From Beijerinckiaceae bacterium (GTDB lineage Bacteria > Pseudomonadota > Alphaproteobacteria > Rhizobiales > Beijerinckiaceae), in assembly GCA_947454485.1 (NCBI GenBank), contig CANGJJ010000001.1, positions 372,001 to 436,000 of the forward strand: DNA of 64,000 nucleotides, in the 5' to 3' direction. The position numbers and the translations under genes were made by a program. Below, piece after piece: positions 1 to 64,000 of the stretch (position 1 is its first letter; each line of letters opens with the position of its first letter). Under the pieces are notes generated by a model, which saw nothing but the letters and a program-made list of their open reading frames with translations, was not told where the DNA came from and searched no databases.

Positions 1-462
1 AGTGTCGATGCCTTGTTTGACGAGATAGGCATTGAGCGGCGTCTGGAAGAAGGTCGAGGCTTTGGTTTTCGGCAATACATAATCGCTCGGGCGCGGCGCG
101 ATCTCTTGCGGAAAGTCGTTAAAGCGCGGCGGCGTCTCCTTGCGCGTGCCTTTGGTGGCTTTGCCTGTGAAGGGAACGGCATTGAGGTCGCTCAGCGAAT
201 AGATGATCGGCAGATCAAGGCTGCGGAAGAGGTCGATCAGGCTCGCGACCTTTGGCATGGCCTCCCAGCTGGCCGGCCCGCAGGCGGTGGAGAATTCCTG
301 CACGGCTTGATCCAGACTGAGGCCTTTGGAGCCGCAAAACCCCAAAGTTACGTCGACGACAATCAGGGCGGCACGGCGACCCGGTTGCAGGGCGCCCGCA
401 AAGCCGGCCTTCTGGTACAAGCGCAGCTCCGCCTCGGGGATCATTTTCATCCACTCACGCAT
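1..462 (-). CDS. Isochorismatase-family cysteine hydrolase (3' part cut by window edge)
   Basis: The reading frame runs leftward from an ATG at 462 off the window edge, giving the first 154 residues. The start follows a strong GGAGGT ribosome site six bases upstream. The N-terminal strand AALIVVDVTLGF places the family's catalytic Asp at residue 37, and KTKASTFFQTPL near residue 132 supplies the catalytic Lys (134). The nucleophilic Cys would lie beyond the edge. The family includes N-carbamoylsarcosine amidase, maleamate amidohydrolase and isochorismatase; the substrate is not deducible here. It is divergent from the gene at 607, with 144 bp between them for both promoters. Confidence 0.85.
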   Translation of the reverse strand, partial: MREWMKMIPEAELRLYQKAGFAGALQPGRRAALIVVDVTLGFCGSKGLSLDQAVQEFSTACGPASWEAMPKVASLIDLFRSLDLPIIYSLSDLNAVPFTGKATKGTRKETPPRFNDFPQEIAPRPSDYVLPKTKASTFFQTPLNAYLVKQGIDT

Positions 463-606
463 GGGCTTACCTCCGCTCACTGTTTCATTTGCCCCAGCAT
501 TGCGTGAGCGGGCGCGCTTAGCAAGTGTCGTTCTCAAACGTCTTCCGAGGGCGCAAAAATTATGCGATAAATCCTGTATTGATTCTTCCATTTTCAGGAG
601 GTCCTC

Positions 607-1026
607 GTGGCCGCCGCCCAAGATTTTTCTGATCCTCTTTCTAAAGAGCAGCGCGAGCTTGCGCTGTGGTCCTTCCCTCTCGTTGCCGATTTTGTGCAGG
701 CGCATTATGCAGCGCAGCCCAAGTTATCCGCGCAAAATGTAAGATTCGCTGTATTCAATCACAGCCATTTGTGGCGCGCACTGCTCCTGCGGGACCACAA
801 CAATGCGCAGAAATTTCGCGCCGCGCTGGACCGTATTTTGATGGCATCCGGTACGCCGCCCAGTTTTGCCTTGCAGCTCGACGAGGCTTTGCTGGATGAG
901 CTTTTGATTGTCGTGAGCGAGCGGTTTCAGCGCTCCCCACGCCGCGCGCTTGAGTTGAACCATATTCTCCTCCGTCTGGCCCGTGAGCTCACGGCCCTGC
1001 GCTTGACGCGCCAGTTAAGTGCCTGA
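607..1026 (+). CDS. Conserved hypothetical protein, 139 aa
   Basis: I do not recognise a family. The frame opens with GTG at 607, preceded by an AGGAGGT ribosome site, which makes it a credible gene despite the rare start. The protein is soluble-looking, mostly helical, without signal peptide, membrane segment or cysteines. It has a His-containing stretch (FNHSHLWRALLLRDHNN, about residues 50-66) and a Leu/Arg-rich C-terminus. It stands about 75 bp upstream of the RecD-like helicase in the same direction, so co-transcription is possible, but nothing in its sequence ties it to DNA metabolism. Confidence 0.65.
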   Translation: MAAAQDFSDPLSKEQRELALWSFPLVADFVQAHYAAQPKLSAQNVRFAVFNHSHLWRALLLRDHNNAQKFRAALDRILMASGTPPSFALQLDEALLDELLIVVSERFQRSPRRALELNHILLRLARELTALRLTRQLSA

Positions 1027-1101
1027 GTCTTCGTTGCGCCTGCGGCAAGCTTGTGCGAACAAGGGATGCCGGTTGGCACAGCAACAAGGGTAACGCGAGC
1101 A

Positions 1102-2190
1102 ATGGCCTGGTCGGCCCAGCAAGACAAAGCGCTGAGCGAAGTTTCCGCATGGCTGAAGCGGGGGCGCCCGCAGGTCTTCCGTCTGTTTGGCTATGCAGGC
1201 ACGGGCAAGACGACCCTCGCGCGCCATCTGGCCGAAGATATCGATGGGGAGGTTTGTTTCGGCGCCTTCACCGGCAAAGCGGCTTTGGTCATGCGCTCCA
1301 AAGGCTGCAAAGATGCGCGCACTATTCACAGCCTCATCTATCGCCCGCGCGAGGTCGATTCTGAGGAGCCAAGCTTCGTCCTGAATGATGAGAGCCCGGC
1401 CATGAGCGCCAGCCTCATCGTCATTGATGAATGCTCCATGGTGGATGAAGAGCTGGGGCGCGATCTGCTCTCTTTCGGCAAGCCCGTTTTGGTGTTGGGG
1501 GATCCTGCCCAATTGCCACCCGTCAAAGGCGGCGGCTTTTTCACCGAGGCTGAGCCCGATGTCATGCTGACCGAGGTGCATCGTCAGGCAGAGGATAATC
1601 CCATCGTTCGCATGTCGATGTTGGTGCGCGAAGGCGGCACGCTCGACTTTGGCGATTTTGGTGCAGCGCGCGTCATCTCCAAGCGCGATATTGATTCTCT
1701 GGCCGTCACCAAAGCTGATCAGGTTCTGGTGGGGCTCAATCGCACACGCCGTAACTACAATCGGCGTATGCGCGAATTATTTGGCTTCACACAACCGCTG
1801 CCCGAGGCAGGTGACAAGCTTGTGTGCCTGCGCAACGACCGCACAAAAGGCCTGTTAAACGGCAGTTTGTGGAAGGTGAAGACCACGACGGCCATGCGCC
1901 GCAACAAATTGCGGATGACGCTTGTGCCTGAAGATGATCTTAACCGCAAAGCGGTGCGCGTTGGCATCATCCCCGCCTTCTTTGAAAGCGAAGAGGAGAT
2001 TCCTTTTTCGCTGCGCAAGGATTCAGATGAATTCGATTATGGCTATGCGCTGACGGTGCATAAGTCGCAGGGCTCGCAATGGGACGAGGTCGTGCTCTTT
2101 GATGAGAGCTTCGCCTTTCGCGAGCATCGCAATCGCTGGCTCTATACGGGCATCACCCGCGCCGCCGAGCGCCTGACCATTGTGCGGTAG
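1102..2190 (+). CDS. RecD-like ATP-dependent DNA helicase (SF1), 362 aa
   Basis: A compact superfamily 1 helicase. The Walker A motif GYAGTGKTT lies at about residues 30-38. Walker B is VIDECSMVD near 110, the motif III-like GDPAQLPPV near 130, and the C-terminal motif TVHKSQGSQWDEV near 318, followed by YTGITRA. These are the RecD/UvrD-C hallmarks of the short stand-alone RecD-like helicases common in alphaproteobacteria; no RecB or RecC partner is nearby. The ATG at 1102 fits the family's usual N-terminus. In-frame upstream starts at 1051 (TTG) and 1066 (ATG) are possible but lack a clear ribosome site. The stop codon abuts the next gene's ATG. Confidence 0.88.
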   Translation: MAWSAQQDKALSEVSAWLKRGRPQVFRLFGYAGTGKTTLARHLAEDIDGEVCFGAFTGKAALVMRSKGCKDARTIHSLIYRPREVDSEEPSFVLNDESPAMSASLIVIDECSMVDEELGRDLLSFGKPVLVLGDPAQLPPVKGGGFFTEAEPDVMLTEVHRQAEDNPIVRMSMLVREGGTLDFGDFGAARVISKRDIDSLAVTKADQVLVGLNRTRRNYNRRMRELFGFTQPLPEAGDKLVCLRNDRTKGLLNGSLWKVKTTTAMRRNKLRMTLVPEDDLNRKAVRVGIIPAFFESEEEIPFSLRKDSDEFDYGYALTVHKSQGSQWDEVVLFDESFAFREHRNRWLYTGITRAAERLTIVR

Positions 2191-2718
2191 ATGATGGAGA
2201 CGCTCGTCACCCATATTCTTGATTTTGTGCGCCTGCATGGTGAATGGGCTGCGCCCATCGTCTTCGTCCTCGCCTTTTGTGAGTCGCTGGCCTTTATTTC
2301 GCTTCTGGTCCCCGCCACCGTTTTGCTCTGGGGCATTGGCGCTTTGATCGGGGCGAGCGGGCTCGATTTTTGGCCTATCTGGCTGGCAGCGGCGCTGGGC
2401 GCGGGCTTTGGCGACTGGCTGTCTTATTGGCTGGGCTATCACTTCCACCGCCAGATCGCGCAGAGCTGGCCCTTGTCGCGCCACCCGACCCTGATTCCCC
2501 GCGCCCATGCGCTGTTTGAAAAATGGGGCGCCCCGGGCGTCTTCATCGGCCGGTTTTTCGGGCCCTTGCGCGCTGTCGTGCCGCTGGTGGCCGGGGCCTC
2601 TCGCATGTCGCCCCTGCCGTTCCAGCTCGCCAATTGGCTTTCGGCTGTGGTCTGGGCCACGACCACCCTTGCGCCCGGCGCTTTTGGTGTGAGCTGGCTG
2701 AAGGACTGGTGGCACTAG
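2191..2718 (+). CDS. DedA/SNARE-associated family inner-membrane protein, 175 aa
   Basis: A DedA-superfamily protein; members act in phospholipid flipping and membrane homeostasis. It shows several hydrophobic segments and the family signatures: ESLAFISLLVPATVLLWGIG near residues 31-50, a Gly-rich GAGFGDWLSYWLGY re-entrant region, and GRFFGPLRAVVPLVAGASRM near residues 122-141, with the conserved Arg residues of the putative translocation site. The ATG starts directly after the helicase stop with no gap, so translation is probably coupled. Confidence 0.88.
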   Translation: MMETLVTHILDFVRLHGEWAAPIVFVLAFCESLAFISLLVPATVLLWGIGALIGASGLDFWPIWLAAALGAGFGDWLSYWLGYHFHRQIAQSWPLSRHPTLIPRAHALFEKWGAPGVFIGRFFGPLRAVVPLVAGASRMSPLPFQLANWLSAVVWATTTLAPGAFGVSWLKDWWH

Positions 2719-2782
2719 CCTCTTGCCCATGCGCATCAGCCATGATGAAAAAGGCATAGAGATTTTTTGGGAGCAAACACGC

Positions 2783-5086
2783 ATGAGCGGCAAGTTTCAC
2801 GGGCGTCGGGAAGATCTGCGTCTTGTCACCGGCAGGGGTCGCTATACCTCGGACTGGAACCTTCCTGATCAGGTCTATGGCTTCTTCTTGCGGTCCGACC
2901 GCGGCCATGCGGAAGTGCGCGGTGTTGATGCCAGCGAGGCTCTCGCCATGGAGGGCGTGCTCGCCGTTCTGACGGGCGAAGACACCAAGGCCGCCGGTTT
3001 TGGCGCTGCTCCCATCCTCGTGCGCTATCCTGGCAAGGGCGGCATGAAGTTCCGCGAAGTGCATCGCGAAGTGCTGGCCGAGACGCGCGTGCGCTTTGTG
3101 GGGCAAGAGGTCGCGCTGGTCGTGGCGACCACAGCTGCCATCGCGCAAGAGGCGGCCGAGCGCATTACGGTTGATTATGTCGATCTGCCGGTCGTGGTGG
3201 ATGCGGAAGAGGCCTTGTTGCCCAGCGCCCCCAAGCTCTATCCCGATATGGAGAGCAACCTCGTTTTCGATTTCGAATATGGCGCAAAAGATCCGACCGA
3301 TGCAGCCTTTGCGTCGGCAGCCCATATCACCAAGCTCGTCGTCGATGCACCGCGCATCATCGGCAATCCAATGGAGCCCAAGGCCGCCATTGGCTGCTAT
3401 GATCCGGTGAAGGATGTCTATGATCTTTATGCGCCTTCGCAGGGCCTGACCATGATGCGTCACGGTCTGGCTGATGGTATGGGCGTGCCGGAAGACAAGC
3501 TGCGCGTTCATGCGCATGATGTGGGCGGCGGCTTTGGCATTCGCGGCGAAGCCTATTCAGAATATTGCTCGCTTCTGCTCGCCTCCAAGAAAGTCGGTCG
3601 CCCGGTCAAATGGGTTTCGACACGGTCCGAGACCTTCCTGTCCGACCATCACGGCCGCGCTGCCAAAATGTATGGCGAACTCGCGCTCGACAAGAACGGC
3701 AAATTCTTGGGTATTCGCGTTGAGTGGATTGTGAACACCGGCGGCTATCTGTCGAATCCCGGCCCTTTCATCAATACGCTGCCGCCTTCCATGCATATCG
3801 TGAATGTTTACACGATCCCTCATGTCTATGGTGTGCATCGCATCGTGCTGACCAATACGACGCCCACGACCGCCTATCGCGGCGCGGCCCGTCCCAATGT
3901 CAGCTATCTGGTTGAACGTTTGGTGGATGAAGCTGCGCGCGAAATGGGTCTCGACAGGATCGACATTCGTCGTCGCAATGCGATCCCCAAAGAGGCCTTC
4001 CCCTATAAGACCCCCACGGGCTCTGAATATGACAGTGGCGATCCCATCGGCTTGCTCGATGATGTCGTGAAATATTCTGATTGGGCCGGCTTTGAAAAGC
4101 GTCGTGCGGACTCCAAAGCGCGCGGCAAATTGCGCGGCATTGCTTGCAGCCTCTTCATCGAACCTGCGGGCGGCGGCGGCAGTCCGGTGGAGGAAGTCGC
4201 GATCAAATTCGGCGATAGCGGCAATCCGGTTCTCTACACAGTCTCTGGTCCCTCTGGTCAGGGCCATGAGACGACCTATCCCGAGATCGTCGCGGATGTG
4301 TTCGGCGTTGAAGCTGAAAAGATCTCGCTGCGCTTTTCTGATCCTGATGGTCCAGCCTTGCGCGGCGATGGCACGATTGGCTCGCGCTCGCTGATGTCGC
4401 ATGGCGGGGCTTTGTTCTTGGCCGCTCAGGAAGTGGTGAAGAAGGGCCGCGAACTCGCTGCCCGTCATCTGGAAGTTGGCGCGCAGGATATTGCCTTCAA
4501 GGATGGCGAATATTCTGTTCCCGGCACCGATCTCAAAGTGAGCTTGCTGCAACTCTCCAAGACCTATGCCAAGAATGGCGAGAGCGAGCTTGATACGCAA
4601 TTTGCGGGCCCGCCCTGTCGCTCTTTCCCCACCGGCGCGCATGTCGCTGAGGTGGAGGTTGATGCGCAGACGGGCGAAGTCGAGCTGATGAGCTATGTCG
4701 GTGTTGATGACTGCGGCAATATCATCAACCACACTTTGGCCGAAGCGCAGGTGCATGGCGGCATCATGCAAGGTCTGGGTCAGGTCTTTGACGAGGTCTG
4801 CATCTATGACGCATCCGGCCAGATGCTCACCGGCAGCTTTATGGATTACTGCATGCCGCGCGCCGCAGAGCTGAAGAATCTGACGCTCTATGATCGCCCC
4901 ATTCCCGCTCCCGGCAATGCGCTGGGTGTGAAGGGTGTTGGCGAGGCTGGCACGACGGGCTCTGTACCCACGCTCGCCAATGCGGTGATGGATGCTGTGC
5001 GCTCCATGGGCGTTCATCATATCGATGTGCCGCTCTCGCCCTCGCGCGTGTGGAATGCCCTCGCCAAGGGCGGCAAGGCTGCCTGA
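2783..5086 (+). CDS. Molybdenum hydroxylase large subunit (CoxL/xanthine dehydrogenase family), 767 aa
   Basis: The large, molybdopterin cytosine dinucleotide-binding subunit of an aerobic hydroxylase. N-terminal GRREDLRLVTGRGRYTSDW is typical of CoxL-like proteins. DVGGGFGIRGEAYSEYC and GQGHETTYPEIVADVFGV are cofactor-binding stretches. The active-site loop reads AYRGAARPN, not the Cys-containing loop of true CO dehydrogenase, so oxidation of an organic substrate is more likely. GEAGTTGSVP near the C-terminus holds the conserved catalytic Glu. The start at 2783 has a GGGAG ribosome site; an in-frame ATG at 2723 is less likely. The usual FAD (CoxM) and 2Fe-2S (CoxS) subunit genes are not adjacent, leaving this an orphan. 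A Rieske oxygenase and an alcohol dehydrogenase follow. Confidence 0.88.
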   Translation: MSGKFHGRREDLRLVTGRGRYTSDWNLPDQVYGFFLRSDRGHAEVRGVDASEALAMEGVLAVLTGEDTKAAGFGAAPILVRYPGKGGMKFREVHREVLAETRVRFVGQEVALVVATTAAIAQEAAERITVDYVDLPVVVDAEEALLPSAPKLYPDMESNLVFDFEYGAKDPTDAAFASAAHITKLVVDAPRIIGNPMEPKAAIGCYDPVKDVYDLYAPSQGLTMMRHGLADGMGVPEDKLRVHAHDVGGGFGIRGEAYSEYCSLLLASKKVGRPVKWVSTRSETFLSDHHGRAAKMYGELALDKNGKFLGIRVEWIVNTGGYLSNPGPFINTLPPSMHIVNVYTIPHVYGVHRIVLTNTTPTTAYRGAARPNVSYLVERLVDEAAREMGLDRIDIRRRNAIPKEAFPYKTPTGSEYDSGDPIGLLDDVVKYSDWAGFEKRRADSKARGKLRGIACSLFIEPAGGGGSPVEEVAIKFGDSGNPVLYTVSGPSGQGHETTYPEIVADVFGVEAEKISLRFSDPDGPALRGDGTIGSRSLMSHGGALFLAAQEVVKKGRELAARHLEVGAQDIAFKDGEYSVPGTDLKVSLLQLSKTYAKNGESELDTQFAGPPCRSFPTGAHVAEVEVDAQTGEVELMSYVGVDDCGNIINHTLAEAQVHGGIMQGLGQVFDEVCIYDASGQMLTGSFMDYCMPRAAELKNLTLYDRPIPAPGNALGVKGVGEAGTTGSVPTLANAVMDAVRSMGVHHIDVPLSPSRVWNALAKGGKAA

Positions 5087-5093
5087 AGACAGA

Positions 5094-5124
5094 CGGGGCC
5101 ATCGCTTAAAAGCGCTTGGCCCCA
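5094..5124 (+). promoter_or_regulatory. Long GC-rich hairpin between hydroxylase and Rieske oxygenase genes
   Basis: GGGGCCA (5095-5101) pairs with TGGCCCC (5117-5123), and inside it CGCT pairs with AGCG around a TAAA loop. No U-run follows on either strand, so it is not a classical terminator. It could protect or process a shared mRNA. Confidence 0.45.
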
Positions 5125-5167
5125 TCTGCCGCCCCGGCGATAATGATAAGAAAGCGGGGAGGAATGA

Positions 5168-6202
5168 ATGGGCGGATCACCGTTTCTGCAAAACCAATGG
5201 TATGTCTGCGCGCGCTCAGCTGATGTGACGCGCGCGCCTTTGCAGCGCTGGATTTGCGGCGAGCCCATCGTTTTTTACCGCCGCGAAAATGGCGCGCCTG
5301 TTGCGCTGGAAGATCGCTGTCCCCATCGCAAATATCCGCTCTCCCAAGGTCGCCTCATCGGTGATGAGATCGAATGCGCTTATCATGGTCTGCGCTTTGG
5401 TGCTTCGGGTGCCTGCACATTAATCCCAGCGCAGAGTGAGATCCCCAAAGGATTTGGCACGCGCGCCTATCCCATCACCGAGCGCAACAATCTCGTCTAT
5501 GTGTGGATTGGCGCGGCTGAGAAAGCTGACGACAAGCTGATCCCCGACTTCTTCGAAAATAGCGATCCTGCTTGGGCCGCTGAATGCGATTACACGCATC
5601 TGGAAGCCAATTGGCAGCTCATTGTCGATAATCTGCTCGATCTCACTCATCTCACTTTCGTGCATAAGACGACCTTGGCCTCTAGTGGCATTCAGGAGAA
5701 TCCGCTTATCGTGACGCAAGAGGGCGATGTGGTGCGCGCGCGTCGTGAGATGCCCAATGTTGAGCCAGCGCCCATCTTCCGCACAATGCGAAACTTTGCG
5801 GGCAATATCGACCGCTTCCAGAATATCTCTTATCTGCCACCCAATCACATTCACATCCGCATTGAGGCTTGCCCGACTGGTAAGCGCGAGGATCCAGATC
5901 TCGTCCATCATGTGGTGCTCAATCATCTGACGCCCGAGACAGAGCGCACGACGCATTATTTCTGGTCGATCTGCCGGCGTATGCGGACCCAAGATGCGGA
6001 GATTGGCGCTTTGCTGCGCCGCTTGAACAAGACGGCCTTTGATGAGGACGCCGTCATTTTGCGCGACCAGCAAAAAATGATCGACACGGATCCTGATGGC
6101 GGCGTGCTCGTCAATTTGGATGCGGATAAAGCTGTGAGTGCGGTTCGCCGCATCATCCGACGCAAGATGCAAGAACAGGCGGAGCCTTCCGCCAAGGGGT
6201 AA
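5168..6202 (+). CDS. Rieske non-heme iron oxygenase, vanillate O-demethylase (VanA)-like, 344 aa
   Basis: The oxygenase component of a ring-hydroxylating or O-demethylating system. The Rieske 2Fe-2S site is Cys51-x-His53 and Cys70-x2-His73 (CPHRKYPLSQ and CAYHG). The mononuclear iron site is DLTHLTFVH, giving Asp158, His161 and His166. The N-terminal FLQNQWYVCARSADV and overall length match VanA-type demethylases. The ATG follows a GGGGAGGAA ribosome site. A partner reductase (VanB-type) is not in the window. It lies between the molybdenum hydroxylase and a zinc alcohol dehydrogenase, so the three probably process one aromatic substrate. Confidence 0.88.
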   Translation: MGGSPFLQNQWYVCARSADVTRAPLQRWICGEPIVFYRRENGAPVALEDRCPHRKYPLSQGRLIGDEIECAYHGLRFGASGACTLIPAQSEIPKGFGTRAYPITERNNLVYVWIGAAEKADDKLIPDFFENSDPAWAAECDYTHLEANWQLIVDNLLDLTHLTFVHKTTLASSGIQENPLIVTQEGDVVRARREMPNVEPAPIFRTMRNFAGNIDRFQNISYLPPNHIHIRIEACPTGKREDPDLVHHVVLNHLTPETERTTHYFWSICRRMRTQDAEIGALLRRLNKTAFDEDAVILRDQQKMIDTDPDGGVLVNLDADKAVSAVRRIIRRKMQEQAEPSAKG

Positions 6203-6206
6203 GACG

Positions 6207-7319
6207 ATGACAATGCGGGCCGCAGTTCTGCGCGACTACAAACTCTCCATGCCGATTGAATGTGTGGCGATTGAAGAGCCGCGCGCGGATGAAGTGTTGG
6301 TGCGCATGGTCGCAACCGGCATCTGTCATACCGATATCAAAGTTGCCACGGTGCAGGGCCTCTCCCCGCGCCCCATTGTGCTGGGCCATGAAGGTGCAGG
6401 TATTGTTGAGAGAGTGGGCGCCAATGTGCGCAAAGTGCAGCCCGGCGATCATGTCGTTTTGACTTTTGATTCCTGCGGGCGCTGCCCGACCTGCCTCGAG
6501 GGTAAGCCAGCCTATTGCTACGAAGTGCGCGATGTGTGTTTTGGTGGCAAAAGGCTCGATGGCTCGACAACGATCAGCTGCGATCATGGCCTGATCCATG
6601 GCAATTTCTTCGGCCAATCCTCTTTCGCCTCACATGCGCTCGCCAATGAGCGCAATGCGATCAAAGTGCGCAAAGATGCGCCGCTGGAACTGCTCGGACC
6701 TTTAGGTTGCGGTTTGCAGACCGGCGCGGGCGCTGTTTTGAATTCGCTGAATCTTCGCCCCGGTCAGACCATCGCCGTCTTTGGTACGGGCGCTGTGGGG
6801 CTGGCGGCTGTTATGGCGGCGCGGATTGCGGGTGCCTCGAAAATCTTCGCCGTTGATATTTCGGTTGAGCGTCTGGAACTCGCGCGCGAATTGGGCGCGA
6901 CCCATATCATCAATTCGCAGAGTGAATATCCGCTCGCCAAAATTCTGGCCGAGACAGGGCGCGGCGTGGATTACAGTCTTGATACGACGGCGGTGGATGC
7001 TGTGGCGGTGCAGGCGATTGATTGCGTCGGCCCGCTGGGCACCTGTGGTCTCATCGCCAATAAGAGTCCGCAACAGAGCGTGCCGGTGAATATTTTGAGC
7101 GCCATGATGAAGGGCCGTTCCGTGCGCGGTATTGTGCAGGGCGACAGCGTGCCCGATCTCTTCATCCCGCGCTTGGTGGATTTCTTCATGAAGGGCATGT
7201 TCCCCTTCGACAAGCTCGTAAAGTTTTATGACTTTGAGGCGATCAATCAGGCTTTGGATGATGCTGAACACGGGCGCACCATCAAGCCGATCCTGCGCAT
7301 CTCGTCAGTGAGCGCGTAA
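6207..7319 (+). CDS. Zinc-dependent alcohol dehydrogenase, aryl-alcohol type, 370 aa
   Basis: A medium-chain NAD-dependent dehydrogenase. GICHTD (Cys40) and GHEGAG (His61, Glu62) belong to the catalytic zinc site. CGRCPTC with a further Cys at 104 forms the structural zinc site. The Rossmann motif is VFGTGAVGLAAV near residue 195. LGCGLQTGAGAVLNSLN resembles benzyl-alcohol dehydrogenases such as XylB. The ATG at 6207 lies four bases after the Rieske gene's stop and just downstream of AAGGGG, so it is probably co-translated with it. Its last 15 bases overlap the 3' end of the convergent rsmD. Confidence 0.88.
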   Translation: MTMRAAVLRDYKLSMPIECVAIEEPRADEVLVRMVATGICHTDIKVATVQGLSPRPIVLGHEGAGIVERVGANVRKVQPGDHVVLTFDSCGRCPTCLEGKPAYCYEVRDVCFGGKRLDGSTTISCDHGLIHGNFFGQSSFASHALANERNAIKVRKDAPLELLGPLGCGLQTGAGAVLNSLNLRPGQTIAVFGTGAVGLAAVMAARIAGASKIFAVDISVERLELARELGATHIINSQSEYPLAKILAETGRGVDYSLDTTAVDAVAVQAIDCVGPLGTCGLIANKSPQQSVPVNILSAMMKGRSVRGIVQGDSVPDLFIPRLVDFFMKGMFPFDKLVKFYDFEAINQALDDAEHGRTIKPILRISSVSA

Positions 7320-7859
7320 GATCACAACCTGCGTCTCGCCATAGTCGCGGCGCTCAAGCAACTCATAGCCTTCGGGCAGCGCCAGTTTGGTGTCGCTGCT
7401 TTCTTCCACCACGCACAGGGCTTCTTTGGCGAGCCAGCCGCCATCGCGCAGCTCAACAAGCGCGGGCTCGACGAGGCTGCGCCCATAGGGTGGATCAAGG
7501 AAGGCGAGGGTGAAGCGGTCTTGCGGCGGCATCTGGCCAAGCTTGGTCGCATCACGGCGGAAGATTTTGGTCGTCCCGCCCAGCCCCAATGTCTCAACAT
7601 TGGCGCGGATCAGGGCGCGGCCTTCGGTACTGTCATCAACAAAGAGCGCGAATTGCGCGCCGCGCGACATGGCCTCAATGCCAAGTGCGCCGGTGCCCGC
7701 GAATAAATCAATCACGCGCGCGCCAGAACAGGCGTCCTCGTAGGCGTGAGCGAGCACGTTGAAGATGGCCTCGCGCAGACGATCAGAGGTTGGCCGAACA
7801 TCAGATGTGTTCGGCCCCTTTAATGCGCGCCCGCGCCATGTGCCACCAACAATGCGCAT
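7305..7859 (-). CDS. rsmD: 16S rRNA (guanine(966)-N2)-methyltransferase
   Basis: RsmD methylates G966 of 16S rRNA during 30S assembly. N-terminal MRIVGGTWRGR and RPTSDRLREAIFNVL are family signatures. VIDLFAGTGALGIEAMSRGA is the SAM-binding motif I, and LDPPYG the catalytic N/DPPY motif near residue 120. The length of 184 aa is normal. It starts six bases after the end of the pseudouridine synthase gene, an arrangement common in Hyphomicrobiales, so the two rRNA-modifying genes form an operon. The 3' end overlaps the convergent alcohol dehydrogenase gene. Confidence 0.95.
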   Translation of the reverse strand: MRIVGGTWRGRALKGPNTSDVRPTSDRLREAIFNVLAHAYEDACSGARVIDLFAGTGALGIEAMSRGAQFALFVDDSTEGRALIRANVETLGLGGTTKIFRRDATKLGQMPPQDRFTLAFLDPPYGRSLVEPALVELRDGGWLAKEALCVVEESSDTKLALPEGYELLERRDYGETQVVILRAH

Positions 7860-7865
7860 CTTGGC

Positions 7866-9926
7866 TTAGCGATCCCGGCGAGGTCCGCGCGGACCATCAG
7901 GGCGCTTGCCACCACCAAAGGGTCGGCCCCCCTTCGGCCGATCACCACCTGAGGGGCGATCACCAAAAGGACGGCCACTTTGCGGGCGACCACCTTCGCG
8001 GCGCGGTCCACGCGGTCCTTCAGAGCGCGGGCCCTCAGAACGCGGGCCAGCACTGCGCGGCTTGCCTTTGAAGCTGTCGCGATTGCCAAACGCACCCGGC
8101 TCGCGCGGCTTGCGCGCAGGCCGTTCGCCACCAGCAAAGTCGCCCGTGCCGCTCCGCGGTGCACGGTCGTCGCGATGGGTGCGCGGTGCGCGATCATCAC
8201 GGCTGCGGGCAGGGCGATCACCCTCCTCACGCGGCTTGCGGAATGTGCGCTCGCCACCGCGATCATCACGGCTGCGCGGCGCACGATCATCCCGGCTTGT
8301 GCGTGGAGCACGATCTTCGCGCGGCGTGAAGCTGCGCTCGCGGCTCTCGCCTTCACTGCGCGGATTGCGCTCTGTGGCAAAGCGGCGGGCATTGCGTGTG
8401 CCACCCGGCTCGCTGGTTTTGCCAGCTGCCACGACACGCTCCACTTTCACAGCGCGGCCACGACGGTCGGATGTCTCTTGGCGCTCGATCCGCTTGCGCG
8501 GCCCGCTCTTGTCGCCATCGCGCTTTTGCTCGCGCAGGGTCGAGATATGTTTGCGTGCGCCGGGCAGAGGCTTGGTGCGCGGCTTGTCATCCTCGCCCTC
8601 GTCGGAGGGGCGTCGCTCTTCGCGCTGCGGGCGACGATAGGTCTCTTCATCCCGGTCGCGTTCAAACACAGGCGCATCGAAATCCGCATTGGCTTCACGC
8701 GCCAAAGTCTCGCCGAGCTGATCTTTGAGAATGCGTGTCTTGATTTCTTCGACGCCGCCTTCTGCAAGTTCTGCCAGCTGGAAGGGACCAAAGGAGATGC
8801 GGATGAGACGGTTCACGTCAAGGCCGAGGCTTTCCAGAACGCGCTTCACTTCGCGGTTCTTGCCTTCGCGCAGGCCCAAAGTCAGCCAGCTATTGGCACC
8901 TTGCACACGGTCGAGCGTGGCTTCGATACCTTGATATTCGATACCTTCAACCGTGACGCCATTGCGCAAGGAATCAAGCTGCGCCTGATTGGTCTCGCCA
9001 TGGGCGCGCACGCGGTAGCGGCGCAGCCAAGCGGTGGTGGGCAATTCGAGCACACGCGCCAAGCCACCATCATTGGTGAGCAGCAACAGGCCTTCGGTAT
9101 TGATGTCGAGGCGACCAATCGTGACGACGCGCGGTAAATCGGCGGGCAGGATGTCAAAGATTGTCGGACGACCTTCAGGATCATAAGCGGTCGTCACATA
9201 GCCGCGCGGCTTATAGAACAGCCACAGGCGTGTGCGCTCGCGCTGACCAAGGGCAGCCCCATCGACGGTGACTTTGTCTTGCGGACCAACATTGAGCGCG
9301 GGCGAGTCAATCACCACGCCATTGACGGCGACGCGGCCCTGCGCAATCCAGGCCTCTGCATCGCGGCGCGAGCACAGGCCAACGCGGGCCATGACTTTTG
9401 CAATACGCTCTTCGCCTTCGCTGCGCTCAACCGTGCGAACGGTCGGCTGCACTTTGGGCGGCAAGCGACGGCGGATCGGGCGATTGCCATCGCCAGCGCG
9501 CGCGCGGAAATTACGCTCACCATCTTCGCGTGGCTTGAAGCTACGCTCACCGCGATCTTCACGCGGCTTGAAAGTGCGAGCCCCTTCTTCGCGTGGCTTG
9601 AAGCTACGCTCGCCACGATCTTCACGCGGCTTGAAAGTACGAGCACCTTCCTCGCGTGGCTTGAAGCTGCGCTCTCCGCGCTCTTCGCGTGGCTTGAAAG
9701 TGCGTGTACCTTCGCCCCGAGGCTTGAAGCTGCGCTCGCCACGGTCCTCGCGCGGCTTGAAGGTGCGGGCACCTTCTTCGCGGGGTTTGAAGCTGCGGCC
9801 TGCGCCCTCGGCGCGCGGCTTGCGCGGGCCTGAGCCGGTGGGTGGGCCGTCCTTGCGGAAGCTACGGCCTGATTTGGCACCCGGCTTGCGCGGGCGCCCC
9901 TTGTCGTTGTCGCGTTTGTCAGTCAT
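7866..9926 (-). CDS. RluB/RsuA-family rRNA pseudouridine synthase with long Arg-rich repeat tails, 686 aa
   Basis: The core is an S4 domain (about residues 172-225) followed by the RsuA/RluB catalytic domain with GRLDINTEGLLLL, catalytic Asp near 274. The late motif LREGKNREVKRVLESLGLDVNRLIRI is also present. It probably converts a uridine in 23S rRNA helix 89 to pseudouridine, as RluB does. The N-terminal 170 residues are low-complexity, with alternating 10- and 11-residue units KPREEGARTF and KPREDRGERSF. The C-terminal ~250 residues are rich in Arg, Asp, Pro and Gly (RDDRAPR, RSEGPR repeats). Both tails should be disordered and positively charged. The start at 9926 has an AGGA site close by. 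Confidence 0.9.
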   Translation of the reverse strand: MTDKRDNDKGRPRKPGAKSGRSFRKDGPPTGSGPRKPRAEGAGRSFKPREEGARTFKPREDRGERSFKPRGEGTRTFKPREERGERSFKPREEGARTFKPREDRGERSFKPREEGARTFKPREDRGERSFKPREDGERNFRARAGDGNRPIRRRLPPKVQPTVRTVERSEGEERIAKVMARVGLCSRRDAEAWIAQGRVAVNGVVIDSPALNVGPQDKVTVDGAALGQRERTRLWLFYKPRGYVTTAYDPEGRPTIFDILPADLPRVVTIGRLDINTEGLLLLTNDGGLARVLELPTTAWLRRYRVRAHGETNQAQLDSLRNGVTVEGIEYQGIEATLDRVQGANSWLTLGLREGKNREVKRVLESLGLDVNRLIRISFGPFQLAELAEGGVEEIKTRILKDQLGETLAREANADFDAPVFERDRDEETYRRPQREERRPSDEGEDDKPRTKPLPGARKHISTLREQKRDGDKSGPRKRIERQETSDRRGRAVKVERVVAAGKTSEPGGTRNARRFATERNPRSEGESRERSFTPREDRAPRTSRDDRAPRSRDDRGGERTFRKPREEGDRPARSRDDRAPRTHRDDRAPRSGTGDFAGGERPARKPREPGAFGNRDSFKGKPRSAGPRSEGPRSEGPRGPRREGGRPQSGRPFGDRPSGGDRPKGGRPFGGGKRPDGPRGPRRDR
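9516..9788 (-). repeat. 63-bp in-frame tandem repeat encoding KPREEGARTF-KPREDRGERSF units
   Basis: About four and a half copies of a 63-bp unit, each coding for a 10-residue plus an 11-residue block. The copies differ at scattered mostly synonymous or conservative positions, so the array is imperfect and of some age. It falls in the disordered N-terminus of the pseudouridine synthase. Unit number may vary between strains by slippage. Confidence 0.85.
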
Positions 9927-9988
9927 GCGTCCTGATAGCAGTTCAGCCCCGAAAGGGGGAGCGGGAAATAGGCCCATGGCGAGGAAAC

Positions 9989-10459
9989 ATGCCGAGGAAT
10001 GATGGACCGGTGAGCGAGACAGACGACCCTTTGAGCCGGGCCTTTGATGCCGCCCGCCAAGCGGCGGCGCGCGGGGAGGTGCCCGTGGGGGCCGTTATTA
10101 TGCGCGAGGGGCAGGTGCTGGCGGTGGCGGGCAACCGCACGCTGGAGGACAAAGACCCCACTGCCCATGCCGAGCTTCTGGCCATCCGGCAGGCCTGCCA
10201 GAAGCTGGGATCCGAGCGGCTGATCGGCTGCGATCTTTATGTGACGCTGGAGCCCTGCGCCATGTGCGCGGGGGCGATCTCCTTCGCTAGGCTGCGGCGG
10301 GTCTATTATGCGGCGCCCGACCCCAAGGGCGGGGCGGTGGACCATGGGCCGCATTTCTTCGCCCAACCGACCTGCCACCATGCACCCGAAGTCTATGGAG
10401 GCCTGCGCGAGAGCGAGGCCGCCGATTTGCTGCGCAGCTTCTTTGAGGCGCGCCGTTAA
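9989..10459 (+). CDS. tadA: tRNA-specific adenosine deaminase, 156 aa
   Basis: TadA deaminates A34 of tRNA-Arg(ACG) to inosine. The zinc deaminase motifs are complete: HAE with His60 and Glu62, and PCAMC with Cys90 and Cys93. The ATG at 9989 follows GAGGAA and gives a normal length. It is divergent from the pseudouridine synthase and convergent with purD. The last four bases TTAA (10456-10459) are shared by the stop codons of both convergent genes. Confidence 0.95.
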
Positions 10460-11718
10460 AGCGCGCGCCAGCCGATATCGCGGCGGCAAAAGCCACCTGG
10501 CCAGTCAATCACATCAATGGCGGCATAGGCGCGCTTTTGCGCCTCGGCCACGCTGGCGCCGCGCGCAGTGATATTCAAGACACGCCCGCCATTGGCGATG
10601 AGCTTGTCGCCGTCGAGCTTGGTGCCAGCGTGATAAACGGTGATGGACTCCATCGCCGCAGCGCGCTCAACGCCTTTGATCTCACTGCCCCGCTCAGGCG
10701 CATCTGGATAGCCCTTGGCCGCGAAGACAACGGTCAAAGCTGTCTCAGGCGACAGTGACACGGGCTTTTGCGGCAATGCGCCTGTGGCGGCGCCATGGAG
10801 CAGAGCCAGCACATCATCTTGCACGCGCGGCAACATGACCTGTGTTTCAGGATCGCCAAAACGCACATTGAATTCGATGAGCTTGGGGCCTTGGGGGCCA
10901 ATCATCAAACCCGCAAATAGCAAGCCTTTAAAAGGGATACCGCGCTGGCGCATGCCGCGCAGCGTGGGATTGATAATCTCCTCCATCACGCGCGCTGTCA
11001 TGGCAGGGGTCATGATGGGCGCGGGTGAATAAGCGCCCATGCCACCTGTATTGGGGCCTGTGTCGCCATCGCCCACGCGCTTGTGGTCTTGGGCTGAGGC
11101 AAAGGCGAGGGCATGGTCGCCATCACACAGGGCGAAGAAGGAGGCTTCTTCCCCCTCCAGAAAATCTTCCACCACGACTTCAGCGCCCGCCGCACCAAAA
11201 GCGCCGCCAAAGATCATGTCGATGGCCGCATCGGCTTCGGCCACACTCATCGCGACGATGACGCCCTTGCCGGCGGCCAGACCATCAGCCTTGACCACGA
11301 TCGGCGCACCCTTGCGCGCGACATAGGCTTTGGCCGGGCCCGCGGAGGTGAAGCGCTCATAATCGGCGGTGGGAATGGAGAACTCGCGGCACAGATCCTT
11401 GGTAAAGCCCTTCGAGCCCTCAAGCTGGGCAGCGGCTTTGGAGGGGCCAAAGGCGGCAATCCCCGCGCGCTCCAGATCATCCACCAAGCCCGCGACCAGC
11501 GGCGCCTCGGGGCCCACGACCACGAAACTGACCTGCATGGTGCGGCAAAAATCGATCACCGCCTGATGGTTCGCCACATCCAGGGCGACAGTCTGCGCAA
11601 GGCCCCTTGTGCCCGGATTGCCCGGCGCGACAAACAATGTCTGCAGTTTGGGGCTCTTGGAGAGCGCCAAAGCCAAGGCATGTTCACGCCCGCCTGAACC
11701 AATGAGAAGCACATTCAT
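10456..11718 (-). CDS. purD: Phosphoribosylamine-glycine ligase
   Basis: PurD (GAR synthetase) joins glycine to phosphoribosylamine in purine synthesis. [16 protein letters not shown] is the family N-terminus and sets the start at 11718. The ATP-grasp domain is clear ([52 protein letters not shown]). The length of 420 aa is normal. It is divergent from xseA across about 100 bp. Its stop codon TAA shares TTAA with the tadA stop on the other strand. Confidence 0.97.
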
Positions 11719-11821
11719 AGGGTCTGTCCGTCTGGAGATGGGCGCTGGTGTAGCGGGGCGGGGGATGGGGGGCAAGGTGGATGTTCTTCCCCCCATGGGC
11801 CAAATCCCCCATATTCCCCCC

Positions 11822-13402
11822 ATGTCCGATTCTTCCGTCTCGACTACCAATGCGCCCGAGCTTTCGGTGTCTGATCTGTCGGGTGCGTTGAAGCGCACCA
11901 TTGAGGATCGGTTTGGCTATGTGCGGGTGCGCGGTGAAGTCTCGGGCTGGCGCGGGCCGCATTCGTCGGGTCACTGCTATTTTTCGTTGAAGGATGAGGG
12001 CGCCCGGATCGATGCGGTGATCTGGAAGGGCAATTTTGCGCGTATGCGTGTGCGCCCTGAAGAGGGGATGGAGGTCATTGCCACGGGCAAGATCACCACT
12101 TTCCCCGGCAAGTCTTCTTATCAAATTGTCATCGAGACGATTGAGCCTGCCGGTGTGGGCGCTTTGATGGCACTGCTGGAAGAGCGCCGCCGCAAGCTGA
12201 GTGCCGAAGGCCTCTTCGATGATGCGCGCAAGCAGCTCTTGCCCTATCTGCCGCGCGTGATTGGTGTTGTCACTTCGCCCACGGGCGCTGTCATTCGCGA
12301 CATTCTGCATCGCATCAATGATCGCTTTCCCCGCCATGTGATTGTCTGGCCTGTGCGTGTTCAAGGCGAGTCCAGTGCAGCAGAGGTTGCGCAGGCTATT
12401 CACGGATTGAATGCTCTGCCAGAGGATGGGCCCATCGCGCGTCCTGATGTGATCATCGTCGCGCGCGGCGGTGGTTCTCTCGAAGATCTGTGGGGCTTTA
12501 ACGACGAAGCGGTCGTGCGTGCGGCTGCTGACAGCATGATTCCGCTGATCTCGGCGGTGGGTCATGAAACCGACTGGACCTTGATTGACCATGCCGCGGA
12601 TCTGCGCGCGCCAACACCCACAGGCGCAGCGGAAATGTGCGTACCGGTGCGCTCTGAATTGATGGCGCAGGTGAGCGATCTGGCGCGTCGTCATGCAGGT
12701 GCACAGCAGCGTTTGTTTGAGCGCAGGCGTTCTGATCTGCGCGGGCTCGTGCGTGTTCTGCCCTCGGGTGAAGATGTCATCGCCATTCCGCGTCAGCGCA
12801 TCGACCGCGCAGGCGAGCGTTTGCGCGAACGCGTCGAGGCCATGCTGCGTCAGAACCATTTGCGTCTGAACAAGGCAGCAGGTTTGCTCGCGCGTCACTC
12901 GCCACAGGCTGAGTTTGCGCGTATGAGCGAGCGCTGCGCAAATTTGTCATCGCGCTTGGCGCGCGTTGCGCCCACTCTTGTGCCGCAGCGCAGGCTCGCA
13001 TTTGTTGGCCTGTCCCAGCGTTTTGATGCTGCGCGCAGGGCCAATCTGTCCCTGCAGCGCCAAGCCATGCAGGGCCAGCGCGAGCGTTTGCTGCACTATC
13101 ATGAGCGTATGGCGCGTGCGGTGGTCATGCTGCAGGCGCGCCGTGCAGAAAAGCTCGCCAATGTCGCCCAGCTCTTTGCCACGCTGAACTACAAAAGCGT
13201 TCTGGCGCGTGGCTATGCTTTGGTGAGCGATGCGCAGGGCAAGCCTATTGGCTTGGCAGCAGGTCTTGCGTCGGGTGCGTCCATTTCGATTGAATTTGCT
13301 GACGGCAAAGTGGCTGCGCAGATTGGTGATGAGCCACCGCGCAGCGCCAAGCCTGCGGCCAAGAAAGCGACCGCCAAGCCGGGTCAGGGAACGCTCTTTT
13401 GA
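11822..13402 (+). CDS. xseA: Exodeoxyribonuclease VII large subunit, 526 aa
   Basis: XseA is the catalytic subunit of the bidirectional single-strand exonuclease VII. An OB-fold opens the protein ([32 protein letters not shown]). The exonuclease core follows ([61 protein letters not shown] pattern), then a long coiled-coil region and the C-terminal [13 protein letters not shown] motif. The chosen ATG at 11822 has no Shine-Dalgarno but a C-rich leader, so it may be leaderless; an in-frame ATG lies at 11795. The Ala/Lys tail [15 protein letters not shown] is typical of rhizobial homologues. Confidence 0.95.
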
Positions 13403-13452
13403 AATCAGCTTTCGTGCTTATCTCAGCATCAGAAAATCAGGTGAGGTGACTC

Positions 13453-13887
13453 ATGTCTATCTTCGGCCGTGGCGCGTCAGAGCGCAGCGAAAAGGTTTTT
13501 CCCGTGCAGAAAACGGAGGAGGAGTGGCGGCGCATTCTCACGCCCGAGCAATATCGCGTGTTGCGCGAACATGGCACTGAGCGCGCCTGCACCAGCCCGC
13601 TCGATCATGAGAAGCGCAATGGCACCTTTTATTGCGCGGGCTGCGGCAATCCTCTGTTTGGCGCCAAGACCAAGTTCAACAGCGGTACAGGCTGGCCGAG
13701 CTTCTGCGATCCCATTCCCGGCTCGATTGAGACAACGGAAGATCACAGCCATTTCATGGTGCGCACCGAAGTCCATTGCAGCCAGTGCGGTGGACATCTG
13801 GGCCATGTCTTTGAGGATGGCCCCCCGCCCACGGGCCTGCGCTATTGCATGAATGGCCTGTCGATGCGCTTCGAGCCAGAGGCGTGA
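13453..13887 (+). CDS. msrB: Peptide-methionine (R)-S-oxide reductase, 144 aa
   Basis: MsrB repairs oxidised methionine. Four zinc ligands, CAGC (61, 64) and CSQC (109, 112), are present, and the catalytic Cys132 sits in [20 protein letters not shown] is the substrate loop with the conserved Trp. No signal peptide is visible, so it is cytoplasmic. The ATG follows GAGGTGA. It stands 50 bp after xseA and is followed by a terminator. Confidence 0.95.
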
Positions 13888-13913
13888 TCTTGGTATAATT
13901 TCCTAAAACGGAG

Positions 13914-13936
13914 GGCCTGCCGCTTGGCGGGCCTTT
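13914..13936 (+). terminator. Rho-independent terminator after msrB
   Basis: GGCCTGCC pairs over 8 bp (one G-T) with GGCGGGCC around a GCTT loop, followed by a short TTT. It separates msrB from the metallophosphoesterase gene. Confidence 0.7.
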
Positions 13937-14046
13937 CGCGTTCACCACATCTCGACCTTGGCATTGGTGTGCATCCGTCTTTGTGCCAGATCACAGACTG
14001 GCCCAAACCGAGTAGAAGGGGCTCCTGAGGGAGCGATCATTCCATC

Positions 14047-14790
14047 ATGCGCATTGCGTTTATGTCAGACATCCACGGCAACAGAGAAGCGCTCGACGCT
14101 TGTCTGGCTCATGCTGCGCGCCAGAAGGTTGATCGCATCGTCTTTCTGGGGGATCTGGTTGGTTATGGTGCCGACCCTGCCTATGTGGCCGATCGTGTGC
14201 GTGAACAGATCGACAAAGGCGCACTCGCCATTTTGGGCAATCATGATGAAGCGGCCGCGCGAGCTGAAACATCCGGCATGAATGACTATGCGCGCCAAGC
14301 TATTGAGTGGACGCATGACGCGCTTGATGAAGAGACACGTCAGTTTCTGATCAATCTGCCGATGCAGATCAGTGACGAAGATCGGCTCTATGTCCACTCC
14401 GAAGCGTCCAGCCCGCGCAGCTGGGCCTATATCACGGACATAGGCTCAGCTGAACGCAGTTTGCGCTCAACGGGCCATCGCGTGACTTTTTGTGGCCATG
14501 TTCACAAGCCTCAGCTTTATCATATGCAGGCGATGAAGCCGCCGGTTCTATTTGTGCCGCAGACCGCCACGGGCATTCCGTTGATGGGCAACCGCCAGTG
14601 GCTTGCGGTGCAAGGTGCTGTGGGCCAGCCGCGCGATCAAAATCCGCTGGCGGCCTATTCCGTGCTCGACACGACAAAGAATGAGCTGACCTATCACCGT
14701 GTGCCTTACGATATCGAAACAGCGGCACAGAAGATTCATGCCGCGCGGCTGCCGCAAATTTTGGCAGCACGCCTTTTCATTGGCAGGTGA
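14047..14790 (+). CDS. Calcineurin-like metallophosphoesterase, 247 aa
   Basis: A di-metal phosphoesterase. DIHGN (residues 8-12), GDLVGYG (36-42), GNHD near 60, VHSE near 117 and GHVHKP near 150 give the complete metal and catalytic set of the YfcE/PPP-like class. Soluble, no signal peptide. Only three bases separate its stop from the start of the kinase-Usp gene, so the two are co-translated. That pairing suggests, but does not prove, that it acts as the protein phosphatase opposing the kinase. Confidence 0.88.
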   Translation: MRIAFMSDIHGNREALDACLAHAARQKVDRIVFLGDLVGYGADPAYVADRVREQIDKGALAILGNHDEAAARAETSGMNDYARQAIEWTHDALDEETRQFLINLPMQISDEDRLYVHSEASSPRSWAYITDIGSAERSLRSTGHRVTFCGHVHKPQLYHMQAMKPPVLFVPQTATGIPLMGNRQWLAVQGAVGQPRDQNPLAAYSVLDTTKNELTYHRVPYDIETAAQKIHAARLPQILAARLFIGR

Positions 14791-14793
14791 CCC

Positions 14794-16242
14794 ATGGCGC
14801 GTGAACTGCTGGAATCAGGCTCGATCATCGATGGCTTTCGCATTGGTGAAAAAATCCATTCCGGCGGCATGGCAACCCTGTGGCGTGTCACGCGCGATGA
14901 TATTGCCCAGCCTATCGTCATGAAGGTGCCGACCATTCTCGACGGCGATGATGCAACCATCATCGTTGGCTTTGAGATGGAGATGATGATTTTGCCACGC
15001 CTGACCGGCGTTCATGTGCCCAAATGTTTCGCCATTGGTGATTTCGCACGCCAGCCCTTTTTGGTGATGGAATATATCCAAGGCCATTCGGTTTTTGCGC
15101 TCATCGAACGTGCGCCGCTCAGCGTTGAAGAGGTGGCCGATCTTGGTTTTCGCATCGCCACAGCCTTGGTCGATTTGCACCGGCAGAATGTGCTCCATCT
15201 CGACATCAAGCCCTCGAATGTGATGATCCGAGAAAGTGGCGAGGCCGCCTTCATCGACTTTGGCCTGTCGCGTCATCTCTTTCTGCCCGATCTTCTGGAA
15301 GAAGAGTTTCGTGTGCCTATGGGTACGGGGCCTTATATTGCGCCCGAACAAGTGCTGAAGAACCGCACCGATCCGCGCTCTGACATCTATTCGCTCGGCG
15401 TTCTGCTCTATTACCTTGCGACCAATGTCCGCCCCTTTGGTATTCCTCAAGCGCAAAGCTCGCTCAAGAATCGCCTGTGGCGTGATCCTGTACCGCCCCG
15501 CAAAATCGTGCCCACCATTAGCCCGCAATTGCAGGAGGTGATCCTGCGCTGCCTTGAGGTTGATCTTGATCGCCGTTACGCAACCGCTGCGCAGCTCGCC
15601 TTCGATCTTAAGAACCTCTCCGAAGTCAAACTGACCGAGCGCGCACATCGCACCGATCGCAATAGCTTCTTTGATGCGACCAAACGCTGGTTCTCCTCCA
15701 TCGGTATAGAGAGTGGTGCGCTGCAGCCCTCCGCCACGCAGAATAATCTCGCACCCATCATTATGGTGGCGGTGGATTTATCCGAAGGCATGGAAGCCTT
15801 GATGGAAGAGCTGCGTATTCATGTGAAGCGCGTTCTTGCCACAATGCCGGGTGTGCGCATTGCTTGCGTGAATGTGCTCAAGCTCAATCGCCTCACCATC
15901 AATTATACGCTTGATGATGAGGGTCGGAATATTCATGTGCAAAAATTGGTGGAGCTGCGCGAATGGGGCCGTCCCTTTGGCCTGTCGCAAGAGCGCATCA
16001 CCTTCCATGTGATCGAACATATGGATCCGGCAGTCGCGCTGATTGAGTTTGCCAAGAATAATCATGTCGATCAGGTTTTGATTGGCGCGCGCGCCAGCTC
16101 AACCTTGCGTCGGTTTCTGGGCAGTGTCTCTTCGCAAGTCGTTGCCGAAGCCTCATGCACTGTGACGGTGGTGCGCGCGCCCCAAGCCCAGCAGGAGCTG
16201 GAAGAGGCAGGGCTTGAAATGCCTAGCCAGAGTGCGGAGTGA
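14794..16242 (+). CDS. Ser/Thr protein kinase fused to a universal stress protein domain, 482 aa
   Basis: Residues 14-275 form a Hanks-type kinase: Gly-rich loop KIHSGGMATLWRV, Lys44, catalytic loop HLDIKPSN (Asp137), DFG at 155-157 and APE at 183-185. The HRD Arg is replaced by Leu, a non-RD kinase. Residues about 320-470 form a UspA domain (PIIMVAVDLSEG) whose nucleotide-binding motif GARASSTLRRFLGSVSS keeps the G-x-x-G-type pattern. There is no membrane segment or PASTA domain, so it is cytosolic, possibly stress- or ATP-sensing. The ribosome site CAGGTGA overlaps the preceding phosphoesterase stop. The 3' end overlaps the convergent ABC ATPase gene by 20 bp. Confidence 0.92.
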   Translation: MARELLESGSIIDGFRIGEKIHSGGMATLWRVTRDDIAQPIVMKVPTILDGDDATIIVGFEMEMMILPRLTGVHVPKCFAIGDFARQPFLVMEYIQGHSVFALIERAPLSVEEVADLGFRIATALVDLHRQNVLHLDIKPSNVMIRESGEAAFIDFGLSRHLFLPDLLEEEFRVPMGTGPYIAPEQVLKNRTDPRSDIYSLGVLLYYLATNVRPFGIPQAQSSLKNRLWRDPVPPRKIVPTISPQLQEVILRCLEVDLDRRYATAAQLAFDLKNLSEVKLTERAHRTDRNSFFDATKRWFSSIGIESGALQPSATQNNLAPIIMVAVDLSEGMEALMEELRIHVKRVLATMPGVRIACVNVLKLNRLTINYTLDDEGRNIHVQKLVELREWGRPFGLSQERITFHVIEHMDPAVALIEFAKNNHVDQVLIGARASSTLRRFLGSVSSQVVAEASCTVTVVRAPQAQQELEEAGLEMPSQSAE

Positions 16243-16933
16243 GCTGTTCTTCGCTGGCGATTTTGCCATCGACCACATGAACCCGCCGATCTGTGCGCGC
16301 CGCCAATTCCAGATCATGCGTGACGATGATGACCGCGCGGCTTGCCTTGCTGGTTTGAGACACAAGACCACGCAAAATCGCAATAACCTGTTCGCTTGAT
16401 TTGGTGTCGAGATTACCTGTCGGCTCATCCGCCAGAATGACGGCAGGATCATTGGCGAGCGCGCGGGCAATCGCGACCCGCTGGCGCTGCCCGCCTGACA
16501 TTTGATCGGGTCGTTTGGTCATCTGGTCGGCAAGACCAAGCGAGGTCAGCAGTTCTTCGGCCCGCGCTTGCATCTGCCGCTCGTTCAGTTTGCCCAAAGC
16601 GCGCATGGGAAGTTTGACATTCTCCAGCGCTGAAAATTCGGGTAGCAGAAAGTGAAACTGAAAGACAAAGCCCAGTGTGCTGAGGCGCAATTGTGCCCGT
16701 GCATTTTCATCAAGCTTGCTAGTCGCCTTGCCTTCAACAAAAACTTCGCCATTGGTGGGAATGTCGAGCAAACCAAGCAAATAGAGCAAAGATGATTTGC
16801 CCGAACCCGATGGTCCGGTGATGGCGACGAATTCACCGGGATGAACGACAAGATCAATGCCGCCGACCAGAGTGGTGGGAATTTCGCCATCAATGATGCG
16901 CACCGCCTGCTGCGTTTCGATCAAGGCGCTCAT
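16223..16933 (-). CDS. ABC exporter ATPase, LolD/DevA/MacB type, 236 aa
   Basis: The nucleotide-binding subunit: Walker [10 protein letters not shown] at residues 40-48, Q-loop [12 protein letters not shown], signature [15 protein letters not shown], Walker [14 protein letters not shown] and switch His in IVTHD. It belongs to the LolD/MacB class that pairs with FtsX-fold permeases and works mechanically rather than by transporting through the membrane part. Its ATG overlaps the permease stop (ATGA at 16930-16933). Confidence 0.93.
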
Positions 16934-18165
16934 GAGGCGCCCCGGATGATGTCAACGGGCTGGACAGAGGCAGCTTTGCGCGCCGGGAACCAGCCAGCCA
17001 CAAGGGAGGCTGCCAGCGCGACAGACCCTGCAACAATGTAATGCCGCCACGAATAAAGAAGTGGCAGACGATTGGCGTCAATGAAGGGCGATTTGAATTC
17101 AACCTGCCCCATGATGAGTGTCAGCCCATACCCAAGCGCCCAGCCGACAAACAGGCCGATGACGCCAATGATGGCGCCTTCCAGCACGAAGATGCGACGC
17201 ACCGTGTCTTGGCGCAGGCCGAGCGATTTCAAAATTGCAATATCGCGCGTCTTCTCATGGGTGATGGTGGAGATGATATTGTAGGTGCCAAATGAGGCGA
17301 CCAAAAGAATGGCACCAACGACCATATACATGATGATATTGCGCAGCTCGAAAGCCGACAGAAGATCTTCATGCGCCTCTTGCCAGGAGACAGATTTATA
17401 ACCCGTCTCACTTTCAATACGCCGCGCCAGATCACGCGAGGCCATGACATCTTGCGCCTTGATGCGGATCTCATTCACAAGGCCCGTCTGGCCTGCGAGG
17501 ATCTGCCCCGTCTTCAGCAGCATATAGGCCTGCGTTTGATCTGCCTGACTGACGCCTGAATGGTAAAGGCCGACAACGGTGCAGTGAATGGAATTGCCAT
17601 TGCCTCCGACGACCGTGACAGTATTGCCAACGCGTGCGCCAATTTTCTTGGCGAGCTGATCTCCCAGAATGATGGCGTTGGAGGCTTTGTAGAGATTCTC
17701 AATTGAGCCTTGGCGGATCTGTGTCGCGAGTTTGGAGACAGCACCTTCCCGGCGCGGATCAACACCGACCAAGCTGGCCGCTGTGTCGCGGCTTGCATAG
17801 CGCACAACGCCTTTGGCCTGCACAGAGGGGGCGACTGCCCCCGGCAGCCAGCTTTCAATCGCCGCCATAGTGGCGAAAGGATTTTTGATTCCCGGTCGGA
17901 TGGAAGCTGTCGACAGGCCGTGAATTTCTGCGGCATCATAGGCAAGAGTGGCAGGCTGCGGGGGTGGGTCGCGCCGCTCATCGGTGACGGAAATATGTGG
18001 CAAGCTGTCGACGAGTTGCGTGACAAAATCATTTTGCGAGCCCTCCATCAGGGCTGCCATCATGATCGAAAAACCAACACCCACCGCCACGCCAAAAACG
18101 CCGACAATCGTCTGGCGAATGCGAAATCTCACATGGGTGAGCGCTATGGTGAGAACGAGATTCAT
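16930..18165 (-). CDS. ABC exporter permease, FtsX/DevC/MacB fold, 411 aa
   Basis: One N-terminal membrane helix (about residues 15-40), a large periplasmic domain, then three C-terminal helices (IIMYMVVGAILLVASFGTYNIIST, EGAIIGVIGLFVGWALGYGLTLI and IVAGSVALAASLVAGWFPARKAA). This is the four-helix MacB/DevC layout. The last segment carries the PARKAASVQPVDIIRG tail typical of these permeases. It is the middle gene of an adaptor-permease-ATPase operon with ATGA overlaps at both ends. The start MNLVLTIALTHVRFR at 18165 matches the family. Confidence 0.93.
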   Translation of the reverse strand: MNLVLTIALTHVRFRIRQTIVGVFGVAVGVGFSIMMAALMEGSQNDFVTQLVDSLPHISVTDERRDPPPQPATLAYDAAEIHGLSTASIRPGIKNPFATMAAIESWLPGAVAPSVQAKGVVRYASRDTAASLVGVDPRREGAVSKLATQIRQGSIENLYKASNAIILGDQLAKKIGARVGNTVTVVGGNGNSIHCTVVGLYHSGVSQADQTQAYMLLKTGQILAGQTGLVNEIRIKAQDVMASRDLARRIESETGYKSVSWQEAHEDLLSAFELRNIIMYMVVGAILLVASFGTYNIISTITHEKTRDIAILKSLGLRQDTVRRIFVLEGAIIGVIGLFVGWALGYGLTLIMGQVEFKSPFIDANRLPLLYSWRHYIVAGSVALAASLVAGWFPARKAASVQPVDIIRGAS

Positions 18166-19166
18166 GGATGGATCACATGTACCTTTTGTCCATCGCGCCA
18201 TTCTGACTTGGCGGGGGAGGCCAACAATGCACCAGCCTCAAGCCCTTCGGCTGCTTCAACCATGCGCGTACCACGAATGCCTGTCCTGATCGTGATGCGC
18301 CTCAGGCGTTCCCCATCAATACGAAACACCGCACCGCTCATCACAGCCTCGCCCGGAACCAAGACGACATCGGTTTTTTCGCGCACAATAATATTGGCCT
18401 CAACGCTCATGCCGATCCGCAGCGGTGTATCATCGGGCAAGGCCAGATAAACCCGAAATGTCTTGCTGGAGGGATCGCCCTTGGGCGTCACATCGGCGAC
18501 TGTGGCATCGAGAGTCTGTCCGCTGAAGCCTTCGCTGCGCAGCAAGACTTTCTGATTGATGCGCACGCGCGGTATATCGTCTTCAACCACATCGGCGACG
18601 ACGCGCAAGGGCCGGCGCTCGCCAATCCAGAACAACACATCATTGGCGCCAACCCCGGCAATCTCACCCACTTGCCCATCTTTGCGTAACACGACGCCAT
18701 CCATGGGTGCGCGCAAGACAAGCTCGCCGATGCGGTCATTCTGTGCATCAATACGCGCTTGATATTCTTGCAGCTGCGTCAAGCTCTGCTCATAACTTGT
18801 TTGGGTTGCGGCTGATTTGTCGACAAGACTCTTGATACGTTGTGTGTCGAGCAACAGGCGATTGGCGCGCGCTTGCAGCTCGGCCAGCGCTGCGCGTTCG
18901 GGCGCATCATCAAGTCGCGCCAATACATCGCCGCGCTTCACGGTCTCGCCTTCGCAGTCGCAGATCTCGACGATACGCTTGCGCTGCATCGAAATAACCT
19001 TGGCCCAGCGGCGCGGCTCGACGGTCCCCGTTGCATAGACAACTTCTGCCGCGGTGCCGCGTGCAATCGTCACAGCCCGCACATCGGGTACAGCCTCGCG
19101 CCACCAAAACAGGGCGATCGCGCCGAGAACCAGAACAAGGACAAGATATTGTACCCAGCGTCGCAT
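18162..19166 (-). CDS. HlyD/DevB-family periplasmic adaptor (membrane fusion protein), 334 aa
   Basis: A single N-terminal membrane anchor (YLVLVLVLGAIALFWW) precedes a lipoyl/barrel-sandwich half-domain, a coiled-coil hairpin (ALAELQARANRLLLDTQRI through LTQLQEYQARIDAQ) and the second half-domain (RAPMDGVVLRKDGQVGEIAG). This links inner-membrane exporters to the outer membrane. The ATG at 19166 has a GGGGAG site. With the following permease and ATPase it forms a DevBCA/MacAB-type tripartite exporter; no TolC homologue is in the window. Confidence 0.92.
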   Translation of the reverse strand: MRRWVQYLVLVLVLGAIALFWWREAVPDVRAVTIARGTAAEVVYATGTVEPRRWAKVISMQRKRIVEICDCEGETVKRGDVLARLDDAPERAALAELQARANRLLLDTQRIKSLVDKSAATQTSYEQSLTQLQEYQARIDAQNDRIGELVLRAPMDGVVLRKDGQVGEIAGVGANDVLFWIGERRPLRVVADVVEDDIPRVRINQKVLLRSEGFSGQTLDATVADVTPKGDPSSKTFRVYLALPDDTPLRIGMSVEANIIVREKTDVVLVPGEAVMSGAVFRIDGERLRRITIRTGIRGTRMVEAAEGLEAGALLASPAKSEWRDGQKVHVIHP

Positions 19167-19248
19167 TGTGCTCCCCGTGCCGGTCTGGCGGGCTGGCCGC
19201 AGCATGGCCGGATCTGCTATAGACTGGCCGTCCAGATGGGAGCCTAAC

Positions 19249-20574
19249 ATGTCCTCACCCAGCATTCCCAATGACCTTTCGGCCTATTGGATGCCCTTCA
19301 CGGCCAACCGCGCTTTCAAGCGTGAGCCGCGCATGTTGTCCGGCGCCAAGGGCATGTATTACACGACGCCCGATGGTCGCAGGATTCTCGATGGCATGTC
19401 GGGTCTGTGGTGTGTGAACACGGGCCATGGCCGCGAGGAGATTGTGGCCGCGATTGCACAGCAGGCGCAGGAGATGGACTTTGCGCCGCCCTTCCAGATG
19501 GGTCATCCCAAGGCCTTCGAACTCGCTTCGCGTATTGCTGACCTAGCGCCGGGCGATCTCGATCATGTCTTCTTCGCCAACTCAGGCTCTGAAGCTGTCG
19601 ACACCGCACTGAAGATCGCGCTTGGCTTTTTCAATGTGAGCGGGCAGGGCGCGCGTACCCGCCTTGTTGGACGTGTGCGTGGCTATAATGGTGTCGGCTT
19701 TGGTGGCATCTCGGTTGGCGGCATGGTTGCCAATCGCAAAACCTTTGGTCCGATGCTGACGGGCGTTGATCACCTGCCGACAACCTATAATCGCGCGCAG
19801 CAGGCCTTCACCAAAGGTGAGCCGGAATGGGGCGCGCATCTGGCAGATGAGTTGGAGAATATCGTCGCACTGCATGATGCCTCCACCATCGCAGCTGTCA
19901 TTGTCGAGCCCATGGCTGGCTCAACCGGCGCGCTGCCCGCGCCCAAGGGCTATCTGCAGCGTCTGCGCCAGATCTGCGACAAATACGGCATTCTGTTGAT
20001 CTTCGACGAGGTCATCACTGGCTTTGGTCGCTTGGGCTATGCCTTTGCAGCTGAGCGTTATGGTGTTGTGCCTGACATGATCACTTTCGCCAAAGGCGTC
20101 ACGGCAGGCACTGTGCCGATGGGCGGCGTCTTGGTGCGCAAACATATCTATGATGCCTTTATGAAGGGGCCTGACTACGCGGTGGAATTATTCCACGGCT
20201 ATACTTATTCAGGCCATCCGCTCGCCTGTGCGGCCGGTCTTGCGACTCTCGATATTTACGCACGCGACAATCTGTTCCAGCGCGCGCGCGATCTCGAAGA
20301 TCTGTGGGGCGATACATTCCAGGCGCTGCGCGGTCTGCCCCATGTTGCAGACATTCGCACCATCGGTCTTGTGGCAGCGATTGATCTTGACCCAAGCCCC
20401 GTAGGTGCGGGCAAGCGCGGCTATGACGCTATCGTTGAGGCCTATCACAAACATGACATTTTGCTGCGCAATGCGGGCGACACGATTGTGCTCGCCCCAC
20501 CGCTCATCATTTCCCATGATGAGATTGCAGAAGCTGCCGATAAAGTGTCGAAGGTGATCCGCGCCGTCGCCTGA
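19249..20574 (+). CDS. Omega-amino acid:pyruvate (beta-alanine:pyruvate) aminotransferase, 441 aa
   Basis: A class III PLP aminotransferase. LSAYWMPFTANRAFK and GLWCVNTGHGREEIV are characteristic of beta-alanine/omega-amino acid:pyruvate transaminases. FANSGSEAVDTALK binds the phosphate, IFDEVITGFGRLG carries the PLP-contacting Asp, TFAKGVTAGTVPMGG the Schiff-base Lys, and ELFHGYTYSGHPLACAAG is diagnostic. The start MSSPSIPNDL at 19249 has GGGAG upstream. Likely role: beta-alanine, taurine-like or polyamine-derived amine catabolism. It stands divergently from the exporter operon. Confidence 0.9.
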   Translation: MSSPSIPNDLSAYWMPFTANRAFKREPRMLSGAKGMYYTTPDGRRILDGMSGLWCVNTGHGREEIVAAIAQQAQEMDFAPPFQMGHPKAFELASRIADLAPGDLDHVFFANSGSEAVDTALKIALGFFNVSGQGARTRLVGRVRGYNGVGFGGISVGGMVANRKTFGPMLTGVDHLPTTYNRAQQAFTKGEPEWGAHLADELENIVALHDASTIAAVIVEPMAGSTGALPAPKGYLQRLRQICDKYGILLIFDEVITGFGRLGYAFAAERYGVVPDMITFAKGVTAGTVPMGGVLVRKHIYDAFMKGPDYAVELFHGYTYSGHPLACAAGLATLDIYARDNLFQRARDLEDLWGDTFQALRGLPHVADIRTIGLVAAIDLDPSPVGAGKRGYDAIVEAYHKHDILLRNAGDTIVLAPPLIISHDEIAEAADKVSKVIRAVA

Positions 20575-20654
20575 TTGATCAGCATCATGGCCGAATGATC
20601 GGGACATGCGCATAGGGGCTGAGGCAATTCGTTTGGGCTTTGGGGTGATCAGCT

Positions 20655-23348
20655 GTGACGACACATCATCTCAAATATCTGTTCAGGCCGAGTTCTCTTG
20701 CTCTTGCGGGCGCGAGCGGGCGGCCTGAGAGCCTTGGCCGCGCAGTCCTCAACAATATCCGCCGTATGGATTTTGTTGGTCCCGTCATGCTCATCAATCC
20801 GCGTTATGAGCGCATTGATGATCAGCCTTGCTATCGCAGTATCTCAGTTTTACCGACGCGGCCTGATCTGCTGATTGTTGCAGCCCCGCGCGAGGCGGTC
20901 TGTGATCTGGTTGAAGAAGCTGCGGCACAAGGCGTGCCGGCCTGTATTGTGATCACGGCTGATCCTGATCATGGTCCGCAATCTTTGAGCGCGCGTTTGC
21001 GCGATATTGCCAAGCGCACCTCCATCCGCATCATCGGCCCCAATTGTTTGGGCCTGCTCGCGCCGCGCGCCAAACTCGATGCAAGTTTTTCAGCCTATCC
21101 CGCGCGCGCAGGTGATCTGGCAGTCGTGTCGCAATCAGGCGCGATTGCAGCCTCTCTGACCGCTTTTGCAGATCGTCGTCGCATTGGCTTTTCCGGTCTT
21201 GTCTCTGTCGGTGATATGGCCGATGTGGATTTTGCCGATTTGCTCGATTGGTTTGCGCTTGATCCAGCCACACGGGCCATCTTGCTCTATGTGGAGGCGA
21301 TTGGTGATGCCAAGCGATTCATGTCGGCCGCGCGTGCAGCCGCGCGCGTCAAACCCGTCATCGTGATCAAGTCGGGCCGCCATCCGCGCGCAGCCAAAGC
21401 CGCGGCCACTCATACGGGCGCGCTGGCTGGCTCTGATTCTGTCTATGATGCAGCCTTCCGGCGTGCCGGCATTTTGCGTGTGCGCGATATTGATGAATTG
21501 TTTGATGCAGCCGAAGCGCTGGGGCGTGTGCGCCCCTTCCCCGGCAATCGTCTGGCCATTTTGACCAATGGCGGCGGCATTGGTGTTTTGGCGGTCGATG
21601 ATCTGATCGACCTTGGTGGCAAACTCGCAGAACTATCTGCCCCCACGCGCGATGCGCTTGACGCTGTGCTGCCAGCCACTTGGTCTCATGCCAATCCGGT
21701 CGATATTGTGGGTGATGCCGATCCTCAGCGCTTTACCGCAGCGCTTGCGCCTTTGCTGGAAGACCCGGTCAATGATGCCGTCATGGTCATGCATTGTCCC
21801 ACGGCTTTGTCGGATGGGGAGAAGGTCGCGCAAGCGATCGCCGATTGCGTGAAAGAGAGCGGCACGCGCAAACCTGTCTTTGCGGTCTGGCTTGGGGCTA
21901 CGGCCAAGAGCGACCGTATTTTTGAAGAGGCGCGCATTCCCCATTACGACACCGAAGCCATGCGCGGCTTCATGCATCTTGTCACATGGCAGCAAAATCG
22001 CGAAGCCTTGATGGCGACGCCGCCCAATCTGCCGGAAGGTTTTAGCCCCGATCTCAACAAGGCGCGCACAGCGGTCCAATCGGCTTTGGCGCGCGGTGAT
22101 CGATGGCTTGATCCCCTCGAGGTCACAGCGCTTCTCAGCGCCTATGCGATCAATTGTGTACCAGCAATTCTGGCGCGCGACGCAGATGAAGCTGTCACCA
22201 TTGCCGGGCCGCTCATCGCTGAACATGGTAGCTGTGTCGTCAAGATCTTCTCGCGCGATATTCAGCACAAATCTGATGTCGAAGGCGTTGTGCTTGATCT
22301 GGCGAGCACAACAGCGGTGCGTGAGGCTGTCGTGAATATGCTCGCGCGCGTGGCGCAGCGCATGCCCGGCGCACGGATTGAAGGCGTGACAGTCCATCCG
22401 ATGATCAAGCGGCCCCATGGGCGCGAGTTGATCGCAGGCATCGCAGAAGATGCGACCTTCGGGCCCGTTATCTTGTTTGGGGGTGGCGGCAAAGCGGTCG
22501 AAGTGATGAATGATCGCGCGCTGGCTCTGCCGCCGCTTGATCTTGGCCTCGCGCTTGATCTCATCGAGCGCACGCGCGTGGTGCGCATCTTGCGCAGCTA
22601 TCGCGATGTTCCGGGCGCTGACCTTGATGAGGTTGCGCTCACACTCGTCAAACTGGCGCAGCTCTCGGCTGATCTGCCTGAGATCATGGAGCTGGATATT
22701 AATCCCCTGCTCGCCGATGCGCAGGGCGTTTTAGCTATGGATGCGCGCGTGCGTGTGATGGCGAGTGATGGCAAGCGCAGTCTCGTCAATCCGCGCTTTG
22801 CCGTTGCGCCTTATCCCAAGCAATGGGAGCGTTGGCTGACGGGGCGCGATGGTCGTCGCGTCTTTGTGCGTCCTGTGCGCCCTGAAGATGAGAATATGTA
22901 TCGTCGTTTCTTCGAACAGGTCTCGCCGGAGGATTTGCGTCTGCGCTTCTTCGCGCCTGTCAAAGAGTTCAGCCATGCTTTCATCGCGCGCCTGACGCAG
23001 ATTGATTATGCGCGCTCCTTCGTTCTGTGCGCCGTGCTGGAGACGGGCGAGATGCTGGGGGCGGTGCGCTTGATGCTCGATGCGGATCGCGAAAGCGGCG
23101 AATATGCGATCCTCTTGCGCTCAGACCAGCAGGGCCGAGGTCTTGGTCGTGCGCTGATGGAATTGATGATCACCTATGCCAAGGGCGAGGGCGTGCGTCA
23201 CATCCATGGTCAGGTGCTGGCGGATAATGGCGTCATGCTGGCCATGTGCGAACAGCTGGGCTTCGTGGCGCATGATGAGCTTGATGATCCGGGTGTGAAA
23301 TATGTCAGCCTTGATCTGGCCAAAGCCGCTCCGCCGATCCTGACCTGA
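20655..23348 (+). CDS. Pat/PatZ-like acyl-CoA synthetase (ADP-forming) fused to GNAT acetyltransferase, 897 aa
   Basis: Domain order: CoA-binding (about residues 8-130, [21 protein letters not shown]), succinyl-CoA-synthetase-like ligase domains (about 140-450, [28 protein letters not shown]), ATP-grasp (about 480-700, [18 protein letters not shown]) and a C-terminal GNAT domain (about 725-885, [31 protein letters not shown]). This is the layout of bacterial protein lysine acetyltransferases Pat/PatZ, which tune acetyl-CoA synthetase and other enzymes. It could also retain acyl-CoA synthetase activity. The start is GTG behind GGGGTGA. Confidence 0.9.
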
Positions 23349-23351
23349 CCC

Positions 23352-23421
23352 TGAAAAGAAAGGAGGCCGCCTGCGTCGCCGCTGCGGCCCCAAGTTCAGG
23401 GAGGAAACGCCCAAAAGGGCT
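23352..23421 (-). ncRNA. Candidate small RNA, copy 1 of a tandem pair, anti-Shine-Dalgarno type
   Basis: Read on the minus strand: a short 5' hairpin GCCC-TTTT-GGGC, an open stretch containing TTTCCTCCC, then GGCCGC...GCGGCC followed by TCCTTTCTTTT, which looks like a Rho-independent terminator. The tail CCTCCTTTCT is identical to the 3' end of alphaproteobacterial 16S rRNA. A promoter-like pair, TTGTTT (23450-23455) and CAGAAT (23428-23433) with 16 bp between, sits six bases before the inferred first base. It is repeated as copy 2 about 190 bp away. No coding frame is conserved between the copies. Expression is inferred, not shown. Confidence 0.6.
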
Positions 23422-23539
23422 AAGACAATTCTGCATTTTGCACCGCACAAAACAAACGCAGATGCAGCATGACAGGCATGCAAATTTCGCGGGGATAGGG
23501 GAATTGGTGAGGCGGCGCTGATGGCGCAAAACCTGCCCT

Positions 23540-23610
23540 GAAAAAGAAAGGAGGCCGCTGTGTCGCCACGGCGGCCCCAAGTCGATAGGGAGGAAACGCC
23601 CAAAAGGGCT
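23540..23610 (-). ncRNA. Candidate small RNA, copy 2 of a tandem pair, anti-Shine-Dalgarno type
   Basis: Same plan as copy 1: GCCC-TTTT-GGGC hairpin, TTTCCTCCC, then a GGCCGC/GCGGCC stem and TCCTTTCTTTTT. The stem arms, the TCCTCCC motif and the tail are conserved while the loop and the linker differ, as expected for a structured RNA. The promoter-like elements are TTGCTC (plus-strand 23640-23645) and TATCAA (23617-23622) with a 17-bp spacer and six bases to the inferred start at 23610. The remaining sequence to 23716 shows nothing else. Confidence 0.62.
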
Positions 23611-23716
23611 GAGATGTTGATACCCAAATGCCGGATGCGGAGCAATGTCGGTCTGCTCAAGGCAGCTATGCGCTAAGCGCATGGCAAGGCTTTTACGCCT
23701 TACGCAATTGCAGCAT

Positions 23717-23932
23717 TCAAGTTTTCTTTTTTTGATCCGCGGCTTCGTCGGCCTGTATCCGGGCGGAATCTTCGGGAGTCTTCTTGCCCTTGGGAGCGCC
23801 TGCGTGAGAGCGCGGCTGCGTCGTTGAGGGCGGATCGCTGGCGGGGAAACTGTCCTCCAGCTCTTCTTCCAGCTGATCATCTTGCGCTTGCTTGGCCGTT
23901 TGGGGCTGTGGCTTGGGGTGTTTCTGGGTCAT
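23717..23932 (-). CDS. Small conserved protein with SFPASDPPS motif, 71 aa
   Basis: A very hydrophilic, Lys/Gln/Asp-rich small protein, likely unstructured. Its centre carries EEELEDSFPASDPPSTT, a motif seen in a widespread family of uncharacterised small alphaproteobacterial proteins. The start MTQKHPKPQPQ at 23932 has a GGGAGA ribosome site; an in-frame ATG at 23989 would overlap lutC and is less likely. It lies 53 bp downstream of lutC on the same strand. Function unknown. Confidence 0.75.
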   Translation of the reverse strand: MTQKHPKPQPQTAKQAQDDQLEEELEDSFPASDPPSTTQPRSHAGAPKGKKTPEDSARIQADEAADQKKKT

Positions 23933-23985
23933 CTTGGTCTCCCGCTCAGGCAAGACAACGCCCCTTCGGGTCAGCTGTTCCCCTC

Positions 23986-24654
23986 TCAATCCGTGACCAG
24001 CACAATATGCAGGCGGCGCGGCCCATGGGCGCCGAGCAATAGCTGTTGCTCAATATCGGCGGATCGCGACGGGCCCGAGATGAGATTGACCGTGCGCGGC
24101 AGCTGACCTTTGCCATAGAGCTGACGCAAGCGCGACCACGCGCTTTCCAGATCGCCCACAAGATCGCTCTGATTGAGCACCACGATGTGATTGTCGGGCA
24201 GGAAGTTCAGCGTCGTGGGATTGGCAGCGCCTGACAGCAGGCACACAGTCCCAGTCTCTGCGATGCCCGCAAAGGCATGACTGATTCCGTTGAGGTCATC
24301 TCCATTCGAGCGCCCTTGCGTGATCTCCAGTTGCGCTGCGCTCCAGTCAAGCGCGCTCAAACGCGGGTCACTGCCCATGCGCGCGGTGAGGGGTAAATTC
24401 TGCGACCGCAGATAACGGGCGATCTCAGCGGGAATATCTTGCGCGGTTGCCACTTGCGTGACGCTGGCTTGTACGCGCTGGGCTTCATCCACAAAGGTTG
24501 CGACTTGCTGGCCTCTGTCGCCTTGGCCACGCGCTGGCACAATGCCGCGCGGCGTGTTGCGCAAGCGCGCCTCCACAGCAGCGCGGCGCGTGGCATCATC
24601 ACCCTGATGCAGGGCTTGGCGAATGGTGGCGAGAATCTCGTCACGCGCGCTCAT
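23986..24654 (-). CDS. lutC: Lactate utilization protein C (LUD domain)
   Basis: A LUD-domain (YkgG/LutC) protein, 222 aa, third component of the LutABC L-lactate oxidation complex. Diagnostic stretches are GIAETGTVCLLSGAANP, NFLPDNHIVVLNQSDLV and VNLISGPSRSADIEQQLLLGAHGPRRLHIVLV. The start MSARDEILATIRQAL at 24654 has GGGAGG upstream and overlaps the lutB stop (ATGA), so the genes are co-translated. Cytoplasmic. Confidence 0.93.
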   Translation of the reverse strand: MSARDEILATIRQALHQGDDATRRAAVEARLRNTPRGIVPARGQGDRGQQVATFVDEAQRVQASVTQVATAQDIPAEIARYLRSQNLPLTARMGSDPRLSALDWSAAQLEITQGRSNGDDLNGISHAFAGIAETGTVCLLSGAANPTTLNFLPDNHIVVLNQSDLVGDLESAWSRLRQLYGKGQLPRTVNLISGPSRSADIEQQLLLGAHGPRRLHIVLVTD

Positions 24655-26081
24655 GAGCAGCGCCCTCCCTTTGCGCGCCATTGTTCCTGAAAGGTCTTGC
24701 CTTGCGGTGCGGGCATATCGCGATATTGCGTCCATCCACCTGCCAAAGGCAGATGCGAGAAGCGCCCGCTCTTGCGCCCAAGCCAAGCCAGAATCGGCAT
24801 CGCAATGGCTGTGAGCAAACGATAGACCAGTTCATGCCGAGCGATGAAAGCCCACAGGCGAAGACCATAGCGCTGCAATGCTGGATTGAGATGGCGCTCA
24901 AATTCGCGCTCGCGCCAATGGCGCATCAGTTTCGGCAAGGGAATATGCACCGGGCACACGCTTTCGCAGCGCCCGCAGAAGGTCGAAGCATTGGGTAGCT
25001 GCCCGCCCTCTTCAACGCCGATGAGAGAGGGTGTCAGCACAGCGCCCATCGGGCCGGGATAGACCCAGCCATAAGCATGGCCGCCCACCGCGTGATAGAC
25101 TGGGCAATGGTTCATGCACGCGCCGCAGCGAATGCAGCGCAGCATCTCTTCAAACTCGCTGCCGATCATGCGGCTGCGACCATTATCGACAAGCACGACA
25201 TGATAATGCTCAGGCCCATCGACATCGCCAGGCCGGCGCGGGCCGGTGGAGATGGTGGAATAAACAGTCATGTCCTGACCCGTCGCTGAACGCGCCAACA
25301 CGCGCATGATCTGCGCGGCATCATCGAGCGTGGGGACAATCTTTTCCAGCGATGCGACGACGATATGAACGCGCGGCAAAATCTGGGTGAGATCGCCATT
25401 GCCTTCATTGGTCACGATGATGGAGCTGCCCGTTTCAGCCACCAGAAAATTGGCACCCGTAATGCCAATATCAGCGCCCAGAAATTTCGCACGCAAAATG
25501 CCGCGTGCTTCACTCAACAAAGTCTCTGGCTGGGTGAGATCGCGGTCAATGGGCAGATGTGTGTGTACGCGGCGGAAGTCCTCCTCCACCTGTTCTTTGT
25601 TCAGATGGACCGCAGGTGCGATAATATGAGATGGCGTTTCACCACGCAGCTGGATGATATATTCGCCAAGGTCGGTCTCAACCGCCTCCATGCCAGCTGC
25701 TTCAATCGCAGCATTCAGGCCGATCTCTTCTGAGACCATCGACTTGCCCTTGGTGACGCTCTTGGCCCCATGGGCTTTGCAAATCGCCACGATCTCGTCG
25801 CAGGCCTCTTGCGCGCTACGCGCAAAATGTACTTTGCCACCTTGCGCGACAACCTGCGCCTCATAGCGCTCGAGATACAGATCAAGATGGGCGAGCACAT
25901 GATCTTTGATGGCGCGAGCGCTGTCACGCAGCGCGTCAAATTCTGGCAAGCGCGCAGCAGCACTCGCGCGGCGCTCGACAAAATTGTTGCGTACATTGCC
26001 CAGAGCTTTTTGCAATTGGGCATCATGCAAAGCGTGATGCGCATTGTCTTTGAATTGCGGTGTTGTTGAGTGCAGGCTCAT
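24651..26081 (-). CDS. lutB: Lactate utilization iron-sulfur protein B
   Basis: LutB (YkgF), 476 aa, with an N-terminal LUD domain (KSVTKGKSMVSEEIGLN; GITGANFLVAETGSSIIVTNEGN) and two C-terminal ferredoxin-like 4Fe-4S sites: CIRCGACMNHCPVY near residue 310 and CGRCESVCPVHIP near 360. It passes electrons from L-lactate oxidation. It overlaps lutA at the start and lutC at the end by ATGA, forming a tight three-gene operon. No lactate permease gene is adjacent. Confidence 0.95.
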   Translation of the reverse strand: MSLHSTTPQFKDNAHHALHDAQLQKALGNVRNNFVERRASAAARLPEFDALRDSARAIKDHVLAHLDLYLERYEAQVVAQGGKVHFARSAQEACDEIVAICKAHGAKSVTKGKSMVSEEIGLNAAIEAAGMEAVETDLGEYIIQLRGETPSHIIAPAVHLNKEQVEEDFRRVHTHLPIDRDLTQPETLLSEARGILRAKFLGADIGITGANFLVAETGSSIIVTNEGNGDLTQILPRVHIVVASLEKIVPTLDDAAQIMRVLARSATGQDMTVYSTISTGPRRPGDVDGPEHYHVVLVDNGRSRMIGSEFEEMLRCIRCGACMNHCPVYHAVGGHAYGWVYPGPMGAVLTPSLIGVEEGGQLPNASTFCGRCESVCPVHIPLPKLMRHWREREFERHLNPALQRYGLRLWAFIARHELVYRLLTAIAMPILAWLGRKSGRFSHLPLAGGWTQYRDMPAPQGKTFQEQWRAKGGRCS

Positions 26082-26851
26082 CGCGCGCGCTCCGGCGCTG
26101 CGGCAATGGCGGGTGCCTGCGTCATGCCTGCGAGCACTTCAGCAATATGGCGCACCTCCATGGCGCTGCCTTGGCGCGCGAGTTTGCCCGCCATATTCAT
26201 CAAACAGCCAAGATCGCCGGCGAGCAAAACCTCGGCTTGCGCTTGGCTGGCTTGGGCTACTTTATGCGTCACGATGGCGTCAGAGATCTCGCCATATTTG
26301 ACCGCGAAAGTTCCGCCAAATCCGCAGCACACATCGGCCTGTGCCAGCTCGACCAAAGTCAGACCTTGAACGCTGTTGAGCAATTGGCGCGGCTGCGCCT
26401 CGATGCCAAGTTCGCGCAGGCCCGAACAACTGTCATGATAGGTGACTGTATGGGGATAGTGCGCATCAACACGCGTGATCTTCATGACATCGGTGAGGAA
26501 GCTGACAAGCTCGTGGCATTTTGCACCAAAGGCGATGGCTGTTGCGTGCAGGTCCGGCTCATCCGCGAAGAGGTCGGGATAATGTTTGGCGAGCATGCCC
26601 CCGCAAGAGCCAGAGGGAGCGACGACATAATCGCAGCTCGCGAAACTCTGCATGACCTGCAGTGCGAGGCTTTTGGCATCTGCGCGATCACCTGAATTAT
26701 AGGCGGGCTGCCCGCAGCAGGTTTGCGCAGGCACAATAACTTCGCAGCCAGCCTCCTCCAGCAAGTGCACAGCGGCAAAGCCGATGCTGGGGCGGAAGAG
26801 ATCGACAAGGCAAGTGACGAGAAGGCCCACGCGCGGCTTTGAGGCAGGCAA
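26078..26851 (-). CDS. lutA: Lactate utilization protein A (CCG-domain Fe-S oxidoreductase)
   Basis: LutA/YkgE with two cysteine-rich CCG domains: TCCGQPAYNSG and GSCGGML, then SCSGLRELGI and ADVCCGFGGTFA. The conserved family start KPRVGLLVTCLVDLFRPS comes just after a TTG codon at 26851, which has a GGGGG ribosome site seven bases upstream and gives 257 aa, close to the family's ~240. An in-frame ATG at 26995 would add 48 residues unlike the family and would run through the strong terminator hairpin at 26914-26945, so I prefer TTG. First gene of lutABC. Confidence 0.85.
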   Translation of the reverse strand: MPASKPRVGLLVTCLVDLFRPSIGFAAVHLLEEAGCEVIVPAQTCCGQPAYNSGDRADAKSLALQVMQSFASCDYVVAPSGSCGGMLAKHYPDLFADEPDLHATAIAFGAKCHELVSFLTDVMKITRVDAHYPHTVTYHDSCSGLRELGIEAQPRQLLNSVQGLTLVELAQADVCCGFGGTFAVKYGEISDAIVTHKVAQASQAQAEVLLAGDLGCLMNMAGKLARQGSAMEVRHIAEVLAGMTQAPAIAAAPERAR

Positions 26852-26913
26852 GGCATAACCCCCAGTGAAACAAGGCCCAGATTGCCCCGCCTGCGCCAGC
26901 CACGCAATGGCAC

Positions 26914-26945
26914 AAAAAACCGGCCGGGTTTCAGGGCCCGGCCGG
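26914..26945 (-). terminator. Strong Rho-independent terminator upstream of lutA
   Basis: CCGGCCGGG pairs perfectly over 9 bp with CCCGGCCGG, 8-base loop, followed on the minus strand by TTTTTT. It ends the candidate small RNA and insulates or attenuates lutABC, whose start codon lies about 60 bases further on. Confidence 0.85.
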
Positions 26946-27007
26946 TTCGCCGCTTCGTCGGGGGGAGGAACGAAGGAGGGCGGTGTCTCGGTCATGACCG
27001 AGCCATG
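26914..27007 (-). ncRNA. Candidate small RNA with anti-Shine-Dalgarno hairpin loop
   Basis: On the minus strand three stems follow one another. They are CTCGGT-CATG-ACCGAG (26987-27002), CTTCGT/ACGAAG with loop TCCTCCCCCCG (26953-26975), and a 9-bp terminator stem with a six-T tail. A second CCCTCC lies between stems one and two. Displaying CCUCC in a hairpin loop is the design of alphaproteobacterial anti-SD sRNAs (alpha-r14/NfeR1, cuckoo, CcnA types). No minus-strand gene upstream explains the terminator. It could instead be a lutABC leader attenuator. Confidence 0.62.
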
Positions 27008-27013
27008 GGAAAA

Positions 27014-27043
27014 ATTTAACGCGCGAACAGGCGATTGATCCAA
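27014..27043 (-). promoter_or_regulatory. Promoter-like element for the candidate small RNA
   Basis: Minus strand TTGGAT (27038-27043) and TTAAAT (27014-27019) are separated by 18 bp and sit six to seven bases before the inferred RNA start at about 27007. Confidence 0.45.
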
Positions 27044-27164
27044 TCGTATGTTCCTCTCATCTTGATAGGCTGCCCCAATGTAACCCCGCCTTAACCCGGG
27101 CAAGGCAAAATGCCGTCATTGCAATGTTCCAGCGCTTGGCGCTGTTTATTGATTGGTGCTTTTC

Positions 27165-27941
27165 ATGATTTTGCATCGAGCCTTTTTGGCATCGCTTGCA
27201 GTGTGTGCGCTTGGCGCGCCCGCTCAGGCCCAAAACCGAATCCTTGGCGGTGGCTTTTTGGAAATGGTCGCGACATTTCGTGATCCAACGCCGCGCGTTT
27301 ATGTCGAGCGCCCGCGCTACCAAAATGCTGCTGCGCCCCAATCTGCACCCGTGCCGCCTTTGCCCGTGCCGGTGACACCGCCAGTTCAGGCCCAAAGGCC
27401 GCAGCTACCGGCACCAGTGTCCATCACCCCGCCGGGGGCAGAGCCAGCGGGCGCGCAGCAGGCCGCTCTCACGCAAGATTACAAGACGGCTGCGATCCCG
27501 GAGGAGTTTCACCGTCGCCGCGTTTCTTATGAAGGATCGCATAAGCCCGGTACGATCATTGTTGATACGCCGCGTCGCTTTTTGTTTTTGGTGCAGGAAA
27601 ATGGCACCGCTATTCGCTACGGCATCGGCGTGGGAAGGCCAGGCTTTGAATGGGCGGGCATGAAAATGGTGACGCGCAAGGCCGAATGGCCGGGCTGGAC
27701 GCCGCCCCCTGATATGCGCAAACGCTTGCCTGATCTGCCAGTCTTCATGCGCGGCGGGCCGGGCAATCCGCTCGGCGCGCGCGCGCTTTATTTGGGCTCA
27801 ACGCTCTATCGCATTCACGGCACCAATGAGCCTTGGACGATTGGGCGCAATGTCTCGTCAGGCTGCATCCGCATGATGGATGAGGATGTGATCGATCTTT
27901 ACAACCGCACCAAAGTTGGCACGCCTGTCATCGTGATCTGA
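27165..27941 (+). CDS. L,D-transpeptidase (YkuD domain), periplasmic, 258 aa
   Basis: A signal peptide (MILHRAFLASLAVCALGAPAQA) is followed by a Pro/Gln-rich linker (about residues 55-95) and a YkuD catalytic domain. The active site is YRIHGTNEP (His) and NVSSGCIRM (catalytic Cys). It makes 3-3 peptidoglycan cross-links or attaches proteins to peptidoglycan. The ATG at 27165 is chosen because it opens directly on the signal peptide; TTG at 27153 is in frame. Its stop TGA abuts the convergent gene's stop. Confidence 0.9.
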   Translation: MILHRAFLASLAVCALGAPAQAQNRILGGGFLEMVATFRDPTPRVYVERPRYQNAAAPQSAPVPPLPVPVTPPVQAQRPQLPAPVSITPPGAEPAGAQQAALTQDYKTAAIPEEFHRRRVSYEGSHKPGTIIVDTPRRFLFLVQENGTAIRYGIGVGRPGFEWAGMKMVTRKAEWPGWTPPPDMRKRLPDLPVFMRGGPGNPLGARALYLGSTLYRIHGTNEPWTIGRNVSSGCIRMMDEDVIDLYNRTKVGTPVIVI

Positions 27942-28670
27942 TCACACATCGCTCGGGTCATCATTATAGCCGCCGCCGCTGTCATAGCTGTCGCTAGAGT
28001 CATGCGAGGCGGGGAAGATGTCGCTCATGTCGGGTGTGGTGCCAGCACCCGGCAGAGCGCCCGAGTCGCGTCCGCTGTCACCAAAGCCAGCGGATTGCGA
28101 ATTGCCGATGCCCAGATGATTGTTGCCATGATTGCCGTCAAACAAACCGCGCAGCGAATTGGCGAGCAACATGCCGCCAGCGACACCGGCGGCCGCACCC
28201 AGAGCACCTTGCAAAAATCCGCCACCGCTCGCAGGTGCTTGCGCAGGTGCTGCCATGGGTTGAGGCTGAGGTTGGGGCGCTTGCGGCCATTGGGGCGCGG
28301 CGCTTTGGCCAGCCATTGCTTCTTGCGCATTGCGGCCCCAAGGCGAGGCGGGCGCGCCCGTGGTTGGCACGCTGGTGGGAGTGCTCGTGGCCGGGCTTGA
28401 GCCAAAGATCGTCTTGTCGCTGAGGAAGGAGCTGGATGAAGCGCCTTCCAGAGCCTTCACGCGGGCCCGCAACTCCTCAATCTGGGCGGCTGCCGCCTTC
28501 AGACCTTGTTCTTGCACGAGCACGGTCTGGGCGAGGAGATAAGGCGCAAAGGGCATTTGGCTGACAGCGTCGTCGATCAGAGCCTGTGCTTCGCCATCGC
28601 GTGGCTGGTCGCCAGCTTTGTCGATGCGCTGAAACATCTCAATGAGAAGCTGGCGTTCCTGAGGGGTCAT
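27942..28670 (-). CDS. DUF2076 domain-containing protein, 242 aa
   Basis: The N-terminal 75 residues (MTPQERQLLIEMFQRIDKAG, AQALIDDAVSQMPFAPYLLAQTVLVQEQGL) are the DUF2076 helical domain. A short coiled coil (IEELRARVKALEG), a long Pro/Ala/Gln-rich linker, a Gly/Ala-rich segment (GGGFLQGALGAAAGVAGGMLL) and an Asp/Ser/Gly-rich acidic tail follow. No signal peptide is present. Its role is unknown; the Gly-rich hydrophobic stretch may associate with membranes. The ribosome site is GGGAGAC. Confidence 0.85.
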   Translation of the reverse strand: MTPQERQLLIEMFQRIDKAGDQPRDGEAQALIDDAVSQMPFAPYLLAQTVLVQEQGLKAAAAQIEELRARVKALEGASSSSFLSDKTIFGSSPATSTPTSVPTTGAPASPWGRNAQEAMAGQSAAPQWPQAPQPQPQPMAAPAQAPASGGGFLQGALGAAAGVAGGMLLANSLRGLFDGNHGNNHLGIGNSQSAGFGDSGRDSGALPGAGTTPDMSDIFPASHDSSDSYDSGGGYNDDPSDV

Positions 28671-28753
28671 GACTGTCTCCCGTGATGGCCTGTGGCCCGT
28701 GCACATATGGTCGGGAGAATTGCGGCAGCCAAGTGGCGCAGCGCCAGCGGAAC

Positions 28754-28780
28754 AAAAAAAGCCCCCGCCGAAGCGGGGGC
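28754..28780 (-). terminator. Rho-independent terminator of the porin gene
   Basis: On the minus strand GCCCCCGC-TTCG-GCGGGGGC is followed by TTTTTTT, a strong UUCG-capped terminator 26 bases after the porin stop codon. Confidence 0.92.
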
Positions 28781-28805
28781 TTTGAAGTTTAAGTCGAGCC
28801 GAAGC

Positions 28806-29708
28806 TTACTTGATGTCCTTGCCCTGCAGAGCGAAGGAGATCGTGCCGACAACGGCCGTGCCGCAATATTTGGACTGGGCAGCGCCGCTGAGCAGGGTCG
28901 AGCCAGTGATATAGCTGCACTCAGTCTTGCTCAGGTCGGTTGCATGATAGCGCAGGTCGAGCGTGGCGAGCTTGTAGGCATAAGAGACGCCAGCGTTCCA
29001 GTAGTTGTAGTCAGGCATCGAAATCGAACGGCTGCCGGTGCAAGTTGCAGTGACATGGGTTGCATCGCAATTGCCGAGCCACTGACGGCCAAACTCACCC
29101 GACAGAGCGAAGTCGCCCATCGTATATTTGGCGGTGCCCGAGAGATACTTACCCTGCGAGCCGAAGTCGAGATAGCTGGGGGTGAAGAAGGCATTCACGC
29201 CGAGCGTGAAGGCATCGTTCACAGCATAGCTGACCTTCGTATAGGCTTCGTACCAGCTGGGGTTTGTGATCCAGAACTTGCCGGTAGCGGTGTTGCTGTT
29301 CAGGTTGCCAGCTTCGTTCACATCATACTGATAGATGTAGTAGATGCCGCCGACATCGACCGTGAAGTTGCCGAAGGTAGCGCGCACACCGCCGATGGCG
29401 TCGAGCTCAACCGAGGGGCTCGAAGCCTGGTTGGTGAGCTTGATCGAGGAAGCTGCAGAACCGACATAAAGCTGCCAAGTCGGGTTGATCGTGTAACGCA
29501 GCTCGGCATTCACATTGCCCGAGATGCCATTGTTCGACTGGCTGATGCCACGGAAGATGTAGTTCGAGGTCAGGCCACCACCCACAGTGTAATCCCAGGG
29601 GGACACAACGACGGGGGCCGCAGGGGCCTTCTTGTTCAGCAGGTCAGCCGCGAAAGCGGAGCTGGCCGACAGGGCAACAGCAGCAAGAGCAAAAGCAGTC
29701 TTCTTCAT
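28806..29708 (-). CDS. TorF-family putative outer-membrane porin, 300 aa
   Basis: A clean signal peptide (MKKTAFALAAVALSASSAFA, cut before ADLL) precedes a beta-barrel-like mature part with alternating aromatic/polar strands (WDYTVGGGLTSNYIFRGISQSN, WQLYVGSAASS, YEAYTKVSYAVND). It ends in a strand running into GTISFALQGKDIK. The SNYIFRGISQS motif is typical of the TorF/Gcw_chp family found in proteobacterial outer membranes. Single-gene unit with its own terminator and a long 5' leader holding an inverted repeat, consistent with a well expressed, regulated gene. Confidence 0.85.
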   Translation of the reverse strand: MKKTAFALAAVALSASSAFAADLLNKKAPAAPVVVSPWDYTVGGGLTSNYIFRGISQSNNGISGNVNAELRYTINPTWQLYVGSAASSIKLTNQASSPSVELDAIGGVRATFGNFTVDVGGIYYIYQYDVNEAGNLNSNTATGKFWITNPSWYEAYTKVSYAVNDAFTLGVNAFFTPSYLDFGSQGKYLSGTAKYTMGDFALSGEFGRQWLGNCDATHVTATCTGSRSISMPDYNYWNAGVSYAYKLATLDLRYHATDLSKTECSYITGSTLLSGAAQSKYCGTAVVGTISFALQGKDIK

Positions 29709-29801
29709 GGGTCATTCTCCAACCAGAAACTGATGGAGAGACCGTGCAGCGCAGCATGGATGATGGCAAGAACAAGGGCTGTGCAATTGCCCAAACATTA
29801 T

Positions 29802-29821
29802 GCACCTTAACCATAAGGTGC
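29802..29821. promoter_or_regulatory. Perfect 8-bp inverted repeat upstream of the porin gene
   Basis: GCACCTTA-ACCA-TAAGGTGC lies 94-113 bp before the porin ATG, adjacent to a CATAAT -10-like hexamer on the minus strand. It could be an operator for a dimeric regulator, or a hairpin at the glcF 3' end; no U-run follows it. Confidence 0.45.
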
Positions 29822-29874
29822 CGGTTTTATGGGGCCTGAGCCTCAATCTCTGCAGTGATGTTGCGAAATTGTGA

Positions 29875-29889
29875 CACCCAGAATGGGTG
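29875..29889 (-). terminator. Weak hairpin after glcF
   Basis: CACCCA-TTC-TGGGTG directly follows the glcF stop on the minus strand. The 6-bp stem lacks a good U-run, so termination here is doubtful. Confidence 0.3.
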
Positions 29890-29892
29890 GAT

Positions 29893-31188
29893 TCACAGGA
29901 GTTCGGCCGGCTTGGGGCCGCCAGAGGCCCAATCCAGCAACTCAATCGTGTGAAGGATGGGAAGATTCGTCCCCTGCGCGATCTGGGTCATGCAGCCAAT
30001 ATTGCCCGCCGCGATGATCTGCGGCTTGGTCCGCTCGATATGTGCGACCTTGCGGGCGCCAAGGCGCTGGGCAAAGTCGGGTTGCAGGATGTTGTAGACG
30101 CCAGCTGAGCCGCAGCAGATATGGGCTTCAGGCACATCGCGCAGCTGAAAACCCGCCGCCTTGAGGAGGCGCTTGGGTGCATCCGTCACCTTCTGGCCAT
30201 GTTGGAGGGAGCAGGCGGCGTGATAGGCGACGATCTGACCCGTCTCATGCACATTGGGCAGGGGCGGCAGGCTGGCGACATATTCGCTGATATCGCGCGT
30301 GGCCTGAGAGACCCGTTCGGCCTTTTGCGCATAGGCAGGATCTTCACGCAGCATGAAGCCATAGTCTTTGACGGTGGTGCCGCAGCCCGACGTTGTGACC
30401 AAAATCGCCTCGAGCCCGCGATCCAATTCGCTGATCCAGGTATCGACATTGGCGCGCGCGAAATTGAGCGCATCGGCCTCGCGCCCCATATGATGCACCA
30501 AGGCCCCGCAGCAGCCTTCACTCGCCACGCTCACAACTTCGATTCCATGGCGCGCCAACAAGCGCCGCGCAGCCGCATTGATGGAGGGGCGCAGAACGGG
30601 CTGCGCGCAGCCCTCCAAAATCACCACACGCTTGCCGCTTGGTTGCGTGAGGATAGGTGCAGGCTCTGGAATGGGTTTGGATGGAAATTGCGCGGGCGCA
30701 AGGCTCAACATGCTGCGCAGCGATGCCCCGATATAAGGCAAAGTACCAAAAGCCGCGCGCAAGGGCCGCACGAGAAAGGCGGCGGCCAGAGCGACACGAA
30801 ATCGCTCGCGATAGGGCAAGATCTGCGCGAGCAGAGCGCGCATCAGGCGCTGATGCCAGGGGCGAGTGTAAGTGCTCTCAATATGCGCGCGCGCATGGTC
30901 GACCAGATGCATATAATGCACGCCCGAAGGGCAGGTCGTCATGCAAGACAGGCAAGACAGACAGCGGTCGATATGTTTGACGACTTCCGCCGTTGCAGGC
31001 TTGCCGCCTTCGAGCATGTCTTTGATGAGATAGATGCGACCGCGTGGCGAGTCGAGTTCATCACCTTCCAGCAGATAGGTCGGGCAGGTTGCTGTGCAAA
31101 AGCCGCAGTGAACGCAGCTGCGCAGAATCTTCTCCGAGCTGCGCAGTTGCGCATCGTCGAGCTGGGCGGGTGAGAAAAGCGTTTTCAT
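29893..31188 (-). CDS. glcF: Glycolate oxidase iron-sulfur subunit, 431 aa
   Basis: GlcF carries two 4Fe-4S sites (CVHCGFCTATCPTY near residue 25; CLSCLSCMTTCPSGV near 76) and two CCG domains (GCAQP/EGCCGALVHHMG; AACSLQHG/ICCGSAGVYN). It moves electrons from the GlcD flavin to the membrane. It starts 18 bp after glcE and closes the glcDEF operon. Cytoplasmic face of the inner membrane expected. Confidence 0.95.
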   Translation of the reverse strand: MKTLFSPAQLDDAQLRSSEKILRSCVHCGFCTATCPTYLLEGDELDSPRGRIYLIKDMLEGGKPATAEVVKHIDRCLSCLSCMTTCPSGVHYMHLVDHARAHIESTYTRPWHQRLMRALLAQILPYRERFRVALAAAFLVRPLRAAFGTLPYIGASLRSMLSLAPAQFPSKPIPEPAPILTQPSGKRVVILEGCAQPVLRPSINAAARRLLARHGIEVVSVASEGCCGALVHHMGREADALNFARANVDTWISELDRGLEAILVTTSGCGTTVKDYGFMLREDPAYAQKAERVSQATRDISEYVASLPPLPNVHETGQIVAYHAACSLQHGQKVTDAPKRLLKAAGFQLRDVPEAHICCGSAGVYNILQPDFAQRLGARKVAHIERTKPQIIAAGNIGCMTQIAQGTNLPILHTIELLDWASGGPKPAELL

Positions 31189-31206
31189 AGATCACGTCCC
31201 GCAGGC

Positions 31207-32397
31207 TCACAGGCCCGCATACATCCGTCCAGGATTGAAAAGGCGATGCGGGTCAAAACTGTCTTTAATGCCGCGCGTGAGCTGCATCAAAGGCGCGGCA
31301 GGCGGGGCGAAGACCGGTACATCTTCGCGCACCGATTGGGGTGCTCGGATGAGGGTTGCATGGCCCGATTGGACGGCCGCGCGCACAATCGCCGCGCCGC
31401 AATCGCCCCCCGCTGTGGTGGCAAACCAGATGAGCCCGCCACCCCAATCATAAAACCACTGGCCCTTCAGCCCCGCCGAAATCGCGGCCATGACCAGCGG
31501 TGCGCGGGTGGGGGCGGTTGAAATGCGCCAGACAGATTGATCGCTGGGCTTGGCGAGCGGTGTCACATCCCCAATCTCGCGCCATATCTTCAAAGAGGCA
31601 TCATGATCGAGCCGATGCATCGGCCCATAGGAGGCGAGCAATTTTTCAAGCTCGCGCATCCGGTAGTCAACGGATTCGGGGAAATGTTCGATGCGCAGCA
31701 AAGTCTGCGGCACGGGCGAGAGGCAAGCTGGCAGATGGGCTGCACCACTCACTTCATAGGGCGAGCCCAAAGCGGCCGACAGACAGGCGATGGCTTGCGC
31801 ATCCTCGAGCCCTTCGATGACGAGGGTCGCGGTGCGACGCGGGCGCGGCAGAACTTTGAACGTGACTTCGGTGAGAATGCCGAGCGTGCCGAAAGAGCCG
31901 CACATGACTTTGACCAGATCGAGCCCGGTGACATTTTTCATGACGCGGCCGCCAGATTTCACCGCCTCACCGCGCCCATTCACCAAACGCAGCCCCAAGA
32001 GATGGTCGCGCGCGGCCCCGCCCTGAATGCGGCGTGGGCCAGACAAATTGCAGGCCGCCACAGCGCCAATGCTGGGCTCTCCTGTGGCACCATAAATAGC
32101 GCGGTGGTCCATCGGCTCGAATGGCAGCATCTGGCCTTTCTCAGCCAGCACAGATTCAATCTCAGCCAGAGGCGTTCCCGCGCGCGCGCTGATGACCATT
32201 TCGCCTGGCTCATAAAGCGTGATGCCGGTGAGGGCGGCGGTTGAGAGTTTGCGCGGGGCGCGCACTGGTCGCCCCAGACCTGCGCGTGTCGCGCCGCCTT
32301 CAATCGCAAGGGGCGTGCGCGCGCGTCGCGCTTCATTCACAATATCGATGACCTCAGCCTCGCTGGTGGGGCGGTCGAGTGTGAGGGTCTGGTTCAT
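31207..32397 (-). CDS. glcE: Glycolate oxidase FAD-binding subunit, 396 aa
   Basis: GlcE is a second FAD-binding-4 protein of the glycolate oxidase. The FAD domain shows LAIEGGATRAGLGRP, GATGEPSIGAVAACNLSGPRRI and SGGRVMKNVTGLDLVKVMCGSFGTLGILTEV. The C-terminus ends in FDPHRLFNPGRMYAGL, as in the family. The start MNQTLTLDRPTS at 32397 overlaps the glcD stop by ATGA. Confidence 0.95.
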   Translation of the reverse strand: MNQTLTLDRPTSEAEVIDIVNEARRARTPLAIEGGATRAGLGRPVRAPRKLSTAALTGITLYEPGEMVISARAGTPLAEIESVLAEKGQMLPFEPMDHRAIYGATGEPSIGAVAACNLSGPRRIQGGAARDHLLGLRLVNGRGEAVKSGGRVMKNVTGLDLVKVMCGSFGTLGILTEVTFKVLPRPRRTATLVIEGLEDAQAIACLSAALGSPYEVSGAAHLPACLSPVPQTLLRIEHFPESVDYRMRELEKLLASYGPMHRLDHDASLKIWREIGDVTPLAKPSDQSVWRISTAPTRAPLVMAAISAGLKGQWFYDWGGGLIWFATTAGGDCGAAIVRAAVQSGHATLIRAPQSVREDVPVFAPPAAPLMQLTRGIKDSFDPHRLFNPGRMYAGL

Positions 32398-33830
32398 GCA
32401 GAGCCCCGCGCATCCAGCGGAAATACTTTGGATGGATTGAGCAGCCATTGGGGATCAAACACGGCGCGTACCCGCATTTGTTGATCAAGATCGGTTTGTG
32501 AAAACTGAAACAGCATGAGATCGCGCTTTTCGATACCAACGCCATGTTCACCAGTGAGACAACCGCCGACCTCAACGCAGAGTTTCAAAATATCATTCCC
32601 TGCCGCTTCCGCCTTGGCTTGCTCCGCCGGATCATTGACATTGTACATAATGAGCGGATGCATATTACCATCGCCTGCGTGAAACACATTGGCCACACGC
32701 AGGCCATAATGCTTCACAATCTCGTCAGTGCGCTTGAGCACATAAGACAGCTGGCCGGTCGGCACGGTACCATCCATGCAAATGTAATCAGCCACGCGGC
32801 CCGTTGCGCCGAAGGCTGATTTGCGCCCCTTCCAGATCAGCGCTGCCTCCAGCGCGGATTGGGACTCGCGCACCGTGCGTACGCCATGTTTCTTGGCGAT
32901 CTCGATGATGCGCGAGAGTTGCGCCTCCATCTCCGTGGGCGAGCCCTCAACTTCGATGATCAACATGGCCTCGACATCGAGCGGATAGCCCGCATGGGCG
33001 AAGGCTTCGGTGATCTCGATGGCAGGCTTGTCCATAAACTCCATCGCCACAGGCACAATGCCATTGCCAATCACATCGGCAACGCAGGCCCCCGCCTCTT
33101 CACTGGAGTCAAAGCCAAACAGAACAGGCCGCGCACCTTCTGCTGCGCGCAAGATGCGCACGGTTGCTTCGGTCACAACGCCCAGTTGGCCTTCAGCCCC
33201 CACGATCAGGCCCAGAAGATCATAGCCATCAGCATCCAGATGATCGCCGCCCAGTTCCACGACGGTGCCGTCCATCATCACAAGCGTAACGCCCATGATG
33301 TGATTGGTGGTGACACCATGTTTGAGACAATGGGCGCCGCCCGAATTCATCCCGATATTGCCGCCAATCGTACAGGCCAATTGCGAGGAGGGATCGGGCG
33401 CATAGAAAAAACCATCTGCCATGATGGCATCAGTAATGCCAAGATTGGTCACGCCAGCTTGAACGCGGGCCGTGCGATTGGCATAGCTCACATCCAAAAT
33501 GCGGTTGAGCTTGGACAGACCCACAACGACTGCGTCCTCTTGCGGGATCGCACCGCCCGACAAAGAGGTTCCAGCGCCGCGCGCGACGACTTTCACGCCT
33601 TCGTGATTAAGGAAGGCCAGCACATCCGACACTTCTTGCGTGCTGGTGGGCAAGACGACGGCCAGTGGCATGCGGCGATAGGCGGTGAGCGCATCGGTCT
33701 CGAACGCGCGTCGCTCATCTTCGCTGGTGATGAGGCTGGAGGCTGGCACAAGCTTGGCGAGCCCGGCGATGATCGCATCGCGGCGCGCAAGAATGTTGGC
33801 GTCAGGAACTGGAAAAGCAATCTCGCTCAC
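32394..33830 (-). CDS. glcD: Glycolate oxidase FAD-linked catalytic subunit, 478 aa
   Basis: GlcD oxidises glycolate (and often D-lactate) to glyoxylate. FAD-binding motifs VVARGAGTSLSGGAIP and GGNIGMNSGGAHCLKHG are followed by IVGAEGQLGVVTEATVRI. The C-terminal catalytic part includes NVFHAGDGNMHPLI and GGCLTGEHGVGIEKRD with metal/substrate His residues. I chose the GTG at 33830 (AAAGGTG upstream) over a TTG nine codons earlier. First gene of glcDEF; no GlcC-type regulator is adjacent. Confidence 0.94.
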   Translation of the reverse strand: MSEIAFPVPDANILARRDAIIAGLAKLVPASSLITSEDERRAFETDALTAYRRMPLAVVLPTSTQEVSDVLAFLNHEGVKVVARGAGTSLSGGAIPQEDAVVVGLSKLNRILDVSYANRTARVQAGVTNLGITDAIMADGFFYAPDPSSQLACTIGGNIGMNSGGAHCLKHGVTTNHIMGVTLVMMDGTVVELGGDHLDADGYDLLGLIVGAEGQLGVVTEATVRILRAAEGARPVLFGFDSSEEAGACVADVIGNGIVPVAMEFMDKPAIEITEAFAHAGYPLDVEAMLIIEVEGSPTEMEAQLSRIIEIAKKHGVRTVRESQSALEAALIWKGRKSAFGATGRVADYICMDGTVPTGQLSYVLKRTDEIVKHYGLRVANVFHAGDGNMHPLIMYNVNDPAEQAKAEAAGNDILKLCVEVGGCLTGEHGVGIEKRDLMLFQFSQTDLDQQMRVRAVFDPQWLLNPSKVFPLDARGSA

Positions 33831-33869
33831 GACAACACCTTTTGTTGGAGCCTGCAAACCAAGCGCGCG

Positions 33870-34853
33870 TCAGACGCGCACAGCTTTGTGGGTTTGCGGC
33901 GGGAAAATCTCTTCAGGCTTCATCAGGCGATGGCACACGCCTTGTTCATGCGCGAATTTCAAAAAGGCTTCGAGCGTGGGGCGATTGGCCTCGATGCCAT
34001 AGGGCCAGAAATCTTTGCCCATGACCTCTTGTGTCTTGCGCACCCAGTCGGCAATCCACGGCACAGGCACATGTGTTGCGCCGGGGAAGGCCATGCGCTC
34101 CAAGCTGCGATGGCGCGCCTCGTCAAAGGCAGCAAAGAGATTGCCCGCCACCCAAGGATGCGCATCCAGAACGGTCTTCTTCACCACGACACCATGCATG
34201 ATGGGGAAGATTTTCGTGCGGCGCGCATAATCCATCTCAGCTTCGAGTGGATTGTCGAAGAAGCGCACGACATCGGGATTGGTGTGGAAGCAATCGGGCG
34301 GGGTCGCGGCGACAACGCCATCAAGATTGCCCGTGTCGAGCATATCGGTGAGGGAGCGATCAGAGATGGGTGTGACCGAAAGACCCTCTGGTAATTTCAG
34401 GGGCATTTTTTCCGCTCGGCCTGCTTCGCCAAGTCCCGCTTGCACCCAGTTGATGCTGCGCAGATCAACACCAAGCTCATGCGCGAGCACGCCGCGTCCA
34501 TAGACGGCGGCTGTCTGCGCCCATTCGGGAACACCGATGCGCTTGCCAGCAAAATCAGCGGCGCTTTTGATGCGGTCGCGGCGCACATAAATGGCCGAGT
34601 GGCGCGCCACGCGAGAGAAGAAGACGGGCAATGCGATCAGCCGATCATCACCTTGCGAGCGCATGGACACATATTTGGCCATGGACATTTCGGCGACGTC
34701 GAAATCTGCAAAGCCGACCGTGCGCTGGAAGATGTCATGCAGATGCAATTCCATGATGTTGAGATCAATCCCCTCAGCCTGCACACGGCCGAGCAGAATA
34801 TCCATCACATGGTCATAATGGCTGACCGCCATGGTCAGTTGCAGCTTGGTCAT
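33870..34853 (-). CDS. Periplasmic-binding-fold protein, 4,5-dihydroxyphthalate decarboxylase (Pht5)-like, 327 aa
   Basis: MTKLQLTMAVSHYDHVMDIL and the following GRVQAEGIDLNIMEL match proteins commonly named 4,5-dihydroxyphthalate decarboxylase, which share the fold of NMT1/PhnD substrate-binding proteins. Further family stretches are IALPVFFSRVARHSAIYVRRD, GKRIGVPEWAQTA and FPIMHGVVVKKTVLDAHPW. There is no signal peptide, favouring an enzyme over a periplasmic binder. The ATG follows GGAGGATG. It could act on the aromatic acids implied by the other catabolic genes; the name of this family is often transferred without biochemical proof. Confidence 0.7.
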   Translation of the reverse strand: MTKLQLTMAVSHYDHVMDILLGRVQAEGIDLNIMELHLHDIFQRTVGFADFDVAEMSMAKYVSMRSQGDDRLIALPVFFSRVARHSAIYVRRDRIKSAADFAGKRIGVPEWAQTAAVYGRGVLAHELGVDLRSINWVQAGLGEAGRAEKMPLKLPEGLSVTPISDRSLTDMLDTGNLDGVVAATPPDCFHTNPDVVRFFDNPLEAEMDYARRTKIFPIMHGVVVKKTVLDAHPWVAGNLFAAFDEARHRSLERMAFPGATHVPVPWIADWVRKTQEVMGKDFWPYGIEANRPTLEAFLKFAHEQGVCHRLMKPEEIFPPQTHKAVRV

Positions 34854-34911
34854 CACATCCTCCGCTTTGCCCAACTCTAGGCGCGTCTGCTCCTTGCAGG
34901 CAAGCGCGGGC

Positions 34912-36324
34912 TTAGATCGGCTTGGTGCGGGCGATGATGATGGCGCGCCGCAACCCGCCGACATCCCACAGCGCGATCAATCCGCCATAGACCAAGAGGC
35001 CGCAGAGAATTTGGACGGCAAGGGTCGAGAGGCCAGGTTTCATCTCCATCAAAGGCACAAGCAGCAGGCCCATGATCGCGGTGGCGAGCGTGATGGCGAG
35101 GAGATCGCGCAGCGCGGGCCAGTGGATATTGAGCCACAGGGCATGAATCAGCAGCCAGATGAGCCCAGCTGCAAAGCCTCCCGACAGCGCAAGGCTGAGC
35201 GACTGTGGGGAGGCGGGCAAAAGCGCGATGAGGGTGAGATTGGTCCCGCAGGCCACAAGGGCCGCGACGATGAGCGGCGTCGTGCGCCGCGCCAATTGAT
35301 AAAAAGGCGCAATGGCGTTGGTGATGAGGCCAAAGCACAACAGGCCGGGCAAGGTGAAGACGAAATGCTGCGCAAAGGCACCGCGAAATTCTGCCGGGGC
35401 GAGAACCGCCTCAAGGCTCGGCAGAACCAGCCAAAGCCCCAGACTGGCTGGCATCAGAACGGCAAGAATGGCGAGGCAATTGCGGCTGGCTTGTTGGCGC
35501 GCAGCATCGGGCCCTAGTTGCTCATGGGCGCGCACTGCCATTTGGAACAACAGCACATCCAGCATTGTGCCAAGGCTTTGCAAGATGCGCTGGCTCATAT
35601 CGAAGGCGAGTGAAAAATGGCCCGTCTGCGCATAGCCAAAGCGCTCGGCCATCAGCAGGCGGTTGAAATAGGCCATGCCATAATAGAGCAAAGTGGCGGC
35701 CACGACCGGCTTGGCATAGAGCAGGAACTGGTTGGTGAGCGCCCATTGGGGCGGCGTCTGTCTGGCCTTGGCATCAGCAAAACGCCCCCAGCTCGTCAGG
35801 ATTGAGCCGCCCATGGCAAGGCACAGACCCGCCACCGCGAAAATGGCCGACCCCGTCCACCAGGCCGCGCTCAGCGTGATGATGAGTGCCAAGAGATTCT
35901 TGGTGAGCACCATGCGGGCAAAAAGCCGGTCCTCGAACCGTGCGCGCGCAAGGGCTTGCAGATAATCAAACAGAGCGTTGATCGTTCCGGCGACGATCGC
36001 GAGGGCCAGCAGCTCCTCCGACATGGCCAGCGACAGCCCGCCCAACAGGGCGAGGGCACCGATGGTCAAAAGAGCGATGGCGCAGGCGACGAAACAGGCG
36101 TCCAGTGTTGCGCGGATCTCGGGCTTTTCCAACGCGCTGCGGGTCGAGTGAAAGCGGGCGGCGGCCAAGCGAAGCCACTCAAAGCCGGCCAATTGCAGCA
36201 GGCCCCCGGCGGCCAAAGTCAGGGCAAAGCGGCCAAACTCCTCGGGGCTGAGGAGATGGGCGACCAAAAGGCCGATCAGGAAATTAACGAGCGCATTGGC
36301 CGCCAATGCCAGAACCACGCTCAT
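34912..36324 (-). CDS. Polysaccharide/lipopolysaccharide flippase-like membrane protein (MATE/Wzx fold), 470 aa
   Basis: About twelve to fourteen hydrophobic segments span the whole protein, starting ALAANALVNFLIGLLVAHLLSPEEFGRFAL, the usual opening of Wzx/oligosaccharide flippases. Charged residues are few, and the loop RFGYAQTGHFSLAFDMSQRILQSLG resembles the family's central region. It would flip a lipid-linked glycan across the inner membrane. No glycosyltransferase gene neighbours it. The ATG at 36324 lacks a clear ribosome site, so the true start may differ slightly. Confidence 0.78.
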   Translation of the reverse strand: MSVVLALAANALVNFLIGLLVAHLLSPEEFGRFALTLAAGGLLQLAGFEWLRLAAARFHSTRSALEKPEIRATLDACFVACAIALLTIGALALLGGLSLAMSEELLALAIVAGTINALFDYLQALARARFEDRLFARMVLTKNLLALIITLSAAWWTGSAIFAVAGLCLAMGGSILTSWGRFADAKARQTPPQWALTNQFLLYAKPVVAATLLYYGMAYFNRLLMAERFGYAQTGHFSLAFDMSQRILQSLGTMLDVLLFQMAVRAHEQLGPDAARQQASRNCLAILAVLMPASLGLWLVLPSLEAVLAPAEFRGAFAQHFVFTLPGLLCFGLITNAIAPFYQLARRTTPLIVAALVACGTNLTLIALLPASPQSLSLALSGGFAAGLIWLLIHALWLNIHWPALRDLLAITLATAIMGLLLVPLMEMKPGLSTLAVQILCGLLVYGGLIALWDVGGLRRAIIIARTKPI

Positions 36325-36513
36325 GGGCGGGCGCCGGTGGGGGCGGACAGGTGGGCGCTGCGTCCAAAAAGGGGCTGTGTCTTGACCATGAGAGGAAGTG
36401 TGAGGGCTGAGAGTGAAGAAGAGGTTGCCGCCGGGTGAATCTTTGCAACCATTTGAACATAAAAGACTTTTTTCAGGCTCAGGGGATGCGGCATTTTTTT
36501 AAAATGGCCGAGC

Positions 36514-36542
36514 CTTGACAGGGTCAGGGGGCCTTCTTATCT
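36514..36542 (+). promoter_or_regulatory. groESL promoter, sigma-32-like with sigma-70 overlap
   Basis: CTTGAC (36514-36519) and CTTATCT (36536-36542), 16 bp apart, fit the alphaproteobacterial RpoH pattern (CTTG and CYTATNT). The same bases offer TTGACA with TATCTC at 17 bp for the housekeeping sigma factor. It lies just upstream of the CIRCE operator. Confidence 0.65.
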
Positions 36543-36550
36543 CCCCTATG

Positions 36551-36577
36551 TTAGCACTCCTCGAAAGTGAGTGCTAA
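36551..36577. promoter_or_regulatory. CIRCE operator (HrcA binding site)
   Basis: TTAGCACTC, nine bases, GAGTGCTAA: a perfect copy of the CIRCE inverted repeat bound by the HrcA repressor. It lies about 68 bp before groES, indicating combined HrcA and RpoH heat-shock control. Confidence 0.97.
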
Positions 36578-36644
36578 ATCTCACCTTTGATTGGGTCAGC
36601 CCTCCGGCTTCGGAGGCCGGATCGGCAACACAGGAACGCTCACA

Positions 36645-36932
36645 ATGAAGTTTCGTCCCCTGCACGACCGCGTCGTCGTCAAGCGCCTCGAGAGCGAGGA
36701 AAAGACCAAGGGCGGGATCATTATCCCTGACTCCGCTAAGGAAAAGCCCCAAGAGGGCGAGATCGTCGCCGTTGGCCCCGGTGGCCGCGACGAAGCCGGC
36801 AAGCTTGTGCCGCTCGACGTGAAGGCTGGCGACCGCATCCTCTTCGGCAAGTGGTCCGGCACGGAAGTCAAGATCGACGGTCAGGACCTCCTGATCATGA
36901 AAGAAAGCGACATCATGGGCGTGATCGGCTGA
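36645..36932 (+). CDS. groES: Co-chaperonin GroES, 95 aa
   Basis: [20 protein letters not shown] is the canonical N-terminus, with the mobile loop [17 protein letters not shown] and the C-terminal [14 protein letters not shown]. It caps the GroEL ring. The ATG follows CAGGAACG. The leader carries a small CCTCCG-GCTT-CGGAGG hairpin (36601-36616). groEL follows after 44 bp. Confidence 0.98.
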
Positions 36933-36976
36933 TCGCCGAACGTCTTTCTCACGTCGAGAATTCAGGAGTTACATAA

Positions 36977-38614
<1,638 letters not shown>

Positions 38615-38638
38615 GAAGTCCTCTGCTCGAAAGATTGA

Positions 38639-38663
38639 GGCCGCCCTTCGGGGCGGCCTTTTT
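38639..38663 (+). terminator. Rho-independent terminator of groESL
   Basis: GGCCGCCC-TTCG-GGGCGGCC followed by TTTTT, 25 bases after the groEL stop. Confidence 0.95.
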
Positions 38664-38674
38664 CGTTGCAGAAA

Positions 38675-38843
38675 GAGGCACCCGCTTCTCCCACTGGGAG
38701 AAGCTGTCAGCGCAGGTTCGCTGCCATCTCAAAAGAATAGGCGCCTGCTTCTCCCAGTGGGAGAAGCTGTCAGCGCAGCTGACTGATGAGGGGATCGAGA
38801 TTTTCAGAATGAAGAACGCCCCACCTTCCCCTTAAGAGGGACG
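38675..38843. repeat. Two copies of a palindromic mosaic repeat (RIME-like)
   Basis: The first copy (38675-38715) holds GAGGCACCCG, CTTCTCCC-AC-TGGGAGAAG and CTGTCAGCGCAG. The second (38739-38843) repeats this, then adds GCTGACTGATGAG, TTTTCAGAAT and CCTTCCCCTTAAGAGGG. The same modules recur at 56745-56927. These resemble the intergenic mosaic elements of rhizobia. Nothing else is seen between groEL and 38936. Confidence 0.8.
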
Positions 38844-38935
38844 GAATGGGTGAGGGCGGGGTCGATCCAAACCAGTCCTTGAGCGTAGAATAGACATCAG
38901 CGACGGCCCGGCGGTCGTCTGCGCGGGATCGTCAC

Positions 38936-39334
38936 ATGCGCCACATCATCGCTTATGTCGCTACAGCCGTCGTATTTCTGGTGGCCGATATGGTCTGGCT
39001 TGGCATCATCGCCAAGAATTTTTATCGCGACCACTTGGACCATCTCTTGTTGGAACAGCCTTCCATTCCGGTCGCGGCGGCCTTTTATGCGCTCTATGTC
39101 GTGGGCGTGATCGTCTTTGCGGTTAGCCCTGCGCTGCGAGAGGGCAGCTGGGCGACAGCGGCCATCTATGGCGCGCTCTTTGGCTTCTTCGCTTATGCCA
39201 CTTACGATCTCACCAATCTCGCCACGCTCAAGAACTGGCCCGCGATCGTGAGTGTGGTGGATCTGGCTTGGGGCACGGTCGTGACCTCTGTGGCTGCCAC
39301 AGGCGGCTATGCGATCACGCAGCACGTCTCTTAA
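38936..39334 (+). CDS. DUF2177 family inner-membrane protein, 132 aa
   Basis: Four hydrophobic segments (IIAYVATAVVFLVADMVWLG, VAAAFYALYVVGVIVFAV, AAIYGALFGFFAYATYDLTN and VDLAWGTVVTSVAATGGYA) with the DUF2177 motifs VADMVWLG and YATYDLTNLATLKNW. No known function. The stop TAA shares TTAA (39331-39334) with the stop of the convergent gene. Confidence 0.88.
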   Translation: MRHIIAYVATAVVFLVADMVWLGIIAKNFYRDHLDHLLLEQPSIPVAAAFYALYVVGVIVFAVSPALREGSWATAAIYGALFGFFAYATYDLTNLATLKNWPAIVSVVDLAWGTVVTSVAATGGYAITQHVS

Positions 39335-40518
39335 TTTTTGGCGGCTTGGCTCAAAGCCGCTTTGCCATATTCCATCGCCGCTGTGTCCCATGTCACGGAA
39401 TAATGTGCGGCTGCACCATAGCAGTCGCGGAACTGGCGCTGCAGTGCATTGTCTGTATAGAGCGCCGTGCCACCTGCTTGGTTGAAGAGCTTTTGCACCG
39501 CGCCTGTCGCGAGCTGGCAGGCATAGGCAGCATTGCGCTTGCCCTGCGCGCCCATCATGGCTGAGGGCGTCTGGCCGCGCTCCAACATCTGCATCGTCTC
39601 GCGCACGGCACCCAGATAAAGTCGTGAGGCCGCCTCGATCTGCGCAGAGGCCTCACCAATTCCCATCTGCAAGCCTGGCTTGTCGATGACCGAGGCACCG
39701 CGTGATTTACGCGTGGCGGTGAAGTCGAGATAATTGTTCAAAAAGCCCTCTGCCACACCCACACAAACAGATGTGTAAGTCACGGCGGAGACGCCGCCGC
39801 GCGGCAATTTGGTGACGGGGGCTGTGTAATAGAGCGTGCCGGGCGATGTGCCTGCATCATAATCGCGCTTCGACAGGGTGCGATGCTCGGGCACAAAGAC
39901 ATCTTTCACGCGGAAGCTTTTGGAGCCTGTGCCAGCAAGGCCAACAGTGTGCCAGTCATCGAGGATCTCGACCTCATGCGTGGGGATGACACTGAAACAG
40001 CCCTCCACCACTTTCCCATCTTCGATGATATTACCGCCGCAGATAACCCAGTCGGCATGGTCAATCCCGCTGGAAAAGGGATGCAACCCATTCCAAACAA
40101 GGCCGCCCGGCACGCGCTTGGCCTTGCCATTGGCCGCGATGGCCACGCAGATGCGCGCCGTTGAATCTTGGCCCCAGATCTCATCTTGCGCATCAAGACT
40201 GAAAGCGGCGAGCTTCAGCGGATTGTCGGCGAGCACCATATGGACCCAAGCCTGCGAGCCGCAACCGCGCGCGAGGGTTTGAATGACTTCGCACAAAACA
40301 TCATAGCCAAGTTCATAGCCGCCATAGCGCGCAGGCTGGCAGATGCGCAGCAGACCTTGCTGGACATAATCATCGATGGTTTCACGCGGGGCTATGCCAG
40401 CAGCTTCACAGGCCGCAGAGCGCGCGGCCAGCTGCGGGATCAGGCTCTCAGCGCGCGCGATCAGCTCCTCGCGCGTCAGGGCGGGTGCAGATGCAGTCTT
40501 GAGTGATTGCAGCATCAT
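39331..40518 (-). CDS. Acyl-CoA dehydrogenase-fold flavin monooxygenase (HsaA/HpaB-D type), 395 aa
   Basis: An acyl-CoA dehydrogenase-like protein of the class D flavin monooxygenase group: N-terminal helical domain (PQLAARSAACEAAGIAPRETI, LLRICQPARYGGYELGYDVL), middle domain (NGLHPFSSGIDHADWVICGG, GTGSKSFRVKDVFVPEHR) and C-terminal QRQFRDCYGAAAHYSVTWD, typical of HsaA, DszC and 4-hydroxyphenylacetate hydroxylases rather than true acyl-CoA dehydrogenases. It would need reduced flavin from a reductase; an FMN reductase is encoded at 56150. The start at 40518 has AAGGA. The maleate isomerase-like gene lies 68 bp upstream on the same strand. Confidence 0.8.
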   Translation of the reverse strand: MMLQSLKTASAPALTREELIARAESLIPQLAARSAACEAAGIAPRETIDDYVQQGLLRICQPARYGGYELGYDVLCEVIQTLARGCGSQAWVHMVLADNPLKLAAFSLDAQDEIWGQDSTARICVAIAANGKAKRVPGGLVWNGLHPFSSGIDHADWVICGGNIIEDGKVVEGCFSVIPTHEVEILDDWHTVGLAGTGSKSFRVKDVFVPEHRTLSKRDYDAGTSPGTLYYTAPVTKLPRGGVSAVTYTSVCVGVAEGFLNNYLDFTATRKSRGASVIDKPGLQMGIGEASAQIEAASRLYLGAVRETMQMLERGQTPSAMMGAQGKRNAAYACQLATGAVQKLFNQAGGTALYTDNALQRQFRDCYGAAAHYSVTWDTAAMEYGKAALSQAAKN

Positions 40519-40586
40519 GTCCTTCGCATATCCTCGCGGCCGGTTGCTCCGGCACCATCTGTGGCGGGCTGACCCGCCCAATCAGT

Positions 40587-41384
40587 TTACGCGGGCTTGG
40601 CGGCCCTGCAAGAGGCGGGCTCGTGTTTGATCAATGAGCCGAGCCTTTGAGGCAGAGCCAGCGGCCCCAGTGTCTCGCCCAAGCGCTTGGCGCAGGCCCA
40701 GATCGTGGCCTGATTGGAATTGACGACCGGCTTGCCAAGCTCGGCCTCAAGCAAGGGGATCGTGTCAATCTGCGTCGTATTGGTGCAGGAGAGAAAATAG
40801 CCATCCGCCTCATCGCGCAGATTGGCGCGCACGATCTCAATCCAGCGGGCAGGGGGCACGGTGAGAAATTCATTCGGCGTGACGCCCAAAGCCACATCAT
40901 GCAAAATCTTGAAGCCAAGTTCTTCGAGATAATGTTTCTCGTGATCATTCGCTGCTTGCTGATAGGGCGAGACGAGAACCATCCGTGTCATCTGCTGCGC
41001 ACGAAAAGCTTCAACAACGGCCTGCGCCGTTGAGAGCGCGATGGCTCCTGAATGAGCGCGCACGGTTTCCAGAATGCGCTGCTCACCCTCCGGGCCATGT
41101 TCCATCGAATTGGCGGTGCAGTGAAAGACAATCACATCGCAGCGCGCATCACCCAAGGCCGAGGCCGCGCGCGCAACCTCGTCGAGAAGCTGCGACAAAG
41201 TCTTGTGGTGCTTGCCCGTCATTTGCAGGCGCGTCACATGCACCGCGACATCGGGCGGCAGGAAGTGACGGAATTGGGGTTCGGTGAGGCGATTGCTGGA
41301 GGGAATGATGAGGCCGATGCGCGCGCGCGCAAAGCCGGTCGATCCTTCAAGCGACAGATCAGCGCGCTCTGCGGCTGGTATCAT
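40587..41384 (-). CDS. Maleate cis-trans isomerase/Asp-Glu racemase-family protein, 265 aa
   Basis: ARIGLIIPSSNRLTEPQFRHFLP is the N-terminal signature of maleate isomerases and arylmalonate decarboxylases. The two catalytic cysteines are in VFHCTANSMEHG and FLSCTNTTQIDTI, and KPVVNSNQATIWACAKRLG closes the domain. Maleate isomerase converts maleate to fumarate in nicotinate and other heteroaromatic pathways; AMD-type decarboxylases usually lack one of the cysteines, so the isomerase or racemase role is favoured. Ribosome site GGGAGG. Confidence 0.8.
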   Translation of the reverse strand: MIPAAERADLSLEGSTGFARARIGLIIPSSNRLTEPQFRHFLPPDVAVHVTRLQMTGKHHKTLSQLLDEVARAASALGDARCDVIVFHCTANSMEHGPEGEQRILETVRAHSGAIALSTAQAVVEAFRAQQMTRMVLVSPYQQAANDHEKHYLEELGFKILHDVALGVTPNEFLTVPPARWIEIVRANLRDEADGYFLSCTNTTQIDTIPLLEAELGKPVVNSNQATIWACAKRLGETLGPLALPQRLGSLIKHEPASCRAAKPA

Positions 41385-41452
41385 GACATCCTCCCCTTTT
41401 GCCCGAGCCTAGCCAATGAGGGGCGGGCTCACAAGCGGGGCACTGTCAGGCC

Positions 41453-41770
41453 TCAGCCTTCCGCAAATTTCATGAGGGCAATGCCGCTGACGATGATGGT
41501 GGCCGCGATGATGCGCAGCGGCGTCACGCTTTCGCCAAACAAAAAGATGCCGAGCACGAAAGCGCCCACAGCACCAATGCCGGTCCACACCATATAGGCC
41601 GTGCCGATGGGCAATTCTTTGAGCGACCATGTCAGCAAGACCATGCTGACCACCATGCAGATCAACATCAGCACGGTGGGCAGGGGACGCGAAAAGCCAT
41701 CCGAGGCTTTCATCGCGATGGCCCATCCCGTTTCGAACAGGCCAGCGATGAAGAGTGCGATCCAAGCCAT
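41453..41770 (-). CDS. gdx: SMR-family guanidinium exporter (SugE type), 105 aa
   Basis: Four transmembrane helices with the SMR membrane-embedded Glu in the first (FIAGLFETGWAIAMK). KASDGFSRPLPT, SLKELPIGTAYMVWTGIGAVGAF and LFGESVTPLRI follow the SugE/Gdx pattern rather than EmrE. It starts one base after the gyrB stop, so it is almost certainly translated from gyrB mRNA and has no room for the guanidine riboswitch that often controls gdx. Confidence 0.85.
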   Translation of the reverse strand: MAWIALFIAGLFETGWAIAMKASDGFSRPLPTVLMLICMVVSMVLLTWSLKELPIGTAYMVWTGIGAVGAFVLGIFLFGESVTPLRIIAATIIVSGIALMKFAEG

Positions 41771-41771
41771 C

Positions 41772-44234
<2,463 letters not shown>

Positions 44235-44386
44235 TCAATGTGCTTTCAGCCGGGCTTTTGAGGAGCCCGAGAGAGGACGGGAATCAGGCTTTGATTCGTA
44301 CGCCCCAATCTAGCCCAAAAGGCGGCGCTCAGGCACAGTTTCTTGGGCAGTGGCAGGCCTGACAAACAGCTGATTTTCAGGCCTTC

Positions 44387-45547
44387 TCAGGCGGTTTCGA
44401 TGTGGCCTGAGGCGACCTTCAAAAGCTGTGCATTGGGCCCCATTTCGGCAAAGGCCGCCTCATCAGCTCCGGTCATGAAAACCTGACCGCCAAGCTCCCC
44501 CAATTCAGCATAAAGGGCGGCGCGGCGGCGCGGATCGAAATGCGCGGCGATTTCATCGAGCAGAACGAGCGGGGCGAGCCCCGTCATACTGGCCACCAGA
44601 CGGGCATGGGCGAGCACCAGCCCCACCAAGAGGGCCTTTTGCTCACCAGTGGAACAGCGCGCCGCTTCAGCCTGTTTGGGGCCGTGGCGCACCGCCAGAT
44701 CGCTTGCTTGCGGGCCGATCAATGTGCGCCCGGCAGCCGCATCGCGCCCCCGATTGGCGCGCAGCAGGCCGCGATAATGATCTTCAATCTCAAGCGCAGG
44801 GCGCTGGCCGATCAGAGCTTCGATCTCGCCGATCAGCGCGACCTCCGCCCAAGGGAAGGGCGAGGCCTCGTCTTTGCGCGCTGTGATGAGGGCGGCGAGG
44901 CGGGTCACAGTCTCATGGCGCGCGGCAGAGACGGCGACCGCCAGCTCCGCCAATTCGCGCTCGGCAGCCTCCAGCCAGCTGCCATCGCGCATTCCGTCAT
45001 CGAGCAGCTTGTTGCGATTGCGCAGCGCGCGCTCCAGCGCATTGACCCTTGTGCCATGTTCAGAATCGACCGCCAGAACCAGCCGGTCGAGAAAGCGCCG
45101 CCGGTCGCCCGCAGGCCCAGCAAACAGACCATCCATGGCCGGCGTCAGCCAGACAAGGCGCAGATGTTCGGCAAAGGCCTTGGCAGAGCCCACAGGGGCG
45201 CGCTCAATGCGGCAGCGGCGCAACAATGTGCCATCCTGCGCCTCAACGCCAGTGCCCAGCTGCAAGCTGTGGCCCTCGCTCTCAAGCTCGATGGAAACCG
45301 CCCAGGTACCCGCCCCGCCGATGTGGGCAAGCTCGCCCAGATCCGCCCGGCGCAGGCCGCGCCCCGGCGTGAACATGGACAGAGCTTCCAGCACATTGGT
45401 TTTGCCAGCACCATTCTCGCCGCTCAGCGCAATGAGCGGCGCATGCAGGCCAAGGTCCAGCGTCTCATAGGAGCGGAAGTCAGCCAGCCGCAGGCGCGTG
45501 ACCATGGGTCGGCGCAGATGGGCAGGGAAAAGTGTGTCGGCGCTCAT
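44387..45547 (-). CDS. recF: DNA replication and repair protein RecF, 386 aa
   Basis: RecF loads RecA at gaps with RecOR. LRLADFRSYETLDL opens the ATPase, the Walker A is SGENGAGKTNVLEALS, the signature CSTGEQKALLVGLVLAH and Walker B PLVLLDEIAAHFD. It stands 49 bp after dnaN. The first ATG at 45547 is used; the fifteenth codon, GTG before TRLRLADF in the family's position, may be closer to the true start. Confidence 0.95.
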   Translation of the reverse strand: MSADTLFPAHLRRPMVTRLRLADFRSYETLDLGLHAPLIALSGENGAGKTNVLEALSMFTPGRGLRRADLGELAHIGGAGTWAVSIELESEGHSLQLGTGVEAQDGTLLRRCRIERAPVGSAKAFAEHLRLVWLTPAMDGLFAGPAGDRRRFLDRLVLAVDSEHGTRVNALERALRNRNKLLDDGMRDGSWLEAAERELAELAVAVSAARHETVTRLAALITARKDEASPFPWAEVALIGEIEALIGQRPALEIEDHYRGLLRANRGRDAAAGRTLIGPQASDLAVRHGPKQAEAARCSTGEQKALLVGLVLAHARLVASMTGLAPLVLLDEIAAHFDPRRRAALYAELGELGGQVFMTGADEAAFAEMGPNAQLLKVASGHIETA

Positions 45548-45596
45548 CCCAGCTGATCTGGCACTTGTGGGGTGGGTGGGAAGGCGCGCTGCGCCC

Positions 45597-46715
45597 TCAC
45601 ACGCGCATCGGCATCAGGACATAGAGCGCAGCTGCGCCATCACGGTCCTGAATGACGGTCGGCGAGCCGGGATCGGCCAGCTTGAAGAGAGCGGTGTCGC
45701 TGTCGAGCTGATTGGTGATGTCGAGCAGATAGCGCGCATTGAAACCGATCTCGATCGGTGCGGCATCATAATCAACTTCCAGCTCTTCAGTCGCCGAACC
45801 TGAATCAGGATTGGTGACAGTGAGCGTCAAACGACCATCGCCCAGCGCCATTTTCACCGCACGGCCACGTTCCGAAGAAATGGTCGAGACGCGATCCACA
45901 GCAGCCGCGAAAGGCGCGCAATCCACCGTCAGGCGCTTGTCATTGCCGGTCGGGATGACGCGCGCATAATCGGGGAAGGTGCCGTCGATGAGCTTGGAGG
46001 TCAGCACCACGGGACCGAAGGTAAAGCGGGCCTTGGTGGTGGACATTTCGATCATGACTTCAGCGCCAAGATCCTCGACAAGCTTTTGCACTTCGGCCAC
46101 AGCCTTGCGCGGCACGATCACGCCGGGCATGCCCGCCGAGCCCTGCGGCGCAGGCAGTTCGACGCGCGCCAGGCGATGGCCATCGGTCGCCACAGCGCGC
46201 AGCATCACATGACCATCGACCTCGGTCGTGTGCATATAAATGCCGTTGAGATAATAGCGTGTCTCTTCGGTCGAGATCGCGAACTGCGTCTTGTCGATGA
46301 GCTTTTTCAGATCAGCCGCTGCCAGAGCGAAGCGATGCGTCAGATCACCAGCATTGAGATCGGGGAAGTCGCTTTCGGGCAGGGACTGCAGCGTGAAGCG
46401 CGAGCGGCCCGAGCGCAGCAAGAGCTGGCCCGTGTCGCCGGTCGACTCCAGCGAGACCTGCGCGCCATCAGGCAATTTGCGCACGATGTCATAGAGCGTA
46501 TGGGCGGGCAGAGTGGTGGCGCCAGCCTGTCCCACATCCGCGGCGACGCTCTCGGTGATTTCCAGATCAAGGTCGGTCGCTTTGAGCGACAGCGCGCCAT
46601 CCTTGGCCTGCAGCAAAACATTCGACAGGATCGGGATCGTGTTGCGGCGCTCCACGACACGGTGGACGTGGCTCAGCGACTTCAGCAAGGCGCCGCGTTC
46701 GAGCGTGACTTTCAT
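45597..46715 (-). CDS. dnaN: DNA polymerase III beta sliding clamp, 372 aa
   Basis: Three clamp domains of normal total length: MKVTLERGALLKSLSHVHRVVERRNTIPIL, FPDLNAGDLTHRF, YYLNGIYMHTTEVDGHVMLRAVATDGHRLA and the C-terminal GAAALYVLMPMRV with the conserved MPM(R). dnaA, which normally precedes dnaN, is not here: dapE occupies that position, 174 bp upstream and on the same strand. Confidence 0.98.
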   Translation of the reverse strand: MKVTLERGALLKSLSHVHRVVERRNTIPILSNVLLQAKDGALSLKATDLDLEITESVAADVGQAGATTLPAHTLYDIVRKLPDGAQVSLESTGDTGQLLLRSGRSRFTLQSLPESDFPDLNAGDLTHRFALAAADLKKLIDKTQFAISTEETRYYLNGIYMHTTEVDGHVMLRAVATDGHRLARVELPAPQGSAGMPGVIVPRKAVAEVQKLVEDLGAEVMIEMSTTKARFTFGPVVLTSKLIDGTFPDYARVIPTGNDKRLTVDCAPFAAAVDRVSTISSERGRAVKMALGDGRLTLTVTNPDSGSATEELEVDYDAAPIEIGFNARYLLDITNQLDSDTALFKLADPGSPTVIQDRDGAAALYVLMPMRV

Positions 46716-46889
46716 GGTCCTCGATCCATTCCGAAATAGGCCAAAAAACGCCCGGCGTTCCGGGGCCGCAACCTTAGTCGTGCGGGGCGCAAAGACGCAA
46801 GCGCAGCATGGCTACCTTCAGCCGTAAGGTATGAGTTTTCCCAAGATTCCGGGGCTCAGGCGGCTTTCAGTGTGCCCCAGTTGCCCTGC

Positions 46890-48050
46890 TCAGGCGAAAT
46901 AAGCACCCAGCACCCGCTCATAGATCGCGGTCAGGCCCTCAAGATCGCTCACCGCGATGCGCTCATCAATGCCATGCATGGTCTGGCCGATGAGGCCAAA
47001 TTCGACCACGGGGCAGACATTCTTGATGAAGCGCGCATCCGATGTGCCCCCTGTCGTCGACAGGATAGGTGTGCGTCCCGTCTGTGCCTCAACCGCGCTG
47101 GCCACCATCTCCACGAAGGGGCCGGGCTTGGTCAGAAAGGCATGGGCATTGGTGGGCTCGAAGGTGAGCGTAAAGCGCGCATCACCAGCGACAGATTCAA
47201 GGCGGCGGCGGATCTCGGCCTGCAAAGTCTCTGGCGTCCAAAGATCATTGAAGCGAATGTTGAAAGCCGCGCGCGCTTGCGCGGGAATGACATTCACCGC
47301 CGGATTGCCCGTATCAATCGAGGTGATCTCGAGATTGGAGGGGTCGAAATGTTCGGTGCCGGTGTCGAGCACGCTGGCGCGCAGCGCCGCGCACAGACGC
47401 AGCAGATGATGGACGGGATTATCGGCCAGATGGGGATAGCCAACATGGCCCTGCTTGCCCTGCACATTCAAGCGACCAGACAATGAGCCGCGACGACCAA
47501 TCTTGATCATCTCGCCCAAAGTGTCGGGATTGGTCGGCTCGCCCAAAATGCAATGGTCGAAGCGCTCACCGCGCGCCTTGGCCCAGTCGAGCAGCTTCAC
47601 TGTGCCATTCACAGCAGGGCCTTCTTCATCGCCGGTGATGAGAAAAGCAATCGAGCCGCGCGGTGTGCCATGGCTCTTGAGATAAGACAGTGCCGCAGCG
47701 ATGGAGGCTGCAAGGCCGCCCTTCATATCGGTCGCGCCGCGCCCCCAGATCATGCCCTCGGCGACTTCTGCGGAGAAAGGATCAAAGCGCCATGCGCTCA
47801 GATCTCCCGGTGGCACGACATCAGTATGGCCTGCGAACATCAAGCAGGGCGCGCCTGTGCCGATCCGTGCATAGAGATTGGGAATATCGGGATAGCCCGG
47901 CTCAGAGAACACAATGCGATGCGTCTCAAAACCGGCTGCCTTCAGCACACGTTCAATCAGGCCGAGCGCGCCTGCGTCATCGGGTGTCACCGATGGGCAG
48001 GCAATGAGCGCGCGGCACAGATCAAGCGCGGAGCTGGGCAGATCGCTCAT
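46890..48050 (-). CDS. dapE: Succinyl-diaminopimelate desuccinylase, 386 aa
   Basis: A di-zinc M20 hydrolase of lysine/peptidoglycan synthesis. [13 protein letters not shown] (His, Asp), [14 protein letters not shown] (bridging Asp), [13 protein letters not shown] (catalytic Glu and metal Glu), and [13 protein letters not shown] give the full active site. Its ATG overlaps the DUF805 gene stop (ATGA), so dapD, DUF805 and dapE form one operon. Confidence 0.97.
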
Positions 48051-48553
48051 TCACCAGCCTCCGCAATGCCAAGCTTGTAGATGCTCCACAGAGCGACAGC
48101 GCCGAAGAGCACGTCGAGCGTGCCAACGCTCCACATCGGCATAACATCAGCCATGCGCGGCTGCAGCCAATGGGCCGCACCTGCCACCAGCGCGGAGAGT
48201 GGCAAGAGCCCTGCCAGAGCGGGCGGCATGTTCAATGCGCGCAGGCGCTTGGCCGAGAGATTGTAATGGCTGACGCAGATGACGATGATCATGATGCCGT
48301 AAAATGTCAGATAGGCATAAGTGGCAAAGATCATCGGATCGAAAAGGGCGCGATCAGCCAGAGCGGTCTTGCTGTTGTGCCGGTTGAATGCGTCCCACAC
48401 AAAGCTCAGCAAGACGAGTGCGGCGACAAGTGCCAATGTGCCGCGCCACCACACATCCGCGCTGATGACGCCCTGATCCGTGCGGAACAGGAAGTTGAAG
48501 ACGGATCTCCAGCTCGGGCGCTCGCTGGGTGTGGTGTCTTGCGCCTCGTTCAC
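48047..48553 (-). CDS. DUF805 family membrane protein, 168 aa
   Basis: Four hydrophobic segments ([78 protein letters not shown]) with the [16 protein letters not shown] motif of DUF805. It sits between dapD and dapE, overlapping both, a placement kept in several Hyphomicrobiales; whether it serves diaminopimelate synthesis is unknown. I chose GTG at 48553 (GAGGG seven bases upstream); TTG at 48559, overlapping the dapD stop, is the alternative. Confidence 0.82.
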
Positions 48554-48555
48554 GC

Positions 48556-49413
48556 TCAATCCCTCAGCAGTTCATTGATGCCCGTCTTGGAGCGCGTCTG
48601 CGCATCCACCGTCTTGACGATGACAGCGCAATAGAGCGAGGGGCCGGGGGTGCCATCTGGCAGCGGCTTGCCGGGCAGAGAGCCGGGAACCACGACAGAA
48701 TAGGGCGGCACATAGCCCACATGCACCTTGCCGGTGTTGCGGTCGATGATGCGGGTCGAGGCGGAGATGAAAACGCCCATGGACAGGACCGAGCCTTCAC
48801 CCACGATCACGCCTTCGACCACTTCCGAGCGCGCGCCGATAAAGCAATTGTCTTCGATGATGGTGGGATTGGCCTGCAAAGGCTCCAGAACGCCGCCGAT
48901 GCCAACGCCGCCCGACAGATGCACATTCTTGCCGATCTGTGCGCAGCTGCCCACAGTCGCCCATGTGTCCACCATCGTGCCTTCATCGACATAGGCGCCG
49001 AGATTCACGAAAGAGGGCATCAGCACGACATTCTTGCCGATAAAGGCCGACTTGCGCACGATGCAATTGGGAACGGAGCGGAAGCCAGCAGCCCCATGTT
49101 CTGCTGCGGTCCAGCCGTCAAATTTCGAGGGTACCTTGTCCCACCAGGTCGCCCCACCGGGGCCGCCCGAGATCTCCGCCATATCATTGAGGCGGAAGGA
49201 CAGAAGCACGGCCTTCTTCAGCCATTGATTGACCACCCAAGCCTCGGGGCCGCTCTTGCCAGCGACCTTCTGGGCGACGCGCGCCTGACCGCTGTCGAGC
49301 AGGTTCAGCGCCTCATTGACCGCATTGCGCACGCTGCCGGTGGTGGCGGGGGTCACATTGGCGCGGTCTTCAAAGGCGGCTTCGATAGTCTTTTCAAGAT
49401 CAGCAAGCGACAT
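48556..49413 (-). CDS. dapD: 2,3,4,5-tetrahydropyridine-2,6-dicarboxylate N-succinyltransferase, 285 aa
   Basis: Left-handed beta-helix hexapeptide-repeat enzyme of lysine synthesis. [17 protein letters not shown] sets the start at 49413 with AAGGGG upstream. [56 protein letters not shown] is the repeat core with the active-site Asp and Glu, and the C-terminus GINELLRD is normal. First gene of the dapD-DUF805-dapE operon. Confidence 0.97.
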
Positions 49414-49668
49414 GGGCAACCCCTTGGGCGATTTCGGGCAAAAATACAGATGGCGCGAGGTTTGGTCGCCCCTTCGGCCTGTGTCAAGGCACTGTGTCTG
49501 GGGCCTGGTGGAGGCCCGCGGGCGCGCCCCAAGCACGAGCAGGGCGGGAGACCCCAAAGACAGGGGCAGGCAAGCTTTTTCAAGGGCTTGGCAGGCGCTT
49601 CCCCTCTCTTGAGGTCGCCCATATGCAGCCGGGACGGTGAGGCTCCGGCCATCCCCCGAAAGATTGTC

Positions 49669-49698
49669 TTGGACTCTTCGTGAAACTGGCAATTAGAT
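49669..49698 (+). promoter_or_regulatory. Promoter-like pair ahead of the Rieske ferredoxin gene
   Basis: TTGGAC (49669-49674) and TTAGAT (49693-49698) with an 18-bp spacer, about 55 bp before the start codon. The rest of the 340-bp divergent gap between dapD and this gene shows no coding region or clear further signal. Confidence 0.4.
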
Positions 49699-49753
49699 TA
49701 CGACCCATCAGGGGCGAAGACCCCGATGAGTCTCAACGGGAGGGGCACCGCTC

Positions 49754-50116
49754 ATGGCCGAGCAGTTCGTGGGAAAGGCTTCCGAGTTCAAAGATGGCGA
49801 TCGTCAGATCGTGCGTATCGGCGAACAGGAAATCGGCATCTTCAAACATGAGGGCGAATTCTACGCCTATAGCAATTTCTGCCTGCATCAGGGCGGGCCA
49901 GCCTGCGAGGGCTTGACCATTGCGCGCGTTGAAGAGCGCCTGCGCGATGACAAGACCTCCATGGGCCTGCACTTCACCAATGACATGAATTTTGTCTGTC
50001 CTTGGCATGGCTATGAATATGACATGAAGACGGGCGAGCATGTCTCGAACCGCAAAATCAAGCTGCGCAAATATAACATCGTGCAGAAGGGAAATGACGT
50101 TTATGTCATCGCCTAA
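49754..50116 (+). CDS. Rieske-type 2Fe-2S ferredoxin with enlarged cluster loop, 120 aa
   Basis: A small soluble Rieske protein, probably electron donor to an oxygenase. Ligands are Cys43-x-His45 (FCLHQGGPACEG) and Cys82-x2-His85 (CPWHGYEYD). The two halves are 36 residues apart instead of the usual 15-17, because of an insert (TIARVEERLRDDKTSMGLHF). The C-terminal KTGEHVSNRKIKLRKYNIVQKG is family-like. Ribosome site GGGAGG. The next gene starts inside its last codons. Confidence 0.88.
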   Translation: MAEQFVGKASEFKDGDRQIVRIGEQEIGIFKHEGEFYAYSNFCLHQGGPACEGLTIARVEERLRDDKTSMGLHFTNDMNFVCPWHGYEYDMKTGEHVSNRKIKLRKYNIVQKGNDVYVIA

Positions 50117-50735
50117 AGCGCGTGCACCCAAACAAACTGCCAAAAGCGCTACACCCAAGAGCGCCGCGAAGACGGCTGCAAAAGCACCAGCGAAAAAGAC
50201 CGCGGTGAAGAAAGCGGCTGCCAAGAAGGTTGCTGCCAAGAAAGTTGCTGCTAAGCGCCGGTCCAATGAGCCAGTGGCTTTGTCGGGCGAAGACAAGGTG
50301 CATTTCGTCAAGGCGATTTGGGAAGGCGTGTCGAAGGGCGGCAAGGATTCGGGCAAGGCTTCGGCCAAGTCTGCGAAGACTGCAAAAGCCAAAGCTCCGC
50401 AAGTTGAAATCCTGCGACGCATTCCAGCGGCCGCGCCCCAAAACAAAAAGCAGAATGCGCTCTCGCAAAAGGGTCTCGCCTTTGCCGCTGAACTCGAAGC
50501 TGCCTTTGCAAAGGGCGAGCTTGAGGCTTTGAGCCCTGAGGCGACGCAGGCTTTGATGGGCGCGATTTGCAAGATCTATGGTGCCAATCAGGAGAGCGGC
50601 AACAAATATCCGATCCTCTCCGGGCGCATGGCAGTGACAGGAACAGATGTGATGATCACCTGCGGTGGTTTGCTCAAAGCAGCCGATCTGCAGGTGTTTG
50701 AACTCGGTATGTGGCAGAGCTGGACGGGGATCTGA
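50094..50735 (+). CDS. Unknown protein with histone-H1-like Lys/Ala N-terminus, 213 aa
   Basis: Residues 5-60 are a Lys/Ala/Pro-rich tail (AAKTAAKAPAKKTAVKKAAA and AAKKVAAKK repeats) like eukaryotic H1 and bacterial histone-like tails; a second basic stretch lies near residues 85-105. The C-terminal ~90 residues (KGLAFAAELEAAFAKGELEA to ELGMWQSWTGI) look folded but I do not recognise the domain. The gene overlaps the Rieske ferredoxin by 23 bp and precedes an amidohydrolase by 30 bp, so it belongs to their operon. ATG at 50094 or 50103 could be the start. Confidence 0.72.
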   Translation: MTFMSSPKARAPKQTAKSATPKSAAKTAAKAPAKKTAVKKAAAKKVAAKKVAAKRRSNEPVALSGEDKVHFVKAIWEGVSKGGKDSGKASAKSAKTAKAKAPQVEILRRIPAAAPQNKKQNALSQKGLAFAAELEAAFAKGELEALSPEATQALMGAICKIYGANQESGNKYPILSGRMAVTGTDVMITCGGLLKAADLQVFELGMWQSWTGI

Positions 50736-50765
50736 CGCGCCACAAGAACTCTGGGAGGGAATGCA

Positions 50766-52010
50766 ATGGACCTCATTTCGGATCGCGGCCGCCGCGTACA
50801 GGTTGAAGAGCTGAATACGACAAAGCTCCTTGCCCATGCGGCCAAACAATCGCGCGACAATAAATTCGACGAAGTTCTCATCGTCGATGTTGATGCGCAT
50901 CATTATGAGAACGAAAACTTTGGCGAGATTCTCCCCTTCATGGAGAATGAAGTCATGAAGCAGCTCGTCATGGCGGCCCGTTCCAAGGGTGGCCGTGGCT
51001 CTGTGCTGCCCTCGACACCGGGCTTTCAGGATATGGGCGGGCGCGTGACGCGCTATCCGCTGCGCGCCTCTGAGAAGACCAATCCTGATCGCCTGCGCGA
51101 TGCGCAATTGGGCGAGCGCTGGATGGATGCGATGGGGGTGGATTATTCCTGCCTCTTCCCAACTGGCATGCTCAATGTCGGCTTGCATCCCCAGAAGGAG
51201 ATGGAGTTCGAACTGTGCTGGGCCTATAATCGCTGGGTCACGGAAGTGGCTCTGCCACAGACCAATGGGCGCATGTTCACGCAGCTCTGTCTGCCTTTCA
51301 GCGATCCTGAAGGCTCTTTGCGTTGCGTCGAAACTTTCGGCCATCGCCCCGGTGTTGGCGGCTGGATGGTGACGACCGTTCGTCCCAAAATGCCCGTCTA
51401 TGACAATGCCTATATGAAGGTCTATCGCGCCATTGAAGAGCGCGGCCAGACTTTGGCCTTCCACTCTGGTCCCTCATGGGGCGATCATACATTCCAGAGC
51501 TGCAACCGCTTCATCTCGGCCCATGCTCTGGGCTTCTCTTGGTACAACATTCTCCACTGCACCAATTGGGTGGTGAATGGCATGAATGAGCGCTTCCCCA
51601 AACTGCCCGTGATCTGGATCGAGGCGGGGCTGGCGTGGATTCCCTTCGTCATGCAGCGCATTGATCATGAATTCATGCTGCGCCCGTCAGAATGCCCGCT
51701 ACTGAAGCGCAAGCCTTCTGAATATATGCGTGAGATGTATTATTCCTCGCAGCCCATGGAAATTCAGGACATGGATGCGCTGGAATGCACCTTCCGCATG
51801 ATCGATGCTGAGAATACGCTGCTTTATGCGTCCGATTATCCCCATTGGGATTTCGATCTGCCCTCGACCATTTGGGATCTGCCCTTCCTCACCGATCGCG
51901 CACGTCACAATATTCTGGGTGGCACGGCGCATAAGCTCTTCAAGCTGCCGCCGCGCAATGAAGCGCAGAAGCAGAACCTCATCAAATACGGCAATTACAT
52001 CGGCAACTGA
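50766..52010 (+). CDS. Amidohydrolase-2 family metal-dependent hydrolase/decarboxylase, 414 aa
   Basis: A TIM-barrel amidohydrolase of the ACMSD-like group. VDVDAHHYEN near residue 40 supplies the first metal ligands, LAFHSGPSWGDH near 230 and YNILHCTNW near 258 further His residues, and LLYASDYPHWDFD near 350 the conserved Asp. In this family C-C bond hydrolases and decarboxylases of aromatic degradation are frequent. Ribosome site GGGAGG. Co-directional with the Rieske ferredoxin and histone-like genes and followed by a terminator. Confidence 0.85.
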   Translation: MDLISDRGRRVQVEELNTTKLLAHAAKQSRDNKFDEVLIVDVDAHHYENENFGEILPFMENEVMKQLVMAARSKGGRGSVLPSTPGFQDMGGRVTRYPLRASEKTNPDRLRDAQLGERWMDAMGVDYSCLFPTGMLNVGLHPQKEMEFELCWAYNRWVTEVALPQTNGRMFTQLCLPFSDPEGSLRCVETFGHRPGVGGWMVTTVRPKMPVYDNAYMKVYRAIEERGQTLAFHSGPSWGDHTFQSCNRFISAHALGFSWYNILHCTNWVVNGMNERFPKLPVIWIEAGLAWIPFVMQRIDHEFMLRPSECPLLKRKPSEYMREMYYSSQPMEIQDMDALECTFRMIDAENTLLYASDYPHWDFDLPSTIWDLPFLTDRARHNILGGTAHKLFKLPPRNEAQKQNLIKYGNYIGN

Positions 52011-52033
52011 GCGCAAGTTGCGTCACGTTTGGG

Positions 52034-52059
52034 GGGCGGTCCTGCGGGGCCGCCCTTTT
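52034..52059 (+). terminator. Rho-independent terminator after the amidohydrolase gene
   Basis: GGGCGG-TCC-TGCG-GGG-CCGCCC followed by TTTT, 24 bases after the stop; it separates two convergent operons. Confidence 0.88.
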
Positions 52060-53180
52060 CATGTGAGGCTGGCGAGAATCTCATTCGTATGTTCGCCAAT
52101 CATCGGCGGCGCGCGCATCTCGGCCAAAGGCCGCGCCCCATCGGCCAGAACAGGGCAGGCGATGGAGGTTACTTTGCCCATTTGCGGATGGAGCATCTCC
52201 ACAGCTGTGCCCAGAGCCTCGACCTGCGGATCCTCAAGGGCCTCTTTGACATTGTGAATGGGCGAGAAGGGCACATCGCTTTTATCGAGCAGCGCCATCC
52301 AGTCTGCGCGCGCACGCGTCAGGAAGCGAGCAGCCAAGAGATCTTTGATGAGATGATAATGGGGCACGCGCTTTTGATGCGTGGCAAAGCGCTCATCGCT
52401 CAATAGTTCAGGCGCATTGAGCGCTGTGACCAGCTCCTGCCAAAATTTTTCGGTGGTTGAGAGATGAATGCCAATGAGTTTGTCATCTGCGCAGCGGAAG
52501 GCAAAACATTGCGAGCGCACGATGCGCGAATATTTCGTCCCCACAATCCCGGCCATTGTGTAATTCGTATAGGCATCCTGAATGAAGGCCATGGCGCTTT
52601 CGAGCATATTGACCTCGATCTGCTTGCCTTGGCCGGTGGTGCTGCGCTCAATCAAAGCGCCCATGATTCCATAAGCCGCATACATGCCGGTGGCATTGTC
52701 AGCCACAGTTGGCCCGAAACTTTCGGGCGCTTGCGGATCAATCAAAAAGCTCGCCACACCGCTCAAGGCTTGGCCCACTGTGTCGAAAGCAGGCCTGTCG
52801 CGATAGGGGCCTTTGGCACCAAAGCCGGTGATGGAACATTGAATGAGGCGGGGATTGCGCGCGCGCAAAGCCGCATGCGCCAGACCAATCTTTTCGTTTA
52901 CGCCGGGACGAAAATTGTCGATCAGCACATCGGCCGTGTCGATCAATTTGAGCAAAGTCGCACGCCCCTCAGGCTTGGTCGTATCGAGGACCACGCTTTT
53001 CTTGTTGCGATTATAGGCCGCGAAAGCTGGCCCATAGGTCGTGCCATGACCACGGCGAAACGGATCGCCCTCTGGTCGCTCAACCTTGATGACCTCTGCG
53101 CCCAAATCTGCGAGCAACATGGAGGCGAGCGGGCCGGTGATGAAATTGCCCAATTCGATGACGCGAATGCCCTCTAGCAT
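52059..53180 (-). CDS. CaiB/BaiF-family (class III) CoA-transferase, 373 aa
   Basis: MLEGIRVIELGNFITGPLASMLLADLGAEVIKVERPEGDP is the class III CoA-transferase N-terminus; the catalytic Asp is expected in VADNATGMYAAYGIM near residue 170. It would move CoA from a donor such as succinyl-CoA onto an organic acid, priming it for degradation. The start at 53180 has GAGGATC. It follows the SDR gene by seven bases, so the two are co-transcribed. Confidence 0.92.
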   Translation of the reverse strand: MLEGIRVIELGNFITGPLASMLLADLGAEVIKVERPEGDPFRRGHGTTYGPAFAAYNRNKKSVVLDTTKPEGRATLLKLIDTADVLIDNFRPGVNEKIGLAHAALRARNPRLIQCSITGFGAKGPYRDRPAFDTVGQALSGVASFLIDPQAPESFGPTVADNATGMYAAYGIMGALIERSTTGQGKQIEVNMLESAMAFIQDAYTNYTMAGIVGTKYSRIVRSQCFAFRCADDKLIGIHLSTTEKFWQELVTALNAPELLSDERFATHQKRVPHYHLIKDLLAARFLTRARADWMALLDKSDVPFSPIHNVKEALEDPQVEALGTAVEMLHPQMGKVTSIACPVLADGARPLAEMRAPPMIGEHTNEILASLT

Positions 53181-53187
53181 CTGATCC

Positions 53188-53952
53188 TCAGCTGATTGTC
53201 TGGCCGCCATCGACCACAATCGTGGCCCCATGCACATAAGAAGCAGCGTCCGAGAGAAGGAAGGCCGCGACATCGCCAATCTCATCGCAAGTGGCGAGGC
53301 GATGCAGCATGACTTGCGATTCCACGCGCGCGCGATTGGATTGCCCAGATTCCATATAGCCAGCAACGCGCGGTGAGAGTGTCGGGCCGGGACAGATGGA
53401 ATTCACGCGCAAACCGCGCTCGCCATAATCAATCGCCATCTGCCGCGACAGATTGACCAAAGCGCCTTTGGTGGCGCTATAGACCGGCATTTGCGGGGAG
53501 CCGATGACGCCAAAGATCGAGGCGACATTCAAGATGGATGGGTTTTTGCACTCCAGCAGCAGCGGAATGAAAGCCCTGCACATATAGAAAACAGAGTTGA
53601 GATTGACCGCGACAATCTCATCCCATTTTTGCGTGGACAGATCGGCCACTGTGGAGCGGTAATTGTTGCCCGCATTGTTGACGAGCGCCTTGAGCCTTGA
53701 GTGGCGCGCCTTCACCTTTTGCGCGAGGGTCAGAACATCTGCCTCGCGCGACACATCGCAAATATGGGTCTCGCCCGTTGCGCCGAGCTCTGTGACTTTG
53801 GCGAGGGTCTCATCCAGCTTGGATTGTGTTCGGCCCACCAGAATCACATGGGCACCCAATTCCGCGAGCGCCAGCGCCGTGGCCTGACCGATTCCCGCCC
53901 CTGCGCCTGTGATGAGCGCAGCTTCCCCCTCGAAGCGCAATTTTGCGAGCAT
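53188..53952 (-). CDS. SDR-family NAD(P)-dependent oxidoreductase, 254 aa
   Basis: Classical short-chain dehydrogenase: TGAGAGIG at 15-22, NNAGNN near 92, catalytic Ser145, Tyr158 and Lys162 (YSATK), and C-terminal YVHGATIVVDGGQTIS. Arg in the first beta-alpha turn (GRTQSKLDE) points to NADP(H). The ATG follows GGGGGAAA. Substrate unknown; it shares an operon with the CoA-transferase. Confidence 0.93.
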   Translation of the reverse strand: MLAKLRFEGEAALITGAGAGIGQATALALAELGAHVILVGRTQSKLDETLAKVTELGATGETHICDVSREADVLTLAQKVKARHSRLKALVNNAGNNYRSTVADLSTQKWDEIVAVNLNSVFYMCRAFIPLLLECKNPSILNVASIFGVIGSPQMPVYSATKGALVNLSRQMAIDYGERGLRVNSICPGPTLSPRVAGYMESGQSNRARVESQVMLHRLATCDEIGDVAAFLLSDAASYVHGATIVVDGGQTIS

Positions 53953-54079
53953 GTTTCCCCCATGGCCTGCCCGATTCCCTTTCTAGGGACTTGAGGGGCG
54001 ATGCGCCTGCCCTTAACGTAAGACGCAGGGCGCGCACTTAACAAGCGCCAATTCGAGGAAACGCTAAGGGGATCGTCTC

Positions 54080-54853
54080 ATGGAGTTCAAGGCCGAAACC
54101 GTCACGCTGGGCGGGGCAACCATTGCCCTGAAACGCGGTGGCACGGGGGAGCCCGTTATCTTTTTGCATGGCGCTGATGGCCTGACCGAATGGCCCGCCC
54201 TGCTGGATGAACTTGCCAAGACCTATGAGGTCATCGTGCCTGATCTTCCCGGCTTTGGTCATTCCAATGCGCCTGAGACTGTGGATGATATTTCAGATGT
54301 CGCTTATCTGTTCATGGATATGCTGGAGGCGATGAAGCTCACCAATGTGCGCATCATCGGCCATTCGCTCGGCGCATGGGCCGCGCTTGAAATGGCGGTG
54401 CGCTCTTGCGCGCGCATTCACTCGCTCTCTTTGCTGGCACCCGCTGGCATTCATGTGAAGGGCCATCCCAAGGCTGATATTTACATGATCGACCCTGATG
54501 AGCAGGCCCGCCTTGCCTATGCTGATGAGGCGCTCGGCAAGGCAGCCTCCGATCGTGCGCTTGTCAGCAAGCATCAAGAGCAGGCCATTCTCAACCGCAT
54601 CGCCAGTGCGCGTCTGGGTTGGAATCCGCGTCTCTACAATCCGCGCCTCGAGCGCTGGCTTCATCGCGTCACATGTCCCGTTCAGATCATCTGGGGCGAT
54701 ACGGATCGCATCATCCCGACGCCCTATGCGGATGCATTTGCAGCGCTGATGCCCAAGGCCAAAGTGGTGAAGCTGGCCCATTGCGGCCATCTGCCCCATG
54801 TGGAGAAACAGGCCGAGGTCATGGGCCTGCTGACGCCTTTCCTGAAGGCTTGA
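54080..54853 (+). CDS. Alpha/beta-fold hydrolase, 257 aa
   Basis: A cytoplasmic hydrolase of the ring-cleavage product hydrolase type. The oxyanion motif is FLHGADG near 30, the nucleophile Ser96 in GHSLGAW, the acid Asp in IIWGDTDRIIP, and the His in LAHCGHLPHVE. The length and sequence resemble esterases and C-C hydrolases of aromatic pathways, and NicD-like deformylases; this cannot be resolved by eye. The LLM monooxygenase gene follows after 27 bp in the same operon. Confidence 0.9.
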   Translation: MEFKAETVTLGGATIALKRGGTGEPVIFLHGADGLTEWPALLDELAKTYEVIVPDLPGFGHSNAPETVDDISDVAYLFMDMLEAMKLTNVRIIGHSLGAWAALEMAVRSCARIHSLSLLAPAGIHVKGHPKADIYMIDPDEQARLAYADEALGKAASDRALVSKHQEQAILNRIASARLGWNPRLYNPRLERWLHRVTCPVQIIWGDTDRIIPTPYADAFAALMPKAKVVKLAHCGHLPHVEKQAEVMGLLTPFLKA

Positions 54854-54880
54854 TCGCTTTTTCTTTCGCGCGGAGGTCCT

Positions 54881-56077
54881 ATGAAGATCACCAGCTTCAA
54901 CCTGATGTCTTATGCGGATATCGATCTCAGCGTGAAAGAGAAGTTTCGCAGCGCATGGGTCTTGCTGCCCAATAGCTATTTTGATCCGCAAAAAGGTCAT
55001 GCGCTCTACAATCGCTATCTCGATGAACTCGAACTGGCCGACGAGCTTGGCTTTGATGGTGTGGCGGTGAATGAGCATCATCAAACCGCTTATGGTTTGA
55101 TGCCCTCTCCCGTCGTCACAGCTTCAGCTCTGGCGCGGCGCACCAAGAACTGCCGCATTGCCATTCTGGGCAATGCCTTTTGCCTGCGCGACAATCCACT
55201 CACGCTGGCCGAAGAACATGCGATGATTGATTGCATCACCGGCGGGCGTTTGGTGACAGGCTTTGTGCGCGGTGTGGGGACGGAATATTTTTCTTTCGGC
55301 TCCAATCCTGTTCATTCGCTCGAGCGCCACAAAGAGGCCGCTGAACTTGTTGTGCGCGCCTGGACGGAGACGGGCCCCTTTGCATTCGAGGGCAAGCATT
55401 TTCACCTTGAATATGTGAATTTGTGGCCGCGCCCCTTCCAGCAGCCTCATCCCCCGATCTGGTGTCCCTCGCAGGGCAGTCTGGAGACGATTGAATGGGC
55501 AGCGCATCCTGATCGCAAATATGTCTATCTGCAAAATTACAGCCCGCGTGAATCCGTCGGCCGTTATCTCGATCTCTATCGCGAGATCGCGCAGAACTAT
55601 GGCTATGAAGCGACCTCCGATCGCATCGGTTGGGGCGCTCCTGTTTATGTCGGCGAGACAGATGAGAAGGCGATTGAAGAGGCGCGGCCGCATATTGAAA
55701 TGTTGTTCAATGTGCTTTTGCCCAAAGCCTCAGAGCTGATGTTCTTCCCGCCCGGCTATATGAGCCCGCAATCTTTGCAGCACATTCTCAAACACAAGAA
55801 AGCCAATAGCGGCGGTGTGACGATTGAGAGCCTGATGGAGCGCGGCATCATCATCGTCGGCTCGCCCGATACGGTGCGCAAGAAGATCACTGATTATCAC
55901 TATCACATGGGCTTTCAGGAGCTCGTGACCATGCTCACCTTCGGCACCATGCCTGCTGAAATGTCGGAGAGGAACATTCGCCTCTTTGCCAGCGAAGTCA
56001 TGCCCGCCCTCAAAGCACTCACCGACCGCGAATATAAAGGCTTTGAGCGCAAGACCCCGGTTATGGCCGCGCAATGA
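54881..56077 (+). CDS. LLM-class flavin-dependent monooxygenase, 398 aa
   Basis: A bacterial-luciferase-like TIM-barrel flavoprotein. ELADELGFDGVAVNEHHQTAYG, LARRTKNCRIAILGNAF, DCITGGRLVTGFVRGVGTEY and PPIWCPSQGSLETIEWAA are family segments; the C-terminus carries GIIIVGSPDTVRKKITDYH. It uses reduced FMN supplied by a separate reductase, and the FMN reductase at 56150 directly downstream is the obvious partner. Ribosome site GGAGG. Confidence 0.92.
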   Translation: MKITSFNLMSYADIDLSVKEKFRSAWVLLPNSYFDPQKGHALYNRYLDELELADELGFDGVAVNEHHQTAYGLMPSPVVTASALARRTKNCRIAILGNAFCLRDNPLTLAEEHAMIDCITGGRLVTGFVRGVGTEYFSFGSNPVHSLERHKEAAELVVRAWTETGPFAFEGKHFHLEYVNLWPRPFQQPHPPIWCPSQGSLETIEWAAHPDRKYVYLQNYSPRESVGRYLDLYREIAQNYGYEATSDRIGWGAPVYVGETDEKAIEEARPHIEMLFNVLLPKASELMFFPPGYMSPQSLQHILKHKKANSGGVTIESLMERGIIIVGSPDTVRKKITDYHYHMGFQELVTMLTFGTMPAEMSERNIRLFASEVMPALKALTDREYKGFERKTPVMAAQ

Positions 56078-56149
56078 AAGGCTGGCCTTGCGCGATGAGC
56101 CGCGCTAAACAGGCCCCAATTGATCAGGATTGTTCAGGAAGGGATCACT

Positions 56150-56725
56150 ATGAGTTCTCGTAAGCCTTTTATCGTTGGCATTGGCGGCACGACGCGTGAT
56201 GGCTCCTCCTCAGAACAAGCGCTGGCAGCAGCGCTGCGCATGGCTGAGGCGCGCGGCGCGCAGACGCAGATCTTCGCGGGCCGCGATTTGCAGCTGCCGA
56301 TGTATGATCCAGATCCGGGCACACTCACCGCTGAAGGCAAGAAGCTCGTGGAGGCTCTGCGCAAGGCTGATGGCGTGATCTTCGCTTCGCCCTGCTATCA
56401 TGGCGGCGTGTCGGGCCTTATCAAGAATGCGATTGATTATATCGAAGAGATGCGCGCCGATGGCCGCGTCTATCTCGATGGTCGCGCGGTTGGCGCCATT
56501 GGCTGCGGCTATGGTTTCCAGGGCCCCGGCATGGTGCTCGCCCAATTGCGTCAGATGACGCATGCGCTGCGCGGCTGGCCCGTGCCTTTGGGCGTGGCGA
56601 TCAATTCAGCGGTCGTGAAGTTCAAGGACGGCGAATGTTCTGAGCCTGCGATCTCCAAGCAGATCGAGATCATGGCTGGTCAAGTCGTGGACTTCGCCAA
56701 GATGCAGATCGCGGCGCAGGGGTGA
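56150..56725 (+). CDS. NADPH-dependent FMN reductase (flavodoxin-like), 191 aa
   Basis: FIVGIGGTTRDGSSSEQAL is the phosphate-binding start of the SsuE/ArsH-like reductases; FASPCYHGGVSGLIKNAIDYIE near residue 85 is the FMN-contacting motif. It lies 72 bp after the LLM monooxygenase and is likely its flavin supplier; it may also serve the class D monooxygenase at 39331. The start at 56150 has AGGAAGGGA. Confidence 0.9.
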   Translation: MSSRKPFIVGIGGTTRDGSSSEQALAAALRMAEARGAQTQIFAGRDLQLPMYDPDPGTLTAEGKKLVEALRKADGVIFASPCYHGGVSGLIKNAIDYIEEMRADGRVYLDGRAVGAIGCGYGFQGPGMVLAQLRQMTHALRGWPVPLGVAINSAVVKFKDGECSEPAISKQIEIMAGQVVDFAKMQIAAQG

Positions 56726-56744
56726 GGCGCAAGTTCCTCAGAAC

Positions 56745-56927
56745 GAGGCACCCGCTCCTCCCGGTGGGAGGAGCTGTCAGCGGATGCTGACTGAGGAGTG
56801 GATCGCGCCTTTCAGAATAGAGAACCCTCCCCCTCAAGGGGAGGGTGGACGGTGCCTCTCTCCGCAATCACCCGATCCCCTCATCCGCCCGCGCTGCGGG
56901 CACCTTCTCCCACTGGGAGAAGGGTGA
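56745..56927. repeat. Palindromic mosaic repeats (RIME-like), second site
   Basis: Modules in order: GAGGCACCCG, CTCCTCCC-GG-TGGGAGGAG, CTGTCAGCG, GCTGACTGAGGAG, TTTCAGAAT, CCCTCCCC-CTCAA-GGGGAGGG and GGACGG. A second palindrome, CCTTCTCCC-AC-TGGGAGAAGG, lies at 56903-56923. The first block repeats the module order found at 38739-38843, 18 kb away. Confidence 0.82.
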
Positions 56928-56945
56928 CGCGCCTATCACCCCAAC

Positions 56946-56970
56946 AAAAAAGGCACCCCGTAGGGCGCCT
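56946..56970 (-). terminator. Rho-independent terminator of the UbiD operon
   Basis: On the minus strand AGGCGCCC pairs with GGGTGCCT (one G-T) around a short loop, followed by TTTTTT, eight bases after the ubiD-like stop. Confidence 0.85.
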
Positions 56971-56976
56971 TGAATG

Positions 56977-58446
56977 TCACGACCGGTTAAACAGATCCGG
57001 CCATTTCGCCATCACCTTTTCGCGCAGCTCAGTGCTGGCTTCAGCGGTGATGGGGAAGTTGTCTTTCATCGCCCAAGGTTTGCAGGCATCGACAACGGCG
57101 CGGTTGTTTTCCCACGGCGGCTTTGACAGCATCGGGTCGAGCGGTGTCGACCAATGGCGGCGGATATAGTCGATATCATTGGGCGGATCGCAGCGCGTCG
57201 ACATGGCCCAGACCACATCGTGAATATTGGATGGATCAATATCCTCATCCACCACCACGACCCAGCGCCCCGCATAAGCGCCCGATTGGCAATTGGCAGC
57301 GAGCATGCCCGCTTGCTTGGCGTGACCGGGATATTGCTGCTTGATCGAGATGACATTGAACAGACGGCCAGCGCCAGCTTCATGGCACCACACGCCTTGA
57401 ATGCCCGCCAGTCCTGCCTTTTCGCATTCATCCCAGATCATGGATGACTTCACCGCTGCACGTGCGACCGTGAAATTGGACGGCGGGCGCGAAGGGATCG
57501 CCATCGTGATGATGGGATTGTTGCGGTAGTAGATGCGCTTGATACGAATGACCGGCTGCTGGCTCGCTTCACTCGCATAATAGCCCATGAATTCGCCGAA
57601 AGGCCCTTCAAGCTGCGTCTCGCCTGGCACCATCTCGCCTTCAAGCACCAGCTCGGATGAGGCGGGGATCGGCAGGCCATAGACCTCGCTCTTCACCACA
57701 TCATAGGGGCGACCGCGCTGGCCGCCAGCATAGTCAAACTCGCTGACGCCTTCGGCCATTTCAGCATTGGCGCACAAAAACAGGATCGGATCCTGACCGC
57801 AGCTGATGATGACGGGGCAGGGCTGATTGCGCGCGAAATATTTCTCGCGAATGAGGCGGCCATGTTTGCCCGGCGACATCCACACGCCAACGGTATTCTT
57901 GGAATGAACCGCGATGCGATAGGTGCCCACATTCACCCAGCCCGTATCAGGATCGCGCATGACAACGATATCTTCGGTGCCGATATAGCGGCCACCATCG
58001 AGCTCATGCACGAAAGGCGCGGGGAACTTCGTCAGATCCACCTCATCATCGCGCATAATATTGTCGAAGATCGGACCCGTCGGCACTTCGCGCGGCGGCG
58101 TCATTTCAAACTTTTCTTTCATGCGGGCCTTATAGGCGCGCACAATGTCGATGCGCCCCTTGGGCTCGGGCAGGCCGAGCACATGGGCAAGACGCTTGTA
58201 GGAATTGGACGCGCCCGACAACACGCGGAATCCCTTCGGATAGCCGGGAATGTTGTCGAACAGGATCGCAGGCTCTTCGCCCGGATAGCGCATGGTCACT
58301 TGTTCGGCGAGTGCGCTCATTTCCAGATGTGCATCAGCCCCGTCGATTTTGACGAGTTCGCCCATCTTCTCGAAGTCGTCGAGCAGATCGCGCACACCCT
58401 CATGGCTGGGGCGTGCATTGATGCGGGAGCGTGCGTTGTCGTCCAT
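56977..58446 (-). CDS. UbiD-family prenylated-FMN-dependent decarboxylase, 489 aa
   Basis: A reversible (hetero)aromatic acid decarboxylase. GTYRIAVHSKNTVGVWM holds the prFMN-binding Arg region, ELVLEGEM and LEGPFGEFMGYY give the catalytic Glu-Arg-Glu network positions, and IDIVRAYKARMKEKFE is family-like. It is closer to catabolic UbiD enzymes than to ubiquinone UbiD because of its cluster: isochorismatase-family hydrolase and SDR upstream in one operon. The UbiX-type flavin prenyltransferase it needs is not in the window. Confidence 0.92.
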   Translation of the reverse strand: MDDNARSRINARPSHEGVRDLLDDFEKMGELVKIDGADAHLEMSALAEQVTMRYPGEEPAILFDNIPGYPKGFRVLSGASNSYKRLAHVLGLPEPKGRIDIVRAYKARMKEKFEMTPPREVPTGPIFDNIMRDDEVDLTKFPAPFVHELDGGRYIGTEDIVVMRDPDTGWVNVGTYRIAVHSKNTVGVWMSPGKHGRLIREKYFARNQPCPVIISCGQDPILFLCANAEMAEGVSEFDYAGGQRGRPYDVVKSEVYGLPIPASSELVLEGEMVPGETQLEGPFGEFMGYYASEASQQPVIRIKRIYYRNNPIITMAIPSRPPSNFTVARAAVKSSMIWDECEKAGLAGIQGVWCHEAGAGRLFNVISIKQQYPGHAKQAGMLAANCQSGAYAGRWVVVVDEDIDPSNIHDVVWAMSTRCDPPNDIDYIRRHWSTPLDPMLSKPPWENNRAVVDACKPWAMKDNFPITAEASTELREKVMAKWPDLFNRS

Positions 58447-58469
58447 ATCCTGTCCCTCTGGGGCGCGGC

Positions 58470-59180
58470 TCAGGCCGCACCCTTCTTGGTCGCGAGTTCG
58501 GCCCCGCGTCGCATGGATTGGATGACCTCGTCAACTGTCTGGACGTCGCCGAAGTTCTGATAGAAGGCATTCAGCGAATTGCTGTGCATCTCGTCAGATT
58601 CAGTGGCGCAGGCATCGTCAATCATCAGCGTCTTGAAGTTGAGCATGCAAGCATCGCGCGCAGTCGCCTCACAGCAGACCTGCGTTGCCGTACCCGCCAC
58701 CAGAACTGTGTCGATGCCGCGCGCATGGAGCAGGCGCTCCAGTTCCGACGAGCCACGGATAAAGGCGCTGTAGCGGCCCTTGTTCATCTTGGTGTCGCCC
58801 GGCTTCACATCCAGCAGATGCCACAAAGCATGGCCGTCCGCGCCATCTTCCATGCTCGCATAGCGCTTGGCCATGCGCTCGGGGGTCAGAAGATATTCGT
58901 GATAATTCGACCAGCTTTCGCGCGTGCCGGTTGTGACATTTTGAATCCACACAACATGGCCGCCCATCTGGCGCACGGTTTCCGCAAGTCGGTTGACATT
59001 AGGTGTGATGTCGCGCGCCACAGGAGTCTCAGCCATGAAGCCGGGGGCGACGAAGTGGTTTTGCATGTCGATCACAACCAGCGCCGTCTTGGCAGGGTCG
59101 ATCACATCGAAAGGGTGAGGGCGACCGCAACGCTTGGTGATTTTGTCGATTGTGTTTTGTGAGATGACAGTCTTGTGCAT
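58470..59180 (-). CDS. Isochorismatase-family cysteine hydrolase, 236 aa
   Basis: Complete catalytic triad: Asp38 (VVIDMQNHF), Lys134 (MNKGRYSAF) and Cys169 (GTATQVCCEATARDA). The family hydrolyses amides such as maleamate, N-carbamoylsarcosine, nicotinamide, or isochorismate. The context of UbiD, SDR and Rieske oxygenase suggests amide hydrolysis in a (hetero)aromatic pathway. It lies 23 bp upstream of the UbiD-family gene and 23 bp downstream of the SDR gene, forming one operon. A second family member sits at the left window edge. Confidence 0.92.
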   Translation of the reverse strand: MHKTVISQNTIDKITKRCGRPHPFDVIDPAKTALVVIDMQNHFVAPGFMAETPVARDITPNVNRLAETVRQMGGHVVWIQNVTTGTRESWSNYHEYLLTPERMAKRYASMEDGADGHALWHLLDVKPGDTKMNKGRYSAFIRGSSELERLLHARGIDTVLVAGTATQVCCEATARDACMLNFKTLMIDDACATESDEMHSNSLNAFYQNFGDVQTVDEVIQSMRRGAELATKKGAA

Positions 59181-59203
59181 CGGAAAACTCCCTTGATCTT
59201 TTA

Positions 59204-59959
59204 TCAGTGCATCACATTGCCGCCATCCACAACGAGCGTTTGGCCCGTCATGAAGTCGCTGTCAGATGAGGACAGAAACACAACAGTGCCGAGCAAATCA
59301 CCCGGCACCTGACGGCGCTTGAGGGCGCGGCTGTTCTTGTTGGCCTCGATATAATCCTGCGTCCAATCGCTTTGACCCAGCACACCATCACTCATGGTCA
59401 GGCCGGGCGCGATCGCATTCACATTGACATTGCTCGCCCCAAATTCGCGCGCAAGGCAGCGCGTCATGGCAACGACCGCGCCTTTCGAGCTGACATAGTG
59501 CAGCAGATTCGGCACGCCCTTGAAGACAGTGCCCGAGGAGATATTGATGATCTTGCCAGCGCCTTTGGCGCGCATGATGGGCGAGACCGCGCGCGCACAT
59601 TCAAACGGGCCGCGCACATTCACCGCCATGACTTTGTCGAACTCTTCGCTCGAAATGTCTTCGAACTTTTTATTGCCAAGCGAGGCGAAGATGGCGGCAT
59701 TGTTGACGAGAATATCAACCGTGCCGAATTGCTTCACCGTGGCCTCGACCATGGCCCCGACAGAGGCGGCAGAGGCGACATCTGTCTTGATGTAAAGAGC
59801 TGAGCCTTGAGCGCTGGTAATGGCGGCGGCGGTGGCAGAGCCATCGAGCACATCGGCGATCACGACTTTGGCGCCCTCGGCGGCAAGGCCGCGCGCCAGA
59901 GTGGATCCGATTCCCTGTGCCGCACCCGTCACAATCGCGACTTTTCCTGCCAGCCTCAT
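59204..59959 (-). CDS. SDR-family oxidoreductase, 251 aa
   Basis: TGAAQGIG at 11-18, NNAAI near 86, Ser142, Tyr155 and Lys159 (YVSSKG), and C-terminal FMTGQTLVVDGGNVMH. Asp in the first turn (IADVLDG) favours NAD+. It may oxidise a dihydrodiol or alcohol made by the Rieske oxygenase that diverges from it 233 bp away. First gene of the SDR-isochorismatase-UbiD operon. Confidence 0.93.
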   Translation of the reverse strand: MRLAGKVAIVTGAAQGIGSTLARGLAAEGAKVVIADVLDGSATAAAITSAQGSALYIKTDVASAASVGAMVEATVKQFGTVDILVNNAAIFASLGNKKFEDISSEEFDKVMAVNVRGPFECARAVSPIMRAKGAGKIINISSGTVFKGVPNLLHYVSSKGAVVAMTRCLAREFGASNVNVNAIAPGLTMSDGVLGQSDWTQDYIEANKNSRALKRRQVPGDLLGTVVFLSSSDSDFMTGQTLVVDGGNVMH

Positions 59960-60192
59960 CTTCGCTTTCCCCCGTTGGTCATCGGCGCTTGGCGCTTTGG
60001 TCCAATCTAACAGTCGGGGGAGGTGTGGCAATGCGCGCCATCCACAATGAAGGCTCCCATATTGATTTGGCTCAATGAGCCCCGGCCTAAAGCTTGGTTG
60101 TCTGCACCTGTTTCCAGAAACGGAACACCGTTCTTCTATGCGGAACAGCGCTCCCAAGGGCGCGACCGCCAAAGGGCTTCAGGAGCGCTCCC

Positions 60193-61479
60193 ATGCTTTC
60201 GAAAGAACAGAATGATCTTGTCACGCAGACCGGGCCGGGGACGGCGATGGGCGACCTCTTTCGCTGTTACTGGCTGCCGGTTCTGTTGGCCGAGGAGCTG
60301 CCAGAGAATGATTGCCCGCCTGTGCGCGTAAAAATTCTCTCCGAGCGCCTCGTCGCCTTTCGCGACACGCTTGGCCGTTATGGTCTCATCGACGAGTTCT
60401 GTGCTCATCGCGGCCCCTCGCTCTGGTTCGGCCGTAACGAAGACTGTGGTCTGCGCTGCCCCTATCACGGCTGGAAATTCGACGTGAATGGCCAATGCGT
60501 CGATGTGCCCTCAGAGCCTGCTGAATCGGGCTATGCGAAAAAGATCAAGCTGAAGTCTTATCCGGTCATCGAGCGCGGCGGCATTTTGTGGACCTATATG
60601 GGACCGCCCGAGCGCCAGCCTGATTTGCCCGAATTTGAATTTGCCGTCGTCCCGCGCGCACAGAGCTTCATCTCCAAGCGGCTGCAAGAATGCAATTGGC
60701 TGCAGGCGATGGAGGGCGGTATCGATTCCTCGCATGTCTCTTGGCTGCATCGCGGCAATGTCAGCTCCGATCCTTTGTTCAAGGGAGCTGGCGGCAACAA
60801 ATATAATTTCGGCGATCTTGCGCCCGTCTTCGAAGTCACTGAAGCACCGGGCGGCCTGTTCATCGGCGCGCGTCGCAATGCAGAGGATGAGCAATATTAC
60901 TGGCGCATCACGCCTTGGGTCATGCCCTCTTACACAGCTGTTCCCCCGCGCGGGGACCATCCGATGCATGGTCACTTCTGGATCCCGATTGATGACGAGA
61001 CCTGCTGGGCCTGGAGCTATGATTATCACCCAACGCGTGCTCTGACCGAGGCTGAACGTACAGCGATGAAGTCAGGCTATGGCGTCCATTGCGCCTATGT
61101 ACCGGGCACATTCACCCCGCTCGCCAACAAGACCAATGATTATCTGATGGACCGCGAAGCCCAGCGCAGCGGCAGCGAATATAGCGGCATTCGCGGCATC
61201 GCCATTCAAGATGCCTCTTTGCAAGAAAGCATGGGGCCGATTGTGGACCGCACCAAAGAAAATCTCGTTGGCTGCGACAATGGCATCATCATGGCGCGCC
61301 ATCGTTTGATGAAAGCTGCCAAAGCGCTGCGCGAGAAAGGCATCGTGCCGCCTGGTGTGGATGTTGAGCATCAGAAGGTGCGCTCTTGCGCCACGCTTTT
61401 GCCACGCGATCAGCATTTCAAAGAAGGTGCGCGCGAAGGGCTCAAGGCCAAGCGCGGCGTAGCGCAGACCACTGTCTAA
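60193..61479 (+). CDS. Rieske oxygenase large subunit, phthalate 4,5-dioxygenase-like, 428 aa
   Basis: The Rieske site is Cys70-x-His72 (CAHRGPS) and Cys89-x2-His92 (CPYHGWKFD). The mononuclear iron site is GGIDSSHVSWLH with Asp178, His181 and His186. FRCYWLPVLLAEELPEND and the short LxQAMEGGIDSSHVSWLH block are characteristic of the phthalate dioxygenase group, which acts on aromatic acids and amides. The start at 60193 has AGGAGCG. A reductase gene is not adjacent; the small ferredoxin at 49754 is a possible donor. Terminator follows. Confidence 0.92.
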   Translation: MLSKEQNDLVTQTGPGTAMGDLFRCYWLPVLLAEELPENDCPPVRVKILSERLVAFRDTLGRYGLIDEFCAHRGPSLWFGRNEDCGLRCPYHGWKFDVNGQCVDVPSEPAESGYAKKIKLKSYPVIERGGILWTYMGPPERQPDLPEFEFAVVPRAQSFISKRLQECNWLQAMEGGIDSSHVSWLHRGNVSSDPLFKGAGGNKYNFGDLAPVFEVTEAPGGLFIGARRNAEDEQYYWRITPWVMPSYTAVPPRGDHPMHGHFWIPIDDETCWAWSYDYHPTRALTEAERTAMKSGYGVHCAYVPGTFTPLANKTNDYLMDREAQRSGSEYSGIRGIAIQDASLQESMGPIVDRTKENLVGCDNGIIMARHRLMKAAKALREKGIVPPGVDVEHQKVRSCATLLPRDQHFKEGAREGLKAKRGVAQTTV

Positions 61480-61488
61480 AGAAATAAG

Positions 61489-61517
61489 ACGGCGCGCTTT
61501 GCAGGGCGCGCCGTTTT
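61489..61517. terminator. Bidirectional Rho-independent terminator
   Basis: ACGGCGCGC and GCGCGCCGT form a 9-bp perfect stem with an 8-base loop, TTTTCTTT on the plus side and CTTATTTCTT on the minus side. It ends both the Rieske oxygenase gene and the convergent binding-protein operon. Confidence 0.9.
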
Positions 61518-61519
61518 CT

Positions 61520-62563
61520 TTAGCGCGCGACTGTGCCGGGCACTTCAATCAGCTTGGCCAGACGGTCGCGGACATTTTGCGGCGAGCTGAGAATATCGGT
61601 GACGATCTGCTGCAGCTTTTCGCCAGAGACAGGATCAATATCGAGACCTTCGCGTTTAGCCGCCTCAAGGAAGGCGGGGTCTTTCACCGTCTTGTCGAAA
61701 GCCTCGCGCAAAGCTTTCAAACGATCAGCAGGAATCGAGGGCGGTGCAAAAACGGGGCGACCAATGGCAGGCGGGGCCGAGAGCAAGCGAAGTGCTGCGC
61801 GGTCCTCATCCGTCTTGGCCAGATCCATCAGCAAAGGCACATCTGGCAAATCAGCCGAGCGCTCAAGGCCGATCTGCACCAGCACATTCATCTTCTTGTC
61901 TCTGATCCAGTCAGGCTTGGTGGCTTTGTAGGAGGCCCATGAATTGGAGCCGCGCCCCGCCACTTCGCCATTCTCCATCGCCAGATTGACTTCATTGGCG
62001 CCGGGATAGCCCAGAATGATTTTGAATTTGGTGCCCGCCACCATATTCAGCGCTTGAGGATATTGAGAGGATGTATTCAGCCCCGTTGCGCCGATGGCAT
62101 ATTCTTTCTTGGTTGCGTCTTCGATGCTCTTGATACCGCTGGTATGCCAGGTCACAACCACATTGTTGTCGACAACCGGATTGCCGATGAAGCTGAATTT
62201 GGCCGTATCAAATTTGATCGTTGTATCGCCCACAGCCTGTTGCACGGGGGTTGCCTGATCAACGGTCGCAATGGCCGTGCCGTCTTTGGGCGCGACTGAA
62301 TACATAAAGGCTGCAGCGGTACGGCTGCCAGCACCCGCCATATTCTTGGGGATGATGGTCGGCTTGCCGGGAATATGTTCACCCATGAAGCGGGCCAGCA
62401 AACGCGCGTAAGAATCATAGCCACCACCCGGCGAGAAGCCGATATAAAAATCGATCGTCTTGCCTTTGTAGAAGGTCTCCACCGATTGCTGCGCATGAGC
62501 GGGCGCGCTCATGAACCACAGGGCGATAGAGCAGGTGAGGGTGGAGGCCAGCTTTCCAGTCAT
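61520..62563 (-). CDS. Bug/TctC-family tripartite tricarboxylate transporter binding protein, 347 aa
   Basis: A signal peptide (MTGKLASTLTCSIALWFMSAPAHA) precedes the mature domain: FYKGKTIDFYIGFSPGGGYDSYARLLARFMGEHIPGKPTIIPKNMAGAGS, the Bug ligand-site pattern, and C-terminal FLEAAKREGLDIDPVSGEKLQQIV. It is the last of three homologous genes in a row. No TctA or TctB membrane genes lie in the window, so these may be orphan binding proteins or serve a distant carrier. Ligand probably an organic acid. Confidence 0.88.
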   Translation of the reverse strand: MTGKLASTLTCSIALWFMSAPAHAQQSVETFYKGKTIDFYIGFSPGGGYDSYARLLARFMGEHIPGKPTIIPKNMAGAGSRTAAAFMYSVAPKDGTAIATVDQATPVQQAVGDTTIKFDTAKFSFIGNPVVDNNVVVTWHTSGIKSIEDATKKEYAIGATGLNTSSQYPQALNMVAGTKFKIILGYPGANEVNLAMENGEVAGRGSNSWASYKATKPDWIRDKKMNVLVQIGLERSADLPDVPLLMDLAKTDEDRAALRLLSAPPAIGRPVFAPPSIPADRLKALREAFDKTVKDPAFLEAAKREGLDIDPVSGEKLQQIVTDILSSPQNVRDRLAKLIEVPGTVAR

Positions 62564-62579
62564 CTTTGTCACTCGTATG

Positions 62580-63602
62580 TCACTTGTTGCCCGCAGGCAC
62601 TGTGATGATTTCATTCAGGCGCTCTGCAATCGCAGCCGGTGTGTCGACAATATCGCTGACGATCTTTTGCAGCTCTTCGCCACTCACCGGATTGATGTCG
62701 AGGCCGAGTCGTTTCGCCTCATCTAAAAAGGTCGCATCCTTCACCATAGTGTCAAAGGCAGTGCGCAGGGCCGCCACACGCTCAGCTGGCACACCCGGTG
62801 TTGTGAAATAGGGGCGCCCGACAGCCGAGGGCGCTGAGAGCAAGCGCAGAGCTGCGCGGTCGCGCTCATTATTCGCAAGATCGGTGAGCAGAGGCACATC
62901 TGGCAGATCAGGCGCGCGGGCAAGCCCCACTTGCGCGATGACATGGATCTTTTTCTGCGCAATCCAGTCGGGCTTGGTAGCCTTCCATGTGGACCATGGA
63001 TTGGAGCCGCGCGCACCGGTCTCGCCATTCTCCATCGACATATTCATTTCATTGCCACCGGGATAGCCGGTGACGATTTTGAACTTGGTCCCCAAAGTCG
63101 CATTCATTGCATAAGGAATTTGCGAGGATGTATTGGGACCAGTGGAGGCGACGATGATGGGCTGCTGGCGCGCTTGCTCCATCGTGGTCACGCCCGTTGT
63201 ATGCCAGGTGACAACCGTATTGTTGTCGGCAGCTGGATTGCCGATCCAGATGAGCGCTTTGGCATCAAAGTGAATCGTGGGATCGCGCATGGCTTGCGCA
63301 AGTGGCAGGGATTGGTCTGCGGTGGCAAGAACCGATCCGTCCTTGGGCGCAATATTCATCATATGGCCCATCAGCACACGGCCACCACCACCTGGCATAT
63401 TGCGCACGATGATTGTGGGCTTGCCCGGAAGGTAAGCGCCCAAGTGACGCGCGACGAGGCGGCCATAAGTGTCATAGCCACCGCCCGTCGTATAGCCGAT
63501 CAGCAATTCAACTGTGCGGCCGCGATAAAAATCCGCAACATTTTGCGCAGCTGCGGGCAGTGCCACCAGCAAGGCCAAAACCATTGCAATGGCGCGTCTC
63601 AT
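62580..63602 (-). CDS. Bug/TctC-family binding protein, second copy, 340 aa
   Basis: Signal peptide MRRAIAMVLALLVALPAAA, then FYRGRTVELLIGYTTGGGYDTYGRLVARHLGAYLPGKPTIIVRNMPGGGG and the same C-terminal motif GLDINPVSGEELQKIVSD as its neighbours. The ATG at 63602 shares one base with the stop of the upstream copy (TGATG); a GTG one codon earlier is possible. It is moderately, not nearly, identical to the next gene, so the duplication is old and ligands may differ. Confidence 0.88.
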   Translation of the reverse strand: MRRAIAMVLALLVALPAAAQNVADFYRGRTVELLIGYTTGGGYDTYGRLVARHLGAYLPGKPTIIVRNMPGGGGRVLMGHMMNIAPKDGSVLATADQSLPLAQAMRDPTIHFDAKALIWIGNPAADNNTVVTWHTTGVTTMEQARQQPIIVASTGPNTSSQIPYAMNATLGTKFKIVTGYPGGNEMNMSMENGETGARGSNPWSTWKATKPDWIAQKKIHVIAQVGLARAPDLPDVPLLTDLANNERDRAALRLLSAPSAVGRPYFTTPGVPAERVAALRTAFDTMVKDATFLDEAKRLGLDINPVSGEELQKIVSDIVDTPAAIAERLNEIITVPAGNK

Positions 63603-64000
63603 CACCGCGTGCCTGTATTTTGCTCGATACTGCCGATGATCGTCTGCAAGCGTTCAACGATGGGCTTGGGCGTTGCGATAATATCGCGCACGACCTGCTG
63701 CACATCTTCACCACTTGAAGGATTGATGTCGAAACCCTCGCGCTTGGCGGTTTCGATGAAGATCGGGTCTCTCACCATTGTGTCGAAGGCATCGCGCAAG
63801 GCCTTCACGCGTTCAGCTGGAACGCCCGGTGCTACAAAGAGCGGGCGACCGACATTGACTGAGGCTGACAGAAGTTTCAGCACCGCGCGGTCGTCTTCGT
63901 TCTTCGCCAGATCCATCATCAAAGGCACATCGGGCAGGTCGGGGGCTTTGGTCAGGCCAATCTGCACGAGAATATTGATCTTCTGGTCGCGCAACCAATC
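63602..64000 (-). CDS. Bug/TctC-family binding protein, third copy (5' part outside window)
   Basis: The window holds only the C-terminal 132 codons: DWLRDQKINILVQIGL at the edge, then APDLPDVPLMMDLAKNEDDRAVLKLL, GRPLFVAPGVPAERVKALRDAFDTMV and FDINPSSGEDVQQVVRDII, all colinear with the two downstream homologues. The open frame continues to the last base, so the gene starts beyond 64000. Confidence 0.88.
   Translation of the reverse strand, partial: DWLRDQKINILVQIGLTKAPDLPDVPLMMDLAKNEDDRAVLKLLSASVNVGRPLFVAPGVPAERVKALRDAFDTMVRDPIFIETAKREGFDINPSSGEDVQQVVRDIIATPKPIVERLQTIIGSIEQNTGTR

Follow-up and report, generated by a model that had tools for sequence, protein, structure and literature searches.

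Two repeated units on the minus strand of the window (the whole 64,000-nucleotide stretch of Beijerinckiaceae DNA analysed here) are identified by covariance model as tandem paralogues of the alpha-r8 small RNA family, to which MmgR of Sinorhizobium and SisA-D of Caulobacter belong. RNAs of this family silence mRNAs by masking the ribosome sites with a CU-rich segment. The Rfam model RF00519 (suhB/MmgR, i.e. alpha-r8) matches both units over its full length (model positions 1-77): copy 1, the nearest to an acyl-CoA synthetase-like gene, lies at 23350-23427 with 55.9 bits, and copy 2 at 23538-23616 with 53.0 bits. Since both exceed the Rfam cut-off of 41, a chance match is excluded. With E values up to 1, the region 23300-23720 gave RF00519 twice and one chance-level match to rne5, and nothing else; alpha-r14/NfeR1 and the cuckoo RNAs, which an initial annotation had named, therefore give way to alpha-r8/MmgR. 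On the sequence evidence, the repeats are genuine genes for small RNAs of an established family, of an ordinary kind and well accounted for; what stands out is a curious terminator end specific to the lineage and a sharper prediction of targets. We consider it very probable that the explanation holds as a whole, namely alpha-r8 RNAs whose internal 10-mer would pair with ribosome-binding sites on Hfq and whose 16S-like tail would be a terminator end. Family membership, anatomy, conservation, predicted accessibility and target-class enrichment are established by computation.

Copy number and genomic context

The window's own genome holds four alpha-r8 copies in two tandem pairs, and the window pair has the lowest RF00519 scores of the four. 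The second pair (G000, contig C5) has an FGase gene (PF05013) on one side and an opposite-strand inositol-monophosphatase (SuhB-type) gene on the other. This is the neighbourhood given for the alpha-r8 family in the available text of two reports (PMC12559287, PMC1273637). The FGase-adjacent copy found in most species of the family is provided by this second pair, and the window pair adjoins the synthetase/GNAT gene. Among the 61 genomes searched (own included), 54 contain an RF00519 match and 49 contain one over the cut-off; this search used stricter filters, with the result that weak matches were lost. It listed 108 over-cut-off copies, of which 107 were sequenced (86 from the same genus, own included, and 21 from other families of the order). 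A single genome has up to 5 of these sequenced copies. Tandem pairs less than 500 bases apart number 18 among the 107 and are spread over 17 genomes, of which 14 belong to the genus (own included) and 3 do not. Multiple and adjacent alpha-r8 copies are already known from the accessible part of PMC12559287, and suhB RNA was recognised in 2005 as a multicopy noncoding RNA, according to the accessible part of PMC1273637.

The small-RNA pair is flanked on one side by the 3' end of the acyl-CoA synthetase-like gene, which carries a GNAT domain (20655-23348), and on the other by a small ORF beside two LUD-domain genes. Between the small RNAs and the LUD genes (23717-23947), a 76-aa reading that starts at an internal ATG within a 90-aa ORF had no match in a Pfam search. 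The two LUD-domain genes (23986-26081), one with LutB-type 4Fe-4S domains, adjoin the small RNAs and resemble a lactate-utilisation operon.

Relatives of the synthetase were found on 80 contigs, 27 of which were examined downstream of the match. The core motif lies 69-82 bases past the end of the synthetase match in 5 of these 27 contigs, which are the 5 at 76-77% protein identity, and 2 of the 5 have a second core further out. Among the other 22 contigs, the 20 that hold at least 1 kb downstream have no core within the first 700 bases. A block around GCATGGCTGCCAT, ~60 bases upstream of the 10-mer, is common to the synthetase-locus copies (e.g. G005:C40 and both window copies).

Anatomy, folding and conservation of the RNAs

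The tandem arrangement, with a mini-hairpin, a CU-rich stretch, a stem and a tail in each unit, is present as the initial annotation described it. It consists of a direct repeat 23349-23395/23536-23582 (77% identity, spacing 187) and a direct repeat 23398-23425/23587-23614 (96% identity, spacing 189). On the minus strand, both units read as a mini-hairpin, TTTCCTCCCT, a GGGGCCGC/GCGGCC stem and then TCCTTTCT followed by T residues. Each RNA would be ~77 nt long, with a mini-hairpin first, then the 10-mer (UUUCCUCCCU) as a single strand, and after a linker an intrinsic terminator. The mini-hairpin GCCC UUUU GGGC, supported by sequence and fold, occupies 23409-23420 in copy 1 and 23598-23609 in copy 2. 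The 10-mer, the proposed mRNA-pairing element, is exact in both copies and stands internally after this weak hairpin, as is typical of the family, at 23398-23407 and 23587-23596, with predicted mean unpaired probabilities of 0.87 and 0.62, respectively. In the fold of copy 2, part of the 10-mer pairs with an upstream GGG, and this partial pairing speaks against our preferred explanation. The terminators (minus strand) run from GGGGCCGC to GCGGCC, followed by UCCUUUCUUUU in copy 1 (23354-23391) and by UCCUUUCUUUUU in copy 2 (23542-23578); they include ten-base matches to the 16S 3' end at 23357-23366 and 23545-23554. Both folds show the GC-rich stem and T-rich tail of a Rho-independent terminator; a simple terminator scan listed neither copy, the hairpins exceeding its loop or tail limits.

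The initial annotation's expectation that stems and motifs are kept in related genomes was borne out. The 10-mer is exact in 77 of the 86 same-genus copies (own included) and in 18 of the 21 other-family copies. A 5' hairpin was looked for over the 31 bases upstream of the mini-hairpin in 99 copies, 8 of the 107 being left out for lack of the TTTCCTCCC anchor. With 100 mononucleotide shuffles per sequence, 79 of the 99 copies have a z below -1.5. The same test detected no 5' hairpin in the window copies (z of -0.3 and 0.3), and six relatives' copies at the synthetase-locus type range from -1.5 to 0.7. We judged this hairpin sequence by sequence because the alignment given to RNAalifold (MAFFT, 35 chosen copies) mixed different 5' regions and loop lengths; it yielded no usable consensus, none of its 9 predicted pairs showing a change on both sides, a result that speaks neither for nor against the hairpins.

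Upstream regions and PhaR-type sites

The initial annotation had also placed a promoter-like pair before each copy. A consensus scan of 23300-23800 did not confirm this, with 0 sigma-70-like sites found (0.1 expected). Alphaproteobacterial promoters can depart from the sigma-70 consensus. In S. meliloti, PhaR/AniA represses mmgR and binds its promoter (available text of PMC12542648), and a dyad lies within the -35/-10 region of this gene (available text of PMC8401924). The pattern YGCRNYGCR, a core resembling the published one, is found upstream of 63 of the 99 copies, in most cases ~60-69 and 39-52 bases ahead of the 10-mer; in 200 mononucleotide shuffles the mean was 1.4 of 99 and the maximum 6, and five altered patterns were found upstream of 0 to 4 copies. 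Over the window in its entirety, YGCRNYGCR is not more frequent than expected by chance (92 occurrences vs. 105 expected), and it is only its position upstream of the RNAs that is notable.

Copy 1 has such a putative PhaR-type operator core at 23439-23447, a self-complementary match to YGCRNYGCR that reads TGCGGTGCA on the minus strand; the region upstream of copy 2 has no exact match. PhaR-type sites are found upstream of 2 of the 4 own alpha-r8 copies. We infer PhaR-type control of copy 1. The PhaR gene itself (PF07879) is present in 49 of the 61 genomes and was not found in the window's assembly, which is 98.6% complete and contains a PHB synthase gene. This absence may reflect either gene loss or an assembly gap, which look alike here.

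Predicted targets of the 10-mer

The best-supported mechanism, by analogy with that proposed for Caulobacter SisA, would be repression via the internal single-stranded UUUCCUCCCU. The 10-mer would most likely pair, on Hfq, with GGGAGGAAA-type ribosome-binding sites and block translation, mainly of uptake genes (periplasmic solute-binding proteins) and catabolism genes; we infer that the RNAs are transcribed, bind Hfq and repress in this way. According to the available text of PMC12559287, probing and compensatory changes showed in Caulobacter that the 10-mer region pairs with the sponge CrfA, the wide repression by SisA is ascribed by the authors to the 10-mer with its anti-SD signature, and pairing with an mRNA target was predicted and mutants were made. 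In a full-text literature search for UUUCCUCCCU, this report was the sole match concerning alpha-r8.

The exact complement of the 10-mer is found 3-9 bases before an ATG in 45 of the 61 genomes. We read 30 of these loci, one per genome (30 of the 45 genomes with a match, not a random draw); three are antisense to alpha-r8 copies (L209, L216, L238), and 27 remain. An open ORF of at least 140 aa follows in 22 of the 27, and 25 were scanned for protein domains, L221 and L227 (24 and 13 aa) being left out. Solute-binding proteins over the Pfam cut-off account for 9 of the 27 loci (4 TctC, 3 NMT1, 1 DctP and 1 Peripla_BP_6), a count that does not include L217 (TctC, 22 bits for a cut-off of 27) or L219 (TctC-like by eye, without a Pfam match). 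Among the remaining loci are genes for an MFS transporter, a VanA-type oxygenase and an acyl-CoA dehydrogenase. In two species of the same genus, the EutA gene (L236:1-1503, L237:1-1503) has AGGGAGGAAAC in its ribosome-binding site and is a candidate target common to both. The own genome contains six exact complements of the 10-mer: four antisense to the own copies, one without a start codon in the next 20 bases, and one in a ribosome-binding site. This sole pre-start site belongs to an NMT1-type solute-binding protein (leader sequence AGGGAGGAAAGACCTGATG).

As a control, we used an unrelated SD (AAAGGAGAT) and read 30 loci, one per genome from 30 of the 57 genomes with a match. Ten of them, with ORFs of 95 aa or less (one cut by a contig end), were left unscanned, and 0 of the 20 scanned loci encode a solute-binding protein. 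ORFs of at least 140 aa follow 17 of the 30 control loci, vs. 22 of the 27 ten-mer loci (p 0.05), a share that is hardly different. The complement of the 16S-like tail is scarce before ATG (27 places in 17 of the 61 genomes, all taken as the tail set, in which row L255 re-found the ORF of its neighbour L263). Five of these places are antisense to the RNAs themselves, and 12 of the other 22 precede ORFs shorter than 50 aa. The genes with Pfam matches are five distinct ones (metallo-beta-lactamase fold, EF-hand, HSP20, lyase and Xre/MbcA antitoxin-like), and 0 of the 9 scanned encode a solute-binding protein. The enrichment of this class among the ten-mer loci gave Fisher values of 0.0005 vs. 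0/30 and 0.0025 vs. 0/22, with unscanned loci counted as negative, relatedness ignored and the class picked after the list had been seen; such genes may also simply favour a similar SD. On these sequence counts, the comparison favours the 10-mer rather than the tail as the element that pairs, and does not by itself prove repression.

The 16S-like tail and alternative readings

The tail motif CCTCCTTTCT (RNA form CCUCCUUUCU) is identical over ten bases to the 16S rRNA end (GGATCACCTCCTTTCTAAGG) of G022 and G030, two same-genus genomes, in agreement with the initial annotation. This identity rests on G022 and G030 because the window's own assembly holds no 16S gene; among the nine genomes searched, just these two had one. 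In the own 3.29 Mb genome, CCTCCTTTCT occurs in four places, three of them within alpha-r8 RNAs. The fourth (G000:C4:133649-133665, L247) is complementary to the ribosome-binding site of a gene resembling Xre/MbcA antitoxins. The exact tail is found in 42 of the 86 same-genus copies (3 of the 4 own) and in 0 of the 21 other-family copies; 10 further same-genus copies retain CCTCCTTT or CCTCCTTTC. The 12-mer CCTCCTTTCTTT occurs in 46 places in the 61 genomes, 43 of them in the genus, of which 40 are in over-cut-off copies and 1 in a truncated copy. Two more genus places (G007:C117:1231 and G017:C202:3866) have no counterpart among the known copies and may be small RNAs that have diverged. From this distribution and the near-confinement of CCTCCTTTCTTT to these RNAs, the tail is judged a real derived feature of the alpha-r8 RNAs and not the general terminator end of the genus. 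A full-text literature search for CCUCCUUUCU returned, among the matches listed, 16S ends, Mycoplasma and human or primate RNAs, and none on alpha-r8.

The tail is most likely a terminator and not a second anti-SD element, because its CCUCC is mostly paired in the predicted folds and accompanies a fourth G in the opposite arm, because the tail varies, and because its complement seldom precedes recognisable genes. For the 42 copies with both exact motifs, folded as an assumed transcript that starts 36 bases ahead of the 10-mer and stops where the T-run ends, the predicted mean unpaired probability is 0.87 for the 10-mer, 0.25 for the tail CCUCC and 0.70 for UUUCU. Tail position 2 is a C in 46 of 47 copies with a GGGG arm and in 10 of 22 with GGG (Fisher 8e-7, relatedness ignored), as expected if an extension of the stem pairs this C with the fourth G; 9 of 78 same-genus copies have other arm starts and were not used in this comparison, and 3 more copies were left out of the tail columns (2 without a recognisable arm, 1 without a linker). 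Same-genus copies that end otherwise (GTCTTTTT, TTCTTTCT, TCTTTTCT and others) still have the core motif, and the tail is varied in many copies that retain the 10-mer. The CCUCC would lengthen the terminator stem by pairing with the GGGG arm, and the tail UUUCUUUU would serve termination and Hfq binding.

The tail could instead act itself as a second anti-SD element, a mimic of the 16S 3' end that masks ribosome sites, which we regard as quite unlikely. Its exact match to the 16S end is kept over 24 different stem-loop sequences in the 42 same-genus copies, at least CCTCCTTT is retained in 52 of the 86, and 41 of the 43 genus places of CCTCCTTTCTTT are alpha-r8 RNAs, one truncated copy counted. 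The UUUCU half is mostly unpaired, and a C at position 3 is retained in 44 of 47 GGGG and 19 of 22 GGG copies, which stem pairing alone does not explain; the antitoxin-like site in the own genome also fits such a mimic. However, this reading has to accommodate the predicted pairing of CCUCC, the rarity of the complement before ATG with no solute-binding protein among the genes scanned, the absence of the exact tail from all 21 other-family copies, and its inexactness in 44 of the 86 same-genus copies, whereas the 10-mer is exact in 77. The initial annotation's trans-acting RNAs masking ribosome sites stand as to their anti-SD small RNA look and not as to the 16S-like tail as the working element; as part of a terminator, mostly paired at CCUCC and inconstant among copies, the tail fits this role less well than the internal UUUCCUCCCU.

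The window pair may also be a decaying duplicate, i.e. former alpha-r8 genes that are now poorly expressed. Its low scores among the own copies, the lack of a 5' hairpin and of a consensus promoter, and the lack of an exact PhaR-type site before copy 2 point in this direction. We nevertheless think it unlikely, as both copies have kept an intact 10-mer, mini-hairpin and terminator, and same-place copies in relatives also lack a clear 5' hairpin and have retained the core; moreover, S. meliloti MmgR is itself a 77-nt RNA (available text of PMC7143759). One or both window copies could be weakly expressed, because they have neither a 5' hairpin nor a consensus promoter. It is extremely improbable that the repeats are mere terminators or a palindromic repeat element with no regulatory RNA function. 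Each unit does contain a strong hairpin that runs into a T-rich tail and lies close to where a convergent gene ends, but the full-length Rfam match includes the unpaired 10-mer, which terminators do not need and which is conserved across families.

Comparison with known small RNAs

The alpha-r8 reading brings the window RNAs close to MmgR of S. meliloti (RF00519), which they resemble in the model-long match, the ~77 nt, the 10-mer, the terminator and the PhaR/AniA-type site upstream of copy 1. They differ from it in forming a tandem pair, in their terminator end UCCUUUCU, in their neighbours, and in that no PhaR gene was found in the assembly. SisA-D of C. crescentus, as described in the available text of PMC12559287, are also four siblings that have a weak hairpin, then UUUCCUCCCU, and a terminator, and share the anti-SD signature and uptake-gene targets; unlike them, the own copies lie in two tandem pairs, and their predicted targets are periplasmic solute-binding proteins, whereas TonB-dependent receptors are stressed for SisA. 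AbcR1/AbcR2 (alpha-r15) are likewise tandem, with CU-rich anti-SD motifs and transporter targets (available text of PMC7143759). They are 114-120 nt long with two unpaired aSD motifs, whereas the RF00519 match of the window RNAs is full-length and a single motif in them is clearly unpaired. NfeR1 (alpha-r14) is another anti-SD small RNA with transporter targets; it has three hairpins, each with an unpaired aSD motif in its loop (same source, available text of PMC7143759). In the folds of the window RNAs, the 10-mer separates the mini-hairpin from the terminator and is not found in three hairpin loops, and NfeR1 was rejected as a candidate. The cuckoo RNAs of Rhodobacter have paired CCUCCUCCC loops and a linked small ORF, and no cuckoo model was matched in Rfam scans of the window RNAs.

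Implications

One further scenario, which we hold to be very unlikely, is that the terminator end of the alpha-r8 RNAs in this genus came to copy the 16S 3' end exactly, and that this copy is concealed by the matching fourth G and exposed only when the helix opens (e.g. on Hfq), and that it would give these RNAs two anti-SD modules, the specific 10-mer and a general ribosome-site mimic. On the preferred reading, a terminator tail can match the 16S end without being a likely pairing element, which calls for caution when anti-SD RNAs are identified by their motifs. The presence of a PhaR-type operator where no PhaR gene was detected is a minor puzzle. A lineage with several alpha-r8 siblings is added to those known, together with a predicted target class, solute-binding proteins with AGGGAGGAAA ribosome sites.
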